From Halobaculum gomorrense (GTDB taxonomy: Archaea > Halobacteriota > Halobacteria > Halobacteriales > Haloferacaceae): a DNA stretch of 64,000 nt. Shown here one piece after another: positions 1-64,000 of the stretch (the first letter of the stretch is position 1; each line of letters starts with the position of its first letter). A model generated the notes under the pieces. That model ran no database searches. It worked only from the letters and a program-made list of their open reading frames with translations, and was not told the DNA's origin. Location of the stretch: contig NZ_FQWV01000010.1 of assembly GCF_900129775.1 (NCBI RefSeq), positions 1 through 64,000 of the forward strand. The letters are read 5' to 3'. The translations under genes were made by a program, and so were the position numbers.

Positions 1-261
1 CTTGTCGTGCATCGTCTCGGTCACGGGCGCGCCGACCCGCGACTTTGACTGCCGCTCGGAGTGGTTGAACGCCCGCCACTCCGGCCCACGGTCGATCTGG
101 CGCTCGTCCAATACCAGACCGCAGTCGTCACAGACCAACTCCCCCTGGTCGGCGTCCATGACGACGTTGTCGCTGGAGCACTCCGGGCACGTGAGCTCCT
201 CGTCCGACTGCTTCTCCGACTCGCCCGCCTCTCGCTGTCGCTGTCGGCTCGGACCTTCCAT
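1..261 (-). CDS. tfb: Transcription initiation factor IIB (TFB), 5' part
   Basis: The gene runs off the left edge; the first 87 residues are visible. TFB bridges TBP on the TATA box and RNA polymerase. A zinc ribbon is seen (CPEC at about residue 25 and CDDC about 20 residues later), followed by the B-reader segment with GPEWRAFNHSER, SRVGAP and TETMHDK, which is characteristic of archaeal TFBs. The N-terminal charged tail of about 20 residues is common in haloarchaeal TFBs. The start ATG sits 25 bp downstream of a strong TATA box, so the mRNA is probably leaderless. Haloarchaea carry many TFB paralogues, so the paralogue number cannot be assigned. Confidence 0.93.
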   Translation of the reverse strand, partial: MEGPSRQRQREAGESEKQSDEELTCPECSSDNVVMDADQGELVCDDCGLVLDERQIDRGPEWRAFNHSERQSKSRVGAPVTETMHDK

Positions 262-285
262 TAATAAGTTTTCTGACGCGGCTCA

Positions 286-293
286 TATTTAAA
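286..293 (-). promoter_or_regulatory. TATA box of the TFB gene
   Basis: Read on the minus strand the site is TTTAAATA, centred about 28 bp upstream of the TFB start codon at 261. This is the spacing expected of a haloarchaeal TATA box feeding a leaderless transcript. It is the most AT-rich stretch in the local sequence. Confidence 0.75.
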
Positions 294-554
294 CCTTTGG
301 GGAATATCGATGGCTGGATTCGTGACACAGCCGCGTCGAGTCTGGCTGTTTCGGCCGTTTCAGCGGTGTCTGACGAACCGATAGGTATGTTACCCCTGAT
401 TCTGCGGTGGCGCGGACGGACTCCACCGCGCCACGTCGACGACCGAGCGGTCGCCTCTCTCGACGAGTTCGATCCCCGGATTCGGCCTTCTCCTCGCGCG
501 ATAACCACAATGCATTCACAAACTCTTTTGTATTACCGACGCTAGCGGTTGGGC

Positions 555-977
555 ATGAGCACCCAGTCGTCGTCCCACGTTCGGCGGGCCGTCGCGACCG
601 CCGAACCGGTCGAAGCCGAACCGGTCACTATCGACGCCGCGGCGCTGTCCTCGACCGCGCCCGGCGACCTGCGCGACCTCCGTGCGGCGCTGGCCGACGA
701 GGGGTACGTCCCCGCCGGCATCCGCGTTGAGGCGGAGTTCGCCGCCGACTGTTCCATCCAGACGCAGCAGGAGGCCGACCGGCTCCGATCGCTGGTTCGA
801 GCGGCGAGTCACCTCGGTGCGGGCGAACTCGCCGTCGACCCGGGGGCCGTCGCCGACCCCGAGAAGGTCCGCCCGGCGCTGGACGCGCTGGCCGAGCGGG
901 CCGAGCGTGAGGGCGTCTCGCTGACCATCGAGGGGGACGCCGTCGCCCTCGACCGAACCGACGGCGCTGGCGCCTGA
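555..977 (+). CDS. Conserved haloarchaeal hypothetical protein
   Basis: A 140-residue soluble protein of unknown function. Residues 1-40 look like a flexible lead; the rest (about 40-135) is an alpha/beta domain with the acidic bias of haloarchaeal proteins. No catalytic motif or membrane segment is seen. I chose the ATG at 555 over a TTG two codons upstream, because the AT-rich stretch near 527-535 then lies about 25 bp upstream as a TATA element. It ends 3 bp before the METTL5-type methylase gene and is almost certainly cotranscribed with it, which suggests a role near RNA modification. That is inference from position only. Confidence 0.75.
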   Translation: MSTQSSSHVRRAVATAEPVEAEPVTIDAAALSSTAPGDLRDLRAALADEGYVPAGIRVEAEFAADCSIQTQQEADRLRSLVRAASHLGAGELAVDPGAVADPEKVRPALDALAERAEREGVSLTIEGDAVALDRTDGAGA

Positions 978-980
978 GGC

Positions 981-1640
981 GTGTCGAGCCGCAGCGCGCT
1001 GGAGGGCGAACTGGCCGTCGTCGCCGGCTTCGCCGACCCGACCGCCAGCCTCGAACAGTATCCGACGCCGGCGGACGTTGCGGCGCACGTTGTCCACCTC
1101 GCGGATCTCCGCGGCGATGTCGCGGGTGGAACTGTCGTCGACATGGGGGCGGGAACGGGGATGTTCGCGCTCGGCGCCGCCCTCCGGGGGGCCGCCCGCG
1201 TCGTCGGCGTCGAACTCGACGGCGGCGCGCTCGCCGTCGCGCGCGAGAACGAGCGGCGGGTCGCCGCCCGAACCGAGGTCCACTGGGTGCGCGCAGACGC
1301 GACGCGGCCGCCGCTGGCGCGCGACCGACTCTCTGTGGACGGCCCCGTCACGGTGATCATGAATCCCCCGTTCGGCGCGCAGACGGGCAACGAGCACGCC
1401 GACCGGGCGTTTCTGGAGACGGTGGCCGACCTCGCGGACGTGTCCTACTCCGTACACAACGCCGGCAGCCGGGAGTTCGTCAAGTCGTTCGTGGCCGGCG
1501 CCGGCGGGGAGGTGACAGACGCCTTCGCCGCGACGCTCACGCTCGACCGGACGTTCGACCACCAGACGAGCGAGTCGGCCGACGTGAACGCGGAGGTGTT
1601 CCGGATCGAGTGGGGACGCGACCGCTCGGACGGCGACTGA
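981..1640 (+). CDS. METTL5-family RNA/DNA methyltransferase
   Basis: A 219-residue SAM-dependent methyltransferase with a Rossmann fold. Motif I (VVDMGAGTGMFALGA) lies at about residues 50-65, an acidic SAM-ribose residue follows in GVELDGG, and the catalytic NPPF motif, diagnostic of N6-adenine and related amino-methyltransferases, is in MNPPFGAQTGNEHADR at about 130-145. Eukaryotic METTL5 makes m6A in 18S rRNA; archaeal members are presumed RNA methylases, so the substrate here is inferred. Translation starts at GTG, 3 bp after the upstream hypothetical gene, indicating an operon. The usual N-terminal substrate-entry segment (LEQYPTPADVAAHVV) is present. Confidence 0.87.
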   Translation: MSSRSALEGELAVVAGFADPTASLEQYPTPADVAAHVVHLADLRGDVAGGTVVDMGAGTGMFALGAALRGAARVVGVELDGGALAVARENERRVAARTEVHWVRADATRPPLARDRLSVDGPVTVIMNPPFGAQTGNEHADRAFLETVADLADVSYSVHNAGSREFVKSFVAGAGGEVTDAFAATLTLDRTFDHQTSESADVNAEVFRIEWGRDRSDGD

Positions 1641-1663
1641 CCGGCTCCCCTGCCGCGCGCGGA

Positions 1664-3367
1664 TCAGCCGTTCTGCCCGCCGTACCGCTCTTTCGTCGCC
1701 ACGCGGACCCGGGTCGGCGTCGTCGCGTTGCCCGCGGAGGCGTTCCCCGTCACCTCGCCGGCAAGCGCGAACACGGCACGGCCGTCGCGCACGAACGACA
1801 GCCCGTTCGCCGTCACCGTCTCGTTCTCACCGGGCAGCGGCGCGCGCACGCTTCTGTTACCGCCCTCGACGAGCAGGCCGAACCCGGACTCGGTCGGGAC
1901 GACCGAGACGTTCCTGCCTGCGATCTTCGGCTCCGCTTTCGACGCGTTCGACAGGAACGCGAGCGTCGTCTCGCCGCCGTGAGAGAGCGTCACCCGATAG
2001 GCCGGGGCGTCGCCGCCGACGGTCGTCCATCCGCGGCGAGTGACGGTGACCACCTCCCGCCAACCGACCCCGCCGACGACGACCCGCTGGCGACCGGCGA
2101 ACGCGAGGCGACCCTTCGAGACCGCGGTGGTCCAGACGCTCCGGTCGGGGTTGCGGACGACGACGCCGGAGGCCGTGACGCTGGTCGTTTCGCCGAACGC
2201 CTTCACGTCGATCACCGACACCATCCCGTTTTCGACACCCTCGGCGTAGGTGACGCTGTAGCCACGGACCTCGACCGGGTCGCCGGGCAGCGGCTCGTCG
2301 CCGACGGCGACGAGGTTCACCGCGACCGCCGGCCCCGACAGCGCCGCGAGGGCGACGAGCAGCACCGCCACTGAACCCCGGCGCGGCGTCAGGTTCCGCA
2401 GCGCCCCGCGGACGGTGTCGGCCACGGGGGCGTTCCGATCGACGGCAAGCGCCGCCACGAGCACCGCCGCGAGCGCGACGAGCACGAGCCCAATCCCGCG
2501 GAACAGGACGTACGTCTCGCCGCCGCGGTACCAGTACACCGCCCACAGCGACTGTTCGACGGCGACCAGCAGTGCGCCGACCGCGAGCCGCCGCGGCCGT
2601 GGGAGGTCGTCGCCGCGGGCGGCCGCGAGCCACGCCGCCGCGAGGACGCCGACGAGCAGCCCCAGCGCGTGGCCCTGGATGGCGATGTCGGCCCACCAGG
2701 GCGTGATGTACGCCGGGCGCCCCCCGGCCTCGACGACGGGCGAGGCGAGCGCGCGGTAGGTCGTCCAGAGCAGCCCAGACGCCGACAGCGCGACGACAGT
2801 CCCCAGCGGGTGGTAGACCAGCGCGGCGCCGACGAACGCGAACACGACGCCCGAGAAGCCGATCACGGGACCGAGCGCGAACGCGCCGGAAACGAGGCCG
2901 ACGGCGACCGTCGCCGCCGGGAACAGGAGGAACGCCCGGACGTAGGGATCGTCGCGGGACGACCCGAACGAGGAACTGCCACGCCGGCGTGGGAAGTGGC
3001 CGACCGCGTACTCCACCAGGGGCGCGACCGCGAGCGCCCCGAAGAGGTTGCCCAACAGGTGCCCGGGACCGGCGTGGGCGAACCCCGAGACGGCGACCCC
3101 GAGCGGCGCGAAGTACGACCACGCCCGAAACGGGATGACGACGGGGCTGTACCAGTGGTTTAGGCCGCCTTGGACGAACAGATACACCGCGAGCACGACC
3201 GCCGCCACGGTGAGCGTCCCCCACGGGACACCGAGGATCAGGCGGTGGCGAAGCGCCGGACCGCGGTCCGCGTTCGCGAGGCGATCCAGCGCGGCGACCG
3301 CGACCGTCGCGAGCACCGCGGCGGCGACAACCGCCGCGCGGGAGACGAGCGCGAGGTCGGAAGGCAC
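1664..3367 (-). CDS. Rhomboid-family intramembrane serine protease
   Basis: A polytopic membrane protease that would cleave transmembrane substrates within the bilayer. Rhomboid signatures are in order: HLLGN with the conserved His and Asn (about residues 103-106), GFSG with the nucleophilic Ser (about 172) and QGHALG with the catalytic His (about 233). About seven or more hydrophobic helices fill residues 10-330. The last roughly 220 residues, after the final helices, form a beta-rich domain with several N-glycosylation sequons that is probably outside the cell. I chose GTG at 3367 because GGAGGG lies just upstream; a GTG at 3391 would add eight residues. It lies downstream of the isochorismate synthase gene on the same strand, 67 bp away. 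Confidence 0.85.
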   Translation of the reverse strand: MPSDLALVSRAAVVAAAVLATVAVAALDRLANADRGPALRHRLILGVPWGTLTVAAVVLAVYLFVQGGLNHWYSPVVIPFRAWSYFAPLGVAVSGFAHAGPGHLLGNLFGALAVAPLVEYAVGHFPRRRGSSSFGSSRDDPYVRAFLLFPAATVAVGLVSGAFALGPVIGFSGVVFAFVGAALVYHPLGTVVALSASGLLWTTYRALASPVVEAGGRPAYITPWWADIAIQGHALGLLVGVLAAAWLAAARGDDLPRPRRLAVGALLVAVEQSLWAVYWYRGGETYVLFRGIGLVLVALAAVLVAALAVDRNAPVADTVRGALRNLTPRRGSVAVLLVALAALSGPAVAVNLVAVGDEPLPGDPVEVRGYSVTYAEGVENGMVSVIDVKAFGETTSVTASGVVVRNPDRSVWTTAVSKGRLAFAGRQRVVVGGVGWREVVTVTRRGWTTVGGDAPAYRVTLSHGGETTLAFLSNASKAEPKIAGRNVSVVPTESGFGLLVEGGNRSVRAPLPGENETVTANGLSFVRDGRAVFALAGEVTGNASAGNATTPTRVRVATKERYGGQNG

Positions 3368-3434
3368 ACAGGCCCTCCGTCTCCCCCGCACTTCACCGTG
3401 CCGCTCCGGGGGACCGCCGCGATCGGCCGACGGG

Positions 3435-4787
3435 TCAGTCTTCCCGCTCTAGTTCATCCATGATCGGCCGGACCTTCGGCTGGAGTTCCTCCCACTCGTC
3501 GGCGGGGTCGGAGTCGCCGACGATCCCGTTACCGGCGAACAGCGTCGCCTCCCGGCCGCCAGTGACGCCCGATCGGATGCCGACCGCGAACTCGCCGTCG
3601 CCGGCGGCGTCGAACCAGCCGACCGGTGAGGCGTACCAGCCGCGTTCAAACGTCTCGGTCTCCCGGATGGTCGCCAGCGCCAGATCGAGCGGGAGGCCGC
3701 CGACGGCGGGCGTCGGGTGCAGCGCCTCGACGAGTTCGAGCACGTGGGCGTCGCCGTCGAGGACCGCGGTGATCGGCGTCTGGAGGTGCTGGATGTTGGT
3801 GAGCTTCCGGACGCCCTGCTCGCCCTCGCCCACGGTGCCGAAGGCGTCCAACTGCTCGCAGATCGTGTCGACGACGAGGCGCTGTTCGTGCTGGAGCTTC
3901 TCCGACTCCAGCAGCGAGCGGGCGTGCTCGGCGTCGGCCTCGGGCGTGTCGCCGCGGGGCATCGATCCCGCCAGCGCCTCGGTCTCGACGACCTCGCCCT
4001 CGCGGCGGACGAGCCGCTCGGGCGGCGGGCCGAAGAAGCCCTTCCCGTCGGTCGGCTGGACGAGGAAGCGGTAGCACTCGGGGTAAGTGCGCCGCAGGCG
4101 GCCGAGCGTGCCAGGGATGTCGATCCCCTCGGCGAGGTCGACGCGCAGCGCCGTCGCCAGCACCGCTTTCCGGAGGTCGCCCTCGCGGATGCGGTCGATC
4201 ACGCTCGCGACCTGCGCTGTCCACTCCGCGCGGTCGACCAGCCACTCCGTGCCGACGACGCCCGGCTTCTCGCCGCGGGCGCGCATCATCGGCAGGTCGT
4301 CGAGGCGGTCCCGGGCCGCCGCCAGCGCGTCCGCGACGCCGGCGCCGTCGGCGTCGGGGCCGTAGCGCGTCACGGTGAGGTACGTGCCGTCGTCGACGCG
4401 AGTGAGCTGGACCGCCGGGAGGGTGAACGCGGCCGCGGGAAACCCCTCCCAGACGCCATCGGCGTCGTGGTCCCCGCCGAACGCGAGGCCGCCGAACACG
4501 CGCGGGCGTGTCGCTGCGGGGCCCTCGTGGTCGACCGCGGAGAACAGCGTCTCGGCGTCGCGCCGCAGCGCCTCGAACCGATCCGTCCCGTCGGCGGTGA
4601 GCCGCGCGGCCGCGCCGCCGCCGACCACCTCCAGCCCGTCCGGGGCCGCCCAGTGGACCCGGTGACGGTCCCCGTCCGCGAGGAACGACCCGAACGAGAC
4701 GTCCGACACCTCGCAACTCCGGCTCACGAGCGCCGCGTCCGCGTCGGGCGCGAGCGCGGTCCCGACCTCGCCGTCCGGCGGGTTCAT
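3435..4787 (-). CDS. menF: Isochorismate synthase (menaquinone pathway)
   Basis: Converts chorismate to isochorismate, the first committed step of menaquinone synthesis; haloarchaea use menaquinone as their respiratory quinone. The 450-residue protein has the chorismate-binding fold in its C-terminal two thirds: ALAGSMPRGDT (about residue 285), LHPTPAVGGLP and ERGWYASPVGWFD with the conserved Glu, and GNGIVGDSDPADEW near the C-terminus. The N-terminal 150 residues are the variable beta domain of EntC/MenF/PabB enzymes. PabB or TrpE was considered, but the ERGWYASPVG form is that of isochorismate synthases. The ATG at 4787 fits family length better than a 20-residue upstream extension. No other men genes are adjacent. 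Confidence 0.88.
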   Translation of the reverse strand: MNPPDGEVGTALAPDADAALVSRSCEVSDVSFGSFLADGDRHRVHWAAPDGLEVVGGGAAARLTADGTDRFEALRRDAETLFSAVDHEGPAATRPRVFGGLAFGGDHDADGVWEGFPAAAFTLPAVQLTRVDDGTYLTVTRYGPDADGAGVADALAAARDRLDDLPMMRARGEKPGVVGTEWLVDRAEWTAQVASVIDRIREGDLRKAVLATALRVDLAEGIDIPGTLGRLRRTYPECYRFLVQPTDGKGFFGPPPERLVRREGEVVETEALAGSMPRGDTPEADAEHARSLLESEKLQHEQRLVVDTICEQLDAFGTVGEGEQGVRKLTNIQHLQTPITAVLDGDAHVLELVEALHPTPAVGGLPLDLALATIRETETFERGWYASPVGWFDAAGDGEFAVGIRSGVTGGREATLFAGNGIVGDSDPADEWEELQPKVRPIMDELERED

Positions 4788-4867
4788 TACCCGTGATTGG
4801 GACGGACCGCTCTTTACGCCGTTGGTTCTGGAGGCTCCCGCCGGCACCGTCGTTCGCCGTTTCCACC

Positions 4868-4909
<42 letters not shown>

Positions 4910-4910
4910 A

Positions 4911-4947
4911 CCGCCCGTCGAGGCCTCACTTCGCTCAGCCTCGCCCT
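4911..4947. repeat. 37-bp direct repeat, copy 1
   Basis: This segment recurs at 4981-5017 with a single mismatch (A at 4937, G at 5007). The copies are 70 bp apart. On the minus strand it can read as GEAERSEAS-like peptide in either neighbouring frame. It contains the near-palindrome GAGGCCTCACTTCGCTC. Confidence 0.9.
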
Positions 4948-4980
4948 TCCCGTGGGCGGAGCGGCACAGAGACCGCTCCG

Positions 4981-5017
4981 CCGCCCGTCGAGGCCTCACT
5001 TCGCTCGGCCTCGCCCT
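4981..5017. repeat. 37-bp direct repeat, copy 2
   Basis: Second copy of the repeat at 4911-4947, one mismatch. It ends inside the stop codon of the sulfite-oxidase-like gene (stop 5016-5018), so the repeat unit abuts the very end of the coding sequence. Confidence 0.9.
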
Positions 5018-5618
5018 AGCTGTACCGCTCTTCCTCCCACGGGTTCGCGGTGTCGGAGTACCCCCGCTTCTCCCAGTACCCGCGCTCCGGTTCGGTGAGG
5101 AACTCGACGCCCGTCACCCACTTGGCGCCCTTGTAGGCGTACTTGTGGGGCGTGACCACCCGCAGCGGACCGCCGTGGTCGTCTGGCAGCCGCTCGCCGT
5201 CGTAGTCGTAGGCGAACAGCACCTCCTCGCGGTCGCACTCCGCCAGCGGGAGGTCCGTCATGTAGCCGTCGAGCGCGTGAAACATGACCCACTCCGCGTC
5301 GTCGCGGACCCCCACCAGTTCGGCCAACTGCGGGAAGGTGACGCCGGTGAACTCGCAGTCGAACTTCGACCAGCCGGTGACGCAGTGGAAGTCCTGCCGC
5401 TGCGTCTCGGCGGGGAGATCCCGGAACTCGTCGTACGTGACCGTCAGGTCCTCATCTACGGCGCCCCAGACCTCGAAGCGCCAGTCGTCGCGGTGCCAGT
5501 CTGGCGTCCCCGACTTCGAGAGCACAGGGAACCGATCGGTCTTGCGCTGGCCCGGCGGGAGCCGCTCGTCGGAGAACTCCTCGTAGAGGTCCGTGTGGTC
5601 GGTGACCTCGCTGCTCAT
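5016..5618 (-). CDS. Sulfite-oxidase-like molybdopterin oxidoreductase
   Basis: A 200-residue cytoplasmic-type protein of the sulfite oxidase (oxidoreductase molybdopterin-binding) family. Seen: RKTDRFPVLSKSG near the N-terminus, WRFEVWGAV (about 45), the DFHCVTGWSKFD segment carrying the molybdenum-ligand Cys (about residue 80), and GGPLRVVTPHKYAYKGAKW with the conserved Lys/Tyr-rich cofactor pocket (about 155). No Tat signal is visible, unlike YedY/MsrP, so it may act in the cytoplasm; the substrate is unknown. Start ATG 5618 was preferred over an 8-residue extension. The stop codon is touched by the 37-bp repeat. An AT-rich element (ATTATATTC, minus strand, near 5703-5711) could be its TATA box, leaving a leader of about 60 bases. 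Confidence 0.85.
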   Translation of the reverse strand: MSSEVTDHTDLYEEFSDERLPPGQRKTDRFPVLSKSGTPDWHRDDWRFEVWGAVDEDLTVTYDEFRDLPAETQRQDFHCVTGWSKFDCEFTGVTFPQLAELVGVRDDAEWVMFHALDGYMTDLPLAECDREEVLFAYDYDGERLPDDHGGPLRVVTPHKYAYKGAKWVTGVEFLTEPERGYWEKRGYSDTANPWEEERYS

Positions 5619-5738
5619 ACGCCAACGAGTCGCCGCGCTCACGTGACACTGTCGGCTCCGGACGACCCGCCGAAACGGCGGCGGGGATTACGCATCTTTG
5701 GAATATAATTTGACGCAACGAGAACAAAACAGCCACCG

Positions 5739-5760
5739 TGTGGAAATATCGCTTTCCACA
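5739..5760. promoter_or_regulatory. Perfect 8-bp inverted repeat, candidate operator
   Basis: TGTGGAAA and TTTCCACA are separated by 6 bp. The site lies between the divergent sulfite-oxidase-like gene and the CopG-like gene, about 23 bp upstream of the latter's TATA box. A symmetric site of this size is what a dimeric ribbon-helix-helix or winged-helix protein binds. Which protein binds is inference; the neighbouring RHH-like protein is the obvious candidate. Confidence 0.5.
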
Positions 5761-5782
5761 GGAGCAACCATTCCCCGTTGGT

Positions 5783-5790
5783 TTTAAATA
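5783..5790 (+). promoter_or_regulatory. TATA box of the CopG-like gene
   Basis: TTTAAATA lies 25 bp upstream of the ATG at 5815, in the position expected for a leaderless haloarchaeal mRNA. Confidence 0.72.
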
Positions 5791-5814
5791 CTATGTCCGT
5801 TAAGCCCCGCGTAG

Positions 5815-6030
5815 ATGCCGAAAGTCGAGATCACGGTCCCGGAGCACCTCGAAATGCAGATCGCCCAGATGGTCGAACAGGGGGAGTTCGTCAATCGGGA
5901 GGAAGCCATCGAGGAGCTGATCTCAACCGGGATGAAGGCGTACAAGACGAGCGGTCCGCAGGACAACGAGGCGGAGCCGGGGTTCGAAGACGACGGAATG
6001 ATGGGACACGAAGACGAGTACGTGTTCTGA
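5815..6030 (+). CDS. CopG/ribbon-helix-helix-like small protein (DUF7120-like)
   Basis: A 71-residue acidic protein. The N-terminal part (residues 1-45) has a ribbon-helix-helix pattern: a short beta strand PKVEITVPEH followed by two helices with an FVNREEAIEELI turn. The C-terminal 25 residues are acidic and unstructured (GFEDDGMMGHEDEYVF). RHH proteins bind DNA as dimers, and a perfect inverted repeat sits just upstream at 5739-5760, so autoregulation is plausible. The assignment to the haloarchaeal CopG-like family is from pattern recognition; the target genes are unknown. Confidence 0.8.
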   Translation: MPKVEITVPEHLEMQIAQMVEQGEFVNREEAIEELISTGMKAYKTSGPQDNEAEPGFEDDGMMGHEDEYVF

Positions 6031-6246
6031 GCCCGCGGGCGACCCTGGCCCGTGACCCCCGCCCGCAAACGGCGTCAGCGCCGGCCCTCCGCTCCCCCGG
6101 GACCGTCTTCGGGACCGTGCCCTCCCGGCACGGCGACCGGCCTTCGCGCAGTTCATCGCTCTCGGACTCCGAACGAGGGACTCCCCGGCTCGCGTGCGAC
6201 TACTCCACGAACAACGCTTAACTCGTACAGTAGCCAATCGACGCGC

Positions 6247-6525
6247 ATGCACAAGGACGAACTCCTCGAACTCCACGAGCAGATGGTCACCATCATGGAG
6301 CACTTCTCCGAGCGCGAGGAGGTCGACGAGTCGCTGTTCGAGCCGTACCACGAGCTGAGCGTCGACCCCTCGCACGTCCACAAGTCCAAGAGCGAGCACA
6401 AACACGCCGTCTTCGTCCTCGGAAACGCGCTCGCCACGGCGATGACCGAGGACGAGTTCTCCAATGCCGGCCGGGTCGGCAAGCGCATGGAAGAGCTCGC
6501 CGACGACGCCGAGTCCAAGCTCTGA
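6247..6525 (+). CDS. UPF0058 family protein
   Basis: A 92-residue, largely helical small protein matching UPF0058/DUF357-like archaeal proteins: it begins MHKDELLELHEQM and contains VDPSHVHKSKSEHKHAVFVL with a His/Lys-rich stretch. Function is unknown in the family. The start codon was set by the family's conserved MHKDELL; the longer open frame upstream has no homologous look. Its TGA overlaps the ATG of the next gene (shared A at 6525), so the two are translationally coupled. Confidence 0.85.
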   Translation: MHKDELLELHEQMVTIMEHFSEREEVDESLFEPYHELSVDPSHVHKSKSEHKHAVFVLGNALATAMTEDEFSNAGRVGKRMEELADDAESKL

Positions 6526-6971
6526 TGTCGCCCGCAGTCGGCGGAGACGCGGGCGGCACCGGCGGTGGGCTCACCAGCGACGGCGGCGCCGCGCTCGCGG
6601 ATCGCCCCGCGGAGTCGCTGGCGTCGACTCCCGCCGACGCACGCCGCCTCCGACGAGCCAGACGCGTGGCGCACCTCCTCGACGACGCGATCCGACTGCC
6701 CGTGGTCCGCTACCGCGTCGGCGTCGACGCGCTCGCGGGCGTGATCCCCGTCGTCGGCGACCTCCTGGCGACGCTTCTGGCGCTTTCGATCGTGTGGGAC
6801 GCCTTCCGGCTCGGCGCCCGGAAGCGACTCCTCGCGCGGATGCTCGTGTACGTCGGTATCGATCTGCTCGTCGGCTCGGTCCCGATCGTCGGCGACGCGC
6901 TCGACGCGGTGGTGAAGCTCAACCGCCGCAACGTCCGCCTGCTCGAACGGGACTTGGCGCGGCGCGGCTGA
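6525..6971 (+). CDS. DUF4112 membrane protein
   Basis: A 148-residue protein with the DUF4112 signature: RYRVGVDALAGVIPVVGD (about residue 65) and GIDLLVGSVPIVGDALDAV (about 118), each followed by a hydrophobic segment. Two membrane-associated helices are likely (about residues 75-95 and 112-132). The N-terminal 40 residues are Gly/Ala/Asp-rich. The family has no known activity. It is translationally coupled to the UPF0058 gene and is convergent with the cysteine synthase gene, 16 bp away. Confidence 0.85.
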   Translation: MSPAVGGDAGGTGGGLTSDGGAALADRPAESLASTPADARRLRRARRVAHLLDDAIRLPVVRYRVGVDALAGVIPVVGDLLATLLALSIVWDAFRLGARKRLLARMLVYVGIDLLVGSVPIVGDALDAVVKLNRRNVRLLERDLARRG

Positions 6972-6987
6972 TCCGCGTCGGCTCCGC

Positions 6988-7968
6988 TCAGCCGGTCCAC
7001 TCTTCGAAGCTCCGATACACGCCCTTCGAGAGGTAGCGCTCGCTGGAGTCGGCAAACACCGTCACCACCGAATCGTACGGCGCGTCGACGGCGCCCTGGC
7101 GGATCTCCTCGGCGACCTCGATCGCCGCCAGCGAGTTCGCGGCCGCGCTGGAGGCGACCAACTGCCCCTCCTCGCGGGCGAGCCGCGCCATCTCCTCGTG
7201 GACCGCGCGGTCGGGGATCGTCTTCAGATCGTCGAGTTTCGCTGGATCGACTAACTCGTTGGTACTCACGTCGTGGGTGCCGATCCCCTCGGTCTTGTAC
7301 TCGCCCTCCTCGGCGTCCTCGCCGAACAGGTCGCCGTACGTCGATCCCTCCGGCTGGACGCCGACGATCCGCGCCGCCGAGCCCCGGTCGCGTGCGTAGT
7401 CGGCCATCCCCATCAGCGTCCCGCCGGTGCCCATGCCGGCGACGACGGCGCCCACCTCCCCGTCGAGCGCGTCGAACACCTCCGGACCGGTCGTCGCGTA
7501 GTGGGCCTCGGCGTTCAGGGGGTTCGAGAACTGCTGGGGGACGACCGCGTCGTCGAGTTCTGCGGCGAGCTCGTGGGCGCGCTCGATGGCCCGGCCCATG
7601 CCGTCCTCGGACGGGGTGTTGACGACCTCCGCGCCGAGCGCGCGCATGAGCTGCTGCTTCTCGACGCTGAAGCGCTCGGGGACGACGAACACCGCGTTCA
7701 CGTCGAGTTGCCCCGCCGCGACCGCGAATCCGATGCCCGTGTTGCCGGCGGTCGGCTCGATCACGGTGCCACCGGGGGAGATGGTCCCCGCTTCGAGCAT
7801 GCGTTCGAGCATGTACGTCCCGATGCGGTCCTTGATCGACGCGCCGGGATTGAACGACTCCAGCTTGGCGTACACCGGGACCTCGTCGGGCGCGGCGTGG
7901 ACCCGAACGAGCGGCGTCTCCCCGACCGTCTCCAGCACGGAGTCGAGGGGTTCGCGGTGAGTGGTCAT
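6988..7968 (-). CDS. cysK: Cysteine synthase (PLP-dependent)
   Basis: A 326-residue fold-type II PLP enzyme that would make cysteine from O-acetylserine (or O-phosphoserine) and sulfide. The PLP Lys is in NPGASIKDRIG (about residue 41), the asparagine loop is EPTAGNTGIGFA (about 70), and the phosphate-binding Gly loop is GMGTGGTLMG (about 175). Length matches CysK; the cystathionine beta-synthase regulatory domain is absent, though a CBS-type activity cannot be excluded from the core alone. The ATG at 7968 gives a natural N-terminus; upstream in-frame codons add nine residues without homology. It is a single-gene unit facing DUF4112. Confidence 0.88.
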   Translation of the reverse strand: MTTHREPLDSVLETVGETPLVRVHAAPDEVPVYAKLESFNPGASIKDRIGTYMLERMLEAGTISPGGTVIEPTAGNTGIGFAVAAGQLDVNAVFVVPERFSVEKQQLMRALGAEVVNTPSEDGMGRAIERAHELAAELDDAVVPQQFSNPLNAEAHYATTGPEVFDALDGEVGAVVAGMGTGGTLMGMADYARDRGSAARIVGVQPEGSTYGDLFGEDAEEGEYKTEGIGTHDVSTNELVDPAKLDDLKTIPDRAVHEEMARLAREEGQLVASSAAANSLAAIEVAEEIRQGAVDAPYDSVVTVFADSSERYLSKGVYRSFEEWTG

Positions 7969-8087
7969 GTCGGCGCAATTCTTGCCGACGGTCACGTATC
8001 TTTCTATCCGTGCGCGCCGGTCACCGGGTTGGATGGCTCCGATCGCCCGGTCGGATGGGTCGGCTGCGGGCGGATCGCGACCGGCGG

Positions 8088-8405
8088 TCAGGCGTCGCCG
8101 GACGCGGACGCGCCGCCGGCGTCGCCGTCCGTTGAATCGGCGTCGCCGTCGTCCGCGGCCTCGTCTGCGGCGTCGACCCCGTCGAGCACCGCGTCAACGT
8201 CGACGCCTTCCTTCTCCGCGAGCGCCTCGACGAGGGCGCGCTGCGCGGCGAGATCGCGTTCGAGGGCTCCGACTCGCGACTCCGTCTCCGCGACGGACTC
8301 CTGCACCGACTCGACCTCTTTGCGGATCTCGTTCACCTTCCCGTACAGCTTCTCGGCCATGTCGGCGACCGTCTGGAGCTTCTTGGCAGTGCTTCCAAGT
8401 CCCAT
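8088..8405 (-). CDS. DUF5798-like coiled-coil protein
   Basis: A 105-residue acidic protein starting MGLGSTAKKLQTVADMAEKLY, the typical beginning of the haloarchaeal DUF5798 family. Residues 10-70 form a long amphipathic helix likely to make a coiled coil; residues 75-105 are a disordered Asp/Ala/Gly tail. Function is unknown. It is divergent from the PRC-barrel gene, with about 160 bp between the starts. Confidence 0.8.
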   Translation of the reverse strand: MGLGSTAKKLQTVADMAEKLYGKVNEIRKEVESVQESVAETESRVGALERDLAAQRALVEALAEKEGVDVDAVLDGVDAADEAADDGDADSTDGDAGGASASGDA

Positions 8406-8566
8406 ACCGGCGACTGTGGCGCGGCGCCCCTGTGCGTTGCGGTCCGGCAGCGCCGGCGTCACCCGCCGTGGCGACGCGACTTCGCGCGCTACCTGGTGCG
8501 GAGCGGGCGACGAGCCCGCCGTCTCTGAGAAGATGTTAAGTGACAGGCTGCGAAGGACGGACCGTC

Positions 8567-8947
8567 ATGCCATCCGACACCACGCCCGTGACCGACCTCG
8601 CGAGCAAGGAGGTGTTCACGGCGGACGGCGCGCGCGTCGGCCGCGTGATCGACGTGCTCGTCGACCTGGAGGCGGACGTCCCCGTCGCGCTCGCGCTGTC
8701 GGACGTCGACGAGGGAACCGTCGGCGGCCTGCCGAACGGCGCCGCGGGCGTGCGAGTCCCGTTTCGACTCGTGCGCGGCGTCGGCGACGTGATCGTCCTC
8801 CGCAGCGCCGCCCACGAGGCCGCGCTCCCGCTGCCCGGCGGTCGCGGCGGCTCCGGGACCGGCGGTGCCGACGGGTCCACGTCGGCCGACGGGGACGCAC
8901 CGACCGCCGGCGGGAGCGCGTCGACGGGCGACGACCCGATCGTCTGA
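8567..8947 (+). CDS. PRC-barrel domain protein
   Basis: A 126-residue protein. Residues 5-85 form a PRC-barrel: TDLASKEVFTADGARVGRV followed by a VPFRLVRGVGDVIVLR strand. In archaea such proteins occur as small stand-alone barrels and in photosynthesis, RNA-processing and cell-division proteins; the role here is unknown. The tail from about residue 95 is Gly/Ser/Asp-rich. The start ATG 8567 was chosen to match the barrel's usual beginning. It precedes surE on the same strand by 39 bp. Confidence 0.82.
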   Translation: MPSDTTPVTDLASKEVFTADGARVGRVIDVLVDLEADVPVALALSDVDEGTVGGLPNGAAGVRVPFRLVRGVGDVIVLRSAAHEAALPLPGGRGGSGTGGADGSTSADGDAPTAGGSASTGDDPIV

Positions 8948-8986
8948 GGCGGCGTTCTTTTGTCGGCGCCGACCGACCCGTCGACA

Positions 8987-9811
8987 ATGAGCGCCAGCGA
9001 CGCCCCGCAGTTCCTCCTGACGAACGACGACGGCATCGAGAGTCCCGGATTTCGCGCGCTGTACGACGCACTCTCGGAGATCGGCGAGGTCGTCGCGGTC
9101 GCGCCCGCCGACGACCAGTCGGCCGTCGGTCGCAAGCTCTCAAGGCGCGTCGAGGTCCGCGAGCACGATCTGGGGTACGCCATCGCGGGCACGCCGGCCG
9201 ACTGCGCCGTCGCCGGGCTGGAATCGCTGTGTCCGGACGCGGACATGGTCGTCGCCGGCTGCAACAAGGGGGCCAACATCGGCGCGTACGTGCTCGGACG
9301 CTCAGGGACCGTCTCGGCGGCCGTCGAGGCGGCGTTCTTCGGCGTGCCCGCGATGGCCGTCTCGCTGTACGTCCCCGGCGGCAGCGGCGACGACTGGCGC
9401 CGGAAGGCGTCGAGCGTCGACGACTACCGCGGTGCCGCGGCCGCCACCCGCTACCTCGCCGAGCGCGCGACCGACGCCGGCGTCTTCGCCGAGGCCGACT
9501 ACCTGAACGTGAACGCGCCGTGGACCCCCGGGGGGCGCGCGACGCGGATGGAGGTCACGCGGCCGTCGACGCTGTACGACATGACCGCCGAGCGCGACGG
9601 CGACCACGTGGAGCTGATCGACCGCACCTGGGACCGGATGGAGACGGGCGAAATCCCCGACCCGGTTGGCACCGACCGCCGCGCGGTCGTCGAGGGTCGG
9701 ATCTCGGTGTCACCGCTGACGGCGCCGCACACGACGCGCCACCACGAGGCGCTCGACGGACTCGCGGACGACTACGACCCCGAGGCCGTCGCCCGCGCGA
9801 GTGACGACTGA
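8987..9811 (+). CDS. surE: 5'-nucleotidase SurE
   Basis: A 274-residue metal-dependent nucleotidase/phosphatase that removes phosphate from nucleoside 5'/3'-monophosphates. The metal site LLTNDDGIESPGF is at residues 9-21, the conserved Ser lies in DDQSAVG (about 48), GTPADC is at about 68-73 and the GCNKGANIG metal/substrate loop at about 88. The family usually has SGIN.G where GCNKG is seen; this form is common in haloarchaea. The ATG at 8987 replaces a longer reading that begins 27 bp upstream. It is in line with the PRC-barrel gene and may be cotranscribed. Confidence 0.92.
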   Translation: MSASDAPQFLLTNDDGIESPGFRALYDALSEIGEVVAVAPADDQSAVGRKLSRRVEVREHDLGYAIAGTPADCAVAGLESLCPDADMVVAGCNKGANIGAYVLGRSGTVSAAVEAAFFGVPAMAVSLYVPGGSGDDWRRKASSVDDYRGAAAATRYLAERATDAGVFAEADYLNVNAPWTPGGRATRMEVTRPSTLYDMTAERDGDHVELIDRTWDRMETGEIPDPVGTDRRAVVEGRISVSPLTAPHTTRHHEALDGLADDYDPEAVARASDD

Positions 9812-9889
9812 CCACTCGCTTGGCCGGCGCGCGGTCCACCGCGCGTCTTCGCCCGATCCGAGCCGGCTTCGTTGCCCGGGATATACACG

Positions 9890-9895
9890 TTTATA
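9890..9895 (+). promoter_or_regulatory. TATA box of the 42-residue membrane peptide gene
   Basis: TTTATA lies 25 bp upstream of the ATG at 9920, inside an AT-rich island (ATATACACGTTTATAC) in otherwise GC-rich DNA. It supports the small gene being real. Confidence 0.6.
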
Positions 9896-9919
9896 CGGCG
9901 TTCGGTCCCACTCCCGCGC

Positions 9920-10048
9920 ATGAATCCGCTGTCGCTCGCCGCCGAGTCCGGCTCAGCAGTCGCGCTCCCGACGACGCTCACCGCGTCGGTCGTCCTCGTC
10001 GTCAGCATCGCCCTCGTCGTCGCCTGGCTCGTCTACCTCTACCGCTGA
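9920..10048 (+). CDS. Small single-span membrane protein, 42 residues
   Basis: This open frame encodes MNPLSLAAESGSAVALP, then a hydrophobic stretch of about 22 residues rich in Val, Leu and Ile, ending WLVYLYR. It is predicted to be a single transmembrane helix with the N-terminus outside and a short basic end inside. A TATA box sits at leaderless distance and codon use is typical of the genome. Similar tiny one-helix proteins are frequent in haloarchaea but have no assigned function. I do not recognise a named family. Confidence 0.65.
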   Translation: MNPLSLAAESGSAVALPTTLTASVVLVVSIALVVAWLVYLYR

Positions 10049-10120
10049 GGGGCGCGGCCGCGCGGCGGTGCGGCGGCCCCGGTCCCGGCCCCGGCGAGTC
10101 TCTGGGTCGTCGGCTCGCGG

Positions 10121-10831
10121 TCAGTCCTCCGCCGACGCTCCCGACTCCGCCGGCTCGACGCGGTCGCGGAACCAGTCGGCGGCGTCCTCGACGGCGGCCT
10201 CGTCGGTGCCCGTGAACTTCACGCGAACCCCGTCGCCGGGGTACGAACCGACGGCCACGTCGTAGCGCTCGCGGACCGCCGCGAGGCGGTCGAGCAGGCG
10301 CGACTCGGGCTCGGGCGTCTCGACGACCGCGGTGTGCGGCTCCTCGCCGACGAACTCGTCGGCCACCGACGCGAACATCGCCCGCATCTCGGCCGGAACG
10401 CCCGGGAACACGTACACGGAGTCGATCACGCAGCCCGGAGCGACACCCACCTCGTTGTGGATCGCGCGTGCTCCGGCCGGGAGGTGTGTGGTCCCCTCGG
10501 TGAGGTCGTCGGCCGCGTAGCCGCCGTGCTCGGTGAGGGACGCGAGCGCCTCGTCGTGGGGCGTCACCTCGACGCCGACAGCCGCGGCGACGCCGTCCAT
10601 CGTCACGTCGTCGTGGGTCGGCCCAACGCCGCCGGTGACGATCACGGCGTCGTAGGCGTCGCGGTACTCCCCGACCACGGCCGCGATGTCGTCGACGCAG
10701 TCGGGAACGGTCGTCACGCGCTCGACGGCGACGCCGCGGCCCGTCAGCTGCTCGGCGAGCCACGAGGCGTTGGTGTTTACCGTGTCGCCGGCGAGGAGTT
10801 CGTCGCCGACGGTGACGAGTGCGGTCTGCAT
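10121..10831 (-). CDS. CinA-like molybdopterin-binding domain protein
   Basis: A 236-residue protein corresponding to the N-terminal COG1058 domain of CinA (MoaB/Mog-like fold). Visible motifs are TVGDELLAGDTVNTNASWLA at the start, VIVTGGVGPTHDD (about residue 63) and FPGVPAEM (about 148). In bacteria this domain has ADP-ribose/CoA pyrophosphatase activity, and the separate C-terminal domain is NMN deamidase; that C-terminal domain is missing here, as is usual in archaea. The start ATG at 10831 gives the canonical N-terminus. It lies downstream of the GlpA-like gene on the same strand but with a 105-bp gap, so linkage to glycerol metabolism is not implied. Confidence 0.85.
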   Translation of the reverse strand: MQTALVTVGDELLAGDTVNTNASWLAEQLTGRGVAVERVTTVPDCVDDIAAVVGEYRDAYDAVIVTGGVGPTHDDVTMDGVAAAVGVEVTPHDEALASLTEHGGYAADDLTEGTTHLPAGARAIHNEVGVAPGCVIDSVYVFPGVPAEMRAMFASVADEFVGEEPHTAVVETPEPESRLLDRLAAVRERYDVAVGSYPGDGVRVKFTGTDEAAVEDAADWFRDRVEPAESGASAED

Positions 10832-10935
10832 GGGGGGAAGCAAGGAGGGTCGCCGGCTTAACTCCCGTGGGGTCCGATGGAACTCGCTCGCCGACCGAAC
10901 GCGGCGCCGCCCACGCGGTCGGCGGCCGCGACCGC

Positions 10936-12210
10936 TCACTCCTCGAGGGCCACGCCTCCGACGATGTCCGCGTCGGCGGGCGACCGGGCGTCGAACGCCG
11001 TGACGAGCCGGTCCAAGCGCTCGGGGTCGTCCGCGGCCTCCAGCGGCGTCTCCCCCGTCCGTCCGTCGCCGTCGACGCCGAGGCGGTCGCAGACGCGGTC
11101 GGCCACCGTCTCGGCCATCACGCGGTGGGTCGTCAGCTTTCCGCCGACGATGGAGTAGAAGCCGGCGACGCCGTCGGCCCCGTGGTCCAGCAGGGTGAAC
11201 TCCCGGGAGATGCCCCGCGCCTCGCCCGTGCCCGGTTCGTCGGCCGTCGCCGCCGCCCGCCGCCGCTCGCCGGGGGCGTACAGCGGGCGCACGCCCCAGT
11301 AGTCGTCGAGGACGACCGCGTCCCGGAAGGCGGGCACCATCGCCGCGCACTCCTCGATGACTCGCTGCACCTCCTCGTCGCCGCGCTCGTACTCGTCGGG
11401 GTCGTCTACGACGACGCTTGTCGTCCCGAGCACGGTCCGGCCCGCGTGCGGTACCGCGATGTCGCCGTCCGAGGGGGACCGGGCGCGGTTGAGCACCGGT
11501 CCGACGCCGTCGTAGTCGACGCCGACCATCACCCCCTTCGTCGGCTGCATCGGCACGTTGACGCCCGCGAGCGCCGCACAGCCTTCGGCCCACGCGCCCG
11601 CGGCATTGACGACGACATCGGCGTCGACGTGCTCGCCGTCGACGGTCGCGCCCGTCACCGCGCCGTCCGAGACGCGGATGTCGGTCACCGGGGAGTGTGT
11701 CCGGATCGTCGCTCCGTGTCCGCGAGCGTCGGCGGCGAGCGCCGCCACCAGCCGCGAAGGGTAGATGACGCCGTCGGGAACGCGCATCGCCCGCGAGACG
11801 TCCGCCGAGAGGCCGGAAACCGCCTGGCGGGCGGCCGCGACCGGCACCTCCTCGGCGTCGATACCGACTTCGCGGCAGGCATCGCGCTTGCGCTCGAAGT
11901 AGTCGTCGTCGTCGCCCTCCAGCGAGACAAACAGACCGCCGGTGTCGGCGACGCACGCGCCCGCGATGTCGCGCAGCAGCTCGTTCTCCTCGATGCACTC
12001 GGCGGCCCCCGTCGGGTCCGACTCGGCGTAGCGCGCGCCCGAGTGGAGCACGCCGTGCGAGCGGCCCGTCGCCCCCGCCGACAGCCCCCCACGCTCGGCG
12101 AGCGTCACCGCGACGCCGCGCATCGCCAGGTCGCGTACGACGCCGGCGCCGGTCGCGCCGCCGCCGATCACCAGTACCTCCGGTTTGCCTCCGCCGTCGG
12201 ATCGGTTCAC
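10936..12210 (-). CDS. Short GlpA-like FAD-dependent glycerol-3-phosphate dehydrogenase paralogue
   Basis: A 424-residue FAD oxidoreductase of the glycerol-3-phosphate dehydrogenase (GlpA/GlpD) family. Seen: the FAD-binding VLVIGGGATGAGVVRDLA at residues 12-29, GATGRSHGVLHSGARYA with the conserved substrate-pocket residues (about 45-65), GGLFVSLEG and [10 protein letters not shown] (about 300). The C-terminal [2Fe-2S]/BFD and tail domains present in the 598-residue GlpA at 16551 are absent, so electrons cannot pass the same way. It may be a soluble or differently partnered paralogue, or an oxidase-type enzyme. It lies 169 bp downstream of the glpK operon on the same strand and may be read with it. 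Confidence 0.8.
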   Translation of the reverse strand: MNRSDGGGKPEVLVIGGGATGAGVVRDLAMRGVAVTLAERGGLSAGATGRSHGVLHSGARYAESDPTGAAECIEENELLRDIAGACVADTGGLFVSLEGDDDDYFERKRDACREVGIDAEEVPVAAARQAVSGLSADVSRAMRVPDGVIYPSRLVAALAADARGHGATIRTHSPVTDIRVSDGAVTGATVDGEHVDADVVVNAAGAWAEGCAALAGVNVPMQPTKGVMVGVDYDGVGPVLNRARSPSDGDIAVPHAGRTVLGTTSVVVDDPDEYERGDEEVQRVIEECAAMVPAFRDAVVLDDYWGVRPLYAPGERRRAAATADEPGTGEARGISREFTLLDHGADGVAGFYSIVGGKLTTHRVMAETVADRVCDRLGVDGDGRTGETPLEAADDPERLDRLVTAFDARSPADADIVGGVALEE

Positions 12211-12379
12211 ACCGCAGTTACGACTCGCCTCGGTTGAGGCTATCGGCGTCGGTCGCGCCCCGGCGCGACCGCTCGTCGGCGGCGTTCGAAAGAATCACCG
12301 CTCGCGGGCGGCGACCGGCGCGCCCGGGTGGCGCCCACGTCGCCGCGTTCACGGCCTCACGGCCGTTGCGGTCCCGTGC

Positions 12380-13456
12380 TCAGAGGTAGCCCGCGTTGGG
12401 GAGGATCCCCAGCGCCGAGAGGATCACGAGGACCAGCATGGCGATGGCGATGGCCATCGCGGGCGGGTCGACGTGGGTCCCCGAGTGGGCGTACAGGAGC
12501 CGCTGGGTCACCTCGCCCAGCAGGCCGCTGACGACGCCGAAGACGCCCGCAGCAAGCAGTGCGACGACGCCCCCGGCCATCGGGTCGACGACGACTGCGC
12601 CGACGGCCCCGATGAGGGTGATGTGGTGCGTGACGGGGATCTTCTCGACGCCGAGCTGGAGAAACAGCAGGCTGATCGCCGAGATGGCGTACCCGAGGAA
12701 GATGCTCCCGGTCTGAAGCCAGATGTATCCCCCGAGGATCCCGCCGACGAGGCCGATCGTCGCGACGCCAGCCCACTCGTACTGGTGGGGGAGCCACGGC
12801 TCGGTCGCGAGCCGGTCGGGGTACAGCCCGCCGGGGTAGCCGCCGTCGGTCTCCGTCCGCTGTTTCCCGTCCTCGAACGGCGACATGTCGAGCAGGCTGC
12901 TCCCGGCCGCCTTCCCGAAGAGCGGGTAGCCGAACGCGAGGCGCGCGATCAGCGCCGTGAGCACGACCGACAGCGCGATCGTGTCGGTCGGCGTGCCGAT
13001 CGCGGCGCCGACCTGGTTGATCAACATCCCGAGGACGCCGAAGACGGCGCCGACCGCGAGGATGTCCGGCTGCGTGCCGAACGCGTACGTGATGTCCTTC
13101 CCGAAGTGGTACTCGGCGCCGTCCTCGGCGAACTCCGGGTACTTCTGGCCCGCGTACGCGGAGGCGGCGACGCCGCCCGCGAAGGCGATGTGCGGTCCGG
13201 TGACCGCGCCGAAGCCGATCACGCCGGTCACGCCGGCGGCGAGTTCACCGGCGTTGACGCCCGGAAGCGTCCCGATCTCGCGCTGGAGGATCGCCAGTCC
13301 CTCACCGAGGAAGACGACGAACCCCGTGAAGATGAACGCCGGCAGCGCGCCGATCGCGGCGCCGAACGCGCCGCCCGCCAGCGCCGTAATGAGCAGCAGC
13401 AGGAACGGCTCCCACTCCATCCCGATCAGGGGAACCTGAAGCAGTAGATCGTACAT
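12380..13456 (-). CDS. Multispanning membrane protein, candidate glycerol facilitator (haloarchaeal GlpX-like)
   Basis: A 358-residue protein with about eight to ten hydrophobic segments and Gly-rich helices (TALAGGAFGAAIGALPAF, GVTGVIGFGAVTGPHIAFAGG, AGGVVALLAAGVFGVVSGLLG). It has no aquaporin NPA motif. The gene starts 3 bp downstream of the glpK stop, so it is in the glpK operon. From memory, Haloferax volcanii has a homologously placed gene after glpK, named glpX and proposed as a glycerol facilitator; that transport role is inferred, not shown by sequence. This GlpX is unrelated to bacterial GlpX fructose-bisphosphatase. Confidence 0.75.
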   Translation of the reverse strand: MYDLLLQVPLIGMEWEPFLLLLITALAGGAFGAAIGALPAFIFTGFVVFLGEGLAILQREIGTLPGVNAGELAAGVTGVIGFGAVTGPHIAFAGGVAASAYAGQKYPEFAEDGAEYHFGKDITYAFGTQPDILAVGAVFGVLGMLINQVGAAIGTPTDTIALSVVLTALIARLAFGYPLFGKAAGSSLLDMSPFEDGKQRTETDGGYPGGLYPDRLATEPWLPHQYEWAGVATIGLVGGILGGYIWLQTGSIFLGYAISAISLLFLQLGVEKIPVTHHITLIGAVGAVVVDPMAGGVVALLAAGVFGVVSGLLGEVTQRLLYAHSGTHVDPPAMAIAIAMLVLVILSALGILPNAGYL

Positions 13457-13459
13457 GGA

Positions 13460-14992
13460 TTACTCCTCCGTGGCCCAGTTCAGCGAGCGTTCGACGGCGT
13501 CGTCCCACCGGTCGTACATCGCATCCGCGCCCGACGCGTCCATTTCGGGGGCGAACTCCCGGTCGACCTGCCAGTTCTCGCGCAGGTCGTCGACGGAGTC
13601 CCAGTAGCCGACCGCGAGGCCGGCCGCGTACGCGGAGCCGAGCGCGGTCGTCTCGTCGACCTCCGGGCGGGCGATCTCCGTCTGGATGATGTCGGACTGG
13701 AGCTGACACAGGAAGTTGTTCTTGACCGCGCCGCCGTCGACGCGCAGCGAGGTCGTCTCCACGCCGGAGTCGGCCTCCATCGCCTCGGCCACGTCGCGCG
13801 TCTGGTAGGCGATCGCCTCCAGCGTCGCCCTGACGATGTGCCCCTTTCGCGTCCCCCGAGTCATGCCGACGATCGTCCCGCGGGCGCGACCGTCCCAGTG
13901 CGGGGCGCCGAGGCCGGTGAACGCCGGCACCATGTAGACGCCGTCAGTGGAGTCGACCGACCGCGCCAACTCGGCCGTCTGTGCGGCGTTGTTGATCAGA
14001 TCGACGTCCTCCAGCCACTCGATCGCGGCGCCGGTGACGAAGATCGACCCCTCCAGCGCGTACTGGACGGGCTCGCCCGACAGCTGGAAGCCGATCGTCG
14101 TGAGGAGGCCGTGGTCGGACTCGACGGCCTCGTTGCCCGTGTTCATCAGATAAAACGACCCCGTGCCGTACGTGTTCTTCGCGTCGCCTTTGTCGAAGCA
14201 GGTCTGGCCGAACATCGCCGCCTGCTGGTCCCCGAGCGCCCCCGCTACGGGCACCGCTTCGCCGAGGAAGCCGTCCGGATCAGTGTGCCCGTAGAACGCC
14301 TCGTCCGACGAGGGCCGCACCTCCGGTACCATCTCTTCGGGCACGTCGAACTCCTCGAGTAGCTCGTCGTCCCACTCCATCTCGCGGATGTTGTACAGCA
14401 TCGTCCGCGAGGCGTTCGAGACGTCCGTGATGTGGTTGCCCGTGAGGTTGTAGATCAACCAACTGTCGATCGTCCCCATCAGGAGCTCGCCGTTCTCCGC
14501 GCGGTCGCGGACGTCCTCGCCGCGGGACGCCTGCAGCTTCAGCGGCTCCGCGTTGTCGAGGATCCACTCGGTCTTCGTGGCCGAGAAGTACGCGTCGCAC
14601 TCCAGGCCGGTCTTCCCGCGGATCCACTCGACCTTGTCCGCCGCCTGCAGTTCCTCGACCCGGTCGGTCGTCCGGCGATCCTGCCAGACGAGCGCGTTGT
14701 GGACGGGCTTGCCGGTCTCGGCGTCCCACACCACTGTCGTCTCGCGCTGGTTCGTGATTCCGAGCGCCTCCAACTGGGTCGCCTCGAGGTCCGCCTCCGC
14801 GAGTCCCGCCGTGACCACCTCCTGGGTGTTCTGCCAGATCTCCATGGGGTCGTGTTCGACCCACCCTGGCTCGGGGTAGATCTGCTCGTGTTTCTGGTAC
14901 GCGTTGGCGACCACCTGCCCGCCGTGGTCGAACACCATGAACCGCGTTCCGGTCGTTCCTTGGTCGATCGCGCCGACGTACGTGTCTTCCAT
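13460..14992 (-). CDS. glpK: Glycerol kinase
   Basis: Phosphorylates glycerol to sn-glycerol-3-phosphate with ATP, the entry step of haloarchaeal glycerol catabolism. The 510-residue FGGY-family protein has the phosphate-1 motif GAIDQGTTGTRFMVFD (residues 7-22), NQRETTVVWD (about 82), VWQDRRT, GTIDSWLIYNLTG (about 165), GDQQAAMFGQ (about 250) and LRVDGGAVKNNFL in the C-terminal ATP lobe (about 405). Length matches bacterial GlpK. The ATG at 14992 is followed by the family's N-terminus (METYVGAIDQGTT-like); a frame open 108 bp further upstream has no homology. It leads an operon with the membrane protein at 12380. The promoter carries a TATA box near 15058-15067. Confidence 0.95.
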   Translation of the reverse strand: MEDTYVGAIDQGTTGTRFMVFDHGGQVVANAYQKHEQIYPEPGWVEHDPMEIWQNTQEVVTAGLAEADLEATQLEALGITNQRETTVVWDAETGKPVHNALVWQDRRTTDRVEELQAADKVEWIRGKTGLECDAYFSATKTEWILDNAEPLKLQASRGEDVRDRAENGELLMGTIDSWLIYNLTGNHITDVSNASRTMLYNIREMEWDDELLEEFDVPEEMVPEVRPSSDEAFYGHTDPDGFLGEAVPVAGALGDQQAAMFGQTCFDKGDAKNTYGTGSFYLMNTGNEAVESDHGLLTTIGFQLSGEPVQYALEGSIFVTGAAIEWLEDVDLINNAAQTAELARSVDSTDGVYMVPAFTGLGAPHWDGRARGTIVGMTRGTRKGHIVRATLEAIAYQTRDVAEAMEADSGVETTSLRVDGGAVKNNFLCQLQSDIIQTEIARPEVDETTALGSAYAAGLAVGYWDSVDDLRENWQVDREFAPEMDASGADAMYDRWDDAVERSLNWATEE

Positions 14993-15049
14993 TCGTATGT
15001 CCTCCGTGCCGGGTCTCGCGCCAGCGAGATCCCCTGGGTACATCCAACA

Positions 15050-15080
15050 TAGTGAACTATTATAAACGTTACTAACGCAT
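15050..15080 (-). promoter_or_regulatory. glpK promoter with TATA box and imperfect inverted repeat
   Basis: On the minus strand the region reads GTTAGTAAC, then TTTATAATA (TATA box, about 15059-15067), then GTTCACTA. TAGTGAAC (15050-15057, plus strand) and GTTACTA (15068-15074) form an imperfect inverted repeat around the TATA box, a good place for a repressor. GTTCACTA also occurs upstream of glpA. From the TATA box, transcription should start near 15035, giving a leader of roughly 40 bases. Confidence 0.5.
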
Positions 15081-15224
15081 GGGGTACCTACAGTAAACAA
15101 TGGATCGACCGCATCCGATCACCGCCGTCCGCCCGGCGTCCGTGGGGCGAGAACACCCCCGAGCCGGCCGTTCGGAAACCGGGCCGAGTAAAACCCCCGC
15201 CCCCGTAGGCGGCGTACCGACCGC

Positions 15225-15251
15225 GTCGGGCCGGCAACCGCGTGGCCCGAC
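15225..15251 (+). promoter_or_regulatory. 8-bp perfect inverted repeat before the Cdc6-like gene
   Basis: GTCGGGCC (15225-15232) and GGCCCGAC (15244-15251) are separated by 11 bp and end 11 bp before the start codon at 15263. It could be an operator or a stem-loop in the leader masking the start. In GC-rich DNA a stem of this size is not rare, so the functional reading is weak. Confidence 0.35.
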
Positions 15252-15262
15252 ACACACGAGCC

Positions 15263-16447
15263 ATGGACATCGAGGACCGAATCGCACGTCGTCAGCGCAC
15301 CGGTGAGCGCCACCGCCTCGTTCTCGATGAGGACGCGTTGAGCCCGGTGTGGCACCCGGAGGAGCCGATCGGTCGTGGGCCGCTGATCGAGCGCCTGCTC
15401 GACTACTTCGACCCGGTGTTCGACGGGCGCGCGCCGCCGAACGGCTACCTGTACGGGCCGGGCGGAACGGGCAAGTCGGCCGTGACCGTGTCGCTCGTCG
15501 ACCGGCTCGCGGAGGTGCTCTCCTCGACGGGGGACGCGCTGTACACGACCACCCGCGGGGCCAGCGCTCCCGGCGTCTCGTTCGTCCGCGTGGATCTCCG
15601 GACAGCCGACTCGGCGTTCGAGTTCTCCCACGCGGTGCTGGACGCGCTGACGGCCGAGTCCGTCCCGCGTCGCGGCGTCGGCGCCGACGAACTCCACGAG
15701 CGCCTGGAGCGGCACGTGCGCGGGGCCGGCCCGGTCGTGGTCGTCGCCGACCACATGGGTGAGCCCGAGACCGTGGACGTGCCGACGGTGGCGAGGCGGC
15801 TGGGGGCCGTCGAGGGGACCTTCGCCTGGCTCGCCGTCGGCCGCGCCGACCCGGACGAGGTGGGCGTGCCCGACGACGCGGCGACCATCGAGGTGGAGCC
15901 CTACTCGCGCGCGACGCTCACCGACCTCGTCGCGGCCCGCGCGGACGCCGGCCTCGGACAGGGCGCGCTGGCGCACCGGTCCGTCCGGGGGCTCGCAGAG
16001 TGGGCCGAGGGCGACGCCGGCGTCGCGCTGTCGGCGCTCCTGGGGGCGGTGGAGGCGGCGTCCACCGACGGCGACGCCGGCACCACCCTCGACGAGGAGA
16101 CCGTCGAGGCCGGGATGGCGGCCGTGCCGTGGCCGTGCGTCCCCCTCGGGCGCGTGCTCGCACTCCCGACGAACCGGGTGCGGGCGCTGGCGTGCCTGGT
16201 CGAGCTCAACCCGGCCGACCGCGCGCCCGTGAGCGACTGTGCCGCCCGGATCGCCGACCGCGTCGACCTGACGACCTCGACGGTGGAGCGGTTCCTCTAC
16301 GAACTCGCGGAGGCCGGAATCGTCGAGCGCGTCCGCCTCGACGGCGTCGACGGGCCCGGACGGCCGCCGAGCCGCGTGGACCCGCGGTTCCCGACGCTGG
16401 CGTTCCGGCGGCTCGTCCGGCGCCGCGTGGACGAGGTCGCCGTCTGA
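15263..16447 (+). CDS. Cdc6/Orc1-like AAA ATPase with winged-helix domain
   Basis: A 394-residue protein laid out like archaeal Orc1/Cdc6: an N-terminal basic segment (RIARRQRTGERHRLV), an AAA domain with Walker A GPGGTGKSA (about residues 70-78), a lid region, and a C-terminal winged helix (about 315-394; LTTSTVERFLYELAEAGIVERV reads as a recognition helix). The Walker B strand VVVVADHMGEP has His where the catalytic Glu is expected, and the sensor-1 Asn is not obvious, so ATP hydrolysis may be impaired. It sits between divergent glpK and glpABC, 103 bp ahead of glpA. No origin-type repeat cluster is seen nearby. A role as a local regulator is inference; Cdc6-type paralogues of unknown function are common in haloarchaea. 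Confidence 0.75.
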   Translation: MDIEDRIARRQRTGERHRLVLDEDALSPVWHPEEPIGRGPLIERLLDYFDPVFDGRAPPNGYLYGPGGTGKSAVTVSLVDRLAEVLSSTGDALYTTTRGASAPGVSFVRVDLRTADSAFEFSHAVLDALTAESVPRRGVGADELHERLERHVRGAGPVVVVADHMGEPETVDVPTVARRLGAVEGTFAWLAVGRADPDEVGVPDDAATIEVEPYSRATLTDLVAARADAGLGQGALAHRSVRGLAEWAEGDAGVALSALLGAVEAASTDGDAGTTLDEETVEAGMAAVPWPCVPLGRVLALPTNRVRALACLVELNPADRAPVSDCAARIADRVDLTTSTVERFLYELAEAGIVERVRLDGVDGPGRPPSRVDPRFPTLAFRRLVRRRVDEVAV

Positions 16448-16479
16448 CGGCGGCCGGACCTTTCGACCCGACATTATCT

Positions 16480-16512
16480 ACGTTCACTAGGGGGTAATCG
16501 ATAACGTAATAC
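16480..16512 (+). promoter_or_regulatory. glpA promoter region
   Basis: ACGTTCACTA (16480-16489) is followed by an AT-rich GTAATCGATAACGTAATAC stretch (16494-16512) that is the best TATA candidate, about 45 bp before the glpA start at 16551. GTTCACTA is shared, in the same orientation relative to transcription, with the glpK promoter. A shared 8-mer alone is weak evidence. Confidence 0.4.
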
Positions 16513-16550
16513 CCGACGCGTCCGTGAGGTGTGATACACGGAGTCATACT

Positions 16551-18347
16551 ATGAGCGATCGGACGGAGGTGCTCGTCGTCGGCGGCGGGTCGACCGGCTG
16601 CGGCGTGGCCCGGGATCTGGCCACCCGCGGGGTCGACGTGACGCTCGTCGAACAGGGCAACCTCACACACGGGACGACGGGGCGGATGCACGGCCTCCTC
16701 CACAGCGGCGGGCGATACGCGGTCTCGGACCAGGCCAGCGCTCGGGAGTGTATCGAGGAGAACCGGGTGCTGCGCGACATCGCGAGCCACTGCGTCGAGC
16801 TGACCGGGGGGCTGTTCGTCAAGCGCCCCGAGGACACCGAGGAGTACTTCCAGGAGAAGCTGGCGGGCTGTCGCGAGTGCGGCATCCCCGCGGAGGTGCT
16901 CTCAGCCGAGGAGGCGCGGGAGGTCGAGCCGTTCCTCGCAGGCGACATCGACAAGGCGATCCGGGTGCCCGACGGCGCGGTCGACCCGTTCCGGCTGTGC
17001 GTCGCCAACGCGGCCGACGCAGAGGCCCACGGCGCGCGCATCGAGACGCACTCGCCGGTCACAGACGTGCTCGTCGAAGACGGCGCGGTCGTTGGCGTCG
17101 AGGTGACACACGAATCTGGAGCCGGAAAGCGCGTCCACGGCGTCGAGGGCGGCACCGAGGAGATCTACGCCGACCACGTCGTCAACGCGACGGGCGCGTG
17201 GGCCGGGCGCATCGGCGACATGGCCGGCGTCGACGTGGAGGTGCGACCGAGCAAGGGCGTGATGACCGTGATGAACGTCCGCGAGGTCGACACGGTGGTC
17301 AACCGGTGCAAGCCGAAGGGCGACGCCGACATCGTCGTCCCCCACGAGACCACCTGTATCCTCGGCACGACCGACGAGGAGGTCGAGGACCCGGAGGACT
17401 ACCCCGAGGAGGCGTGGGAGGTCGACCTCATGATCGAAGAGCTGTCGAAGCTCGTCCCGATGCTCGACGGCGCCCGCACGATCCGCTCGTACTGGGGCGT
17501 GCGCCCGCTGTACGAGCCGCCGGGCACGGGGACCGAGGACCCAACCGACATCACGCGGGACTTCTTCCTGCTGGATCACGCCGAGCGCGACGACCTACCG
17601 GGGATGACCTCCATCGTCGGCGGGAAGTTCACCACCTACCGGCTGATGGCTGAGCAGATCTCCGACCACGTCTGTGACCTCCTCGGCGTCGAGGCCGCGT
17701 GCACGACCGCCGACCGCCCGCTCCCCGGCAGCGAGGACTTCTCGGTGCTGCGCGACTACATGGACGAGTTCGGCCTGCGCTCGCCGGTCGGCCGCCGGAG
17801 CGTCCAGCGGCTGGGCTCCCGCGCCGACGAGGTGCTCGACACCGACGAGCCGAACCCCGTCGTCTGCCAGTGCGAGGCGGTCACCCGCGCGGAACTGCGG
17901 GACGCCATCGGGGGGTCGGGCTCGGACCTGAACGCGGTCCGCCTGCGCACCCGCGCGTCGATGGGCAACTGTCAGGGGGGGTTTTGCGCCCACCGGATGG
18001 CCAACGAGCTCCACGCGGGCGGCGACTTCGACCGACCGACCGTCGACGCCGCGCTCGACGAGCTGTGGCAGGAGCGCTGGAAGGGCCAGCGCCACGCGCT
18101 GTGGGGCGAACAGCTCTCGCAGGCGATGCTCAACCACCTCCTGCACGCGACGACGTTCAACCGCGACGGCGCCGCCCCGGAGGACTTCGCGGCGTTCGAC
18201 GCCGGGGAGTGCGGCGCGGGGTCGGCCGATCGCGACGCCGCCGACGCGAGCGGCGACGCGGACGACGCCGGCGACACCTCCGAGCGGACGGCCGCCGACG
18301 GCGGTGTCTCCGCCCGCGACTGCGGGGGTGATCGGGGTGGCGATTGA
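16551..18347 (+). CDS. glpA: Anaerobic-type glycerol-3-phosphate dehydrogenase subunit A
   Basis: Catalytic FAD subunit oxidising glycerol-3-phosphate to dihydroxyacetone phosphate. Seen in 598 residues: FAD site [18 protein letters not shown] (residues 6-23), [18 protein letters not shown] (about 43-60), [29 protein letters not shown] (about 310), and a C-terminal BFD-type [2Fe-2S] domain with CQCE (about 441) and GNCQGGFC (about 471-478). The last 50 residues are Asp/Ala-rich and disordered. The ATG at 16551 is preferred to a GTG 27 bp upstream. It overlaps glpB by 11 bp. Expected to pass electrons through GlpB/GlpC to menaquinone. Confidence 0.95.
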
Positions 18348-19689
18348 GTCCGACGTGGTCGTGATCGGCGGCGGCCTCGCCGGTGCGACGGCGGCGCTGT
18401 CGGCCGCCCGCGAGGGCGTCCACGTCCATTTGGTCTCTGCGAACGAGAGCACCCTCCGGCAGGCGAGCGGCCTGATCGACGCGCTCGGCTACGCCGTCGG
18501 ACACGCGGCGGAGAACGACGGAGAGGACGCGGGAGCGGGCTCGGGCGACGCCGACGCGGTGCCCGGCCCGCTGGCGGACCCGTTCGCGGTGATCGAGGAC
18601 CTCCCCGCGGACCACCCGTACCGCGTCGCCGGCGCGGACGCCCTCCGCGAGGGGCTGGCACTGTTCGACGACGCCGTCGGCGACCTGTACCGGGGCGGCC
18701 ACACCGACCGCAACGCGCTCGTCCCGACGACCTCGGGGCGCGCGAAGCCGACGGCCCGCTACCCGCAGAGCGTGGCCCCGGGACTCGCCAGCGACGGCCG
18801 TCCGATGCTTCTCGTGGGGTTCGAGGCCGACACCGAGTTCGACGCGCCGCTGGCGGCCGAGCGGCTCTCGGCCGCGGGCGTCCCGTTCGACGTGTCGGGC
18901 GCGACGGTCGAATTCGCCGGGGAGTACCGTGCGGACGCGGCTGTCACCCGGCTGGCGCACGCGCTCGAACGCGACGAGAGCGCGGCCTCCGGCCGCGGAA
19001 CGACCGCGGGGGAGGGGCGGACCACCCGGCAGCGACTCGCCGACCGGATCCGTCCGCACCTCGGCGACGCCGAGCGCGTGGGGATCCCGGCGATGCTGGG
19101 CGACAGTCACGTCGAGGAGGTGCGCGCGGACCTCTCCGAGCGCCTCGACGCCGAGGTGTTCGAGGTCCCAACCGGGCCGCCGAGCCTCCCGGGGATCCGC
19201 CTGGAGGATCGGCTGTTCGACGCGCTCGACTCCGCGGGCGTCTCGATGACGACCGGCACGCCCGTCGTCGACTTCGAGACGGGCGCGGACGGTCGGGTCG
19301 CATCGGTGACCATCGACCGCAACGGCGCACGCATCCCGTACGAGGCGGGAGCGTTCGTCCTCGCGACGGGCGGGCTGGTCGGGAAAGGACTCGACTCCGA
19401 CCGCGAGCGCGCGCACGAGGCGCTGTTCGGCTGTCACGTCCCGCAACCAGACGACCGGATGGCCTGGTCTGCGGGGGGCGCGTTCGCCGACCACGCGTTC
19501 GCGCGCTTCGGCGTGCGGCCCGACGACCGGATGCGGCCGCTCGACGTGGAGGGAACACCAGAGTACGCGAACCTGGCGGCTGCCGGCGGCGTCGTCGGCG
19601 GGGCGGACGTGGCGAGAGAGAAGTCGGCCAGCGGCGTCTCGCTGGCCACGGGGCTTGTCGCGGGCCGGACCGCGGCGGAGGAGGCATGA
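18337..19689 (+). CDS. glpB: Glycerol-3-phosphate dehydrogenase subunit GlpB
   Basis: A 450-residue flavoprotein subunit of the GlpABC complex. It opens with a nucleotide-binding [17 protein letters not shown] (about residues 7-23) and has [12 protein letters not shown] (about 42), typical of GlpB, and [14 protein letters not shown] near residue 345. The C-terminal part carries [16 protein letters not shown]. In E. coli GlpB is an FMN subunit linking GlpA to GlpC. I chose GTG at 18337, giving [12 protein letters not shown] and an 11-bp overlap with glpA; upstream alternatives at 18328 or 18304 are possible. Its stop overlaps the glpC start (ATGA). An Asp/Gly-rich insertion is present around residues 55-75. 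Confidence 0.92.
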
Positions 19690-21083
19690 GCGACACACAC
19701 GACACACACGACACTCACGAGGACTGCGGCTGCGACGGGGAGGCGAACCGATCGGCGGCGACCGACGGCGGCGCCGTCGCCGGGTCGACCGCCGGGAGCG
19801 AGGACGAATTCGAGCCGGTCGACGTGTTCGAGGGCTCGGAGATGGACCTCCGGCCCGGCGCCGACTCCTGCTACAAGTGCACCTCCTGTGACACCTCCTG
19901 TCCGGTCGCGGAGGTGGACGACTCCTTCCCCGGGCCGAAGTTCCAGGGCCCCGAACAGTGGCGCCTCAAGCGCAAGGAAGACACCGAGATCGACGACTCG
20001 ATCACCGGCTGCTCCAACTGCATGCGCTGTGACGGCGCCTGCCCTTCGGACGTGCCGCTGTCGCAGATGCACAACACCGCACGCGCGGAGTACGTCGAGA
20101 ACCAGCAGCCCACGCTCTCCCGGGAGTACCTCCGCAACCGCATCCTCGCGAACTACGGCACGCTCGCGGCGCTCGGGTCGAAAGTCCCTCGGCTCACGAA
20201 CGCCATCATGGGCAACTCCCTCGTGCAGAAGGTGAACGAGACGGTGCTCGGGATCACCGCCGAGCGCGACTTCCCGGAGTTCGCAGACCAGACGTTCCGC
20301 GGATGGTGGAAGGAGCGCGGCGGCCCGAAGGTCGAAAGCGAGGAGAAGCGGGTCGCCTACTTCCACGGCGACTACGCCAACTACAACACCGTCGAGGTGG
20401 CGAAGGCGCTCGTCCGGGTGTACGAGGCCTTCGGTTACGAGATCGCGGTGCCGGACCAGCGCTGCTCGGGCACGCCGATGTTCGCAAACGGGATGCTCGA
20501 CGACGCGCGGCGCTCCGCGGCGGTCAACGTCGAGAGCCTCGGCGAGATGATCGAGCAGGGGTACGACGTGGTCGCCTCCTGTACCTCCTGCTCGATGGCC
20601 CTTCGCCAGGAGTACCCCGAGCTGTTCGACTTCGAGGGCACCGAGACGGTCGCCGCGAACACCTACGACGCGCTGGAGTACCTCCTGATCAACGAGAACG
20701 TGATCGACCCGCTGAGCGAGGTCGACGCCGCCGACCACGATATCCCCGACTTCGCGTACCACGCGCCGTGTCACTCCCGAAATCAGGGGCTCGACCGGCA
20801 GGCGGTCGAGCTGTTCCGCTACCTCGACGGCGTCGACGTGGCGGACGTTGGCGACTCCTGCTCGGGGATCTCGGGGACCTACGGCTGGAAGGAGGAGAAG
20901 TACGAGTACTCCATGGAGATCGGCGAGGAGATGTTCGAGCACATGGAGCACGCCAACGGCGAGACCGGGATGACCGAGTGCCCGACCTGCTCGATGCAAA
21001 TGGAGCACGGCACCGGCTACGAGATCGACCACCCCCTTCAGGTGCTGGAGGCGGCGCTCGTCGACACCGACGTGACGATCTGA
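19686..21083 (+). CDS. glpC: Glycerol-3-phosphate dehydrogenase iron-sulfur subunit GlpC
   Basis: A 465-residue membrane-anchoring electron-transfer subunit. Two [4Fe-4S] ferredoxin motifs are visible: CYKCTSCDTSCPV (about residue 61) and CSNCMRCDGACP (about 108). Two CCG (heterodisulfide-reductase-type) modules follow: CTSCSMALRQEYP (about 298) with HAPCHSRNQG (about 358), and CPTCSMQMEHG (about 431). Electrons would go from GlpA/GlpB to menaquinone. The N-terminus is unusual: His/Asp/Thr repeats then DCGCDGE, with a 30-residue disordered stretch before the first cluster. Translational coupling to glpB (ATGA). An inverted repeat lies 31 bp after the stop. Confidence 0.94.
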   Translation: MSDTHDTHDTHEDCGCDGEANRSAATDGGAVAGSTAGSEDEFEPVDVFEGSEMDLRPGADSCYKCTSCDTSCPVAEVDDSFPGPKFQGPEQWRLKRKEDTEIDDSITGCSNCMRCDGACPSDVPLSQMHNTARAEYVENQQPTLSREYLRNRILANYGTLAALGSKVPRLTNAIMGNSLVQKVNETVLGITAERDFPEFADQTFRGWWKERGGPKVESEEKRVAYFHGDYANYNTVEVAKALVRVYEAFGYEIAVPDQRCSGTPMFANGMLDDARRSAAVNVESLGEMIEQGYDVVASCTSCSMALRQEYPELFDFEGTETVAANTYDALEYLLINENVIDPLSEVDAADHDIPDFAYHAPCHSRNQGLDRQAVELFRYLDGVDVADVGDSCSGISGTYGWKEEKYEYSMEIGEEMFEHMEHANGETGMTECPTCSMQMEHGTGYEIDHPLQVLEAALVDTDVTI

Positions 21084-21113
21084 GTCCGGAGTCCAAAGTC
21101 CCGAGTATCGAAT

Positions 21114-21130
21114 CCCGAGTCGATCTCGGG
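21114..21130 (+). terminator. Possible stem-loop after glpC
   Basis: CCCGAG (21114-21119) and CTCGGG (21125-21130) can form a 6-bp GC stem with a 5-base loop. It lies among several GAGTC repeats (21082-21120) between glpC and the thioesterase gene. No T-run follows, so its role as a terminator is uncertain. Confidence 0.3.
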
Positions 21131-21165
21131 GACAACCCTACGTCCCCCGCCCGAGTCCCATCCGT

Positions 21166-21606
21166 ATGGCGACGATCAGCGACACGTACATCGAGAACCG
21201 CGAGCGCGTCCAGCCGGACGACGCCAACAACTACGGCAGTGCCCACGGAGGGAACGTCGCCAAGTGGATGGACGAGGTCGGCGCGATGTCGGCGATGCGC
21301 CACGCCGGCGAGACGTGCGTCACCGCCCGGATCAACCGACTGGACTTCGAGCGGCCGATCCCCCGCGGGGACATCTGCGTCATCGAGTCGTACGCGTATG
21401 CGACCGGTCGCACCTCGATCCGGGTGCGACTGCGCGCCTATCGCGAGGCGCCCCGAACGGGCGAGCGCGAGCAGACGACGGAGTCGTACTTCGTGTTCGT
21501 CGCCGTCGACGACGACATGCGCCCAACCGAGGTGCCGGAGCTCGCCGTCGGGTCCGACCGCTGTCGCACGTTGCGCGACGAGGCGCTCGACGGCGAGACC
21601 GAGTGA
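21166..21606 (+). CDS. Acyl-CoA thioesterase (hotdog fold)
   Basis: A 146-residue hotdog-fold protein of the YciA/BACH type that hydrolyses acyl-CoA. Motifs: NNYGSAHGGNVAKWMDEVGAMSA (residues about 24-46), where the conserved Gly-Gly and Asp/Glu form the active site, then the RINRLDFERPIPRGD strand (about 57) and ESYAYATGRTSI. The length is that of a single hotdog domain, likely hexameric in the family. It follows glpC by 82 bp on the same strand, but its promoter is unclear; the neighbouring GAGTC-rich spacer holds a small stem-loop. Substrate chain length cannot be predicted. Confidence 0.86.
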   Translation: MATISDTYIENRERVQPDDANNYGSAHGGNVAKWMDEVGAMSAMRHAGETCVTARINRLDFERPIPRGDICVIESYAYATGRTSIRVRLRAYREAPRTGEREQTTESYFVFVAVDDDMRPTEVPELAVGSDRCRTLRDEALDGETE

Positions 21607-21654
21607 GCGGTCGTCGCGGCGTCCGTCCGGCGGATCGACGCCCGTCCGACGGAC

Positions 21655-22815
21655 TCAGTCGTCGCTCGGCGACTCGGCGATCCCCGCCCCGCGGCCATCG
21701 TCGCGGCCCGTCCAGTCGAAGCGGCGCTGGAAGTACAGCGCGACGTTGACGAGCGCGAGCAACACAGGGACCTCGATGAGCGGGCCGACGACGGTCGCGA
21801 ACGCGACGCCGGAGCCGACGCCGAACACCGCGACGGCGACGGCGATGGCCAGTTCGAAGTTGTTCGAGGCGGCGGTGAAGCCGATGGCGGTCGTCGTCGA
21901 GTAGTCGGCGCCGACGCCGCGACCCATCCCGAAGCTGACGAGGAACATCACGACGAAGTAGACCGTCAGCGGCACCGCGATCAGGAGCACGTCGCCCGGC
22001 GAGGCGACGATCGCGCCGCCCTGCGTGGCGAACATCACGATCACCGTGAACAGCAGCGCGACGAGCGTCAGCGGGTCGATCCGCGGCACGAACTCCTCCT
22101 CGTACCACGCTTCGCCTTTGAGACGGGTGCCGAGGTAACGGCTCAGAACGCCCGCGGCGAACGGGACCCCCAAGAACACCGCGATCGCCTCGAACACCTG
22201 TACGGGCGTCACGTCGAACGTCGTGATGCCGGCGACGAGCGACTCCATCCCGAGCAGCGGCGGGAGGAACAGCGCGAAGAACCAGACGTACACGCCGTAG
22301 GTGACGATCTGGAACAGGCTGTTGAACGCGACCAGCCCGGTGACGTACTCGGTCGAGCCCTCCGCGAGCTCGTTCCACACGAGCACCATCGCGATACATC
22401 GGGCCATCCCGATGAACACGAGGCCGAGGAAGTACTCGGGGCGGGCCGGCAGCCCGGGGACGACCCCGCCGAAGAAGACGACCGCGAGCCCGAACATCAG
22501 CGTCGGGCCGATGAGCCAGTTCTGGATGAGGCTCAGGCTGAGGACGCGCCAGTTACTGAAGACGGTCCGCAGCCGCGAGTAATCGGCCTTCGCGAGCGGC
22601 GGGTACATCATCGCGATCAATCCGATCTCCACGAGGTGGTAGCTCCGGATCGGTTGCGTCACCGTCGGCGCGACGAATCCGAGGCCGACGCCGACCGCCA
22701 TCGCAGCGAAGATCCAGACGGTGAGGTACTTGTCGAGGAAGTCCATCGACCGCGGGTCGCCGCAGGCGTCGCAGCCGCAGTTCGGGCCGTGGTCGTGGGC
22801 GTCTGTGTCACTCAT
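21655..22815 (-). CDS. acr3: ACR3-family arsenite efflux transporter
   Basis: Exports As(III) (and possibly Sb(III)) across the membrane. The 386-residue protein has about ten transmembrane helices and the ACR3 signatures LAKADYSRL (about 75), FIGMARCIAMVLVWNELA with the essential Cys (about 135-150), FNSLFQIVTYG, and ASNNFELAIAVAVAVFG (about 313) plus GPLIEVPVLLALV with a conserved Glu. An extra N-terminal tail, HDHGPNCGCDACGDP, places four His/Cys-type ligands ahead of helix 1. The gene overlaps the upstream ArsR-type regulator gene by 8 bp and forms an operon with it. Convergent with the thioesterase gene. Confidence 0.93.
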   Translation of the reverse strand: MSDTDAHDHGPNCGCDACGDPRSMDFLDKYLTVWIFAAMAVGVGLGFVAPTVTQPIRSYHLVEIGLIAMMYPPLAKADYSRLRTVFSNWRVLSLSLIQNWLIGPTLMFGLAVVFFGGVVPGLPARPEYFLGLVFIGMARCIAMVLVWNELAEGSTEYVTGLVAFNSLFQIVTYGVYVWFFALFLPPLLGMESLVAGITTFDVTPVQVFEAIAVFLGVPFAAGVLSRYLGTRLKGEAWYEEEFVPRIDPLTLVALLFTVIVMFATQGGAIVASPGDVLLIAVPLTVYFVVMFLVSFGMGRGVGADYSTTTAIGFTAASNNFELAIAVAVAVFGVGSGVAFATVVGPLIEVPVLLALVNVALYFQRRFDWTGRDDGRGAGIAESPSDD

Positions 22816-23206
22816 CGCGCACGCTTCCGTTCAGCACCGTCACCAGCGCGACCGCGCGGTTGGTGGCCCGGTACTTCTTCCATCGGCCGTCCTTGCGCCC
22901 CTCGACGAGCCCGGCGTCGACGAGCGCCGAGAGCGCGTGACTGAGGGCGCTCTCGCTCACGTCGACGACCGCGTTCAGTTCGCAGACGCAGAGTTCCTCG
23001 CGCGCGGCGACGAGCACGCGCACGAGCGTGTAACGCGTCTCGTTTGCCAGCGCGGAGAGCACGTCGAGTTCGGTCTCCAGTGTCGCGTTCTCGAGCGTCG
23101 CTTCGAGCGTCCCGAGTTCGTCGAGCCGGCGCTCGACATCCTCGCTGCGACACTCCCCGAGTTCGTCGTCCAGGTAGCGTCGGAGGCGCCCCGTTGCTTG
23201 TGCCAT
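22808..23206 (-). CDS. ArsR-family winged-helix regulator (with acr3)
   Basis: A 132-residue DNA-binding protein. Residues 50-120 form an ArsR winged helix: LDVLSALANETRYTLVRVL, then ELCVCELNAVVDVSESALSHALSALVDAGLVEGRKDGRWKKYR. The ELCVCEL Cys pair in helix 3 is the classic arsenite-sensing motif of ArsR. Residues 1-45 are an extra helical region. I placed the start at ATG 23206 (MAQATGRL), 8 residues after which homology looks good; the longer frame to 23323 has none. It is cotranscribed with acr3 and most likely represses the operon until As(III) binds. A TGAATTACTTCA palindrome lies 14 bp upstream. Confidence 0.9.
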   Translation of the reverse strand: MAQATGRLRRYLDDELGECRSEDVERRLDELGTLEATLENATLETELDVLSALANETRYTLVRVLVAAREELCVCELNAVVDVSESALSHALSALVDAGLVEGRKDGRWKKYRATNRAVALVTVLNGSVRDE

Positions 23207-23219
23207 CGAACATTGGTTG

Positions 23220-23238
23220 TGAAGTAATTCAATTAATA
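23220..23238 (-). promoter_or_regulatory. Promoter/operator of arsR-acr3
   Basis: TGAAGTAATTCA (23220-23231) is an inverted repeat of TGAA and TTCA. It overlaps the downstream edge of an AT-rich TATA element (ATTAATT on the minus strand, 23232-23238), 14-32 bp before the regulator's start. Repressor binding there would block TBP. A related GTTCA-AA-TGAAC repeat precedes the second ArsR-type gene. Confidence 0.5.
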
Positions 23239-23350
23239 TCTCCGATAGGCTTGGCCGTCTACCGGCGATATATGGCAACAAGGTTTGATAGATGCCCGGA
23301 AAACGGGCGGAAGCGGAACCCATTTACTTGAATGAATACTAAACTCATAT

Positions 23351-23770
23351 GTGGAATCAGGTACCGCGACCGAAGCACGACCGGACCGCGCCAGCGCATC
23401 GGGCCGCAAACAGCGGATCGGAACGGAGTTCCTCGGCGGGTTCGGGACGAAAACGGGGGACTCCGATCTCCTGTTTCTCGAGGGGCAGCTCCCCGAGGAC
23501 GGCGACCGGATCGCGGCCGACGAGCCCCCCGCCCGACAGCTCGAATGATGTCTGGAGGCGCTCGAATCGGAGCTGGGTCGGCGAGGGAAGTCGCTCGACG
23601 ACGTACTGAAGATCACGCTGTACCTCGCTGAGATGGACGCGTACACGTTCGTGAACGACGCCTACGAGCGGTACGTCGACGGCGAGGTCCCCGCACGCAC
23701 GACCGTCGATGTCTGCGACCTGCTCGGCGGCGCCGCGGTGACCGTCGACGGCGTCGTCGCTCTGGAGTAG
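23351..23770 (+). pseudogene. RidA/YjgF-family gene with premature stop
   Basis: One reading frame of 140 codons carries two parts of a RidA (YjgF/UK114) protein: DLLFLEGQLPEDGDRIAAD before, and KSLDDVLKITLYLAEMDAY plus GEVPARTTVDVCDL after, a TGA at 23546-23548. Both parts are in the same frame, so a single base change (for example CGA or TGG to TGA) explains the break. RidA proteins hydrolyse reactive enamine/imine intermediates from amino acid metabolism. The conserved Arg in PARTTV is intact. The true start is unclear; the frame opens at ATG 23351. It lies inside the arsenic cluster, between two ArsR-type units. Confidence 0.75.
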
Positions 23771-23927
23771 GAGGACCTCGGCCCTTGACGCCGCGATGTC
23801 GAGGATCGTCGGCGAGAGATCGCTCCCGACAGCGCCCGACACGTTTCCCGTCGCTCGAGCCCATCGCGTCCGCGGACGCGTCGACGCCGCCCGCCGTCCC
23901 CTGCTCGTGACCCCTCCGGTTCGCCGT

Positions 23928-24413
23928 TCACTCCGCGGCGCCAGTCCCTTCAGCTCCGCACTCCCCGAACGCCTCGTCGAACAGCGCGACGACGTTCGCC
24001 TCGATCTCGTCGCGGATCGCGGCCACCTCCTCGGGGGACTTCCCGTCGGGATCCGAAAGCGCCCAGTCGCGCGCCTCGACAGCGTCCGAAAGCGACAGCG
24101 TCGAACACCCCATCGTCGCAACGTAGTCGCACTCGTTCAGCTCACCGTCAGTCACCTCGCGCGGCGTCCGGCCGGACACGTCGATCCCGACCTCCGCCAT
24201 CGCGTCGACGACCTCGTCGTGAACGCGGTCGGCGGGGCGGGTGCCGCCGGTGCGGAGCTCGACGCGGTCGCCGAGGCCGCGGCGGTCGACCTCGCGCTCG
24301 GCGAAGGCGTACGACATCTGCGAGCGTCCGGCATTCTGGACACAGACGAACGCGAGGCGGACGGGGTCGTCGGTGTTCGCACCGTTCGCATCGTTCGCGC
24401 CGCCGTCGCTCAT
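23928..24413 (-). CDS. arsC: Arsenate reductase (low-molecular-weight phosphatase type)
   Basis: A 161-residue protein of the LMW-phosphatase/thioredoxin-linked arsenate reductase family, reducing As(V) to As(III) for export by ACR3. The P-loop CVQNAGRSQM fits CX5R at about residues 24-30. Further Cys residues in NECDYVATMGCS (about 105-115) fit the redox relay seen in thioredoxin-coupled ArsC, and SDPDGKS holds the conserved DP. A phosphatase without arsenate activity is possible, but the genes around it favour arsenate. The start ATG 24413 overlaps the upstream arsR-type stop (ATGA), so the two genes are one operon. The first 20 residues are a Gly/Asn/Asp-rich lead. Confidence 0.87.
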   Translation of the reverse strand: MSDGGANDANGANTDDPVRLAFVCVQNAGRSQMSYAFAEREVDRRGLGDRVELRTGGTRPADRVHDEVVDAMAEVGIDVSGRTPREVTDGELNECDYVATMGCSTLSLSDAVEARDWALSDPDGKSPEEVAAIRDEIEANVVALFDEAFGECGAEGTGAAE

Positions 24414-24814
24414 TCGTCCGCCCCGCGGGTCGACTCGAGGGTGTTCAACAGCGCGTCCGCCCGCTCGGTGGTGTCGTAGTAGCGCCACTTGCCGTCCTTG
24501 CGGCGCGCGAGCAGGCCCACGTCGGTCAGCGCCGACAGCGCGTGACTGACCGCCGATTCGCTCACGTCGACGAGCGGCGCCAGTTCGCAGACGCACAGCT
24601 CCCCGTCAGCGACCGAAAGCAGACGCACGAGCCGGTAGCGGGTGTCGCTCCCGAGCGCCGAGAGCGCGTCGATGTCGTCGGTTTCCGCCGCCTCGTCGAC
24701 GCGCGCGTCCGCCGCCAACCCGCGGAGTGAAGCTAGTCTGTCGTCCACGTTTGCCGCGCAGCACTCGCTTACCTCGTCCGCGATGAGGCGTTCGAGCCGC
24801 GCTGTGGTTGCCAT
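24410..24814 (-). CDS. ArsR-family winged-helix regulator (with arsC)
   Basis: A 134-residue paralogue of the regulator at 22808. The winged helix is at about residues 50-120: DIDALSALGSDTRYRLVRLL, ELCVCELAPLVDVSESAVSHALSALTDVGLLARRKDGKWRYYD. It keeps the ELCVCEL As(III)-sensing Cys pair. The N-terminus (ADEVSECCAANVDDRL) has an extra CC pair that the first regulator lacks (ECRSEDV there), which could add a metal ligand. It overlaps arsC by 4 bp. An inverted repeat overlaps its likely TATA element. Confidence 0.88.
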   Translation of the reverse strand: MATTARLERLIADEVSECCAANVDDRLASLRGLAADARVDEAAETDDIDALSALGSDTRYRLVRLLSVADGELCVCELAPLVDVSESAVSHALSALTDVGLLARRKDGKWRYYDTTERADALLNTLESTRGADE

Positions 24815-24832
24815 ACTAACGATTGCAGAACT

Positions 24833-24844
24833 GTTCAAATGAAC
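24833..24844 (-). promoter_or_regulatory. Inverted repeat in the promoter of arsR-arsC
   Basis: GTTCA-AA-TGAAC lies 19-30 bp upstream of the start codon at 24814, on top of the position expected for the TATA box. The TTCA/TGAA half sites match those of the site upstream of the first ArsR-type gene (there TGAA-N4-TTCA), suggesting related regulators. Confidence 0.5.
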
Positions 24845-25092
24845 CTGTCGGAGTGCGCGTCGACGGTGACAGGTGCCCGATCGTTCCGGACGGTCTGGAA
24901 GCGTGGCCGGGGTTGAGGTGTCGGTGCGCAGAAGTACGCGTGCCGCCGCGCCGGATCGCTGCGCGTGCGGCACGAGAGACGGGTTCCGTTCCAGTCGCTC
25001 TCGACGTGCGGCCCGACGGGCGCCGACCCACAGTGAGTCGGCGACCGCGTCCGGCCGCTTCCCGACGCCGGCACCGCCCCGAGCGCGGCGTC

Positions 25093-28000
25093 TCAGTCGT
25101 CCGCGGGCGGCTCCGCCTCGACGCGCGCGACGCCGATGGTGACGGCGACGCCCTCGACGGTCCACTCCTCGACGAGGTCGAAGTCGGCCTCCGCCGCCTC
25201 CTCGTCGACGAACGCGTCGGTTCGGGTTTCCTCGGCGACGTACTCGCGGTGCTCGTCGACGAAGCCGGCGACGCGGTCGTCGGCCACGTCCAGCGAGACG
25301 CGAATGCGCTCGTCGACCTCCAGATCCAGCTCCTTGCGCATCTCCTGGATGCGCCGCACTACGTCGCGGGCGTACCCCTCGGACTCCACGTCCTCGGTGA
25401 GCTCGGTGTCGACGTAGACGGTTCCGCTCTCGAACTCCGCACTCACGACGCCCTCCGGTGCCTGTGAGTGAAAGGTGACCATCTCCTCGTCCAGATCGTA
25501 CACCTCGCCGTCGACCTCGACGGCGAGGCGGCCGCCGGCCTCCAGCTCCGCCCGCGTCGAGCCGCTGATCTCGGCCATCACGTCCTGGGCGTCGCCGCCG
25601 AAGGCGGGGCCGAGCCTCGACATCTCCGGCTCGGCGACCTCGACGAGCTCGCCGTAGGAGTCGACCACCTCGACCGACCGGCTGTTCACCCGTTCGGCCA
25701 GCAGGTCGCGGAGGGCCGACACTGACTCGCGGGTGTTCGGGTCGTCGCTCTCGACGACGACCCGGGTGACGGGCCAGCGGAGCTTGCGCTCGGCCCGCTG
25801 GCGGGCGTTCGCGGCCGCCTCCTCCACGTCGCGGAGGACGGCCATGTCGCGCTCCAGCTCCTCGTCGCGGAGGGCGTCGTCGACCTCGGGGTAGTCGAGC
25901 TGGTGGACCGTCGTCGCCTCGCCGTCGAGGTGCTGGTACATCCGCTCGGTGAGGTACGGCGCGTACGGGGCGAGCAGACGGGTTACCTCCCCGAGGACCG
26001 TCGCCATCGTGTCGTAGGCGGCGCGCTTGCTCGCGGAGTCCTCGTCTTCCCACATGCGCTCGCGGATCGCCTTCACGTAGAAGCGCGACACGTCCTGCGT
26101 CACGAACTCGAGCAGGGCGTTGAGCGCGTCGTCGACCTCGTAGTCGTCCCACGCGGCATCCATCTCGGCTTTGACGGTCTGGAGCCGCGAGAGCACCCAC
26201 TCGTCGACGACCTCCAGATCGGCGCCGTGCACCTCTGGGTCGGCCGGATCGTAGCCATCCAGCTCCATGTACGGCAGCGGGAAGCGGAACACGTTCCACA
26301 GGATGTTGAGCGTCGACTGCATCTCGTGGAGGCCGTCCCACTCGAACGCGAGGTTCTTCTCCTGCTGCTCGTGGCTGAGGAGGTAACAGCGGAGGGGGTC
26401 GCGCCCGGCGGCGTCGATGGCTTCCTCCGGTTCGACGATGTTCCCCTTCGACTTGGACATCTTCGAGCCGTCGCCCATCGTCGTGAATCCGTGCATTAAC
26501 ACTTCGTTGTAGGGTGACTCGCCGAGCGCGGCGGTGCCCATGCCCAGTTGCGACCAGAACCATCCGCGTGTCTGGTCGTGCGCCTCGATGATGAGGTCGG
26601 CGGGCCACAGCTCCTCGAAGTCCTCCTCGTCGCTCGGATAGCCGATGGTGCCGAGGCTGGCGACCGAGGAGTCGAACCACACGTCGAACACGTCCGGCAC
26701 GCGTTCGTAGGTGGTTCCGTCCGCGGTGATCGTCAGGTCGTCGATGGAGGGGCGGTGGAGGTCGATGGCGTCGGGGTCGATCTCCTGGTCGACGCGTTCG
26801 GCGAGTTCCTCGCGCGTACCGACGACGATCAGGTCGTCGGCGTCGTACGTCTCGACGTCCTCGGGGACCCAGATGGGGAGGGGGATGCCCCAGTAGCGCT
26901 GCCGGGAGATGTTCCAGTCGGGCGCCTCCTCGACGAAGTTGCGGAAGCGGCCCTCGCGGGCGGACTGCGGGTGCCACTCGGCGTCCCCGATGTTGTCGAG
27001 GAGCTCGTCTTTGATCTCGGTGATCCGGATGAACCACTGGTCGGTCGCGAGGAAGACGATGGGCGTGTCACAGCGCCAGCAGTGGCCGTAGCTGTGCTCG
27101 TGGGTCTCGCTGGCCAGCAGCAGCCCCTTCTCGTCGAGGTCCGCGATGATGTCGTCGTTGGCGTCGCGGACGAACTCGCCTGCGTAGTCGCCGGCGGTGT
27201 CGGTGTAGACGCCGTCGCCGCCGACGGGGCAGAAGGCGTCGAGCCCGAGCGCCTCGCCGCGCTCGAAGTCCTCCTGCCCGTGGCCGGGCGCGGAGTGGAC
27301 GAGCCCCGTGCGGTCGGCCTCGACGTAGCCGGCGGTGTACACCTGCCCGGCGCCCTCGAAGCTCGGGTGCTCGGGGACCTCCTCGGCGAGCGGGTGGTCG
27401 TACGCCCAGCCGACGAGCTCCTCGCCGTCGTACTCGGCGACGACCTCGTAGTCGTCGTAGCGGCCGCGGCGGAGAGCGTCCTCCACGGTGGACTCCGCGA
27501 GGAACAGCGTCTCGGTCTCTCCGTCCCTCGTGGCCTCGACTTCCTGATAGGTGAGGTCGGCGCCGACCGCGATGAACGTGTTCGCGGGGATCGTCCACGG
27601 CGTCGTCGTCCAGATGACGAGGCTCCCCTCGCGGTCGGAGAGGGGGAACTTCACGTAGATGGAGGGCGACTCGATCTCGTCGTACTCGACCTCGTTGTTG
27701 GCGATGGCGGTCTCACAGCGGGGGCACTGGGAGATGGAGCGCTTCCCCTGCTCGACGAGCCCGCGGTCATGGACCTGCGAGAGCGCCCACCACGCGGACT
27801 CCATGTACTCCGGCTCGATAGTCTGGTACGGGTCGTCCCAGTCCATCCAGGCGCCGATGGACTGGAAGTCCTCGTCCATGTTCTCGCGGTTGCGGACGGC
27901 GAACTCCCGACACTCCTCGATGAAGTTCTCCATGCCGAACTCCTCGATGTCGCGTTTGGTGTCGAAGCCGAGCTCCTGCTCGACTTTCGTCTCGATGGGG

Positions 28001-28272
28001 AGCCCGTGCATGTCGTACCCGGGGCGGTCGGTCACGTCGTGGCCGTTCATCCGCGTGTGGCGGATGACGGTGTCCTTGAGCGTCTTGTTCCAGGCCGTCC
28101 CCAGGTGCATCTGGCCGGTCGTGTACGGCGGGCCGTCGACAAAAAAGAACGAGGGGTCGTCGGCGTGCGCCTCCTTCGTCACCTCGTAGGCGTCCGTCTC
28201 GTCCCAACGCTCGGAGACGGCGGACTCCACCGCCTCCGGCGTGTACTGGTCCGAGATGTCGCTGTCGTCCAT
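25093..28272 (-). CDS. ileS: Isoleucyl-tRNA synthetase
   Basis: Charges tRNA-Ile with isoleucine. The 1059-residue class I synthetase shows the HIGH-equivalent PPYTTGQMHLGTAWNK (about 45-60), YDMHGLPIE, the CP1 editing domain (GWAYDHPLAEEVPEHP and TGLVHSAPGHGQEDFE, about 330-370), the WFIRITE and RYWGIPLPIW segments and the KMSKS loop KMSKSKGNIVEPEEAID (about 605). The C-terminal 400 residues hold the anticodon-binding domain, of eukaryote/archaeal type. The ATG at 28272 (MDDSDISDQYTPE) was chosen over an open frame continuing 318 bp upstream that overlaps the divergent gene. It is a single-gene unit, 278 bp from the arsR-type gene; that gap holds no gene I can support. Confidence 0.96.
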   Translation of the reverse strand: MDDSDISDQYTPEAVESAVSERWDETDAYEVTKEAHADDPSFFFVDGPPYTTGQMHLGTAWNKTLKDTVIRHTRMNGHDVTDRPGYDMHGLPIETKVEQELGFDTKRDIEEFGMENFIEECREFAVRNRENMDEDFQSIGAWMDWDDPYQTIEPEYMESAWWALSQVHDRGLVEQGKRSISQCPRCETAIANNEVEYDEIESPSIYVKFPLSDREGSLVIWTTTPWTIPANTFIAVGADLTYQEVEATRDGETETLFLAESTVEDALRRGRYDDYEVVAEYDGEELVGWAYDHPLAEEVPEHPSFEGAGQVYTAGYVEADRTGLVHSAPGHGQEDFERGEALGLDAFCPVGGDGVYTDTAGDYAGEFVRDANDDIIADLDEKGLLLASETHEHSYGHCWRCDTPIVFLATDQWFIRITEIKDELLDNIGDAEWHPQSAREGRFRNFVEEAPDWNISRQRYWGIPLPIWVPEDVETYDADDLIVVGTREELAERVDQEIDPDAIDLHRPSIDDLTITADGTTYERVPDVFDVWFDSSVASLGTIGYPSDEEDFEELWPADLIIEAHDQTRGWFWSQLGMGTAALGESPYNEVLMHGFTTMGDGSKMSKSKGNIVEPEEAIDAAGRDPLRCYLLSHEQQEKNLAFEWDGLHEMQSTLNILWNVFRFPLPYMELDGYDPADPEVHGADLEVVDEWVLSRLQTVKAEMDAAWDDYEVDDALNALLEFVTQDVSRFYVKAIRERMWEDEDSASKRAAYDTMATVLGEVTRLLAPYAPYLTERMYQHLDGEATTVHQLDYPEVDDALRDEELERDMAVLRDVEEAAANARQRAERKLRWPVTRVVVESDDPNTRESVSALRDLLAERVNSRSVEVVDSYGELVEVAEPEMSRLGPAFGGDAQDVMAEISGSTRAELEAGGRLAVEVDGEVYDLDEEMVTFHSQAPEGVVSAEFESGTVYVDTELTEDVESEGYARDVVRRIQEMRKELDLEVDERIRVSLDVADDRVAGFVDEHREYVAEETRTDAFVDEEAAEADFDLVEEWTVEGVAVTIGVARVEAEPPADD

Positions 28273-28429
28273 GCTCGGTGTGAACCGGTGGGAGTACATC
28301 AAGTCGGTGGTCCACCGGCGCCAGTTCACACGGCCACGGACACCGGTGACCGTGTCTGTCGACGCGCCGATTTCACCCCTGAGAACCGCGACGGAGCGTT
28401 CATACCGACACCACGGGAACCGCAGCGCA

Positions 28430-29041
28430 ATGAGCGATGCCGACGGCTCGGACGGACCAGACGAGGACGATCCAGTCCGCGATGTCGTCCGCGTCGATGG
28501 ACCGGAGTCGGCCGACGAGGACGGGGCCGACGACGACGAGGGGTCTCCGGTCGGTCGCGACGGCGTGATGGACCCGGACGACCTCGACATCCGCGACCGC
28601 GACGGCGTCGACGAGACCGACGACGGGCGCTACGTCATCTCGACCGGCGGCGGGCAGCGCGACGGCGCCCGGGACGGCGTTGCCGACGGCGCCCGGGACG
28701 GAGCCGACTCCGACGGGGACGCCCCCGCGACGACGCCGGCGGCATCGTCGGCGTCGCCCTCGGCAACGGCGCCAGAGCGGGACGGGAGTGAACACGCCGC
28801 CGGCGACGGCGATCCGCTGGAGGCGGTCGCCGCCGAACTCGGCGCGCTCTCCGCGTCGCACGGCTTCGCGCTCGCGGTCGCCGCCGGCGGCGAGACCGAT
28901 ACGCTCCGGGTCGCCTCGGGGGATCCGACGGACACGCTGGCGACGGCGCTGCGGTGGTACGCGCGGCGCGTGAATCCGGGGACGCCGGCGGAAGAGACGA
29001 TCCGGGAGTTGCTGGCGGCGTCGGATCTGGAACTGGAGTAG
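28430..29041 (+). CDS. Acidic hypothetical protein (DUF7500-like)
   Basis: A 203-residue, very acidic protein. Residues 1-60 are disordered; MDPDDLDIRDRDGVDETDDGRYVIS (split here, residues about 45-70) is a short conserved element seen in haloarchaeal proteins I associate with DUF7500. Residues 75-120 are a Gly/Ala/Asp linker, and 120-203 form a small helical domain ending TIRELLAASDLELE. No enzymatic motif is seen. It stands 48 bp upstream of the CDC48-type gene on the same strand and is divergent from ileS. Function is unknown; cotranscription with the ATPase is likely. Confidence 0.75.
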   Translation: MSDADGSDGPDEDDPVRDVVRVDGPESADEDGADDDEGSPVGRDGVMDPDDLDIRDRDGVDETDDGRYVISTGGGQRDGARDGVADGARDGADSDGDAPATTPAASSASPSATAPERDGSEHAAGDGDPLEAVAAELGALSASHGFALAVAAGGETDTLRVASGDPTDTLATALRWYARRVNPGTPAEETIRELLAASDLELE

Positions 29042-29089
29042 CCGCCGCCCGTGGAAAGGGGTAAGCCTCCGCCATCCGAACCCCGTGCC

Positions 29090-31378
29090 ATGAGCGACGA
29101 CGAAGGGCTCGCGCTGACGGCCCGCGGCGCGGCCAAGCGCGACGCCGGCCGGGGCATCGCGCGGCTCTCCGACGCGACGATGAGTAGGCTCGGCGTGCTG
29201 TCGGGCGAGACGGTCGTCATCGCGGGCGACCGCGAGACTGCGGCGAAGGTGTGGCCCGCGGGGACCGACGCCGAGGACGGCGAGGTGCTCGTTGACGGCG
29301 AGACCCGTGCCAACGCCGGCGCCAAGATCGGCGAGCGCGTGCGCGTCCACACGGAGCGGGTCGGCGAGGCCGACGCCGTGACGCTGACGGCGCCCGCCGC
29401 GCTCGACGGCGTCGCCATCGACGGCGACACGCTCGCGCGCGCCGCGAAGCGCGATCTCGACGGCCGCCCCGTCAGCGCCGGCGAGCAGGTCCGGATCCCC
29501 CACCTCGGCGGCAACGTGTTCGTCGTCGAGGCGACCCGACCCGAGGGGCCGGTGAAGATCCACGACGGCACCCGCGTCGCGGTCGAACGACGGGCAACTG
29601 ACGACCCCGCCGATGCGAGCGGCGACGGCCGAAGCGGCGTGAGCACCACCTCGTCCGGAACCGGGGCGTCGGTCGACCTGCCCACTCGGGACCGACGGGC
29701 CGGCGGCGATGGCGGCGGGGACGGCGATTCGACCGCTGATACCGCCGAGACCACCGGCGCCGCGGCGTCGCCCCCGCCCGCCGGCGGCGTCACCTACGAG
29801 GACATCGGCGGCCTCGACGAGGAGCTCGATCTGGTGCGCGAGACGATCGAACTCCCCTTGTCGGAGCCGGAGGTGTTCGCCCGCCTCGGCATCGACCCGC
29901 CGAAGGGGGTGCTGTTGCACGGCCCGCCGGGGACCGGGAAGACGCTGATCGCGAAGGCCGTCGCCAACGAGGTGGACGCGACGTTCATCTCGGTGTCCGG
30001 CCCCGAGATAACCTCGAAGTACAAAGGCGAGAGCGAGGAGAAACTCCGAGAGATCTTCGCGGAGGCGAACGAGTCGGCGCCCAGCATCGTCTTCTTCGAT
30101 GAGATCGACTCCATCGCCGGGCAGCGCGACGACGGCGGCGACATGGAGAATCGGATCGTGGGCCAACTCCTCTCGCTGATGGACGGGCTCGACGCCCGCG
30201 AGGACGTGATCGTCATCGGCGCGACCAACCGCGTCGACTCGATCGATCCCGCCCTCCGGCGCGGCGGGCGCTTCGACCGCGAGATCGAGATCGGCGTCCC
30301 CGGCGAGGCGGGTCGCCGCGAGATACTGGAGGTGCACACCCGTCGGATGCCCCTCGCCGACGACGTGGATATCGGCCGCCTCGCCGCGCGGACGTACGGC
30401 TTCGTCGGCGCTGACATCGACTCGTTGACGACGGAGGCGGCGCTGACGGCGCTGCGCCGCGCCCGGCGCGACGACAGCGAGGTCGACCTCGCGACGGTGG
30501 AGGTGACCCGGGCGGACTTCGAGTCGGCGCTGGCGGCGGTCGAACCCTCCGCCATGCGCGAGTACGTCGCCGAACAGTCGGACACCACCTTCGACGACGT
30601 GGGCGGCCTCGACGAGGCGAAGGCGACGCTCGAACGCGCGGTGACGTGGCCGCTCACGTACGCGCCGCTGTTCGAGGCCGCCGGCGCCGACCCCCCGACC
30701 GGCGTGCTCCTGTACGGCCCGCCCGGCACCGGGAAGACGCTGCTCGCGCGCGCCATCGCGGGCGAGTCGGAGGTGAACTTCATCGAGGTCGCCGGCCCGG
30801 AACTGCTCGACCGCTACGTCGGCGAGTCCGAGAAGGCCGTCCGCGAGGTGTTCGAGCGCGCCCGCCAGGCGGCCCCCAGCATCGTCTTCTTCGACGAGAT
30901 CGACGCCATCGCGGCCGACCGTGACGGCATGGGCGACTCCTCGGGCGTCGGCGAGCGCGTCGTCTCCCAACTCCTCACGGAACTGGACCGGGCGAGCAGC
31001 AACCCCAACCTCGCGGTGATCGCCGCCACGAACCGCCGGGAGGCGCTCGACGACGCGCTCGTCCGGCCCGGCCGCCTTGAGAGCCACGTGGAGGTCCCGC
31101 TGCCCGACGTGGAGGGCCGCCGGAAGATCCTCGCGGTCCACACCGGGCGCACGCCGCTTTCGGACGACGTGGACCTCGACGACGTGGCCGAGCACGCCGG
31201 GGGCTACTCCGGCGCGGAACTGACCGCGGTCGTCCGCGAGGCGACGATGCGGGCGGTCGAGCGCGTCGCCGACGAGTACGGCGAGGCGGCGAACGACCAC
31301 GCCGACGCGCTGTCGGTGACGATGGCCGACTTTGAGGCGGCGATGACGGTCGTCGCCCCGCCGGAGTCGGCCGACTGA
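29090..31378 (+). CDS. CDC48/VAT-type AAA+ ATPase
   Basis: A 762-residue double-ring AAA ATPase that unfolds proteins, often for the proteasome. The N-domain (residues about 5-165) has the double-psi barrel start ARGAAKRDAGRGIARL. D1 (about 240-470) has Walker A GPPGTGKTLIAKA, Walker B IVFFDEIDSIAG and the second-region-of-homology ATNRVDSIDPALRRGGRFDRE. D2 (about 500-740) has GPPGTGKTLLARA, IVFFDEIDAIAAD and ATNRREALDDALVRPGRLE. A low-complexity linker of about 55 residues (about 175-235) joins the N-domain to D1 and is longer than usual. The two rings look competent. It follows the acidic hypothetical gene. Confidence 0.93.
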   Translation: MSDDEGLALTARGAAKRDAGRGIARLSDATMSRLGVLSGETVVIAGDRETAAKVWPAGTDAEDGEVLVDGETRANAGAKIGERVRVHTERVGEADAVTLTAPAALDGVAIDGDTLARAAKRDLDGRPVSAGEQVRIPHLGGNVFVVEATRPEGPVKIHDGTRVAVERRATDDPADASGDGRSGVSTTSSGTGASVDLPTRDRRAGGDGGGDGDSTADTAETTGAAASPPPAGGVTYEDIGGLDEELDLVRETIELPLSEPEVFARLGIDPPKGVLLHGPPGTGKTLIAKAVANEVDATFISVSGPEITSKYKGESEEKLREIFAEANESAPSIVFFDEIDSIAGQRDDGGDMENRIVGQLLSLMDGLDAREDVIVIGATNRVDSIDPALRRGGRFDREIEIGVPGEAGRREILEVHTRRMPLADDVDIGRLAARTYGFVGADIDSLTTEAALTALRRARRDDSEVDLATVEVTRADFESALAAVEPSAMREYVAEQSDTTFDDVGGLDEAKATLERAVTWPLTYAPLFEAAGADPPTGVLLYGPPGTGKTLLARAIAGESEVNFIEVAGPELLDRYVGESEKAVREVFERARQAAPSIVFFDEIDAIAADRDGMGDSSGVGERVVSQLLTELDRASSNPNLAVIAATNRREALDDALVRPGRLESHVEVPLPDVEGRRKILAVHTGRTPLSDDVDLDDVAEHAGGYSGAELTAVVREATMRAVERVADEYGEAANDHADALSVTMADFEAAMTVVAPPESAD

Positions 31379-31392
31379 ACCGGGTACCGGAG

Positions 31393-31584
31393 CTACTCTT
31401 TCCGGAGCACGTCGGGCGCGAACGGGCGGACCAGCAGCGTCTCGCCCACCTCGCCCTCGTACTCGACGTGCAGCACGCGGTAGCCCGCCCCCGGCGTTGG
31501 GTCGGGCCGCCACCCGAGCAGCTCCCGCGCGCCCGCCTCCGGGTCGTAGTTGTCCAGCACCGCGACGGCGTCGTCGGTGGTCAC
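31393..31584 (-). CDS. Small hypothetical protein, possibly a C-terminal remnant
   Basis: A 63-residue reading frame starting at GTG with genome-typical codons: DDAVAVLDNYDPEAGARELL, then a beta-rich HVEYEGEVGETLLVRPF and a DVLRKE end. The same frame remains protein-like for seven codons upstream (FLADLAF) before a TAG, so it may be the tail of a longer gene whose front has been lost. No family was recognised. It is convergent with the CDC48-type gene, 14 bp away. Confidence 0.45.
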   Translation of the reverse strand: MTTDDAVAVLDNYDPEAGARELLGWRPDPTPGAGYRVLHVEYEGEVGETLLVRPFAPDVLRKE

Positions 31585-31665
31585 GAACGCGAGGTCTGCG
31601 AGGAACTACCGGCAATATTGACTCCGACCCCCTCGGTTGAATCAGTCGGGGGGCACGTGGCAGGT

Positions 31666-32055
31666 ATGACCGAACTCCTACCCGAGGAGGCGGCCGAGCG
31701 ACTCGTCTCCACGTGCCGGACCACCGTCGGCGACAACGCGCGCTCGGTGACGTTCTTCTCGCGCACCGACCACGAGCAGCTGTACCTCCGCGACGACCTC
31801 GAACAGGACGCCGACCTGATGGCGTTCATCGGCACCGAGCGCCAGGACTTCGCGATGGCCAGCGACGGCTACTCGGGAACCGAGCTGGGCGAGTACCGCT
31901 ACACGCTGCGCGTGTTCGAGAACGGCTATGCCGTCCGGATCGACGGGCGCGACAAGGGCGTGCTCGTCACCAGCGACGGGATGGAGCTTCGCGACTTCAA
32001 CCACCTCGCCAGCGCCGTCTCCGCGACGCTGGAGGAGTGGGAAGGCGAGATCTGA
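31666..32055 (+). CDS. Haloarchaeal DUF7522-like protein
   Basis: A 129-residue protein with an alpha/beta pattern. It begins MTELLPEEAAERLVSTCRTT and contains TFFSRTDHEQLYLRDDLEQD, YRYTLRVFENGYAVRI and a C-terminal helix. This arrangement matches the uncharacterised haloarchaeal family I know as DUF7522. No active-site motif or membrane segment is visible. The start is set by MTELLPEEAAERL. It is convergent with the Lhr helicase gene. Confidence 0.78.
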   Translation: MTELLPEEAAERLVSTCRTTVGDNARSVTFFSRTDHEQLYLRDDLEQDADLMAFIGTERQDFAMASDGYSGTELGEYRYTLRVFENGYAVRIDGRDKGVLVTSDGMELRDFNHLASAVSATLEEWEGEI

Positions 32056-32073
32056 GTCGCGCTCGGCGGCGGC

Positions 32074-34911
32074 TCACTCCCAGAAGCTCTTCGTCCGCGC
32101 GTACTGGCGCTCCTGCTTCAGGATGTCCCGGTAGAAGTCGCCCTTGTTCTCCCGCAGTTTCCCGATGATCCGCGCGGCGTTGTGCGGTCCCACGCCGCGG
32201 GCGGCTAGCGCGATCACCGCCTGCTTGCCGTGCGCCTGCACGAGGTTCGCCGAGCGGTTCGCCTTGCGCGTGAGTTTCTCCTGCTCCTCGTCCTTCTCGC
32301 TCGCGCGGACCGCCTTCACCGTCTCCCCGTCCCACGGATTGAGCGCCGCGATGCGGGTCGACCCGCACTCGGGGCACTCCGGCGTGTCGCGGACGCGGCG
32401 CACCTTCGTCCGCTGGTTCCACTCGCCGCAGTGGACGCACAGCTGGATCACGTGGTCGTCCATGATGCGGTCGCGAATGGTCTCGATCACCGAGGCGTCG
32501 GCGTTCTCGGGGACGAGGAACTCCCGACCCGACGAGCGGCCGTCGGTGCCCAGCGGCGTCCGATCGCGGGCGGCAACGACCTCGATCTCGCCGTCATCGA
32601 TGGCGGCGAGCAGCTCCGCGGTCTCCTCGACGGCCAGTTCCGTGTGGAACACCTCCCGCACGGCCTCGTCGAAGACGGGCGTGTCCTCGAGCGCCGCCAG
32701 GAGGCGGTCGCCGCCGAAGCGTTTGTTCCCTTGGTAGCGCTTGAGCGCGCCGAACTTCGCGGCGACGTGCGCGAGCGTGAACTTGAGCGTGTCCGAGTTC
32801 TTCAGCGCCAGCTCCAGCAGCGCCTCGACGTGGGCGGGGTCCGTCTCCTCTAGCACCTCGATGACGGTGCCGGGGGTGACGCCGTTCGGCACCTCCAACT
32901 CCACGCGGTAGGGGTCGGCCTCCATCCCGACCGACGAGCCGGTTCGCTGGCCGATCAGCGCCGAGAGCAGGCGCCCGAGCGTGCGGTTCACCTCGTGTCC
33001 GAAGGCCGCGTTGACGGCGATCGATCGTCCCCGGCCCTCCACGACGATCCGGTCGTCCGTCGGTATCGGGTGGCCGGCGTCGACGTGTCTCTCGACGGTG
33101 TCGAGTCCCACCCGGATCGTCTCGGCGTCGGCGGGGTACCGACCGGCGAACTCGCGGGCGACCGCCTCGGCGTCGGCGCCGCCCGCGAACTGCGGCTCGG
33201 CGACGCCGCGCATCTCGCCCACCTCGCCGGCGACCGCGCGCGGGACGGGGATCTCCTGGCCGGTCCACGACGGCACCTCACCGGCGGGGTCCTCAATGGG
33301 CGTGACGTTCACCTCCGACTCCTCGTCGTCGATGTCGTTGATGCGCCACAGCTCTCCGCGCTGGATGAACGTCTCGCCCGGCTGGGCGAAGTTGACGACG
33401 AACCGCTCGTCGAGGGTGCCGATCTGCCGGCGCGAGGAGATGTCGTACACGTCGTACGTCTCCTCGTCGGGGATCATCGAGAGGTTCCGGTAGTAGTACT
33501 GCCAGGTGCCGCCCGATGTCTCCAGCACGTCGCGCTCCTCGTCGATCCACAGCAGGCGGTTCCCCGACAGCTCGCGGGCGACCTCCCGGAACGTCTCCTC
33601 GGGGAGATCGCGGAAGGGGTACGCCCGCGTGATCAGTTCGTACGCCTCGCGTGCGTTGACCTCGCCCATGTCCATCAGCAGGCCGACGATCTGGTTCGCG
33701 AGCGTGTCGAGGCTGCCGTGGTGGATGCCCGAGTCCTCGACTTCGCCGCCGACCGCTCGCCGGGCGATGGCCAGCGCTTCCATCGTGTCGTCGGCCGAGT
33801 CGGTGACGATGGTGCCGCGGCTCACCTCGTCGCGGCGGTGGCCCGCGCGGCCGACCCGCTGGAGCAGGCGGGCGACCTCGCGGGGGGAGTTGTACTGCAC
33901 CACGTGGTCGACGCGGCCCACGTCGATCCCCAACTCCATCGAGGAGGTACAGACGAGCCCGTCGATCTCGCCGGCCTTGAACGCGTCTTCGACCTCGATG
34001 CGGGCGTCCTTGGAGAGCGAGCCGTGATGGACGCCGATCGGTTCGCCGAGCGTCTTGAACCGCGATCCCAGCGCCTCCGCCGTCTGGCGGGTGTTGACGA
34101 AGATCAGGACCGACTCGTTGTCGCCGACGATGTCGCGGATCAGCCGGACGTGACTCGCGATGTCGGGATCGGTCGCCAGCTTCCCAGCGAGGCGCTCGTC
34201 TTCGGGGGTCACCTCGGGGGAGACCACGTCGAACTCCACCTTGCTCCCCACGTTGACCTCGACGATCTCACAGCCCCGATCGCCGGTGAGGAACTTCCCG
34301 ACCTCCTTGGGGTCGCCGACAGTCGCAGAGAGGCCGATCCGCTGAAAGTCGCCGGCGAGTCGGCGGACGCGCTCCAGGCCGACGGTCAACTGCGCGCCGC
34401 GCTTGGAGGCGGCGAGTTCGTGGACCTCGTCGACGACGACGTGGTCCACGTCCGAGAGGGCCGCCCGGAGTTTCTCGCCCGTCAGCATCGCCTGCAGCGT
34501 CTCCGGGGTCGTCACCAGCACGTCCGGCGGGTCGTCCGCCTGCTTGCTCCGCTGGTAGTCCGTGGTGTCGCCGTGGCGGACCTGCACGTCGAGGTCGAGG
34601 TACTCGCCCCACCACTCCAGGCGCTCGCGCATGTCGCGGTTGAGCGCCCGCAGCGGCGTCACGTACAGCGCGCCCAGTCCCTCCGGACGAGTCTCCGCGA
34701 GCGCCGAGAACACCGGGAGCATCGCCGTCTCCGTCTTCCCGGTCCCCGTCGGCGCGATGACGAGGGCGTCGTTTCCGTCCGCCAGCGGCGGGATCGCCCG
34801 CCGTTGGGGCGCCGTCGGCGTCGTGAAGCCGCGCTCGGACAGCGCCGACCGCACCGCCTCGCCCAGCGCCGCGAAGGCGTCCATCCCCGTCGCTCGCGGC
34901 GTGTCGCTCAT
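32074..34911 (-). CDS. lhr: Lhr-type ATP-dependent helicase
   Basis: A 945-residue superfamily 2 helicase acting on branched or damaged DNA (and RNA-DNA hybrids in the family). RecA1: Q-motif FTTPTAPQRRAIP, Walker A APTGTGKTETA (about 62), DEVH box VVVDEVHEL (about 165), SAT. RecA2: LIFVNTRQTAEALG, SSMELGIDVG and QRVGRAGHRRDE (about 390). The Lhr winged-helix and core domain follows (about 440-700). The C-terminus has a zinc-ribbon (CVHCGEW and CPECGS, about 835-870) and a helical end resembling an HhH (GVGPHNAARIIGKL). The ATG at 34911 is preferred over a 31-residue extension. Confidence 0.9.
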   Translation of the reverse strand: MSDTPRATGMDAFAALGEAVRSALSERGFTTPTAPQRRAIPPLADGNDALVIAPTGTGKTETAMLPVFSALAETRPEGLGALYVTPLRALNRDMRERLEWWGEYLDLDVQVRHGDTTDYQRSKQADDPPDVLVTTPETLQAMLTGEKLRAALSDVDHVVVDEVHELAASKRGAQLTVGLERVRRLAGDFQRIGLSATVGDPKEVGKFLTGDRGCEIVEVNVGSKVEFDVVSPEVTPEDERLAGKLATDPDIASHVRLIRDIVGDNESVLIFVNTRQTAEALGSRFKTLGEPIGVHHGSLSKDARIEVEDAFKAGEIDGLVCTSSMELGIDVGRVDHVVQYNSPREVARLLQRVGRAGHRRDEVSRGTIVTDSADDTMEALAIARRAVGGEVEDSGIHHGSLDTLANQIVGLLMDMGEVNAREAYELITRAYPFRDLPEETFREVARELSGNRLLWIDEERDVLETSGGTWQYYYRNLSMIPDEETYDVYDISSRRQIGTLDERFVVNFAQPGETFIQRGELWRINDIDDEESEVNVTPIEDPAGEVPSWTGQEIPVPRAVAGEVGEMRGVAEPQFAGGADAEAVAREFAGRYPADAETIRVGLDTVERHVDAGHPIPTDDRIVVEGRGRSIAVNAAFGHEVNRTLGRLLSALIGQRTGSSVGMEADPYRVELEVPNGVTPGTVIEVLEETDPAHVEALLELALKNSDTLKFTLAHVAAKFGALKRYQGNKRFGGDRLLAALEDTPVFDEAVREVFHTELAVEETAELLAAIDDGEIEVVAARDRTPLGTDGRSSGREFLVPENADASVIETIRDRIMDDHVIQLCVHCGEWNQRTKVRRVRDTPECPECGSTRIAALNPWDGETVKAVRASEKDEEQEKLTRKANRSANLVQAHGKQAVIALAARGVGPHNAARIIGKLRENKGDFYRDILKQERQYARTKSFWE

Positions 34912-35046
34912 CGACGCGGATTTCGTCGCGATCCGGTTAAGGGTCGCGCTCCCGGCCGTTCCGACGACCCCCGCTCGCGTCGCCCTCGATCGTCCCGCCC
35001 CCATCCGCGCTGTCGCCCACCGCGCCGCCGGATGCGCCCCCGCGCG

Positions 35047-35196
35047 TCACTCCCGGCTGACGGCGATGTTCCGGACGGCTCCGTCGCACTCCGGGCACGT
35101 CCCCGGGTGGCTGTTCGTTCGGGTTCGCGCGCCGCAGCCGAGGCACTCGAACAGGCCCTCCGACGGGCTGTACGGATCGATATCGTTGATCGTCAT
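35047..35196 (-). CDS. Rubrerythrin-like zinc-ribbon protein, 49 residues
   Basis: A short gene encoding MTINDIDPYSPSEGLFECLGCG, then CPECDGAVRNIAVSRE at the end. Two CxxC pairs (about residues 18-21 and 35-38) would bind one zinc or iron, as in the rubrerythrin-like/DUF7129 small proteins abundant in haloarchaea. A TATA box lies at leaderless distance, supporting expression. Its role is unknown; the family may act in redox or as small protein-interaction modules. It is 135 bp upstream of lhr on the same strand. Confidence 0.82.
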   Translation of the reverse strand: MTINDIDPYSPSEGLFECLGCGARTRTNSHPGTCPECDGAVRNIAVSRE

Positions 35197-35216
35197 GTCA
35201 ATCCATACTATGGAAG

Positions 35217-35226
35217 TTATTATAAT
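35217..35226 (-). promoter_or_regulatory. TATA box of the zinc-ribbon gene
   Basis: ATTATAATAA on the minus strand, centred about 25 bp upstream of the ATG at 35196. A leaderless start is implied. Confidence 0.65.
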
Positions 35227-35300
35227 CGTTTCCTACGGATAGATAAGAATAGTTCTAGGTTTAAAAGGTCAAACGGTGGACGATCGTCGAATTCCCGCCG

Positions 35301-36443
35301 CTACAACAGCTCTTCTTCTGCCAACTCGACGGCGTTGCGGACGGCGCCCACCGAGGTGAGGTACCCGGCGCCGACGCCCGCCTTCGACGCCTTCGCGGCC
35401 ACGCCGGTGAGCACCGTCGGTCCCAACTGCGCCACGGCGCCGTCGCCGACGGAGACGAGCCAGCCGGGCACGTCGAAGCGATAGCTGGCGAGGCGCGGCG
35501 CGAAGTCGTCCGGGGAGGCGGACAGATCGTGGTCGACGAGTCGACCGACGTTCTCCGCAGCCGTCTTCGCCTCGCGAACGGCCGCGGACGCGGAGGCGGG
35601 AACCGCCTCGCCGTCGGCGTCGACGACGCGGCCGGCGTCGCCCAGCGCGAACGTCCGGTCGGTCAATCGGAGGTCGGCGCGGACGACCGGGCGGTCGCCG
35701 CCGACAGCGTCGTCGCCGGCGATGCCGCCGGTCCAGACGAACTGATCGTAGCCGAGGTCGCCCGCGTCGGTGACGATCCGGTCGTCGAACACCGCCTCGA
35801 CGGCGGTGTCGGTCTCGATATCGACCCCGCGGGCCTCCAGCCCCTCGCGGACGGCCTCGCTGAAGTTCGGAGGGAAGTTCGGGGCGACCCCATCCAGCTG
35901 TTCGACCAGCGCGATCTCCACGTCGTCGGGTACCTCCACGCCCTCCTCGCGCGCCAGCGCCGCCAGTTCGCCGGCGACCTGTACCCCCGACAGGCCCGCG
36001 CCGCCGACGACGACGCGCCCACCCTCGGCGACGACCTCCAGGAACCGCTCCCGGATCGCGGCGGCGTCGTCGAGCGACTTCAGCGGCGTCGCGTGCTCGC
36101 GGAGCCCCTCGATCCCGTAGTACGCGGTCTCCGATCCGAGACACAGCGCCCCGTAGTCCCACTCGATCGCGTCGCCGTCGGCCAACTCTGCGCGGCCCGC
36201 CTCCGCGTCCACGTCGACGACGCGGTCGACGACCAACTCCGCGCGGTCGAGGAGATCATCGAGCGGTACCGAGATCGCGTCGGCGACCGCAGGGCGACGG
36301 ATCGCGCGGTGGGTCTCGTGGACGAGGACGTGTTCCTCGCCCTCGTTGACGAGCGTGATGTCCGCCTCAGGCGGGAGTCGGGACTCGAGCCTTCGGGTCA
36401 GGGCGACGCCGGCGTAGCCGGCGCCGAGGACGACGACGTGCAT
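35301..36443 (-). CDS. Type II NADH dehydrogenase-like FAD oxidoreductase
   Basis: A 380-residue pyridine-nucleotide-disulfide-family flavoprotein resembling NDH-2, which passes electrons from NAD(P)H to menaquinone without pumping protons. The FAD site MHVVVLGAGYAGVALTRRL is at residues 1-19, the second Rossmann motif RVVVGGAGLSGVQVAGELA at about 140, and the C-terminal FAD contact TFALGDAGRVVDADG at about 275. Substrate could also be sulfide or another donor; the CxxC of sulfide:quinone reductase is absent. The start ATG 36443 gives the glycine-rich loop at the very N-terminus. It is transcribed away from a 301-bp non-coding stretch. Confidence 0.83.
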   Translation of the reverse strand: MHVVVLGAGYAGVALTRRLESRLPPEADITLVNEGEEHVLVHETHRAIRRPAVADAISVPLDDLLDRAELVVDRVVDVDAEAGRAELADGDAIEWDYGALCLGSETAYYGIEGLREHATPLKSLDDAAAIRERFLEVVAEGGRVVVGGAGLSGVQVAGELAALAREEGVEVPDDVEIALVEQLDGVAPNFPPNFSEAVREGLEARGVDIETDTAVEAVFDDRIVTDAGDLGYDQFVWTGGIAGDDAVGGDRPVVRADLRLTDRTFALGDAGRVVDADGEAVPASASAAVREAKTAAENVGRLVDHDLSASPDDFAPRLASYRFDVPGWLVSVGDGAVAQLGPTVLTGVAAKASKAGVGAGYLTSVGAVRNAVELAEEELL

Positions 36444-36744
36444 GCGGATCGACGTACGGGACACGCGGGTAAGGACGTGACGGGCGTTCGACCCGGACGC
36501 GGCCGAATGTTCATATCCCGAAGCGAAGCCAGCGTCCCCGTGACGTGACGACGGCCCGCGGGCGACGAGCGGGTGTGCGGCGCACCGCTCGCGGGCAGGG
36601 AGGGACGCAGACGGGGTCGGCGTGACCGCCCCGCTGCGCGGCCCCCTGACGCAGCCGCGCCGCCTGTCAGCCCAGGGCGCAGCAACGGCTCCGCGTCGCC
36701 GCGATCTGCGCCCCGCATTCCAGGCTCCGGGCGGCGCCTCCGGG
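36444..36744. other. 301-bp intergenic stretch without a supported gene
   Basis: This gap lies between the NDH-2-like gene and the phosphomevalonate decarboxylase gene, both on the minus strand. It contains a GC-rich region (36560-36740) with short GC repeats, and one AT-rich spot near 36507-36517 (GATATGAA on the minus strand) that could be the TATA box of the downstream NDH-2-like gene, about 65 bp before its start. I see no RNA gene or open frame of convincing composition. Confidence 0.6.
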
Positions 36745-37746
36745 TCAGAACAGCGCCTTCGAGTCGCCCAGCACGCGCGCCGGACCACCGACCTCCCAGA
36801 TGTCGGTCTCGACGCCGACCTCGGCGATGCGCTCCTCGACGCGCTCGGCGTGTTCGGCGGGGGTGTTGACGTAGACGCTCGCACCGGTGTCCGTCGAGAA
36901 GTAGACGGGCACGTCCGCCTCCTCCCGGAGTTCGCGGACGGCGTTGAACACGGCGATGGTCTCCGGCTGCCAGTACACCCAGCCCGCGGGCCCGGTCATC
37001 GTCGTCGCCGTCAGCGACAGCGAGTCGTGCTCGGCGATCTCGAAGATCCCGGAGAACTCCCCCGTGCGAAGGCGGTCGCGCATCCGCTGGAGCTGTTCGT
37101 GGACGTGGGCCATCCGTGCGTCGAACATGTGGCTCGCCTCGGCCTCGCGGTGAGCCTCCTCGGTCTCCTTGTACGCTGGGACCAGCGCGGTCACCACGCG
37201 GAGGTCCTCCTCGGGGTCGAAGCCGTCCGGACCGACGCCCACGTCGAGGCGCTCGGCGCGGCAGTCCTCGTCGTTCATCCCAGCGTACAGCACCGAGTAG
37301 GCGCCGGTGACCGCGCGGGCGGCCGACGAGGAGCCGCGGCGCGCGACCGTCGATATCTCCGGGCGCGTCATGTCGAGGCCGGTGGCCTTCACCAGCGCCA
37401 TCGCCAGCGCCGCGAACCCCGACGACGAGGAGCCGAAGCCGACGTTCGACGGGAAGGAGTTCTCCGACTCGACGCGGACCGCGGCGTCGAGGTCCGCGAG
37501 GTCGCGGACGTGGTCGACGACCATCTCGATGCGCTCGGCGCCGCGACCGCCGACGACCTCGTCGTCGATGCGGTACTCGTCGTCGGCCGGCGTCGCGTCC
37601 GGCTCCCACTCGACGGTCGTCGTCGTTCGCGAGGGCGCCGTACAGAGACTGATCGAGTCGTGGTACGGGAGGCGTCGCTCGGCGTCGCGCATCCCGTGGT
37701 ACTTCACGAGGCCCTGGATCGGGTGGGCCGTCGCGGTGGCTTTCAT
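36745..37746 (-). CDS. mvaD: Phosphomevalonate decarboxylase
   Basis: A GHMP-kinase-fold decarboxylase of 333 residues, making isopentenyl phosphate in the haloarchaeal version of the mevalonate pathway, which feeds archaeal lipids, carotenoids and retinal. Seen: VKYHGMRDAERRLPYHDSIS near the N-terminus, the phosphate-binding SNVGFGSSSSGFAALAMAL (about 100-120), RRGSSSAARAVTGAYS (about 137) and the C-terminal STDTGASVYVNTPAEH (about 290). In haloarchaea the substrate was shown to be phosphomevalonate rather than its diphosphate; I apply that here by similarity. ATG at 37746 opens MKATATAHPIQGLVKYHG, the family start. Single gene, 82 bp after hbd-like gene. Confidence 0.88.
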   Translation of the reverse strand: MKATATAHPIQGLVKYHGMRDAERRLPYHDSISLCTAPSRTTTTVEWEPDATPADDEYRIDDEVVGGRGAERIEMVVDHVRDLADLDAAVRVESENSFPSNVGFGSSSSGFAALAMALVKATGLDMTRPEISTVARRGSSSAARAVTGAYSVLYAGMNDEDCRAERLDVGVGPDGFDPEEDLRVVTALVPAYKETEEAHREAEASHMFDARMAHVHEQLQRMRDRLRTGEFSGIFEIAEHDSLSLTATTMTGPAGWVYWQPETIAVFNAVRELREEADVPVYFSTDTGASVYVNTPAEHAERVEERIAEVGVETDIWEVGGPARVLGDSKALF

Positions 37747-37827
37747 ACCCGCCGAAGGGACAGGCGGGCGGTTAGTCGTTCCGAATGGTCGCATCCGGGG
37801 CGTCGGCGTCGAGGGCGGTCGACAGGG

Positions 37828-38685
37828 TCACTCGTACTCGTAGAACCCCTTCCCGGTCTTCTTGCCCAGATCGCCGGCAGCGACCTTCCGCTTGAGGAGA
37901 TACGCCGGCTTGTACCGATCGCCCAGTTCCTCGTGGAGCGTCTCACTGGCGTCGAGACAGATATCGAGGCCGATGTGGTCGGCCAGTTCGAGCGGTCCCA
38001 TCGGGACGTTCGTGCCGAGTTTCATCCCCTTGTCCATGTCCTCCTTGGAGGCGACGCCCTCGTCGTACGCCCGGATTCCCTCGTTGATCCACGGCATGAG
38101 CACGCGGTTGGTGACGAACCCGGGCTTGTCGTCGCTCTCCCACGTCTCCTTGCCCAGGTCCTCGGCGAATGCGTGCGCGAGATTCGTCACCGCGGCGTCG
38201 GTCTTCTCCCCGGTGACGACCTCGACGCCCGCCATGATCGGAACGGGGTTCATGAAGTGGAGGCCGACGACGAGCTCCTCGCGGTCGGTCGCCGAGGCGA
38301 TGGTCGTGATGGAGAGGGTAGAGGTGTTCGTCGCGAGCACCACGTCGCTGTCGGTCACGTCCTCGAGGTCCGCGAAGATGTCCTGTTTCACCTCCATGTC
38401 CTCTAGCGCCGCCTCGACGACGAGGTCGGCGTCCGCGAAGTCGCCGAGGGCGGTCGTCCCCGCGATCCGTTCTCGGATCGTTTCGGGCGACTCGTCGAGT
38501 TCGTCTTTCGCGTCGAGGCGCGACAGCGACGATTCGATCGAGTCTAGCCCGTTGTCGACGAACCGCTGTTCGATGTCGCGCATCACCACGTCGTAGCCGG
38601 CGGTCGCGGCCACCTGGGCGATGCCGTTGCCCATCGTGCCCGCGCCGACGACCCCTACCGTCTGGATCTCGGAGAGTCCGCACAT
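37828..38685 (-). CDS. 3-hydroxyacyl-CoA (3-hydroxybutyryl-CoA) dehydrogenase
   Basis: A 285-residue NAD-dependent dehydrogenase oxidising (S)-3-hydroxyacyl-CoA in beta-oxidation or C4 metabolism. NAD fold: QTVGVVGAGTMGNGIAQVAA (about residues 8-27). Catalytic His/Glu region: NTSTLSITTIAS (about 130) and VGLHFMNPVPIMAGVEVV (about 150). C-terminal domain: VTNRVLMPWINEGIRAYDEGVAS and NVPMGPLELADHIGLD (about 235), ending KKTGKGFYEY. The length is that of a stand-alone PaaH/Hbd enzyme without crotonase domain. Start ATG 38685 (MCGLSEIQ) was preferred over an extension of eight residues. Confidence 0.9.
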   Translation of the reverse strand: MCGLSEIQTVGVVGAGTMGNGIAQVAATAGYDVVMRDIEQRFVDNGLDSIESSLSRLDAKDELDESPETIRERIAGTTALGDFADADLVVEAALEDMEVKQDIFADLEDVTDSDVVLATNTSTLSITTIASATDREELVVGLHFMNPVPIMAGVEVVTGEKTDAAVTNLAHAFAEDLGKETWESDDKPGFVTNRVLMPWINEGIRAYDEGVASKEDMDKGMKLGTNVPMGPLELADHIGLDICLDASETLHEELGDRYKPAYLLKRKVAAGDLGKKTGKGFYEYE

Positions 38686-38750
38686 GGGGAGCGATGCCCC
38701 GTCGGCCACCGTAAGCGTAGCGGAGCGCCAGCGGCGAACGGTCCGGCAGC

Positions 38751-38791
38751 GACGGCAGGCAACGGCCGGACGACCGCAGGCAACGGCTGGA
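38751..38791. repeat. Two 20-bp tandem units, period 21
   Basis: The unit GACGGCAGGCAACGGCCGGA (38751-38770) recurs at 38772-38791 with two substitutions (G to C, C to T). It lies in the 246-bp spacer between the hydroxyacyl-CoA dehydrogenase gene and the divergent helix-hairpin-helix gene. CCGGCAGCGAC also occurs on both sides (38743-38753 and 38809-38819). Confidence 0.8.
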
Positions 38792-38931
38792 GGACGGTGG
38801 TGGAGGGCCCGGCAGCGACCCGAAGCGGGAGCCGATCGGAAGCCGGCCGCCGCCAGGAATTATCCGCGGATGAGAATGTGCGCAGAAAGATTAAACCGTC
38901 CGGGTCCGACCCATCCGACAGGTGACCAGGT

Positions 38932-39654
38932 GTGGGGGATGAGGATGTAACGGAGTTGAAGTTCGTGGGGCCGGCGACGGCCGCCGTCCTCGCGGACGCG
39001 CCGTTCGACGCGGCCGACGTTCGCGACAAGGCCGTCTCCTACCGGATGCTGATCGACGCCGGGGTCAACCCGGGCGTCGCCGCGCGCATCCGCCGGGAGC
39101 ACTCGCTTGCCTGGTCGTTCGAATCCGAGGGCGAAGACCTCGCTCGTCGGTCGACCCAGGTCCGCGGGCTCGGGGACGCCGAGCGGGCGTGGGTCGCCGC
39201 TTCGTCCGGCGACTGGCAGGCTGACGACGCCGACCGGCCGACCGCGGATGGGGAATCCGACGCCGGCGGCGGCGACCGGAGCGGTCCCGCGGACGGAGAT
39301 ATCGGCGGAAGCCCGGAAACAGAAGAACACGAAGAACCAGCCGAGTCCGACGGCGCGGCCGGCGAGCGAGCCTGGGTCGCCGCGTCCGCCCGCGGCGACG
39401 CGCACGGGACGAAAACCGACGGGTCGGGCGACCCGGCCGCGGCGGAATCCGCCTGGCGTGAACGCTCACGTCCGACGCCCGTCGCGGACATCGAGGGGGT
39501 GAGCGACGGGGACGCGGCCGACCTCGCCGAGGCGGGGATCACCTCGGCACGAGCGCTCGCCGTCGCCGACCCCGAAGAGATCGCCGATGCCCTCGACCGC
39601 GACGCGGCGCACGTGGCCGAACTCCGGGACGCGGCCGCCGAACACGTCGACTGA
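38932..39654 (+). CDS. Helix-hairpin-helix/DUF7409-like protein
   Basis: A 240-residue protein with two small helical domains joined by a long linker. Residues 1-60 (LKFVGPATAAVLADAPFDAADV) and 180-240 (VADIEGVSDGDAADLAEAGI, then DPEEIADALD) each look like helix-hairpin-helix modules of the kind that contact DNA or RNA non-specifically. The linker (about 65-175) is Gly/Asp/Glu/Ala-rich and contains the phrase ERAWVAAS twice. Start is GTG at 38932, the reading that includes the whole first module. Function is unknown; a DNA-binding role is inferred only from the HhH-like repeats. Confidence 0.72.
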   Translation: MGDEDVTELKFVGPATAAVLADAPFDAADVRDKAVSYRMLIDAGVNPGVAARIRREHSLAWSFESEGEDLARRSTQVRGLGDAERAWVAASSGDWQADDADRPTADGESDAGGGDRSGPADGDIGGSPETEEHEEPAESDGAAGERAWVAASARGDAHGTKTDGSGDPAAAESAWRERSRPTPVADIEGVSDGDAADLAEAGITSARALAVADPEEIADALDRDAAHVAELRDAAAEHVD

Positions 39655-39725
39655 TCGACGGAATTCGATACTCGCGACCGAGTAAATATCAATTCTCGCA
39701 CACCATTTGATTTATCATCGATGCC

Positions 39726-40556
39726 GTGGCGGATTTAGATATGCTCCCCGACGCGGACGCGGCCATCACCCGGGACGGTAAGGCGCTCATTCTCGCGTAC
39801 GACCACGGCATCGAGCACGGGCCCGTGGACTTCGAGCCGAACCCGGAGACGGCCGACCCCGAGCGGGTGTTCGACCTCGCGACCCACGACGCGGTCACAG
39901 CGCTGGCGGTCGGCAAGGGCGTCGCGGAGGCGTACTACCCGAGCTACGCTGACGACGTGTCGCTGCTGGCGAAGCTCAACGGCACCTCCAACCTCTGGAT
40001 GGGCGAGCCCGACTCGGCCGTGAACTGGTCGGTCGAGTACGCCGCCGAACTGGGCGCCGACGCGATCGGGTTCACCCTGTACGGCGGGTCGAACAACGAG
40101 GTGGAGATGGCCGAGGAGTTCCGCGACGCCCAGGAGGCGGCCCGCGACCACGACATGGGCGTCGTCATGTGGTCGTACCCGCGCGGACAGGGGCTGAAGA
40201 ACGATACCGACCCCGGAACGATCGCGTACGCGGCGCGTCTCGGGCTCGAACTCGGCGCCGACATCGCGAAGGTGAAGTACCCCGGCTCGCCCGAGGCGAT
40301 AGGCGAGGCCGCGCGGATGGCCGGTCCGACGAAGGTGGTGATGTCCGGCGGGTCGAAGACCGACGACCGCGCGTTCCTCGAGACGGTCGCCGGCGCGATC
40401 GACGGCGGCGCGAAGGGACTGGCCGTCGGCCGGAACGTCTTCCAGCGAGAGAACCCGAAGGAGATCCTCGACGCGCTGGAGGCGGTCATCTTCGAGGAAG
40501 CGTCCGTCGACGAGGCGCTGAAACTGACCTCCGCCTCCGCCGTCGCCAACGACTGA
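39726..40556 (+). CDS. fba: Class I fructose-1,6-bisphosphate aldolase (archaeal type)
   Basis: A 276-residue DhnA/FbaB-family aldolase that joins or splits fructose-1,6-bisphosphate and dihydroxyacetone phosphate plus glyceraldehyde-3-phosphate. Seen: [16 protein letters not shown] (about 20-35), the Schiff-base Lys in [13 protein letters not shown] (about 181), [14 protein letters not shown] (about 205) and [10 protein letters not shown] (phosphate binding, about 238). The alternative identity in this family, 2-amino-3,7-dideoxy-heptulosonate synthase, is less likely given the FBPase partner. GTG at 39726 was taken as start; an ATG at 39741 is possible. It shares one base with the next gene, so the two form an operon for gluconeogenesis. 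Confidence 0.9.
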
Positions 40557-41497
40557 TGGAGGGATCCGACGCCGGGGACGAAGCCGCCCGCGATGACGAC
40601 GCGACAGATCCCGCCGCCCGCGATCCGGTCGCCGTCGCGGAGGCGGCGCTGGACGCCGTCGCCGCGGCGGCCCCGGAGATACGCGCGGGCCTGCCGGGTC
40701 GCCGCCGCTACCTCGATGACGAGAACCCCTCCGGCGAGGACGTGCTCGCCGCCGACGTGTACGCCGACGAACTGCTGGAGACGGCGCTCGGCGACCTCGA
40801 CGGCGTCGGCACCTACGCCAGCGAGGAGCGGGAGTCAGCGGTCGACGCGGGCGAGGGGTCGGTGTCGGTCGCGGTCGACCCGCTGGACGGCTCCTCGAAC
40901 CTGGCGTCGAACAACCCGATGGGCTCCATCGTCGCGGTGTACGACGGACCGCTCCCCGCCTCGGGTCGCGACCTCGTCGCCGCCGGCTTCGTCCTGTACG
41001 GCCCCGTCACCACCATGGTCGCGGGCGTCGGTGCGCCCGCGGACGCGACGGTCCACGAGTACCTCGTCACCGAGGAGGGCGATCGGGAGCAACTGGAGCG
41101 GGTCCGGCTTCCGGACGACCCGACCGTCTACGGGTTCGGCGGACGCGTCCCCGACTGGCCCGCCGACTTCGCCGCCTACGTCGACGAGATCGAGGACGAA
41201 CTGAAGCTGCGCTACGGCGGCGCGATGATCGCCGACGTGAGCCAGGTGCTCTCCTACGGCGGCGTGTTCGCCTACCCGGCGCTGGAGTCGGCGCCGGACG
41301 GAAAGCTCCGCCTCCAGTTCGAGGGCAACCCCGTCGCGTACCTCGTCGAGGGCGCCGGGGGGCGCTCCTCAGACGGCGCGCGGTCGCTGCTGGACATCGA
41401 GGCGACCGGGATCCACCAGCGCGTACCGGTCCACGTCGGGAACGCGCCGCTGATCGAGCGGCTCGAAACGGCGCTCGACGACGTTCGCCCCCGATAG
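40556..41497 (+). CDS. fbp: Fructose-1,6-bisphosphatase
   Basis: Hydrolyses fructose-1,6-bisphosphate to fructose-6-phosphate in gluconeogenesis. The 313-residue protein has the metal site [20 protein letters not shown] (about 103-122), the EERES acidic element before it, and the substrate loop [19 protein letters not shown] (about 222), with EGAGG near the C-terminus. The N-terminal 25 residues are an acidic lead. It belongs to the class I/inositol-phosphatase superfamily. ATG overlaps the stop of the aldolase gene (TGATG), so translation is coupled. Together the pair takes triose phosphates, for example from glycerol, to hexose. Confidence 0.92.
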
Positions 41498-41546
41498 CGC
41501 GTCCCGAACCGATAGACCCACACGTCGGGCGCGTCGAACCCGGGTA

Positions 41547-41774
41547 ATGAGAGATCGGTACAAGGCGCTCATGTTGCGCAGTTTCAAGGACGCCATGGAC
41601 ATCGTCGACGAGTACAACGGCTGGGCGGCCGAGGCGTTCGACGACTCCTCGCCCGTGCCGCCGCAGGCGGTGCCGCAGGTCGCGATGATGTTGTACCAGA
41701 GCCGGGTGATGGACGGCTGGGGCGGCGAGGGCGGCTTCGACGTGCCCGAGTTCGACGACAAGATGTTCGACTAG
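41547..41774 (+). CDS. Small conserved hypothetical protein, 75 residues
   Basis: A helical acidic protein: MRDRYKALMLRSFKDAMDIV, then VPPQAVPQVAMMLYQSRVMD and an acidic end VPEFDDKMFD. Codon use is typical and an ATG start is present. No motif known to me. It follows fbp by 49 bp on the same strand and may be in its operon. Confidence 0.7.
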   Translation: MRDRYKALMLRSFKDAMDIVDEYNGWAAEAFDDSSPVPPQAVPQVAMMLYQSRVMDGWGGEGGFDVPEFDDKMFD

Positions 41775-41853
41775 GGACGCGCGGTGGATCGCCCCGCCCG
41801 AGGAGTTCCGCGTGATCGAAAAGACCGGGAAGTAAGCCGAGGCGAACCGGTTC

Positions 41854-43737
41854 TCAGTCGTCGCCGGCGGCGACCCCGGCCTCGGCGGTGCCGATCCGGC
41901 GGTCGAGGAAGTCGTCGAGCAGTTCTAAGCTCCTGATTTTGTCGTCGATGTCCGAGGAGCCGTGGCCCTCCTCGCCGAGCTCTTCGTACTCGTAGTCGTC
42001 ACCCTCCTGGTAGCCGGCGTCGTCGAGGGCGTCCCGGAGGATACGCGCCTGCGACACCGGAACCCGGCGGTCGTTGACGCCGTGGACGATCAGCAGGGGG
42101 GCGTCGACGTTCTCGACGTGGGTGACCGGGGAGCGTTCCTGGTACAGCTCCGAGTTCTCGTCGGGTTCGCCGAGGTACTTCACCATGAGCTCCGAGCGGT
42201 AGTGGGGCATGGTGTTCTCGGCCATGTCGTGCAGGTCCGAGAGGCCGACCCAGGTGACGCCGGCGGCGTAGAGGTCCGGGAACTGCACCAGTTGCCAGTT
42301 CACCGAGTAGCCGCCGTAGGAGCCGCCGTACACGACGACGCGGTCGTCGTCCAGCCAGTCGTACTCGGCGAGGACGCGTTCTGCGGCGGTCGCGATGTCG
42401 CCCTGCTCGGCGCCGCCCCAGTCGTCGTGCAGTTCCTCGACGAACTCGCGGCCGCGGCCGGTGGAGCCCCGGTAGTTCACCTGTAGGACCGAGAAGCCGC
42501 GCGAGAGGAGGAACTGTGTCCGGTAGCCGAACGAGAGCGTGTCGCGGTGGCGCGGACCGCCGTGTGGGTTGACGACCAGCGGCGAGGGTCGCTCGCCCGA
42601 ATCGTAGAGGATCGCGCCGATCTCCAGTTCGTCGTACGGGTCGTGCTCGACGGCGCGCTGTGGCGTCTCGGGCACGCCGTCGGACTCGACGGTGAAGTAC
42701 TCGGCGTCGGCGAAGTCGTCGGGGGAGAACGGGCCGTACTCCGCCTCGAGGACCGTCTCGTGCTCGTCGGCGTCGAGGTCGTACGCGAACAGTTCCGGAC
42801 GCCGCGTCGGCGTCGTGTGCTGGATCAGGACGCGGCCGTCGTCGAGTGGCGTGTCGTCCGCCAGCGACGCGACGCCGCCGGGGAGAGCGAGTTCCCGACT
42901 CTCGCCTGACGCGACGTCGTAGACGACCGGGACGACCTCGGCGTCCCGCGACCGGGTCATCAAGAAGCGCTCGCCGTCGGGCATGAAGAACGCGGGCTCC
43001 TCGTGGAACTCGCCGTCACCGTACCACGTCACCTCGTCGGCCACTAGGTCGTAGACGCCGCAGCGGCCTTTGTCGGGGGTGTTGTCGAAGATCAGGAGTG
43101 CGTCGCCGTCGGGGTGCCAGTCGGCCGGGGCGGCCTCGGCCCCGGTCTCGCCGATCCCGAGGTTCCGTGCGTCCGAGCCGTCGGCGTCGGCGACGAACAC
43201 GTCCGCGTTGTCGTAGTCGTCGGACTCGTTCGTCATGAACGCGAACCGCCCGCAGTCGGGCGACAGCTCCGCCGTCCAGACCGCGCGGTCGAAGTCGGTC
43301 ACCTTCGCCGACTCCCCAGTCGGGAGGTCGTGACGGTAGACGTTCATCTGGCCTTCGTGGTTCGATCCGTACAACAGCGTCTCGCCGTCGTCGCCGACCG
43401 ATTGGAGCATCACCTGTCCGTCCTGCTCGACGACCGCCTCGGCGTCGCCGTCGCGGTCGATCGCGTGGATGTCGTTCTGCTCGTTGCCGGCCTCGTCCAG
43501 GTCGAAGAAGAGGCGTTCGCCGCCGGCGCTCCACGAGAAGCCGTGGCGGGCGTCCTTGGGGACCTGCCCGTCGGACCACTGCTCCAACTCGCCCGTCTCC
43601 GGGTCGAGCAGGTACAGTTCGTTGCGGCCGTCGATGTCGTAGTAGAGGGCCACCTCGTCGCCGTCGGGGGTCGGGGAGGGGTTGGCCATCGTCGGCAGTT
43701 CCGCAAGAGACCGGAGGACGTCGTCAGGTTCGTCCAT
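41854..43737 (-). CDS. S9-family serine peptidase (acylaminoacyl-peptidase/POP type)
   Basis: A 627-residue peptidase that trims small peptides. The N-terminal half (about 15-360) is a seven-bladed beta-propeller made of WSAGG, ELSPD and DWHPDG type repeats. The C-terminal alpha/beta-hydrolase holds the nucleophile GGSYGGYSVN (about 470), the Asp in IVHGVNDRRVP (about 555) and the His in GEEGHGSSD (about 595). All three catalytic residues are present, so it should be active. No signal peptide is visible; a cytoplasmic location is likely. ATG at 43737 was chosen; the open frame extends much further but overlaps the divergent carboxylase gene. Confidence 0.9.
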   Translation of the reverse strand: MDEPDDVLRSLAELPTMANPSPTPDGDEVALYYDIDGRNELYLLDPETGELEQWSDGQVPKDARHGFSWSAGGERLFFDLDEAGNEQNDIHAIDRDGDAEAVVEQDGQVMLQSVGDDGETLLYGSNHEGQMNVYRHDLPTGESAKVTDFDRAVWTAELSPDCGRFAFMTNESDDYDNADVFVADADGSDARNLGIGETGAEAAPADWHPDGDALLIFDNTPDKGRCGVYDLVADEVTWYGDGEFHEEPAFFMPDGERFLMTRSRDAEVVPVVYDVASGESRELALPGGVASLADDTPLDDGRVLIQHTTPTRRPELFAYDLDADEHETVLEAEYGPFSPDDFADAEYFTVESDGVPETPQRAVEHDPYDELEIGAILYDSGERPSPLVVNPHGGPRHRDTLSFGYRTQFLLSRGFSVLQVNYRGSTGRGREFVEELHDDWGGAEQGDIATAAERVLAEYDWLDDDRVVVYGGSYGGYSVNWQLVQFPDLYAAGVTWVGLSDLHDMAENTMPHYRSELMVKYLGEPDENSELYQERSPVTHVENVDAPLLIVHGVNDRRVPVSQARILRDALDDAGYQEGDDYEYEELGEEGHGSSDIDDKIRSLELLDDFLDRRIGTAEAGVAAGDD

Positions 43738-43872
43738 CGTGGCCGACAGTTCTCCCGAGGGGACTTCAGTGCTTCCAGAAGCGCAGTTCGTGACGATGGC
43801 TGACACGTTCGCGACCGGACCCGGCCGGCGGCCATGGAAAACCCTTTCCGCAATTCTTGCGCACCACCACGT

Positions 43873-45669
43873 ATGAAAGTCCACGTGGGCGCGGCGGCGA
43901 CCGAGGAGGAGGCCGGCGCAATCGCCTCGGCGCTGGCCGAGCACTTCGGCGTCGACATCGAGGTGTACGCGGGCGACGACGCCGACGAGCCGATCGCGAC
44001 GGCCGAGCCGCCCGAGATCGAGTACCCGCTGGACGACGACCTGGGCCCGACGGCCCGGGAGGCCGAACTCCGCGCGGAGATCGACGACATCCTCGAGGGC
44101 GGTCCCGAGAAGTACAAACGGCGCCTCCCCGATCAGGGGAAGCTGTTCGTCCGCGACCGCCTCGACCTGTGGTTCGGCGACGGCGGCGAGGGCGGGGTCG
44201 GCGACGCGGGTACCGAGGACGCCGCCGACGGCGTGAAGTTCGAGGACGGGAAGTTCGCACACTTCGACGGCTACCACGAGAACTCCCCCGACGTGGACGA
44301 GTACGACGAGGGCGACCGCGTCCCCGCCGACGGCCTCATCACCGGCGCCGCCGAGTTCGAGGGGCGCGACCTCCACTTCATGGCCAACGACTTCACCGTG
44401 AAGGCGGGGTCGATGGCCGGCCGCGGCGTCGAGAAGTTCCTCCGGATGCAACAGCGCGCCCTCAAGAACGGGAAGCCGGTCCTGTACCTGATGGACTCCT
44501 CTGGCGGCCGGATCGACCAGCAAACCGGCTTTTTCGCCAACCGCGAGGGGATCGGGAAGTACTACTACAACCACTCGATGCTCTCGGGGCGCGTCCCGCA
44601 GATCTGCGTCCTCTATGGACCCTGCATCGCCGGCGCGGCGTACACGCCGGTGTTCGCCGATTTCACCGTGATGGTGGAGGGGATGTCCGCGATGGCGATC
44701 GCGTCGCCGCGGATGGTGAAGATGGTCACCGGCGAGGAGATCGAGATGGACGAGTTGGGCGGCCCGGACGTGCACGCGAAGTACTCCGGCAGCGCCGACC
44801 TCGTTGCCGAGGACGAACAGCACGCCCGACAACTCGTTGCGGATCTCGTGAGCTACCTCCCGGATAAGGCGGGCGAGAAGCCGCCCCGAAGCGACCCGAA
44901 GCCGCCGACGTACTCGCCCGACGGCATCGACGAACTAATTCCGGAGGCGCCGAACCGCCCGTACGATGTCCACGACCTCCTCGACCGCGTGTGCGACGCA
45001 GAGTCCGTCTTCGAGCTGAAATCGGAGTACGGCAAAGAGATCGTCACCGCGTTCGCCCGCATCGACGGCAAACCGGTAGGTGTTGTCGCGAATCAGCCGA
45101 CCGAGCGCTCGGGCGCCATCTTCCCGGACGCTGCCGAGAAGGCCGCGGAGTTCATCTGGACGTGCGACGCCTACGAGATCCCCCTCCTCTACTTCTGTGA
45201 CACGCCGGGGTTCATGGCTGGGAGCCAGGTCGAGAAGGACGCCATCCTCGAGAAGGGGAAGAAGTTCATCTACGCGACCTCCTCGGCGACCGTGCCCAAA
45301 CAGACCGTGGTCGTCCGCAAGGCGTACGGCGCGGGCATCTACGCGATGGGCGGCCCCGCCTACGAGCCCGAGTCCGTGATCGGGCTCCCGTCGGGAGAGA
45401 TCGGGATCATGGGCCCCGAGGCGGCGATCAACGCCGTCTACGCGAACAAGCTCGCCGAGATCGACGACCCCGAGGAGCGGGCGGAGCGCGAGGACGAACT
45501 GCGGGGGGAGTACCGCCGCGACATCGACATCCACCGGATGGCCAGCGAGGTCGTCATCGACGAGATCGTCCCCCCCTCCGACCTGCGCGAGGAGCTCGTC
45601 CAGCGGTTCGACTTCTACGAGGACATCGAGAAGTCCGTGCCGGACAAGAAGCACGGCACGGTCCTCTGA
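43873..45669 (+). CDS. Acyl-CoA carboxylase beta (carboxyltransferase) subunit with N-terminal extension
   Basis: The biotin-dependent carboxyltransferase subunit, likely for propionyl-CoA or acetyl-CoA, 598 residues. The crotonase-fold halves show GRGVEKFLRMQQ, LMDSSGGRIDQQTGFF, GPCIAGAAYTPVFADF (about 255) and in the C-half PVGVVANQPTERSGAI, FCDTPGFMAGSQVEKD (about 450) and RKAYGAGIYAMGGP. Residues 1-75 are an additional domain (VHVGAAATEEEAGAIASALA) not in usual beta subunits; its pattern recalls the small epsilon subunit of actinobacterial carboxylases. The biotin carboxylase partner is not in the window. ATG 43873 gives the extension; it is divergent from the S9 peptidase with only 135 bp between starts. 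Confidence 0.87.
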   Translation: MKVHVGAAATEEEAGAIASALAEHFGVDIEVYAGDDADEPIATAEPPEIEYPLDDDLGPTAREAELRAEIDDILEGGPEKYKRRLPDQGKLFVRDRLDLWFGDGGEGGVGDAGTEDAADGVKFEDGKFAHFDGYHENSPDVDEYDEGDRVPADGLITGAAEFEGRDLHFMANDFTVKAGSMAGRGVEKFLRMQQRALKNGKPVLYLMDSSGGRIDQQTGFFANREGIGKYYYNHSMLSGRVPQICVLYGPCIAGAAYTPVFADFTVMVEGMSAMAIASPRMVKMVTGEEIEMDELGGPDVHAKYSGSADLVAEDEQHARQLVADLVSYLPDKAGEKPPRSDPKPPTYSPDGIDELIPEAPNRPYDVHDLLDRVCDAESVFELKSEYGKEIVTAFARIDGKPVGVVANQPTERSGAIFPDAAEKAAEFIWTCDAYEIPLLYFCDTPGFMAGSQVEKDAILEKGKKFIYATSSATVPKQTVVVRKAYGAGIYAMGGPAYEPESVIGLPSGEIGIMGPEAAINAVYANKLAEIDDPEERAEREDELRGEYRRDIDIHRMASEVVIDEIVPPSDLREELVQRFDFYEDIEKSVPDKKHGTVL

Positions 45670-45686
45670 TCGAGTTTATATGCGAT

Positions 45687-45703
45687 GGCGGGACCAGCCC
45701 GCC
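45687..45703 (+). terminator. Small GC stem-loop after the carboxylase gene
   Basis: GGCGGG (45687-45692) and CCCGCC (45698-45703) form a 6-bp stem with loop ACCAG, 17 bp after the stop at 45669. No strong T-run follows; the role is uncertain. Confidence 0.28.
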
Positions 45704-45846
45704 CGTGACCTGATCACCGACCGGACGACGGTCAGCGGGTGCGCGGTGCCCCGTCGTCCGAGGCGGCCGCGCCGCCTGTTCGCCCCACGCTCTCCCGGCA
45801 CTTCATCACACTGTGGCGCCGCGGGCCGTCTCCTCAGTGTCACGGA

Positions 45847-46437
45847 TCATCGGTCGAGGGCCGCGCGGAGCAGCTGGACCTCCTCGCGGACGGCCTGCCA
45901 GGAGTCGATCGAGCCCGGGATCGATCCGTCCGCGTCGCCGCCGGCGCCGCGAGTGTGCTCGTCGACGAGCGAACGAACAGCCTGCGGGTCGTCGACGCGG
46001 CGGAAGGCGAGGTCTCCCCCCGCCGTCTCCAGCGTTACGGTGCCGTAGCCGAACAGCGAGCCGGTGACGGACTGCTCGTACGCGGAGTTCTCGACCATCG
46101 AGAGCCGCGCACGGACGACGCGCCGACCGACGATTCCGGTCCTCACCGACGCCGCGCGGTTGGTGAGGACGTACCGTGTGTTCACGAGCGACAGGAGCGC
46201 CACTCCCGGGATCGCGATGCCGACGAGGGCCGAGAGCGCTGCGATCACGAGCCCGAAGCGACTCGTCGCCGCCGGGCCGACGGCGACGGCCATCCCGGCG
46301 GCGGCGACGAGCAGCCCGACGAGGCCGGCCGGAGCCGCCGCCGAGAGCCGCGAGCGACCGGTCCAGAGCACGGCCTCGTCCTCGTCGACGGTGATCGAGG
46401 TCGGAACGGAGCCGTCGGATTCGATTCCGGTGCTCAT
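45847..46437 (-). CDS. PH-domain membrane protein (bPH2), second of pair
   Basis: A 196-residue protein with two adjacent hydrophobic segments (about residues 35-90) followed by a bacterial-PH2 domain (NTRYVLTNRAASVRTGIVGRR, ARLSMVENSAYEQSVTGSLFGYGTVTLET, split here). Residues from 150 on are a helical tail. bPH2 proteins (YdbT-like) are membrane-anchored, of unknown ligand. Its ATG overlaps the stop of the upstream paralogue by 4 bp, so the two are expressed together and may pair. Confidence 0.84.
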   Translation of the reverse strand: MSTGIESDGSVPTSITVDEDEAVLWTGRSRLSAAAPAGLVGLLVAAAGMAVAVGPAATSRFGLVIAALSALVGIAIPGVALLSLVNTRYVLTNRAASVRTGIVGRRVVRARLSMVENSAYEQSVTGSLFGYGTVTLETAGGDLAFRRVDDPQAVRSLVDEHTRGAGGDADGSIPGSIDSWQAVREEVQLLRAALDR

Positions 46438-47111
46438 CGGTCGTCGCTGGGTGTCGACGCCGTCTCGGTATCCAACTCCTCACCCGCGCTGTCGGCGGCA
46501 CCGTCGTTCCCGTCATTTCCGTCGAGTTCGCCGGCGTCGGCCCGATCTGTGGCGTCGCCAGCGGCGGCGCTGTCGCCCTCGACGGCCCCGCGGATCGCGC
46601 GCAGCTCCGCGAGGATGTCGTCGAGCACGTCAGCTTTCGTCTCCCCGTCGCCGGCGTCGCCCCGGCGGTCGCGGGCGCGGATCCGCTCGTTCACGATCTC
46701 TTGGATGCGCTTGGGGTCGCCGACGCTGTCGAAGCTGAGCTCAACGCCGGAGCCGCCCGCGGTGGAGATGTCGACCGAGCCGTAGCCGAACTGGGTGCCG
46801 AAGAAGTCCTGCGCGTAGGAGGTGTCTTGCACTTTCTCGAAGCCGACGCGCTTCACGTCGCGGGAGACGACGCCCCGCTTGACGTACAGCGCCTCGGTGG
46901 TGATGACGTACTCCGTGTTCTCGCGCGAGAGGTACGCCGCCGCGATGATCGGAATCCCGACGAGCACCAGTGACAGCGGGACACCGACGACGAGTGCGGG
47001 GACGAGACTCATCGAGTGCGGCTTGTCCGTCCAGACGACCGCCTCCTTGGGGTCGAGCGAGAGCCAGTCGAAGCCGTCCGGAAGCGTGCCTTCGGTGGAG
47101 GGAGATGCCAT
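46434..47111 (-). CDS. PH-domain membrane protein (bPH2), first of pair
   Basis: A 225-residue paralogue of the next gene. One long hydrophobic hairpin lies at about residues 35-65 (LVPALVVGVPLSLVLVGIPI), then the bPH2 domain: ENTEYVITTEALYVKRGVVS, VGFEKVQDTSYAQDFFGTQF and GYGSVDISTAGGSG. Residues 150-225 are an acidic disordered tail with an amphipathic helix (DDILAELRAIRGAVEG). The pair most likely sits at the inner face of the membrane. Function in haloarchaea is unknown. The start ATG 47111 lies about 20 bp from an AT-rich AAGAATAAATAC element, a good TATA candidate. Confidence 0.85.
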   Translation of the reverse strand: MASPSTEGTLPDGFDWLSLDPKEAVVWTDKPHSMSLVPALVVGVPLSLVLVGIPIIAAAYLSRENTEYVITTEALYVKRGVVSRDVKRVGFEKVQDTSYAQDFFGTQFGYGSVDISTAGGSGVELSFDSVGDPKRIQEIVNERIRARDRRGDAGDGETKADVLDDILAELRAIRGAVEGDSAAAGDATDRADAGELDGNDGNDGAADSAGEELDTETASTPSDDR

Positions 47112-47164
47112 GTTCGGTACTCTCGCGTCAGGAAGAATAAATACCCGCGACGGCGGGCCGCCGG

Positions 47165-47845
47165 TCAGTCCGCTCGGTGCACCCTGAGGATCCGCCGGTA
47201 GTACGGCTCCATCACGCGGATCGCCTCCTCCCAGTGCTCGCTGGTGTGCCGGTCGTGGAGTTCGATCCCGAGGAGGTACCGGACCGGCGCCGCGCCGAAG
47301 CCCTCTCGACCGTCGCTCGGCTTGGTCGGATAGCCGTCGTCGCCGATGGCGGCACGGTACTCGAGCAACTGCGCACGCAGCGTCGGCGTCCAGTAGTCGC
47401 GGTTCGCCTTGTGGTTACGCCACGCCCGCGTGGTCGCCGTCGCGTACTCGCGGTCGAGTTCGGCGGCGGCGGCGCGCTCGACCAGGGCGTCGTAGACCCC
47501 GGTCCAGTCGCCGTCGCGGATCGAATCCGGATCGATCCGGGTGCCGTCCATGTGTTCGGTCTCCAGGTCGTCTTTCGCCCACAGCGCGTCGACGTACGCG
47601 CGGGCCGCGGTCCGGGCCGCGTCGTCATCGACGTGTGCGAACTGCCGGCGGTCGACCGCCGCGAACGACTCGACGGCCGCCTCCCGTTCGCCCCGGTCGT
47701 GGTACCGGAAGCCCGCGCACAGTTCGCGTGCCATGTGACGGGCGACGCGCGCAACCGTCTCCGCGCCGTCGTCGGCCCGGTCCTGGGTTTTCAGATTCAC
47801 GTCCGTCTCGGTGCGTCCTCGTCGGTTGGATTCGTCCCTCGTCAT
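47165..47845 (-). CDS. Conserved haloarchaeal hypothetical protein, helical
   Basis: A 226-residue, predominantly helical protein. Visible sequence features: HMARELCAGFRYHDRGEREA (about 35-55), REYATATTRAWRNHKANRDY (about 130-150) and HTSEHWEEAIRVMEPYYRRI at the end, with many charged and aromatic residues. I do not recognise a named family and see no catalytic signature or membrane segment. The start at ATG 47845 is the longest; an internal start (MARELCAG) is possible. It stands alone between the bPH2 pair and the MaoC gene, all on the minus strand. Confidence 0.65.
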   Translation of the reverse strand: MTRDESNRRGRTETDVNLKTQDRADDGAETVARVARHMARELCAGFRYHDRGEREAAVESFAAVDRRQFAHVDDDAARTAARAYVDALWAKDDLETEHMDGTRIDPDSIRDGDWTGVYDALVERAAAAELDREYATATTRAWRNHKANRDYWTPTLRAQLLEYRAAIGDDGYPTKPSDGREGFGAAPVRYLLGIELHDRHTSEHWEEAIRVMEPYYRRILRVHRAD

Positions 47846-47968
47846 GTCGGCGGCGGAAGTCTCCGTCCGTCGACACTACCAATTTTCGATCAATCAACAC
47901 CAACATCCTACACTGGCCGATCGAGGGAATATCGGTTCGGAGTACCGCCGACCCGGTCGTTCGACGAC

Positions 47969-48442
47969 CTACTCGGCGTGTTCGCGCTTCAGCGACAGCA
48001 CCGTCCGCTCGAACGTGCACACGAGCGTCTCGCCACCGTCGGCGTCCCCATCGAGCTTGTACGCGTCGACGCGCATCGTCACGACGCCGCGCTCGCCGTC
48101 GCTGGTCTCGCGTTTGTCGAGCACGGTCGACTCCGCGTGGACGGTGTCGCCGTGGAACACCGGGTTCGGGTGCTCCACGTCGTCGTACGAGAGGTTCGCG
48201 ACGATTGTGCCGTCGGTCGTGTCCGGAATGGAGAGCCCGGTCGCCAGCGCCATCGTATAGATGCCGTTCACCAGCCGCTCGCCGAACTGCGTCTCGGCGG
48301 CGAACGCCGCATCGAGGTGCAGCGGCTGCTGGTTCATCGTCACGTCGCAGAAGACCTGGTTGTCCCGCTCGGAGACGGTGCGGCGCTTCTCGTGGGTGAT
48401 GGTCTCGCCGACCTCGAACTCCTCGTAATACTTGCCGGCCAT
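47969..48442 (-). CDS. MaoC-family (R)-enoyl-CoA/mesaconyl-CoA hydratase-like protein
   Basis: A 157-residue hotdog hydratase. Begins MAGKYYEEFEVGETITHEKR; the hydratase motif region is RDNQVFCDVTMNQQPLHLDA (about 27-46), where the Asp/His of the MaoC site are expected (D..PLHLD). FGERLVNGIYTMAL (about 55) follows. MaoC proteins hydrate enoyl-CoAs; in haloarchaea a relative acts on mesaconyl-CoA in the methylaspartate cycle. The divergent CitE-like gene next door supports a link to branched C5 CoA esters (inference). Start ATG 48442. The gap between the two starts is 126 bp. Confidence 0.83.
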   Translation of the reverse strand: MAGKYYEEFEVGETITHEKRRTVSERDNQVFCDVTMNQQPLHLDAAFAAETQFGERLVNGIYTMALATGLSIPDTTDGTIVANLSYDDVEHPNPVFHGDTVHAESTVLDKRETSDGERGVVTMRVDAYKLDGDADGGETLVCTFERTVLSLKREHAE

Positions 48443-48568
48443 GGGAGCGGCGACGGCCGGCCAGGTGAAAACCGTGCGGGAACCGTCGGCGCCTTGGTGA
48501 CGGCAGCCACTGGCTCGACCGCCGACCGGTCGACGGGATTGATACGCGGGTCCGCCGAACGCCGATCC

Positions 48569-49432
48569 ATGCCACGACGCAGCGTCATGTTCTCGCCGGG
48601 CGACCGCCCGGAGCTGATGCGGAAGGCGCCCGCGACCGGCGCGGACACGATCGTCTTCGACCTGGAGGACGCGGTGGCGCCCGGGCGCAAGGCGGAGGCG
48701 CGGGCCGCCGTCCGCGACGTGCTCTGTGACCCCGACTTCGATCCGGACGCGGAGATGTGCGTCCGCGTCACCGGCACCGAGACCTATCGTGATCTGGAGG
48801 CCATCGCCGACGACGGCGCCGCCGCCTTCGACGCGGTGATGCTCCCGAAGGCGGAGTCGGCCGACGCGGTCGAGCACCTCGGCGACCAACTCCGCGAGCA
48901 CGGCCGCCGAGTGCCCGTGATCGCACTGGTCGAGACCGCTCGGGGCGTGCTCCGCGCCGAGGCGATCGCCGACGCAGGCCCGACCGACGCCCTCGCCTTC
49001 GGCGCCGAAGACCTCTCGGCGGACCTGGGCGCGGCGCGGACGGACGAGGGGACGGAGGTGCTGTACGCCCGCGAGAAGACGGTCGCGGCGGCCGCGGCCG
49101 CCGGCGTCGACGCCATCGACACCGTCTACACCGACTTCGGCGACGACGCGGGACTCGCCGAGGAGACACGCTTCGCGGCGACGCTCGGCTACGACGGGAA
49201 GATGGCGATCCACCCCTCGCAGGTGTCGGTGATCAACGAGGCGTTCACCCCCGACGACGAGGAGATCGCCTGGGCCCGGCGCGTGCTCGCCGCCCGCGAG
49301 GAGGCGGCCGCCGAGGACCGCGGCGTGTTCGAGGTCGACGGCGAGATGATCGACGCGCCGCTCGTCGCGCAGGCCGAACGAGTCCGCGAGTACGCGCGGC
49401 TGGCGGACGCGTGGGAACCGACCGAAAAGTAG
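48569..49432 (+). CDS. CitE/HpcH-like CoA-ester lyase
   Basis: A 287-residue TIM-barrel lyase of the CitE/MCL family: MPRRSVMFSPGDRPELMRKA at the start with the Arg/CoA contact, DTIVFDLEDAVAPGRKAEAR (about 27-46; Mg-binding region), VMLPKAESA (about 90), ALVETARGVLRAE (about 118; metal-binding Glu) and AFGAEDLSADLG (about 142; metal-binding Glu/Asp). Such enzymes cleave malyl-, methylmalyl- or citramalyl-CoA. In haloarchaea they serve glyoxylate handling in the methylaspartate cycle; the exact substrate here is not predictable. ATG at 48569. Divergent from the MaoC gene. Confidence 0.86.
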   Translation: MPRRSVMFSPGDRPELMRKAPATGADTIVFDLEDAVAPGRKAEARAAVRDVLCDPDFDPDAEMCVRVTGTETYRDLEAIADDGAAAFDAVMLPKAESADAVEHLGDQLREHGRRVPVIALVETARGVLRAEAIADAGPTDALAFGAEDLSADLGAARTDEGTEVLYAREKTVAAAAAAGVDAIDTVYTDFGDDAGLAEETRFAATLGYDGKMAIHPSQVSVINEAFTPDDEEIAWARRVLAAREEAAAEDRGVFEVDGEMIDAPLVAQAERVREYARLADAWEPTEK

Positions 49433-49471
49433 CCGAGCGAGACCTGAGACGCCCGGCGAGTCGCTACCGAG

Positions 49472-50788
49472 TCAAGGCCACAGGCCGCGGACGCTCTTGG
49501 CCTCCGCGATGCGGTCGAGCGCGACGACGTAGGCGGCGTCGCGCCACGTGATCTCCTTCGCCTCGACCTCGGTTCGCACGGCGTCCCACGCCGAGAGCAT
49601 CTCTGACTCCAGTTCGCTGTGGATCTGTTCGAGCGTCCACGTGCGGCGGTTGATGTCTTGGAGCCACTCGAAGTAGCTGACGGTGACGCCGCCGGCGTTC
49701 GCGAGGATGTCCGGGATGACGTGGACGCCGCGCTCGGCGAGGGTCTCGTCGGCCGCGAACGTCGTCGGGCCGTTGGCGCCCTCGACGACGATGTCGGCGC
49801 GGATGTCGGTCGCGTTGTCGACGGTGATCACGTTGCCGACGGCCGCGGGGATCGGCACGTCGACGTCGAGTTCGATGATATCGCGTCCCTCGTCGAGCAC
49901 GTTGGCGCCGTCGGTATCGGCGCCGTAGTCGGTGACGGCGTTCGGCTGCTCGGCGAAGCTCGAGATCGCGTGGGTGTCGAGCGCCGTCTGGTCGTGGACG
50001 GCGCCGCCGGAGTCGGAGACGGCCACCACGTCCGCGCCCCAGTCGTCGAGCAGCCGGGCGGCGTTGGCGCCCACCGAGCCGTACCCCTGGACGACCACGG
50101 TGAGCCCGTGGGGGTCGTAGTCGTAGTACTCCGCGGCCTCCCGCGTGATGATCGCGACCGAGCGACCGGGCGCCTCCTCGCGGCCCTCCGACCCGCCGAC
50201 GACGGGCGGCTTCCCCGTGACGACGCCGGGGATGGTCTCGCCCTCCTGCATCGAGTAGGCGTCCATGAACCACGCCATCGTCTGCGCGTCGGTGCCCATG
50301 TCGGGGGCCGGGATGTCCTTCTTCGGCCCGACGAACTTCCGCAGTTCCTCTGCGAACCGACGGGTGAGCCGTTCCTTCTCGTTGGTCGACAGCTCCTTCG
50401 GATTGACGACGACGACGCCCTTCCCGCCGCCGAACGGGAGGTCCATCACGGCGCACTTCCACGTCATCCACATCGAGAGGCCGACGCACTCCTCCTCGCT
50501 CACGTCGGGGTGGAAGCGCAGGCCGCCCTTGTACGGGCCGCGCACGTCGTCGTGCTGTGCGCGGTAGCCGGTGAACACCTCGACAGAGCCGTCGTCGCGC
50601 TCCAGCGGCACCGCGACGTGGTGGACCGTCGTCGGGTGCTTGAGCCGCTCGATGACGCCCGGATCGACATCGAGGTGCGCGGCGGCGTGCTCCAACTGCC
50701 GACGGGCAGTCTCCAGCGCCGATTCGGGCTCCTGCTGTTCGTCGGTGGCGACGCGCTTCTCGCCGGTGCCTGCGGTTCCGGTTGACAT
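49472..50788 (-). CDS. gdhB: Glutamate dehydrogenase, paralogue 1
   Basis: Interconverts glutamate and 2-oxoglutarate plus ammonia with NAD(P). The 438-residue protein has [17 protein letters not shown] (about 82-98), the catalytic Lys in [15 protein letters not shown] (about 117-131), [17 protein letters not shown] (about 158) with the catalytic Asp, [20 protein letters not shown], the NAD fold [14 protein letters not shown] (about 225) and EGANGPTT...[18 protein letters not shown] 30-residue acidic lead precedes the fold. The symbol follows haloarchaeal usage loosely. Start ATG 50788. Divergent from a second GDH gene with 232 bp between starts. Confidence 0.93.
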
Positions 50789-51020
50789 GATGTGGTGTGG
50801 GTCGCCGGGGGGTGCGGCGACGCCGCTACAGCCCGCTCTGCTGGAGATCGATAAAGTATTGATAATATTCACTTGTGGAAGGTACATATACACAATAATA
50901 CGATACAGTGTGGCGCTGATCGTCACTAATATTCGATGGATCGAGATCGGCAGACTGTGCAGCCCTCAGGCGCCGATTCGGTCGATAGACCTAACAGGGG
51001 ATGGATGAAATCAGAGTCCA

Positions 51021-52277
51021 ATGACGGACCAGGCGAATCCGTTCGAGAGCCTCCAGGAGCAGATCGACGACGCGGCGGCACACCTCGATGTCGCCGACGA
51101 CGTGCTGGAACGGCTGAAACACCCCGAACGGGTGCTGGGGCTGAACCTCTCCGTCGAGCTGGACGACGGATCGCTGGACCGGTTCCGGGCGTTTCGCTCG
51201 GAGTTCAACGGCGACCGCGGCCCGTACAAGGGCGGGATCCGGTATCACCCAGGCGTCACGCGCGACGAGGTGAAGGCGCTGTCCGGGTGGATGGTGTACA
51301 AGTGCGCCGTCGTGGACATCCCCTACGGCGGCGGCAAGGGAGGCATCGTCGTCGATCCCGCCGACTACTCCGCCGCGGAGATCGAGCGACTCACGCGGTC
51401 GTTCGCCGAGGAACTGCGCCCGTTCATCGGCGAGGACACGGACATCCCCGCGCCCGACGTGAACACGGGCCAGCGGGAAATGAACTGGATCAAGGACACC
51501 TACGAGACGCTGGAGAACACGACCGAGCCCGGCGTCGTCACGGGGAAGTCGCTGGAGTCGGGTGGCTCTGAGGGCCGCGTCGAGGCGACCGGTCGGTCGA
51601 CCATGCTCACCGCCCGCGAGGCGTTCGACTACCTCGACAAAGAGATCGAGGGCGCCAGCGTCGCCGTCCAGGGGTACGGCAACGCCGGGCACATCGCCGC
51701 GTACCTCATCGAGGACCTGGGCGCGAACGTGGTCGCCGTCTCCGACTCCTCGGGTGCGGTCTACGCAGAGGACGGCCTCGACGCCCGCGACGTGAAACGG
51801 CACAAAAACGAGACCGGCTCCGTGTCGGGATACGCAGACGCCGACGAGGAGTTCTCGAACGAGAACCTGCTCACGATGGACGTGGATCTGCTGGTCCCCG
51901 CGGCGCTGGAGAACGCCATCGACGGCGACCTCGCCCGCGACGTGCACGCGGACGTGATCGTCGAGGCCGCCAACGGACCCCTCACGCCGGAGGCGGACGA
52001 CGTGCTCACCGAGGCCGACGTACACGTGTTCCCGGACATCCTCGCGAACGCCGGCGGCGTCACCGTCAGCTACTTCGAGTGGGTGCAGAACCGCCAGCGC
52101 TTCTACTGGACCGAAGAGCGCGTCAACGAGGAGTTGGAGCGCCACATCGTCTCGGCGTTCGACGACCTCACCGAGTGCTACGAGTCGCTGGACCTACCGA
52201 GCTTCCGTACGGCGGCGTACGTCGTCGCGATCCAGCGGGTCGTCGACGCGTTCACCGACGGCGGCAACTGGCCTTGA
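51021..52277 (+). CDS. gdhA: Glutamate dehydrogenase, paralogue 2
   Basis: A 418-residue GDH paralogous to the gene at 49472. [20 protein letters not shown] (about 68-87), [11 protein letters not shown] (about 105), [20 protein letters not shown] (about 145), [13 protein letters not shown] (about 215) and [14 protein letters not shown] followed by [17 protein letters not shown]. It differs by NTGQREMNW where paralogue 1 has GTDAQTMAW, and by [17 protein letters not shown], near the nucleotide and substrate sites. The two likely differ in cofactor preference or direction, which cannot be read safely. Start ATG 51021; AT-rich TAATATTC elements lie in the shared promoter region. Confidence 0.92.
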
Positions 52278-52373
52278 GCGGCCCCGGCCCCGGACGCGGA
52301 GCGCACAGCACACGAGACGGGCCCCGCTGAATCGCCCCCGCTCGTTTTAGTCGTTGGGAGCCGTTATGTCCCC

Positions 52374-54176
52374 ATGGCGCGACACGGAACTGATAGAACC
52401 GTCGGGGCCGCCGACGCCGCCGCTCGGCGAGCGGAGGCGTCCGACGGGCCGACCGCAGCGAGTACCGACGCGGTCGACGAGGCGTTGAAGACGCGGACGA
52501 TGGACGAGGCGCCGGTCGGCATCACCATCGCGGACGCGACCGAGCCCGACATGCCGCTCGTGTACGCCAACGCGGCGTTCGAGCGGATCACGGGCTACCC
52601 TCCGTCGTACGCGGTCGGTCGCAACTGCCGGTTCCTGCAGGGGGAGGCGACGCGCGAGCGGCCGGTCGAGCAGATGCGGACGGCGATCGAACGGGGCGGC
52701 GCGACGACCGTCGAGATCCGCAACTACCGGCGCGACGGGGAGCTGTTCTGGAACGAGGTGACGATCGCCCCCCTGTACGACGAGTCGGGAGCGGTGGTCA
52801 ACTACGTCGGCTTCCAGCAGGACGTGACGCGTCGCAAGCGGGCCGAGCGCGCCGCAGAACAGCGGGCCGCCCGCATCGAACGCGAGCGGGCCGCGCAACG
52901 GCGCCTGCTTCAGCGGCTCCACGGGGTCGTGACCGACGTGACCGAGGCGGTGACCCGATCGACATCGCGGACGGACCTGGAACGCGAGGTCGTCGACCGC
53001 ATCGACCGAACGTACGCCGGCGCGTGGATCGGGCGCTACGACCCCCGCGCCGAGGAGATCGTGATCGAGGCGGCCGAGGGGTCGACGGGCGGCGAGGACG
53101 CGGGGCGTCGAGTTCCGCTCGCCTGCGGACCGACCGAGGAGGCGGACGGAAACGGGGATCGCAGTGGGGTCGGGAACGAGAATCGAAACGCGGGCGGGAG
53201 CGACGACCAGGAGGCCGACGGTCGGGTCGCGGCGGCCGTGTCGGGGGCGATGACGGACCGATTCGTTCGGACGGAGTCGATCGACGACTCGAGCGGGAGC
53301 GGCGTGACCGAGGTGGCTGCGATCCCGATCCACTACGGGGACGCGACGTACGGAGCCGTCGGCGTGTACACCCACACCGACGGAGGGTTCGCGACCAACG
53401 AGCGCGCGGTGTTGACGGCGGTCGGGCGGGCCTTCGCCACCGGCGTCAACGCCATCGAGACGCGCCGGACGTTTCACGACCGCGAAGGGGTGGAGCTCCG
53501 GTTCGGGATCGGTGACCACCCGCTCACGGCCGTCGCCGCGGCGGCCGGCTGTCCGCTACACTACCGTGGCACTGTCGGCGACCGCGACCGCCCTTCGATG
53601 CTGTTCGAGGCGTCGGCCGACGGGTCGGGCGTCGACCCCGACGCGCTCCGGGCGGCCGGGGGCGAGTTGGCCACGGTCCACTCCGTGCTCGCCGAGACTG
53701 CCGACGCGACGATACTGGAGCTGTCGGTGGACGACGATCGACTCCGGCGGCTGTTCGAGGAACACGGCGCCGAGCTCGAGGCGATGACGGTCGAGAGCGA
53801 CCGCGCCCGGATCGCCGTCGCAGCAGGGCGGGAGGCGCTCGCGCAGTCGCTGGTCGAGGCAGTCACCGAGGCGTTCGATCGGACGGAGCTGCTCGGCTAC
53901 CGCCGGCACACCGACCGTGGTCGAACCAGAGCTGAATTCGTCGCCGCGGTGACCGATGACCTGACCGATCGACAGCACGCAGCGCTCGTGCGCGCGGTCG
54001 CCGCAGGGTACTTCGAGTGGCCCCGCGCCGTCGACGGCGACGAGCTCGCGGGATCGATGGGCGTGTGTCGGTCGACGTTTCACCAGCACCTCCGCGCGGC
54101 CGAGCGGAAGCTCGTCGCCGCCTTCGTCGGGTCGGAGGAGTCCGATCCGCTGGCGGACCCCGAGATACCCAACTAG
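52374..54176 (+). CDS. bat: Bacterio-opsin activator (Bat-like) LOV/GAF/HTH protein
   Basis: A 600-residue regulator. PAS/LOV domain at about 40-160: PVGITIADATEPDMPLVYAN and GRNCRFLQGEATRE, with the Cys of the flavin-adduct motif (NCRFLQ) present, and GFQQDVTRRK at the end. A linker helix leads to a GAF domain (about 180-370) with TAVGRAFATGVNAI. A bacterio-opsin-activator domain follows (about 375-520). The C-terminal HTH_10 (about 525-590) has LTDRQHAALVRAVAAGYFEW and GSMGVCRSTFHQHLRAAERK. It probably activates bop in response to light and oxygen state. ATG at 52374; bop starts 47 bp after its stop, and the UAS overlaps that stop. Confidence 0.9.
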   Translation: MARHGTDRTVGAADAAARRAEASDGPTAASTDAVDEALKTRTMDEAPVGITIADATEPDMPLVYANAAFERITGYPPSYAVGRNCRFLQGEATRERPVEQMRTAIERGGATTVEIRNYRRDGELFWNEVTIAPLYDESGAVVNYVGFQQDVTRRKRAERAAEQRAARIERERAAQRRLLQRLHGVVTDVTEAVTRSTSRTDLEREVVDRIDRTYAGAWIGRYDPRAEEIVIEAAEGSTGGEDAGRRVPLACGPTEEADGNGDRSGVGNENRNAGGSDDQEADGRVAAAVSGAMTDRFVRTESIDDSSGSGVTEVAAIPIHYGDATYGAVGVYTHTDGGFATNERAVLTAVGRAFATGVNAIETRRTFHDREGVELRFGIGDHPLTAVAAAAGCPLHYRGTVGDRDRPSMLFEASADGSGVDPDALRAAGGELATVHSVLAETADATILELSVDDDRLRRLFEEHGAELEAMTVESDRARIAVAAGREALAQSLVEAVTEAFDRTELLGYRRHTDRGRTRAEFVAAVTDDLTDRQHAALVRAVAAGYFEWPRAVDGDELAGSMGVCRSTFHQHLRAAERKLVAAFVGSEESDPLADPEIPN

Positions 54177-54194
54177 TTGCATAACTTGCTTACC
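54167..54194 (+). promoter_or_regulatory. bop upstream activating sequence and promoter
   Basis: ACCCAACTAGTTGC (54167-54180) matches the known haloarchaeal bop-cluster UAS consensus, ACCcnactagTTnG, at 13 of 14 positions (last base C instead of G). It includes the bat stop codon (TAG, 54174-54176). A weak TATA-like GCTTACCC lies at about 54187-54194, 30 bp before the bop ATG at 54224. The spacing (UAS centre about 50 bp upstream of the start) is as described for Halobacterium. Confidence 0.65.
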
Positions 54195-54223
54195 CGTCTC
54201 CCCCTCCTAGGAACGGTCGCATC

Positions 54224-54970
54224 ATGCCACAACCCGGCAGCGAAGGAATCTGGCTGTGGATCGGCACGCTCGGAATGCTCTTGGGGATGCTGTACTTCAT
54301 CGTCAAGGGCTGGGGCGAGACGAACCGACGGCGACAGGAGTTTTACATCGTCACGATATTCATCACCGCCATCGCGTTCGTGAACTATCTGGCGATGGCG
54401 CTCGGATTTGGCCTCACGATCGTCGAACTCGGTGGTGAAGAGGTACCCATCTACTGGGCGCGGTACACGGACTGGTTCTTCACAACGCCGCTGTTGCTGC
54501 TCGATCTCGCTCTCCTTGCGGGGGCGAACCGCAACGAGATCGCGTCGCTGGTCGGCCTCGACATGCTGATGATCGGCACGGGCGCCGTCGCGACGCTGAG
54601 CACGGGCGCGGGGGTGCTCTCGGTCGGCGCTCGACGCCTCGTCTGGTGGGGCGTCTCGACGGGCTTCCTGCTCGTCCTCCTGTACATGCTGTACGGCTCG
54701 CTCGCCGAGAAAGCCAGCAAGCTCTCGGGCGACGCCGCCTCGACGTTCAGCACGCTGCGGAACCTGATCGTGTTCATCTGGCTGGTGTACCCGGCCTGGT
54801 GGCTCGTCGGCACCGAAGGGCTCGGCGTCGTCTCGCTGAACATCGAGACGGCCGGCTTCATGGTGCTGGACCTGGTCGCGAAGGTCGGCTTCGGGATCAT
54901 CCTGCTGTCGAGCCGCGAGGTGCTCGACGCCGCCGGATCGAGCACGGCCGACGCCGCGACGGCCGACTGA
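54224..54970 (+). CDS. bop: Bacteriorhodopsin (light-driven proton pump)
   Basis: A seven-helix retinal protein of 248 residues. Key residues map onto bacteriorhodopsin: helix [23 protein letters not shown] holds the primary acceptor Asp85 equivalent (TDWFFTTP) and the donor Asp96 equivalent (LLLLDLALL). Helix D has LDMLMIGTG (Asp115 equivalent). The release pair is kept as [14 protein letters not shown] (Glu194/Glu204 equivalents). The retinal Lys is in [18 protein letters not shown] (helix G). Halorhodopsin's chloride TSA motif is absent, so it is a proton pump. A long signal sequence is lacking; the N-terminus is [14 protein letters not shown]. It follows bat and precedes the lycopene cyclase gene. 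Confidence 0.95.
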
Positions 54971-55015
54971 TCGGTCCGGATCGCGGCGACGCCCACTGCC
55001 GCTGATCGCACCGCC

Positions 55016-55038
55016 CGCCGACGGAGCCCCCGTCGGCG
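55016..55038 (+). terminator. 9-bp hairpin after bop
   Basis: CGCCGACGG (55016-55024) and CCGTCGGCG (55030-55038) form a perfect 9-bp stem with loop AGCCC, 45 bp after the bop stop. It is the strongest hairpin in the spacer between bop and the lycopene cyclase gene, and could end or stabilise bop mRNA. No U-tract follows. Confidence 0.42.
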
Positions 55039-55119
55039 ACGACCACGCCGCATGGCTCGCATCTACCCGGTGACGACCGCTCACTAACCGAAGCCCCCAT
55101 CGATGACACTCGATCAGAC

Positions 55120-55956
55120 ATGACGACCGCGCTCACGTACCTTCAGTTCCACCTCGCGTTCCTAGTGCCTGCTGTGCTGGCGCTGACGGCGACCGGGTTC
55201 GTGAGCCGCTCGCACGTCGAGGCTGCCGGCGCCGTCCGCACGGACGCCGGAGGAGTATCCGGGTATGGAAGGCGCTACTGGACGGGCGTCGCGGTCGTGA
55301 CGCTCGCGGCGCTGGCGTACACGATCCCGTGGGATAACTTCCTCATCGCCGTCGGCGTCTGGGGGTACGGCGAGGGCGCGACTCTTGCGACCCTCGGCCA
55401 CGCGCCGATCGGCGAGTACCTGTTCATCCTCGTCCAGCCGTGGGTGACGGCGCTGTGGCTCTCGCACCTGTCGATCCCGTCGACGTGGGCGGACGCCACC
55501 GGCGACCAACCGATCGTCGCCCGGGCGGTGGGGGTCACCCTCGCCGCGGGGATCGGGATCGCCGGCTGGGCGATGCTCGGCACCGACGCGACGTTCTACC
55601 TCGGCGCGATCGCGGCGTGGGCGGCGCCGGTGCTCGCCCTGCAGTGGGCCGTCGGCGCCCCCCAACTGTGGGCGCGGCGGCGCCTCGTCGCGCTCGCGAC
55701 GCTCGTCCCGGCGCTGTACCTCAGCGTCGTCGACCGCGCCGCCATCGCGCTGGACATCTGGATCCTCTCCGAGCAGTACACCACGGGGATCGAGGTGGCC
55801 GGGCTCCCCGTCGAGGAGGGCGCGTTCTTCCTCGTGACGAACCTGTTCGTCGTACAGGGGCTCGTGCTGTTCCGGTGGGTCGTCGACCGGTGGATCGACG
55901 GCGACGCGCCCCTCCCCGGCCGGCCCTCGCTGCGTCCGTTCGGTGACCGTCGCTGA
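55120..55956 (+). CDS. crtY: Lycopene cyclase (CrtYcd-type fusion)
   Basis: Converts lycopene to beta-carotene, the retinal precursor, supplying the chromophore of the bacteriorhodopsin beside it. The 278-residue membrane protein has about six to seven helices, in two homologous halves as in CrtYc plus CrtYd. Each half has a conserved motif: PWDNFLIAVGVWGYGEG with EYLFILVQPW in the first half (about 72-110) and ALDIWILSEQYTTGIEVAGLPVEEGAFFLVTN (split here; about 205-245) in the second. The PxE(E) acidic pairs are present. ATG at 55120. Same strand as bop, 149 bp downstream, with a hairpin between. Confidence 0.9.
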   Translation: MTTALTYLQFHLAFLVPAVLALTATGFVSRSHVEAAGAVRTDAGGVSGYGRRYWTGVAVVTLAALAYTIPWDNFLIAVGVWGYGEGATLATLGHAPIGEYLFILVQPWVTALWLSHLSIPSTWADATGDQPIVARAVGVTLAAGIGIAGWAMLGTDATFYLGAIAAWAAPVLALQWAVGAPQLWARRRLVALATLVPALYLSVVDRAAIALDIWILSEQYTTGIEVAGLPVEEGAFFLVTNLFVVQGLVLFRWVVDRWIDGDAPLPGRPSLRPFGDRR

Positions 55957-56008
55957 CCGGCCACGCGGACGAGCATTCATTCTCCTCGGCGCCCTGCGGG
56001 GCGACGAC

Positions 56009-56508
56009 ATGCCCGCCCGCATCGACGCGCTGTACACCGCCCCCGAGGCCGGCGAGCCGATGGCGGAACACGACCGCTACCTCCGAGGGACCGGCTTCTA
56101 CTCGCCGCTCTACGTCTGCGAGGTCACGCTCGTCGCCGCCGCCGCCGCGTTGGAGGCGATCCGCGACGACCTCGGGATCAACCTCACCGACGGGCGCCAC
56201 CCCGCAACGTCGTCGTCTGCGGCGTCGACCTTGACGACCTGCTGGGTGCGACGTTCCGTCTCGGCGACGCGGACGCGGGCGCCGTGCTCTGCGGCACCCG
56301 CCCGCGACCGCCGTGTGCCCACGTCGAGCAGGTCGCCGGCGAGGCGGGCGTCGCCCGGGCCCTCAAGGGCCGACGCGGCGGCATCTGCGCGGACGTGGTC
56401 GACCCCGGACCGATCGCCGTCGGCGACGGGGTCGAGGTGCTGGAGGAGGACCCCCGCAGCGAGGGTCGCCGGATCGTCGACCGACTCAGGGAGTCGCTCG
56501 GGAGCTAA
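56009..56508 (+). pseudogene. MOSC-domain gene broken by frameshift and internal deletion
   Basis: Frame 1 (56009 to about 56200) reads MPARIDALYTAPEAGEPMAE, then RGTGFYSPLYVCEVTLVAAA. After a CCCC run at 56200-56203 the MOSC sequence continues in another frame, with NVVVCGVDLDDLLGATF, then CGTRPRPPCAHVEQVAGE, the conserved MOSC Cys region, and ICADVVDPGPIAVGD. Adding one base to the C run restores one frame. The usual GRGL.GD stretch between EHD and RYLRG is also missing (about 13 residues). MOSC proteins bind molybdenum cofactor or transfer sulfur. Not likely to be functional as written. Confidence 0.75.
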
Positions 56509-56603
56509 CGCCAACGCCACCCGTCGGCGGACCGTCGCCACCCCGTGCGGGCGGCCCGCACGACCGGACCACCGCTTTCCGGGCGCTCATCGTACCCTGG
56601 AGC

Positions 56604-57698
56604 ATGTCACACACCCCAACGAGGCGGAATCTCCTCCGGGCCGCCGGGGTCGCCGGGGCGGCGGGGCTGGCAGGGTGCTCGGGCCGCCTGCTCGACGGCG
56701 GCGACCCCCCGGCGCCGTCGGGCGGGTCGGGGCCCCCGACGCGCGAGACACCGCTGTACCAGCCGTGGGACCGCGAGACGCTCCGGGGGGAGACCGTCTC
56801 CGGCGGACCCGGGAAGGACGACATCCCGTCGGTGGACGACCCCTCGTTCGCGCCCGCCGACGAGATCGACCTCGCGGACGACGAGGTGGTGTTCGGCTAC
56901 GCCGGTGAGTCGACGACGAAGGCGTACACCCAGCGCGTGCTCGTCTGGCACGAGATCACCAACGACGTGCTCGACGGGACGCCGGTGGCCGTCACGTACT
57001 GCCCGCTCACCGGCACCGCGATGGGGTTCGAGCGCGGGGACACCACCTTCGGCGTCTCGGGGCGGCTGGTGAACAACAACCTCGTCATGTACGACCGGGC
57101 GACCGACTCGCGGTGGCCGCAGGTGCTCGCGACGGCCGTCGACGGTCCGCGCGCGGGCGATCAGCTCCGGGAGTTCCGCCTCGTGTGGACGACGTGGGGC
57201 CGCTGGCGCGAGGCTCACCCCGACACCCGGGTGCTGACCGAGGACACCGGCTACGCCAAGCGGTACGGCTCGGACCCGTACGGCAACTACAACCCCACGA
57301 GCGGCTACTACGGCGGCGGGCGTCCGCTGTTCGACTCGCTCGACGAGGGGTGGAAGGAGGCGCTCAACGAGCCGAAGCGGGTCGTGATCGGGGCCCGGAC
57401 CGCCGACCGCGCGGTCGCGTTCGACAAGCCCGCACTCCGGGACCGACGGCTGCTCGAAACGGATGGCGGTGGAAGCGGCGACGGCTTCCTGGCGGCGTAC
57501 GACCCCGCGCTCGACACCGGATGGGTGTACCGCCGGAACGGCGCGGGCGTGACCCCGACCGACGACGGCGAGGGGTGGTTCGAAGTCGACGGCGAGACGT
57601 ACTCGGCTGGCGACCTCCCCCTGGAGCGGGTGTACGCCTTCGACGCCATGTGGCACGCCTGGGGCGGCTTCTACCGGGAGACCGCGTATGTCGCGTGA
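56604..57698 (+). CDS. DUF3179 lipoprotein
   Basis: A 364-residue exported protein. The N-terminus has a Tat-type RRNLLRAAG and a lipobox AGLAGCSG (Cys at about residue 26), so it is probably lipid-anchored outside the membrane. The DUF3179 core shows VLVWHEITNDVLDGTPVAVTYCPLTGTAMGFERG (split; about 110-145), GVSGRLVNNNLVMYDRAT, RYGSDPYGNYNPTSGYYG and HAWGGFYRE near the end. The TYCPLTGTA Cys is conserved. The family's function is unknown. It ends 11 bp into the next gene, a CC-motif membrane protein, so the two likely work together. Confidence 0.87.
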   Translation: MSHTPTRRNLLRAAGVAGAAGLAGCSGRLLDGGDPPAPSGGSGPPTRETPLYQPWDRETLRGETVSGGPGKDDIPSVDDPSFAPADEIDLADDEVVFGYAGESTTKAYTQRVLVWHEITNDVLDGTPVAVTYCPLTGTAMGFERGDTTFGVSGRLVNNNLVMYDRATDSRWPQVLATAVDGPRAGDQLREFRLVWTTWGRWREAHPDTRVLTEDTGYAKRYGSDPYGNYNPTSGYYGGGRPLFDSLDEGWKEALNEPKRVVIGARTADRAVAFDKPALRDRRLLETDGGGSGDGFLAAYDPALDTGWVYRRNGAGVTPTDDGEGWFEVDGETYSAGDLPLERVYAFDAMWHAWGGFYRETAYVA

Positions 57699-58347
57699 GC
57701 ACGAGACTGCGGCGGGACGGAGTCCGGCCGCCGTCGTCGCGACGGCGGTCGCGCGGACGCGTCGGGGGCTCCTCGCCGCGCTCGCCGACCCCGTCGCCGC
57801 CGCGGTGCTGGTCGCGGCGACGGCGGCTTACGCGCTGGTGTACGCCGTCGCCGTCGGCGACCTCGGGAGGGCCGCGGGGGGAACGGGGACCGTCGGCGGC
57901 GACGCCGGCGCGGTCTCGGTGACCGTCGTCTCGGCGCCGGTGACCCGCGGGCTCTCGGGGGAGGGGGTCGCACTCGTCGCGGTCGGCCCCGTCGAGTACC
58001 TGTTCGTGCCCGCGACGCTCGCGGTCGCCGTCGCCATCGGCCTGCTCGTCGGCGCGAATCTGGCGCTGTCGGCGCTGGCGTGGCGCCGGCCGGCCGCCTG
58101 CGACATCTCCCCGGCCTCGGGGGTGGCCGCGGGGTTGCCCGCGTTGCTGTCGGGGACGGCCTGCTGCGGCCCGCTGGTGTTCATCGCCCTCGGGCTCCAG
58201 GCAACGAGCGCCGCGTTGACGGCGATCGCGTGGCTGCGGCCCGCCGCGGCTCTCCTGCTCGTCGCCTCGCTGCTGTGGGCGGGGTGGCGGCTGGACGTTC
58301 AGTCGTCGGCCGCCGACTCCCCGGGGAAGATGCTCTCGGGGATGTAG
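57688..58347 (+). CDS. Membrane protein with SGTACCGP motif
   Basis: A 219-residue membrane protein with about five hydrophobic helices. SGTACCGPLVFIALG (about 150-165) places vicinal cysteines inside or at the edge of a helix, as in mercury/metal or thiol-handling membrane proteins (MerT-like). An additional Cys lies in RRPAACDISPASG. It overlaps the DUF3179 gene by 11 bp and is translationally coupled to it. The role could be electron, metal or sulfur transfer across the membrane to the DUF3179 lipoprotein, but this is inference. It overlaps the tail of the convergent acetamidase gene by 49 bp. Confidence 0.75.
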   Translation: MSREHETAAGRSPAAVVATAVARTRRGLLAALADPVAAAVLVAATAAYALVYAVAVGDLGRAAGGTGTVGGDAGAVSVTVVSAPVTRGLSGEGVALVAVGPVEYLFVPATLAVAVAIGLLVGANLALSALAWRRPAACDISPASGVAAGLPALLSGTACCGPLVFIALGLQATSAALTAIAWLRPAAALLLVASLLWAGWRLDVQSSAADSPGKMLSGM

Positions 58348-59300
58348 GCCGTCACCGTCCAGTTGGGCGCGTCCACGACCTCGCTGACCTTCAGGTCCAT
58401 CGCAGCCGAGCACAGCAGGTACGCCTCCCCGCGGGTGAGCCCGCGGTGCTCTGAGAGGTGAGTGATCATGTGTCGGGTAGCCTTCTTTGTCGCCTCCATG
58501 AGATCCGAGTCGATGCCGGTCGTCGCGTACATCGGCTCGTCGACGCCGGTGGGCGTGAACGGCCCCGAGGTGGCGAGTTCGGGTTGTTCGATGTCGAGGT
58601 CCGACCGGACAGTGAACCGCGCGGTGACGAACATCGGCGCCTCTACGCCCGTGACGCACACCTCACCGTCGCCCTGCGCGGCGTGGCAGTCACCAGTCGA
58701 GAACAGCGCGCCCTCGGCCTCGATCGGGAGGTAGACGGTCGACCCGGCGGTCATGTGCTTCACGTCCATGTTGCCGCCGACCGACCGCGGCGGGAGCGTG
58801 TCGTGCTCGCCCGCCTCGGCGGGCGCGTTGCCGATGACGCCCGGGAACGGGTCCAGCGGCACCTCGATCCCGTTGACGAACTTCCCGATGTCGCCCTCGA
58901 GGTCCCAGATGTGGATGCCCGGATCCTCGAAGTCCTCCGGGAGCAGGCCCAGCTCCATGTCGCCGGGGAAGTAGAGGTTGTACCCCCACCCCTTGTGCTG
59001 GAGGTCCAGCAGTTCCACCTCGAGGACGTCGCCCGGCTCGGCCCCCTCGACGTACACCGGGCCGGTGAGCGGGTGGACGGGGTCGAAGCTCACGTCCGTC
59101 ACGTCCTCGGCGGTGGTCTCCACGTCGATCTGGCGGTCAACCGCGTCGCGGCACTCGAAGCGGACCACGTCGCCGTCCTCGACCGACAGCGCCGGTTCCA
59201 GGGAGTTGTCCCACGCCGAGTGGACGTTGCGGTCGGCGTCCGAGAGCCGGTAGTCGACGGAGTACTCCTCGCGGTCGGTGTCGTGCCCGTGGTGTGGCAT
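58299..59300 (-). CDS. Acetamidase/formamidase-family protein
   Basis: A 333-residue FmdA/AmdA-family protein that would hydrolyse short amides to ammonia plus carboxylate. Seen: HPLTGPVYVEGAEPGDVLEV (about 77-96), FPGVIGNAPAE (about 152), PPRSVGGNMDVKHMTAGST (about 170-188) with the conserved GGN, SVYLPIEAEGALFSTGDCHAAQGDGEVC (split; about 190-215) and CSAAMDLKVSEVVDAPN (about 297). A His-rich HHGHDTDREE lead opens the protein. ATG at 59300. The end overlaps the convergent CC-motif gene. An upstream divergent kinase pseudogene starts about 210 bp away. Confidence 0.88.
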   Translation of the reverse strand: MPHHGHDTDREEYSVDYRLSDADRNVHSAWDNSLEPALSVEDGDVVRFECRDAVDRQIDVETTAEDVTDVSFDPVHPLTGPVYVEGAEPGDVLEVELLDLQHKGWGYNLYFPGDMELGLLPEDFEDPGIHIWDLEGDIGKFVNGIEVPLDPFPGVIGNAPAEAGEHDTLPPRSVGGNMDVKHMTAGSTVYLPIEAEGALFSTGDCHAAQGDGEVCVTGVEAPMFVTARFTVRSDLDIEQPELATSGPFTPTGVDEPMYATTGIDSDLMEATKKATRHMITHLSEHRGLTRGEAYLLCSAAMDLKVSEVVDAPNWTVTAYIPESIFPGESAADD

Positions 59301-59513
59301 GTGACTACGTTACACCCGGCGGCGCAAAAACGCGACCCATCCGGCCCGTCACGCCGGTATCGGTCGACACGACGGTCACGGACCCCGGATCGCCGACGGG
59401 ACGACGCGGGTACCGAGTGGAAAAACGCACGCGGCGATCGCCTCGGCCGGTCGGTTCTCGCCGTCGATACCGCGACCGACGCGGTTTTGAACCCGGATCG
59501 GCTCGCGGCGACC

Positions 59514-60589
59514 ATGGACGCGAAGCGGATCGGGGCGGCGGCGGTCATCAGCGCGACCGGGATCGGGCTGGCCGCGATCGCGGTCCGCCGACTGTGGCTC
59601 GGTGTCTCGGGAACTGCGGGGGGATCGTCGCGGGCGCGACGCTGCTGCTGGGCGTCGCGTTCGCCGCCGGCGGGCCGGCGATGTACCGGACGGAGGTCGA
59701 CTCGGACCACCTCCTCCGGGTGGCCGGCTGGAACACGCTCGGGGTCGTGGTCACGACGGCGGTGCTCGCGCTCGTGGCGGCGTACCAGGCCACGACTGGC
59801 GGCCGCGTGACCGCGCCGCTGCTGTCCGGGGGTGTCGTCGTGGGCGTGAGCGCGTTCGCGCACGTCCTCATCGGCTTCACCGACGTGCGCCGGATCCGGG
59901 CCCGGACCGTGGCGAGACAGCGACAGAAGGCGGCGGTGGTGAACCGCTTCGTCCGCCACGACCTGAAACACCACGCACAGCTCCTGCTCGGGTACGGCGA
60001 GCAGCTCGTCGGGTCGGGGGACGGCGACGACGCGGTCGACGCCGCGGTCGTCGGGAGGCGGGTCGCCGACATCGGGTCGGAGCTCGCCGAGACGAACGAC
60101 CGGATCGCGGTCATCGACGACCTCCTCGACAGCGACGACGATCGCGCCGCGGTCGACCTGGCGGCGCTCGTCGGGGAACGTCGTGGCGAGTGGGAGTCAG
60201 CGCACCCAGGCGGCGAGTTGACGGTCGACCTCGACGCCGACCTCCGCGTGGCCGCGGGCGACCACCTCGGGACGGCCCTGGAGGAACTGGTCGAGAACGC
60301 GTTCGAGCACGGCGGCGACTCGCCGTCGGTCGCGGTCGAGGGCTCGCAGACGGGCGAGGAGGTCCGCGTGGAGATACGCGACGACGGCGACGGCTTCCCC
60401 GAGCGGGAGCGCGCGCTGATCAACGAGGACCGGACCGAGACGCAACTCGACCACAGCGACGGGCTCGGACTGTGGCTCGCCAAGTGGATCGTCGAACACT
60501 ACGGGGGCCGGCTCGCGGTCGAGTCCGGGACCGCGGAGGGCGGTCGGGTGGCGGCGACGCTCCCGGCCGCCGACGCGACGGCGACGTAG
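59514..60589 (+). pseudogene. Sensor histidine kinase broken by a -1 frameshift in a G6 run
   Basis: Frame A (ATG 59514) encodes MDAKRIGAAAVISATGIGLA, the first membrane helix, and runs to the six-G run at 59618-59623. Frame B (-1) carries on with GGIVAGATLLLGVAFAAGGP, two or three more helices, a DHp helix FVRHDLKHHAQLLLGYGEQL with the phosphoacceptor His, and the HATPase: NAFEHGGDS (N-box), IRDDGDGFPE (G1), GLGLWLAKWIVEHYGG. Adding one G restores one frame (SGTAGGIVAG). Alternatively translation starts at ATG 59681 in frame B, giving 302 residues without the first helix. An error in the sequence is also possible. Confidence 0.78.
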
Positions 60590-60722
60590 GCGAGGCGCCG
60601 ACGGGCGGCGAGCCCGAGGAACGACCCCCCGCCGAACTACGCCGAACGCCGTTCAGCGAGTTCGATGAGGCTCACGCCGGATCGAACTACGAAAATCGGA
60701 GAGTTTCGAGTTTGACTTCGGC

Positions 60723-61961
60723 TTACGCCTCGTCAAACAGCGTCTCGCCGTCGACCATGTGCTCTGCGACGGCGTCCATGTCGAGGGTGACGCCGAGGCC
60801 GGGCTCCTCGGGGATCGTGATGTAGCCCTCCTCGATCACGTCCTCCTCGACCAGGTCCTCCCACCAGCCGAGCTCGTAGGAGTGGTACTCGACGGCCAGC
60901 GAGTTCGGGATGGCCGCGCCGACGTGGGCGCTGGCTATCGTTGCGACCGGCGAGGAGACGTTGTGCATCGCGACCGGGACGTAGTACTGGTTCGCCACGT
61001 CTGCGATCTTGCGGGTCTCGCGCATCCCGCCCACCTTCGGCATGTCGGGGGCGATGATGTCGACCGCCTGGTTCTCGATGAGTCGGCGTTCCTCGGTCAC
61101 GCGGTAGCGGTTCTCACCGACCGTGATCGGCGTGACCGTGGACTTCGTGACCTCCTCTTGCACCTCGAGGTTCTCCGGCGGGACGGGGTCTTCGAGCCAC
61201 CACACGTCGTACTCCTCGATGGCGTCGGCGAGGCGCTTTGCCGAGCCGCCCGAGAACGTCCAGTGGCAGTCGAACGCCACGTCTGCCTTATCCTTCACGC
61301 GCTCGGTCACCCGCTCGACGATCTCGGCCTTATGGCGGATCTCGCCCGGGCGGAGGTGGCGGTTCGCGCGGTCCTTCTCGAAGCCCGATGGCACGTCGAG
61401 GTCGAACTTCAGCGCGTCGTAGCCCAGTTCCTCGACGACCCGCTCGGCCTCGTCCGCGCACGCCTCGGGGTCGGCCTCCGCCTCGGTGTGGCAGTCGCAG
61501 TAGACGCGCATCTCGTCGCGGTACTTCCCGCCCAGCAGCTGGTAGGCCGGGACTTCGAGGATCTTGCCCGCGAGGTCGTGTAACGCGACCTCGATGCCCG
61601 AGATGGCGGAGACAGTGATGCCCTCGACGCTCCCCTCGCCGCTCATCTTCTGGATGAGGTGTTCGTACAGGCGGTCGATGTCGAGGGGGTTCTCCCCCTC
61701 GATCATCGGCGCCATGCGCTCGATGAGTTCGGGGACGCCCGCGCCCCAGTAGGCCTCGCCGGTGCCGACGATGCCGGCGTCGGTGTAGACGCGCACGAGC
61801 GTCCACGGGAAGTTCCCGTCGACCATCGTGCACTGCACGTCGGTGATCTCCACGTCGCGGCCGCCGCCGCGCTTGGCCGTCGCGCCCATCGTCTCGCCCG
61901 ACAGTTCCCGCATCGTGTACTCCGCGTTGGGGTCGTGGAGCGAGTCGTAGTTTCTGCTCAT
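60723..61961 (-). CDS. Sugar-acid dehydratase, enolase superfamily (xylonate/gluconate dehydratase-like)
   Basis: A 412-residue mandelate-racemase/muconate-lactonising-like enzyme dehydrating an aldonic acid to its 2-keto-3-deoxy form. N-terminal cap: YTDAGIVGTGEAYWGAGVPE (about 57). Barrel: ALKFDLDVP with a base Lys (about 185), DVAFDCHWTF (about 230; metal Asp), WWLEDPVPPENLEV (metal Glu, about 257), PITVGENRYR (metal Glu), MHNVSSPV (about 330; His). From memory, haloarchaeal D-xylonate dehydratase (XacD) and gluconate dehydratase share this N-terminus (LHDPNAEYTMRELSGETMG). Which acid is used cannot be decided. ATG 61961; it has its own promoter. Confidence 0.86.
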   Translation of the reverse strand: MSRNYDSLHDPNAEYTMRELSGETMGATAKRGGGRDVEITDVQCTMVDGNFPWTLVRVYTDAGIVGTGEAYWGAGVPELIERMAPMIEGENPLDIDRLYEHLIQKMSGEGSVEGITVSAISGIEVALHDLAGKILEVPAYQLLGGKYRDEMRVYCDCHTEAEADPEACADEAERVVEELGYDALKFDLDVPSGFEKDRANRHLRPGEIRHKAEIVERVTERVKDKADVAFDCHWTFSGGSAKRLADAIEEYDVWWLEDPVPPENLEVQEEVTKSTVTPITVGENRYRVTEERRLIENQAVDIIAPDMPKVGGMRETRKIADVANQYYVPVAMHNVSSPVATIASAHVGAAIPNSLAVEYHSYELGWWEDLVEEDVIEEGYITIPEEPGLGVTLDMDAVAEHMVDGETLFDEA

Positions 61962-62107
61962 GGTGGCGTATTCACTCTGATTGTTGTAAAGCTTGGTAGT
62001 CGGCGGTGTTCAGAAGTTACGGTGGCTGACACGTAGGACCGACGACGTCATCGCGTGCGGCGTTGAGCTGGCGGAAATACCTTTGCGATCCAAGTCGTGT
62101 CGATCGT

Positions 62108-62461
62108 ATGAATCGAACCGCACCTTTCGCCGTCGGATCTCTCGTTGGGACCGTCGTCTTCGTCTGGCTTGCCGGACCGATACTCGAAGCTCGCTTCGGT
62201 GCAGAATCCCTCCTCGTCGCGTACGGTGGGATTTCCGTCAGTGCTGCGACCATCACGTACGTGCTGGCCAGACGCGTTGGATCGTGGATCCACGGCCGAA
62301 CGGTGCTTGTCGATTCAGAGACCGTCTCGGAGACGGCACGGGCCGGTGCACCAGAGAGTGAAGAACGACTCGCCACTCTCGACGAACTCGACGACCCCGA
62401 GGTGGAACGAGAGGTCACACGGCTCAAATCGGAACTGTCTGCGATCGACGAGAACGAGTGA
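62108..62461 (+). CDS. Small membrane protein with charged C-terminus, 117 residues
   Basis: Two hydrophobic helices (about residues 7-27 FAVGSLVGTVVFVWLAGPIL and 33-54 LLVAYGGISVSAATITYVLA) are followed by a hydrophilic tail predicted to be helical and possibly coiled (DPEVEREVTRLKSELSAIDENE). Less GC-biased than its neighbours. Start ATG 62108 was chosen; a frame open 45 bp upstream is unlikely. No family was recognised. It is divergent from the dehydratase gene with about 146 bp between starts. The 266 bp after it (62462-62727), up to the stop of the convergent gene, hold nothing I can support. Confidence 0.65.
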   Translation: MNRTAPFAVGSLVGTVVFVWLAGPILEARFGAESLLVAYGGISVSAATITYVLARRVGSWIHGRTVLVDSETVSETARAGAPESEERLATLDELDDPEVEREVTRLKSELSAIDENE

Positions 62462-62727
62462 ATACTGGCGAGTTCCGCGACGAAAGACCACTACCGAGAC
62501 CGACGGGTGAACACCACCCGACGGAGTCCACAGACGCCGTGACTGACTGACGGTCCGTGAGACACATCACGGTGTCTGGGCGAGTCGTTCGCAATTCACC
62601 GGAGCTTTGTCCAGCGTCTCCGCGGAAAACGTACGTTCGGCGGGCGAAGCGACGCCGTTTCCGATGCGTCGTCGAACGACGGGCCGGAGTCCGAGGAAGG
62701 CGAGTCGTCGACCGGATCGTCCAGACG

Positions 62728-63525
62728 TCAGAGTTCGCCCGCTGAATCGCCCGTCCGGTCGGTGGAGTCACTCGAACCACTCGGTCCGGTGGAATCGGCG
62801 GAGTAGACGTCCGAACCGCTCACATCGGACGAGGTAGAGTCCGTCTCCGAACCGGTGGATGAGTCGCTCGTGCCATCTTCGGACGAACCGTCCGTGCCGT
62901 CCCCGGTCGTGTCACCCGTGCCAGTGTCGGTTGAATTGGTGGCAGTGGAATCGGTCGTGCTATCGGTGTCGGTGGAATTGGCAGAATCGGATTTGTTATC
63001 GGGCCCAACGGAGCCATTCGTGGTCTCGTTTCCGGTGACCTCACCGACGCTGCTGGAGGTGCTGGTTTCGTTGGACGGCATCGACTCGTTCCCGCTCCCC
63101 GAGGCTCCGGAACTCCCTGCCTCGCTCTCGTTCGTCGAGGGGGCACCTCCCGCGTCGCTCCCGGCCGCACTACTATTGTTCGCGGTAGCCGTTCCGTCGT
63201 TCGCGTTCGTCGCGGCGGTGGTGTTGGTTGCGTTCGTCGCGACGGTGGTGTTTCCGATTTCGTCGCTGGTCGAGGCGTTCGTCGCTGCCGTGGTCGTGTT
63301 GTTCGTAGCGTTCGCCGCCGCGGTCGTGTTGGCCGTGGCGTTCGCACTCGGTTCGGTTGCGTTGTCCGCGGGGGTCTGCGTCGCGTTTTGGATCGGGTGT
63401 TCCGGCGTAATCTGAGTAAGCACCGCTTCGCTATCCGAGAGAACCGCAACCGTCGCGCCTTGCGTCATTGCTGCCGCCAGTACGAACGCTGCCACCACGA
63501 CTACGAGGATTCCGTGGTTACTCAT
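62728..63525 (-). CDS. Ser/Thr/Asn-rich secreted or cell-surface protein
   Basis: A 265-residue protein with a single hydrophobic segment near the N-terminus (GILVVVVAAFVLAAAMTQGA, signal or anchor), then about 235 residues of low complexity rich in Thr, Ser, Asn, Ala, Asp and Gly. Over 20 N-glycosylation sequons (NAT, NTT, NST, NES type) are present. No folded domain is evident. It is probably an exposed, glycosylated stalk or linker. Its start overlaps the stop of the upstream partial membrane protein by 8 bp, so the pair forms an operon. The GC content of the repeats is lower than the genome average. Function is unknown. Confidence 0.7.
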   Translation of the reverse strand: MSNHGILVVVVAAFVLAAAMTQGATVAVLSDSEAVLTQITPEHPIQNATQTPADNATEPSANATANTTAAANATNNTTTAATNASTSDEIGNTTVATNATNTTAATNANDGTATANNSSAAGSDAGGAPSTNESEAGSSGASGSGNESMPSNETSTSSSVGEVTGNETTNGSVGPDNKSDSANSTDTDSTTDSTATNSTDTGTGDTTGDGTDGSSEDGTSDSSTGSETDSTSSDVSGSDVYSADSTGPSGSSDSTDRTGDSAGEL

Positions 63526-64000
63526 CGGCTTCACCTCCACCGGTTCGGTGGTCCCGTCCTGACGCGTCGTCCCCGCCAGATTCGGATACGAGCGGTTCAC
63601 TCTCGAAATCCCCGAACCCGCTGTGGTCGGCGCTCTTCGACGTCGGCGTCTCTCCGTCGACCGTCGCGTCGGGAGAACGCCCCGTCCCGGACTGATTCTC
63701 GCCCCCGTCTGCCGCAGCGGGAGGCCCGCCGGACGACGGATCGGGGTCTTCGGTCTCTCCGCCGCGTCGCCCACTGCTGTACAGCCCCAGGAAGAGCAAG
63801 AACGCGACTGCGACGGCCGCCGCGACGCCGGACGCCCAGATGACGCCGGACTCGAACAGTTCGACGGTCGCGTAGACGACCCAGAGACTGTATGCCAGGA
63901 ACGCACCGAGCACCCCCAGACCCAACTGGAGCTCCAGCGGGGAGAACGTCAGCGCGTTCTCGGCCGCCTCACCTCCGTCTGGGGTCGTATTCGCCGCGGA
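63518..64000 (-). CDS. Membrane protein, 3' part only
   Basis: The open frame enters from the right edge with no start in view (160 residues visible). It has an extracytoplasmic-looking lead (ENALTFSPLELQLGLG), two hydrophobic helices (LGVLGAFLAYSLWVVYATVE and SGVIWASGVAAAVAVAFLLF), then a charged RRGGE stop-transfer and a long acidic, Gly/Ser/Asp-rich cytoplasmic tail ending HRTGGGEADE. Stop TAA 63518-63520 lies within the first codons of the downstream Ser/Thr-rich gene. No family can be named from the part seen. Confidence 0.65.
   Translation of the reverse strand, partial: SAANTTPDGGEAAENALTFSPLELQLGLGVLGAFLAYSLWVVYATVELFESGVIWASGVAAAVAVAFLLFLGLYSSGRRGGETEDPDPSSGGPPAAADGGENQSGTGRSPDATVDGETPTSKSADHSGFGDFESEPLVSESGGDDASGRDHRTGGGEADE

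Follow-up and report, generated by a model that had tools for sequence, protein, structure and literature searches.

What a protein with the fold of the Orc1/Cdc6 replication initiators is doing between two glycerol operons is the question raised by this part of the window, by which we mean the whole 64,000-nt stretch of DNA that was analysed. We consider it quite probable, from comparative sequence analysis, that the open reading frame at 15263-16447 encodes a transcription regulator that is dedicated to the glycerol catabolism of Halobacteria and was derived from an Orc1/Cdc6 initiator. This supports, at the level of sequence, an earlier sequence-only reading of the gene product as a DNA-binding AAA regulator that does not cycle ATP and is fixed in a catabolic locus. 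The genes concerned are these:

12380..13456, minus strand: conserved multi-spanning membrane protein, downstream of glpK
13460..14992, minus strand: glpK, glycerol kinase, likely start ATG at 14992 (13460-15016 served as the search query)
15263..16447, plus strand: Orc1/Cdc6-fold regulator candidate, 394 aa, ATG at 15263, stop codon ending at 16447
16551..18347, plus strand: glpA, anaerobic glycerol-3-phosphate dehydrogenase subunit A, by family model
18304..19689, plus strand: glpB, from the longest ORF start
19686..21083, plus strand: glpC, from the ORF and locus comparison

The coordinates agree with the placement first described, between divergent glpK and glpABC and 103 bp from glpA: glpK is oriented divergently from the regulator ORF, and the glpA ATG at 16551 starts 103 bp after it. 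The start at 15263 opens a conserved N-terminus, MDIxxRIxRR. The membrane protein at 12380-13456 has no Pfam or NCBIfam match and probably forms one family with Haloquadratum HQ1732A, which has been proposed as a candidate for glycerol uptake (PMC5496347). Downstream of it lies a second, shorter GlpA-like flavoprotein of 424 aa (10936-12210, minus strand), which scores 426 bits to the GlpA model against a cut-off of 552.8 and has relatives in a minority of loci.

The Orc1/Cdc6 layout claimed for the protein, winged helix included, is borne out by structural comparison. Pfam matches comprise AAA_16 and a C-terminal HTH_IclR, and the score to the orc1/cdc6 model TIGR02928 is 66 bits, far below the cut-off of 181.3; the genome's own canonical Orc1 proteins reach 311-473 bits. 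An AlphaFold model built from 12 sequences (pLDDT 86.9, pTM 0.84) shows an AAA+ domain, a lid and a C-terminal winged helix arranged as in Orc1, and over nearly its full length it matches the DNA-bound Orc1 of A. pernix (2v1u_A, Z 23.0, 335 residues) and also the S. solfataricus Cdc6/Orc1 (2qby_A, Z 22.8, 329 residues). The one PHROGs match was weak and of unknown function, and in RefSeq plasmid-borne orthologues carry the plain name AAA family ATPase. The putative DNA-binding elements are the following:

16169..16396, plus strand: C-terminal winged helix, from Pfam, alignment and model
16274-16312, plus strand: recognition helix within the winged helix, TSTVERFLYELAE
16358-16396, plus strand: wing within the winged helix, GRPPSRVDPRFPT

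Across the orthologue alignment T340, R343 and Y346 of the winged helix are invariant, and the wing reads GRPPSRxEPRFP.

The ATPase motifs were aligned in 100 orthologues (the window protein and those of 99 loci), with four of this genome's canonical Orc1 proteins as reference:

15455..15481, plus strand: Walker A GPGGTGKSA, residues 65-73, by alignment
15545..15556, plus strand: family-specific TTTR, residues 95-98, by alignment, in a low-confidence loop of the model
15734..15754, plus strand: Walker B strand, which ends VVVADH and forms strand 158-165 in the model
16010..16030, plus strand: sensor-2 region GDAGVAL, residues 250-256, by alignment

The sequence-only reading had reported an atypical Walker B, with His where the Orc1/Cdc6 catalytic Glu should be, and this proves to be a fixed property of the family. 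Asp163 (codon 15749-15751) and His164 (codon 15752-15754) are invariant in 100/100 orthologues across class Halobacteria, Glu is found in none, and a misregistered alignment is thereby ruled out. Measured against the four canonical proteins, the sensor-1 Asn has become GR, the Arg-finger segment DPRV is missing, and the counterpart of the initiator-specific motif (ISM), which follows Walker B, is shortened; the canonical sensor-2 Arg is replaced as well, by His in 87/100 orthologues and by Gly in the window protein. The Walker A Lys is retained in 91/99 orthologues and is Thr in the other eight (L132, L133, L137, L139-L142 and L148), all of one family, f7, in a Natrialbaceae-type clade, which retain the rest of the P-loop together with near-perfect or perfect copies of the operator described below. 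By comparison, T95, T97 and R98 are kept in 99/100 rows (the remaining row is a gap) and R113 in 97, so that these positions are more conserved than the Walker A Lys. We infer that the fold of the AAA+ domain is kept and that a normal ATP cycle would be impossible, a reading strengthened both by the loss of the sensor-1 Asn, Arg finger and sensor-2 Arg and by the operators kept alongside natural K-to-T variants. The same K-to-T clade suggests that nucleotide binding is perhaps dispensable in part of the family.

Linkage to the glycerol genes holds far beyond the window. At a threshold of E <= 1e-40 an orthologue is present in 215 of 292 genomes of class Halobacteria, of which 252 have glpK; in a phylum-wide sample the matches listed all fall in the same order. 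Of 99 orthologue loci selected by homology alone, the fetched stretch includes glpK, the membrane protein or glpABC in 97; counted singly, glpK is found in 93 loci, glpA in 83 and the membrane protein in 88. The other two, L116 and L149, have none of these there. The linked loci show at least five gene orders. In one, that of the window, the regulator gene separates glpK from glpA; in others it closes the glpK operon or the glpABC operon, is transcribed divergently from glpA, or opens the glpK operon. Such persistence through repeated rearrangement indicates a functional tie and rules out a chance association, and the tie of homologues to glpK and glpABC on which the original proposal depended is thus confirmed. 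No recurrent DNA-binding family other than the regulator itself was found in the neighbourhoods of the 99 loci, nor does any of the other recurrent families listed look regulatory, and a linked HTH gene is therefore rejected as owner of the operator. These other neighbours, judged by eye, are a HAD-type phosphatase and two membrane proteins, a large oligosaccharyltransferase-like one and a DUF368-like one; their recurrence seems to reflect synteny shared within one clade.

The upstream regions of glpK and glpA have in common an inverted repeat, TTTACY-N17/18-RGTAAA, with half-site centres 23-24 bp apart. In the N17 form with at most one mismatch it occurs in 45/91 glpK and 29/82 glpA promoters; shuffled controls gave 0 and 1, respectively. 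Enrichment is limited to spacers of 17-18, with none at spacers of 8-16 in either promoter set, apart from an N22 register in glpA that derives from a tandem TAAARTAAAG; this tandem probably contains the glpA core promoter, since a similar AATAAAGTG persists there in genomes without the regulator gene. Across 33 whole genomes the exact pattern occurs 20 times, with 13 of these occurrences at glp promoters; the reversed pattern, taken as control, occurs four times. The geometry at glpK is strict. One copy, IR1, ends 1 bp upstream of the TATA box (TTTAT) in 22/24 cases, and in 37/42 the distance from the start of the TATA box to that of a second copy, IR2, which likely covers the transcription start, is 22 bp; where both are present their centres lie 52-52.5 bp apart in 7/9, and 30/91 glpK promoters have IR2 only. 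In the window the corresponding features are:

15059..15066, minus strand: glpK TATA box, TTTATAAT, 1 bp from IR1, which is the conserved spacing
15068..15097, unstranded: operator-like IR1 upstream of glpK, TTTACTGTAGGTACCCCATGCGTTAGTAAC on the minus strand, with an N18 spacer and one mismatch
16477..16505, unstranded: degenerate inverted repeat upstream of glpA, TCTACG-N17-GATAAC, with four mismatches

Sister species (L067, L068) carry better copies at the same position before glpA. The sequence-only reading had made no mention of the operator-like repeats at 15068-15097 and 16477-16505, which fall very close to the two positions, 15050 and 16480, that it had named for a test of binding.

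Presence of the operator follows presence of the gene. As control we took genomes with glpK that lack the regulator gene, none of which had been used in motif discovery. First counts, at two or fewer mismatches in the glpK promoter, were 89/111 with the gene and 3/37 without. A profile search revealed that G281 and G078 carry the gene after all, in G078 with an in-frame insertion, and both were moved to the gene-positive set, one helping and one hurting the association. The corrected counts are 90/113 against 2/35 (Fisher P about 1e-15), but genomes within a clade are not independent, and the fair count is that of nine within-genus contrasts, with a two-sided sign test P of 0.004. At one or no mismatch the counts are 64/113 against 1/35. 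Nine genera that contain both states are concordant and none is reversed (g1, g5, g30, g42, g55, g61, g62, g63 and g76): members with the gene have a site with at most two mismatches and members without it have at least three, the departures among gene-carriers being one of three in g61, with four mismatches, and three members of g5, with three or more. After correction genus g54 is all gene-positive with mixed sites, and genus g10 is uninformative. The two genomes with an operator and no gene are G301 and G137, of which G301 is explained by a contig break: its contig, 11.8 kb long, stops within glpC, just before the expected place of the gene. Conversely, G091 holds only a remnant, the first 115 regulator residues (L271, 1501-1842), and its glpK promoter has no operator, which is what decay would lead one to expect. 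The rule is not universal, as 23 of the 113 gene-carrying genomes, the Haloferax clade among them, have no recognisable glpK site.

In G107 and G029 the regulator gene is unlinked and glpK still has a site with one mismatch, from which the regulator would act in trans. Exact operators also turn up before other genes. One, in G107 (L244, near 3657-3685), precedes an operon for a second or alternative glycerol-3-phosphate-dehydrogenase-like flavoprotein. Another, in G304 (L248, near 3333-3361), precedes the gene of an ABC-transporter-type extracellular solute-binding protein, possibly part of an uptake system for glycerol or glycerol-3-phosphate.

The site is missing at both glpK and glpA in 9 of 92 loci, and five of these nine form one clade, with an altered recognition helix and a wing of RPATRPxPNFS. 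The start of its glpK, ATGTCAGGAGAAACT, identifies the clade as Haloferax (genus g49), for the glpK primer published for H. volcanii begins alike (PMC12366361). Operator and DNA-binding domain thus appear to have changed together, although one clade counts as one event. The Haloferax orthologues at L112, L119, L123, L131, L160 and L161 have the changed helix and wing and mostly no recognisable operator, and the glpK leaders of L123 and L160 hold a different inverted repeat, ACTCTC...GAGAGT. Locus-tag order and the match to the glpK primer indicate that the H. volcanii orthologue would be HVO_1537, which by that order adjoins the glycerol-3-phosphate dehydrogenase genes HVO_1538-1540.

Several other explanations of these observations have to be weighed. 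The fold itself would suit an active or relic initiator that lies beside the glp genes by chance, and HVO_1537, the presumed orthologue, has indeed been listed as the initiator orc15 (PMC2841640). The same list, however, gives orc15 no associated origin, all hydrolysis motifs are lost, and the association with glp genes is found in at least five gene orders. Furthermore, the absence of origin-recognition repeats noted earlier was upheld, as the ORB core TTCCASTGGAAAC, with as many as two mismatches allowed, has no match in the 64,000-nt window and six at this genome's canonical Orc1 locus, L164, which served as positive control. We therefore reject a replication-initiator role on the missing ORBs, the motif losses and the glp linkage together, and hold it to be highly improbable. 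That the protein is an ATPase switch, with hydrolysis persisting through His164 or another base in place of Glu, we consider improbable. Most members do retain the Walker A Lys and the Walker B Asp, but sensor-1, Arg finger and sensor-2 have gone too, and eight orthologues have near-perfect or perfect operators without the Walker A Lys. It is also unlikely that some unlinked transcription factor uses the inverted repeat as its operator, and that the Orc1-like protein is a partner with a different task, for instance sensing through the membrane protein, and is lost along with the regulon. Co-occurrence fits direct and indirect partners alike, and the half-site core TACT/AGTA resembles what we take to be the TrmB motif, with a different spacing. 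Against this, the Orc1-like gene is the sole recurrent DNA-binding gene at the loci, and loss of the operator tracks the changes of recognition helix and wing in the Haloferax clade. TrmB in particular is rejected as owner of the operator, the published TrmB study naming no glycerol kinase target.

Given that the protein is a regulator, its sign is less clear, and we lean moderately towards a repressor. Sites beside and downstream of TATA would interfere with the basal machinery, and the 30/91 glpK promoters with IR2 only also make repression more likely. An activator that recruits TBP/TFB from IR1 is possible, with a probability that we put well short of even. IR1 directly abuts the TATA box, and a site so placed suits an activator, as with GvpE. 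The known Orc1 regulator, Orc1-2, also activates its targets (PMC9738581). Activation is nevertheless hard to picture from the IR2-only promoters, where the site lies downstream of TATA over the likely start.

We therefore favour the following model of a dedicated repressor. The protein, probably a dimer, would use its winged helix to bind TTTACY-N17/18-RGTAAA in the promoters of glpK and glpA. The separation of IR1 and IR2 centres by about 52 bp amounts to five helical turns, and two dimers could share one face of the DNA around TATA, where occupied IR1 and IR2 would block TBP/TFB or the polymerase. A glycerol metabolite would relieve this repression, with the AAA+ domain acting not as a motor but as a ligand-set switch, ATP-bound or otherwise, that sets the DNA-binding state without hydrolysis. 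We offer as a speculative and rather doubtful extension that the rebuilt ATP pocket responds to glycerol-3-phosphate or dihydroxyacetone phosphate, both phosphorylated metabolites of glycerol; the residues of such a pocket in the K-to-T clade would be the invariant TxTR, R113 and D163-H164.

Full-length fold is shared with the archaeal Orc1/Cdc6 initiators (COG1474, TIGR02928), from which the regulator candidate differs in having no ORBs, Walker B Glu, sensor-1 Asn, Arg finger or sensor-2 Arg. Dedicated regulation of glp operons is familiar from bacterial DeoR-type GlpR, which like GylR has, as far as known, an architecture unrelated to that of the Orc1-like candidate. GylR is described in the same role of dedicated glp-operon regulator (PMC9732521). 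Transcription regulators derived from Orc1 are already known: Orc1-2 of Saccharolobus islandicus is a non-initiator Orc1 that regulates transcription in the DNA-damage response (PMC9738581). Like the candidate it combines an AAA+ domain with a winged helix, and it is no initiator and regulates promoters, as the candidate is predicted to do, but it keeps the Walker B Glu and the ISM, where the regulator family has no Glu and a shortened ISM region, and it targets the asymmetric ANTTTC (DDRE) at DNA damage and repair genes in place of a long palindrome at glycerol genes (PMC9738581). Orc1-2 requires hydrolysis to switch off; its Walker B mutant E154A, which parallels by engineering the DH found in nature, equals or exceeds wild type in DNA binding, locks the regulator on and is lethal (PMC9738581). 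By this analogy the locked E154A state seems to have been put to metabolic use in the present family.

Among the central-carbon regulators of the same haloarchaea, GlpR, GfcR, TrmB and TbsP (PMC12366361, PMC12853182), we found no report of any that switches on glycerol catabolism, and the mechanism of its activation is described as "not fully understood" (PMC12853182). Our literature search, which covered few subscription papers, found no publication linking an Orc1/Cdc6-like protein to glycerol genes, and a prior description is possible.

Haloarchaea that live in brines draw on glycerol as a main carbon source. The present analysis provides a specific candidate gene and operator for the control of its catabolism in much of class Halobacteria. 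It would also leave one gene fewer among the presumed replication initiators, orc15 in Haloferax by inference. Furthermore, the family offers a natural Orc1-type protein that seemingly works without ATP hydrolysis, in contrast to Saccharolobus Orc1-2, in which blocked hydrolysis is lethal, and its K-to-T clade is a natural experiment on the need for nucleotide binding. Finally, were the metabolite-pocket reading true, the AAA+ fold of a replication initiator would have become a one-component metabolite sensor.

Follow-up and report, generated by a model that had tools for sequence, protein, structure and literature searches.

Within the window, the stretch of 64,000 nucleotides analysed here, positions 59514–60589 of the forward strand are, judged from their sequence, a single Halobaculum gene that encodes a membrane histidine kinase with four helices. 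The gene starts with ATG at 59514, contains a run of six G at 59618–59623 and ends with the stop codon TAG at 60587–60589. The frame set by the ATG is open to 59810 and encodes 98 residues, and the kinase part is found in the -1 frame, which is open until 60589. Hydropathy analysis predicted one membrane helix (residues 6–24) in the first frame and three further helices in the -1 frame from 59624 onwards; taken together over both frames, they correspond to the helices, four in number, of an intact orthologue from another genome (G010). The N-terminal part with helix 1 (59514–59623, forward strand), delimited by hydropathy, alignment and the starts of homologues, ends in the G run. The remainder (59624–60589, forward strand) comprises helices 2–4, the DHp histidine region RHDLKHH and the ATPase domain, as assigned by a HATPase_c match, an alignment of 17 homologues and hydropathy. 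An earlier note had described this split, with helix 1 in one frame and the rest in the -1 frame, and its description and coordinates proved correct. Its proposal that one added G would restore a single frame agrees with an alignment of twelve loci (the window, ten loci of other genomes and the paralogue L012 of the same genome), in which the G run of the window was one base shorter than the homologous codons of the 11 other loci.

The ATPase domain matched HATPase_c (PF02518) with an E-value of 9.1e-16 and 58.7 bits, above the cut-off of 26.4. The motifs RHDLKHH, ELVENAFEHG, DDGDGFP and DGLGLWL, which we take to be the phospho-acceptor histidine region, the N box and the G boxes, are all present in the alignment of the 17 homologues. 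The curated score of HisKA_4TM (PF16926) was reached neither by the window kinase (13.3 bits, cut-off 22.6) nor by the intact homologue L004 (15.5 bits). The window kinase thus has a four-helix plan similar to HisKA_4TM and is not a member by profile score. In the text cited, this domain is described as known from haloarchaea only (PMC5847659).

The gene is flanked by two genes on the reverse strand, a divergent one of the acetamidase/formamidase family (58299–59300; PF03069, E 5.3e-69) and a downstream one for an enolase-superfamily (MR_MLE) protein (60723–61961; PF13378, E 4.3e-60), both of which also adjoin the G010 orthologue. An Rfam search over 58302–61961 gave no match, and literature searches returned nothing about this kinase gene. 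About 27 bases ahead of the ATG position, the aligned upstream regions of the twelve loci share a TATA-like element, TTTT in eight and TTAT in four of them; in the window, its TTTT lies at 59485–59488 on the forward strand, the promoter function being deduced from this conservation. Its distance from the ATG points to a leaderless transcript. Haloarchaeal transcripts are typically leaderless, and AUG is reported as required for leaderless initiation, according to the part of PMC3986360 used here. From the conserved element and this published view, 59514 is the most likely start of translation, which would then run out of the kinase frame some 36 codons later.

Homologues, start codon and paralogue

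A homologue search, covering 11 genomes of the genus and then, with E-values of at most 1e-80, 170 genomes of the family, revealed 17 homologous loci in 16 genomes, the genome of the window accounting for two of these loci. All 15 loci of other genomes (46–74% identical) are open in a single frame across the position of the junction and have a start codon 37 codons ahead of it, ATG in 12 and GTG in three, the latter belonging to the homologues with 46–47% identity. Their N-terminal sequences are recognisably alike, and in the three database copies examined (public Halobaculum plasmid records) the annotated start lies at this same codon. Since all foreign homologues are single-frame here, the frame changes within a single homologous protein and not at the border of two genes. 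This is the arrangement of a pseudogene formed by an indel, with a break in one protein and intact orthologues (15 of 15). Between 20 bases before and 10 bases after the junction, no foreign homologue carries a run of five or more G; the G run is therefore not an inherited tract.

The closest counterpart is the G010 orthologue L002 (74% identical), which has the same formamidase and MR_MLE neighbours, the same TATA-like element and the same ATG. Unlike the window copy, it forms one open frame and reads CCGGTTCC where the window has the G run. The kinases of H. roseum (WP_222923746.1), H. magnesiiphilum (WP_222609418.1) and H. halobium (WP_284063445.1), which are 57–60% identical to the window kinase, share the start 37 codons ahead of the junction; in contrast to it they are intact, and all three adjoin nirK and lie near an HTH gene.

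The second copy in the window's genome (G000), the paralogue L012 (G000:C10:417414-418367, corresponding to 12414–13376 of L065), is 59% identical to the window kinase. Like the latter, it is out of frame in its N-terminal part, in the region of helix 1. The lesions differ, as L012 has lost its ATG (CTAGAT in place of ATGGAT in the alignment) and has one base inserted at another G-rich place; its location differs as well, as it sits in a nirK/nor cluster next to a copper-oxidase-family gene matching annotated nirK and a nitric-oxide-reductase gene. No ATG was found in the L012 kinase frame upstream of the homologous region, and its first methionine lies near the end of the aligned protein. Measured against L003 and L004, the kinase part of L012 showed no visible acceleration (eight comparisons, all with a chi-square of 1.40 or less). 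Its dN/dS values with L004 (0.40) and L005 (0.47) were above those of L003 with L005 (0.29) and L004 with L005 (0.33).

Constraint on the kinase and other broken genes

Comparison of the window kinase with the intact G010 copy gave dN 0.188, dS 0.581 and dN/dS 0.324, with a lower ratio over the first 100 alignment columns covering the membrane part (0.118) than over the rest (0.395). For the first 35 codons, which are read in the other frame, dN/dS was 0.37. Relative rates were compared using 12 homologues as outgroups (11 of other genomes and L012), comparisons that share sequences and so are not independent of one another. Residues unique to the window copy were fewer than or equal to those unique to the G010 copy in 10 of 12 comparisons and more numerous in two. 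In the two comparisons whose chi-square exceeded 3.84, the G010 copy had the greater number of changes. Nothing points to relaxed constraint on the kinase, and neither a rate excess nor a second lesion of the kind that accompanies pseudogene decay was found in it. The break is therefore either young or compensated, or it does not exist in the living cell.

To detect coding segments that are out of phase, 144 G010 genes were compared with about 340 kb of G000, and six segments in five genes were flagged. Two of the genes were set aside by eye: 112208_115900 was read as the fusion of a shadow ORF with a real gene, and 106806_107339 as a repetitive C-terminal tail. The reverse comparison flagged 0 of 136, a nominal difference between directions (3 of 144 versus 0 of 136). 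An earlier scan found one split in G010 (C8, ORF 78016_78819), where about 120 bases separate the first 20 residues from the rest; most splits of a preceding scan (14 and 13) were taken as shadow ORFs or gene borders on the basis of codon-position GC. As the 144-gene scan left the window kinase itself unflagged, it can miss N-terminal breaks.

Three frame-broken genes were kept, the last two named by eye rather than by family search. In a MOSC-domain gene (window 55943–56508), the frame changes near 56200, and 36 bases between GACCGC repeats are deleted in frame, G010 being the sole reference for this deletion. An MFS-like gene (L076, G000:C8 at about 206,700) is one base short at one place and has lost about 250 bases net; the gene of a spermidine-synthase-like membrane protein (L077, G000:C8 at about 232,900) carries a five-base insertion. 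Neither deletions of this size nor an insertion of five bases can be put down to base calling, so the genome does contain decaying genes. The one-base shortfalls of the MOSC-like and MFS-like genes, both located at G/C-rich runs, are of the same sort as that of the kinase, and errors are a conceivable cause of them. What sets the window kinase apart is its single lesion.

Runs of six G or C are no special feature of this DNA, as the window contains 26 runs of six or more, and 82 runs of exactly six were counted in 340 kb sampled from the genome (24 per 100 kb). Runs of exactly seven were counted 8 times in this 340 kb sample and 22 times in 440 kb of G010, which gives a weak hint of shortened runs in G000, confounded by its lower GC content (0.679 versus 0.703). 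The assembly of the window genome is 99.89% complete with 0.47% contamination.

Origin of the frame break

The earlier note had offered sequencing error, phase-variable slippage and real loss with a possible restart as explanations. A restart at the in-frame ATG 59681–59683 (forward strand), or else at GTG 59594, would yield a shorter working kinase from a reading frame in which all kinase motifs lie downstream of 59681. The methionine at 59681 is shared by only one of the 15 foreign homologues, that of G010, which itself carries the upstream ATG in frame, and the natural start of the relatives, both by sequence (15 of 15) and by annotation (3 of 3), is the codon 37 positions ahead of the junction. 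As 59681 lies directly past helix 2, its product would be devoid of helices 1 and 2, whereas a start at GTG 59594 would keep three helices with a topology presumably reversed; leaderless initiation is reported to depend on AUG (PMC3986360, as far as cited). By eye, a Shine-Dalgarno-like sequence is absent from the 20 bases before either codon. We consider a functional restart very improbable. The same low standing has to be given to an on/off switch through slippage in the six-G tract. The idea is invited by the homopolymer, which lies at a frame break close to the beginning of a gene for a membrane sensor; yet phase-variable genes would be expected to keep a long repeat at the break; here the tract is only six G long (seven or more are used in the cited part of PMC3711429), it is missing from all 15 foreign homologues and it is one of the 26 comparable runs of the window. 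A literature search for phase variation in haloarchaea found 25 papers, and the 12 titles listed among them concern other matters than such a switch.

A programmed or tolerated -1 ribosomal frameshift, by which some full-length kinase would be made, fits the locus in form and is likewise improbable. The heptamer G-GGG-GGA (59618–59624), read in the frame of ATG 59514, has the form X-XXY-YYZ and the direction of the shift is the right one, but the Y bases, usually A or U according to the cited part of PMC8211752, are atypical. RNA folding predicted a 14-pair hairpin (stem 59630–59664) beginning about five bases past the heptamer; its stability did not exceed chance (z -1.05, with 29 of 200 shuffles as good), and the corresponding intact stretch of G010 gave z 0.69. 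The archaeal precedent, fucA of Sulfolobus solfataricus, is likewise divided by a -1 shift at a homopolymer and has full-length relatives, whose A run is shorter by one; it differs in its A-rich slippery site backed by experimental evidence (PMC8211752, as far as cited), whereas the window kinase offers a G run known from sequence. Indels compensated by low-level frameshifting are described in the cited part of PMC5009743, and the kinase part is still constrained. It is conceivable, if hardly probable, that -1 slippage of ribosomes on G-GGG-GGA ahead of a strong hairpin supplies kinase at a low level, that the last open copy became throttled translationally after the indel and that the constraint reflects its use. 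Against recoding of any kind, the site is not conserved, as neither a frame change nor a run of at least five G occurs in any of the 15 foreign homologues, and runs of six are common in the genome.

There remain, of the explanations offered in the earlier note, an ordinary indel in the organism and a base called too few; both are still in contention, and what the relatives add is that the gene is normally read in one frame. An error of sequencing or assembly, leaving the gene of the organism intact, is a serious though less probable explanation. Normal constraint, intact kinase motifs and a single lesion within a homopolymer are what a miscalled run would leave behind, G/C-rich runs that are one base short also form part of two of the three other breaks, and the rarity of seven-long runs in the G000 sample hints weakly in the same direction. 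Isolated frame breaks supported on both sides are regarded as errors or indel mutations in the cited part of PMC3711429. Real loss is also less expected in a copy that is the last potentially working member of the kinase pair in this genome. On the other hand, errors account neither for the deletions of about 250 and, relative to G010, 36 bases nor for the five-base insertion in other genes, nor for the lost start codon of L012, and they are less expected in an assembly of such completeness. Because the second kinase copy is broken too and other genes are decaying, we favour a recent, real null mutation by an ordinary indel, with a probability of roughly 55%. The uniform frame and start of the 15 foreign homologues and the gap placed in the G run by the alignment agree with this reading, and a dN/dS of 0.324 without rate excess would then reflect its youth. 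Relative to the homologues, the gene is one base short in the run 59618–59623, which puts helix 1 in another frame than the remainder of the protein. Ribosomes starting at the probably leaderless ATG 59514 would depart from the kinase frame some 36 codons on and terminate at 59810, and the resulting product of 98 residues without a kinase would make this a null allele.

The kinase pair and its nirK-linked copies

If the loss is real, neither member of this sensor kinase pair is intact in the genome; in relatives, one of the two belongs to the denitrification cluster, and the loss would bear on the dispensability of orphan haloarchaeal kinases. If the break is an error, the case serves as a warning to annotators. 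No general view is altered by either outcome: most likely this is a recent loss of an ordinary kind or a sequencing error, in a sensor kinase gene otherwise typical of haloarchaea, and not a new mechanism.

Six loci of the nirK type were found in the genus (L003–L007 and L012), each with a nirK-like neighbour and an HTH_10 gene. A nor-like gene is present in five of them; the sixth, L003, was read over 4 kb only. At the matching locus of G010 (L098 at about 7360–7730, G010:C2), the neighbours are present and the kinase is absent, so that together with the broken L012 the nirK-linked copy is lost or broken in both genomes. Between the HTH gene and the kinase of the H. halobium nirK cluster lies a gene (L102 941–1276) whose annotation reads CGCGG family rSAM-modified RiPP protein, and small ORFs of similar size occur in L065 and L098.
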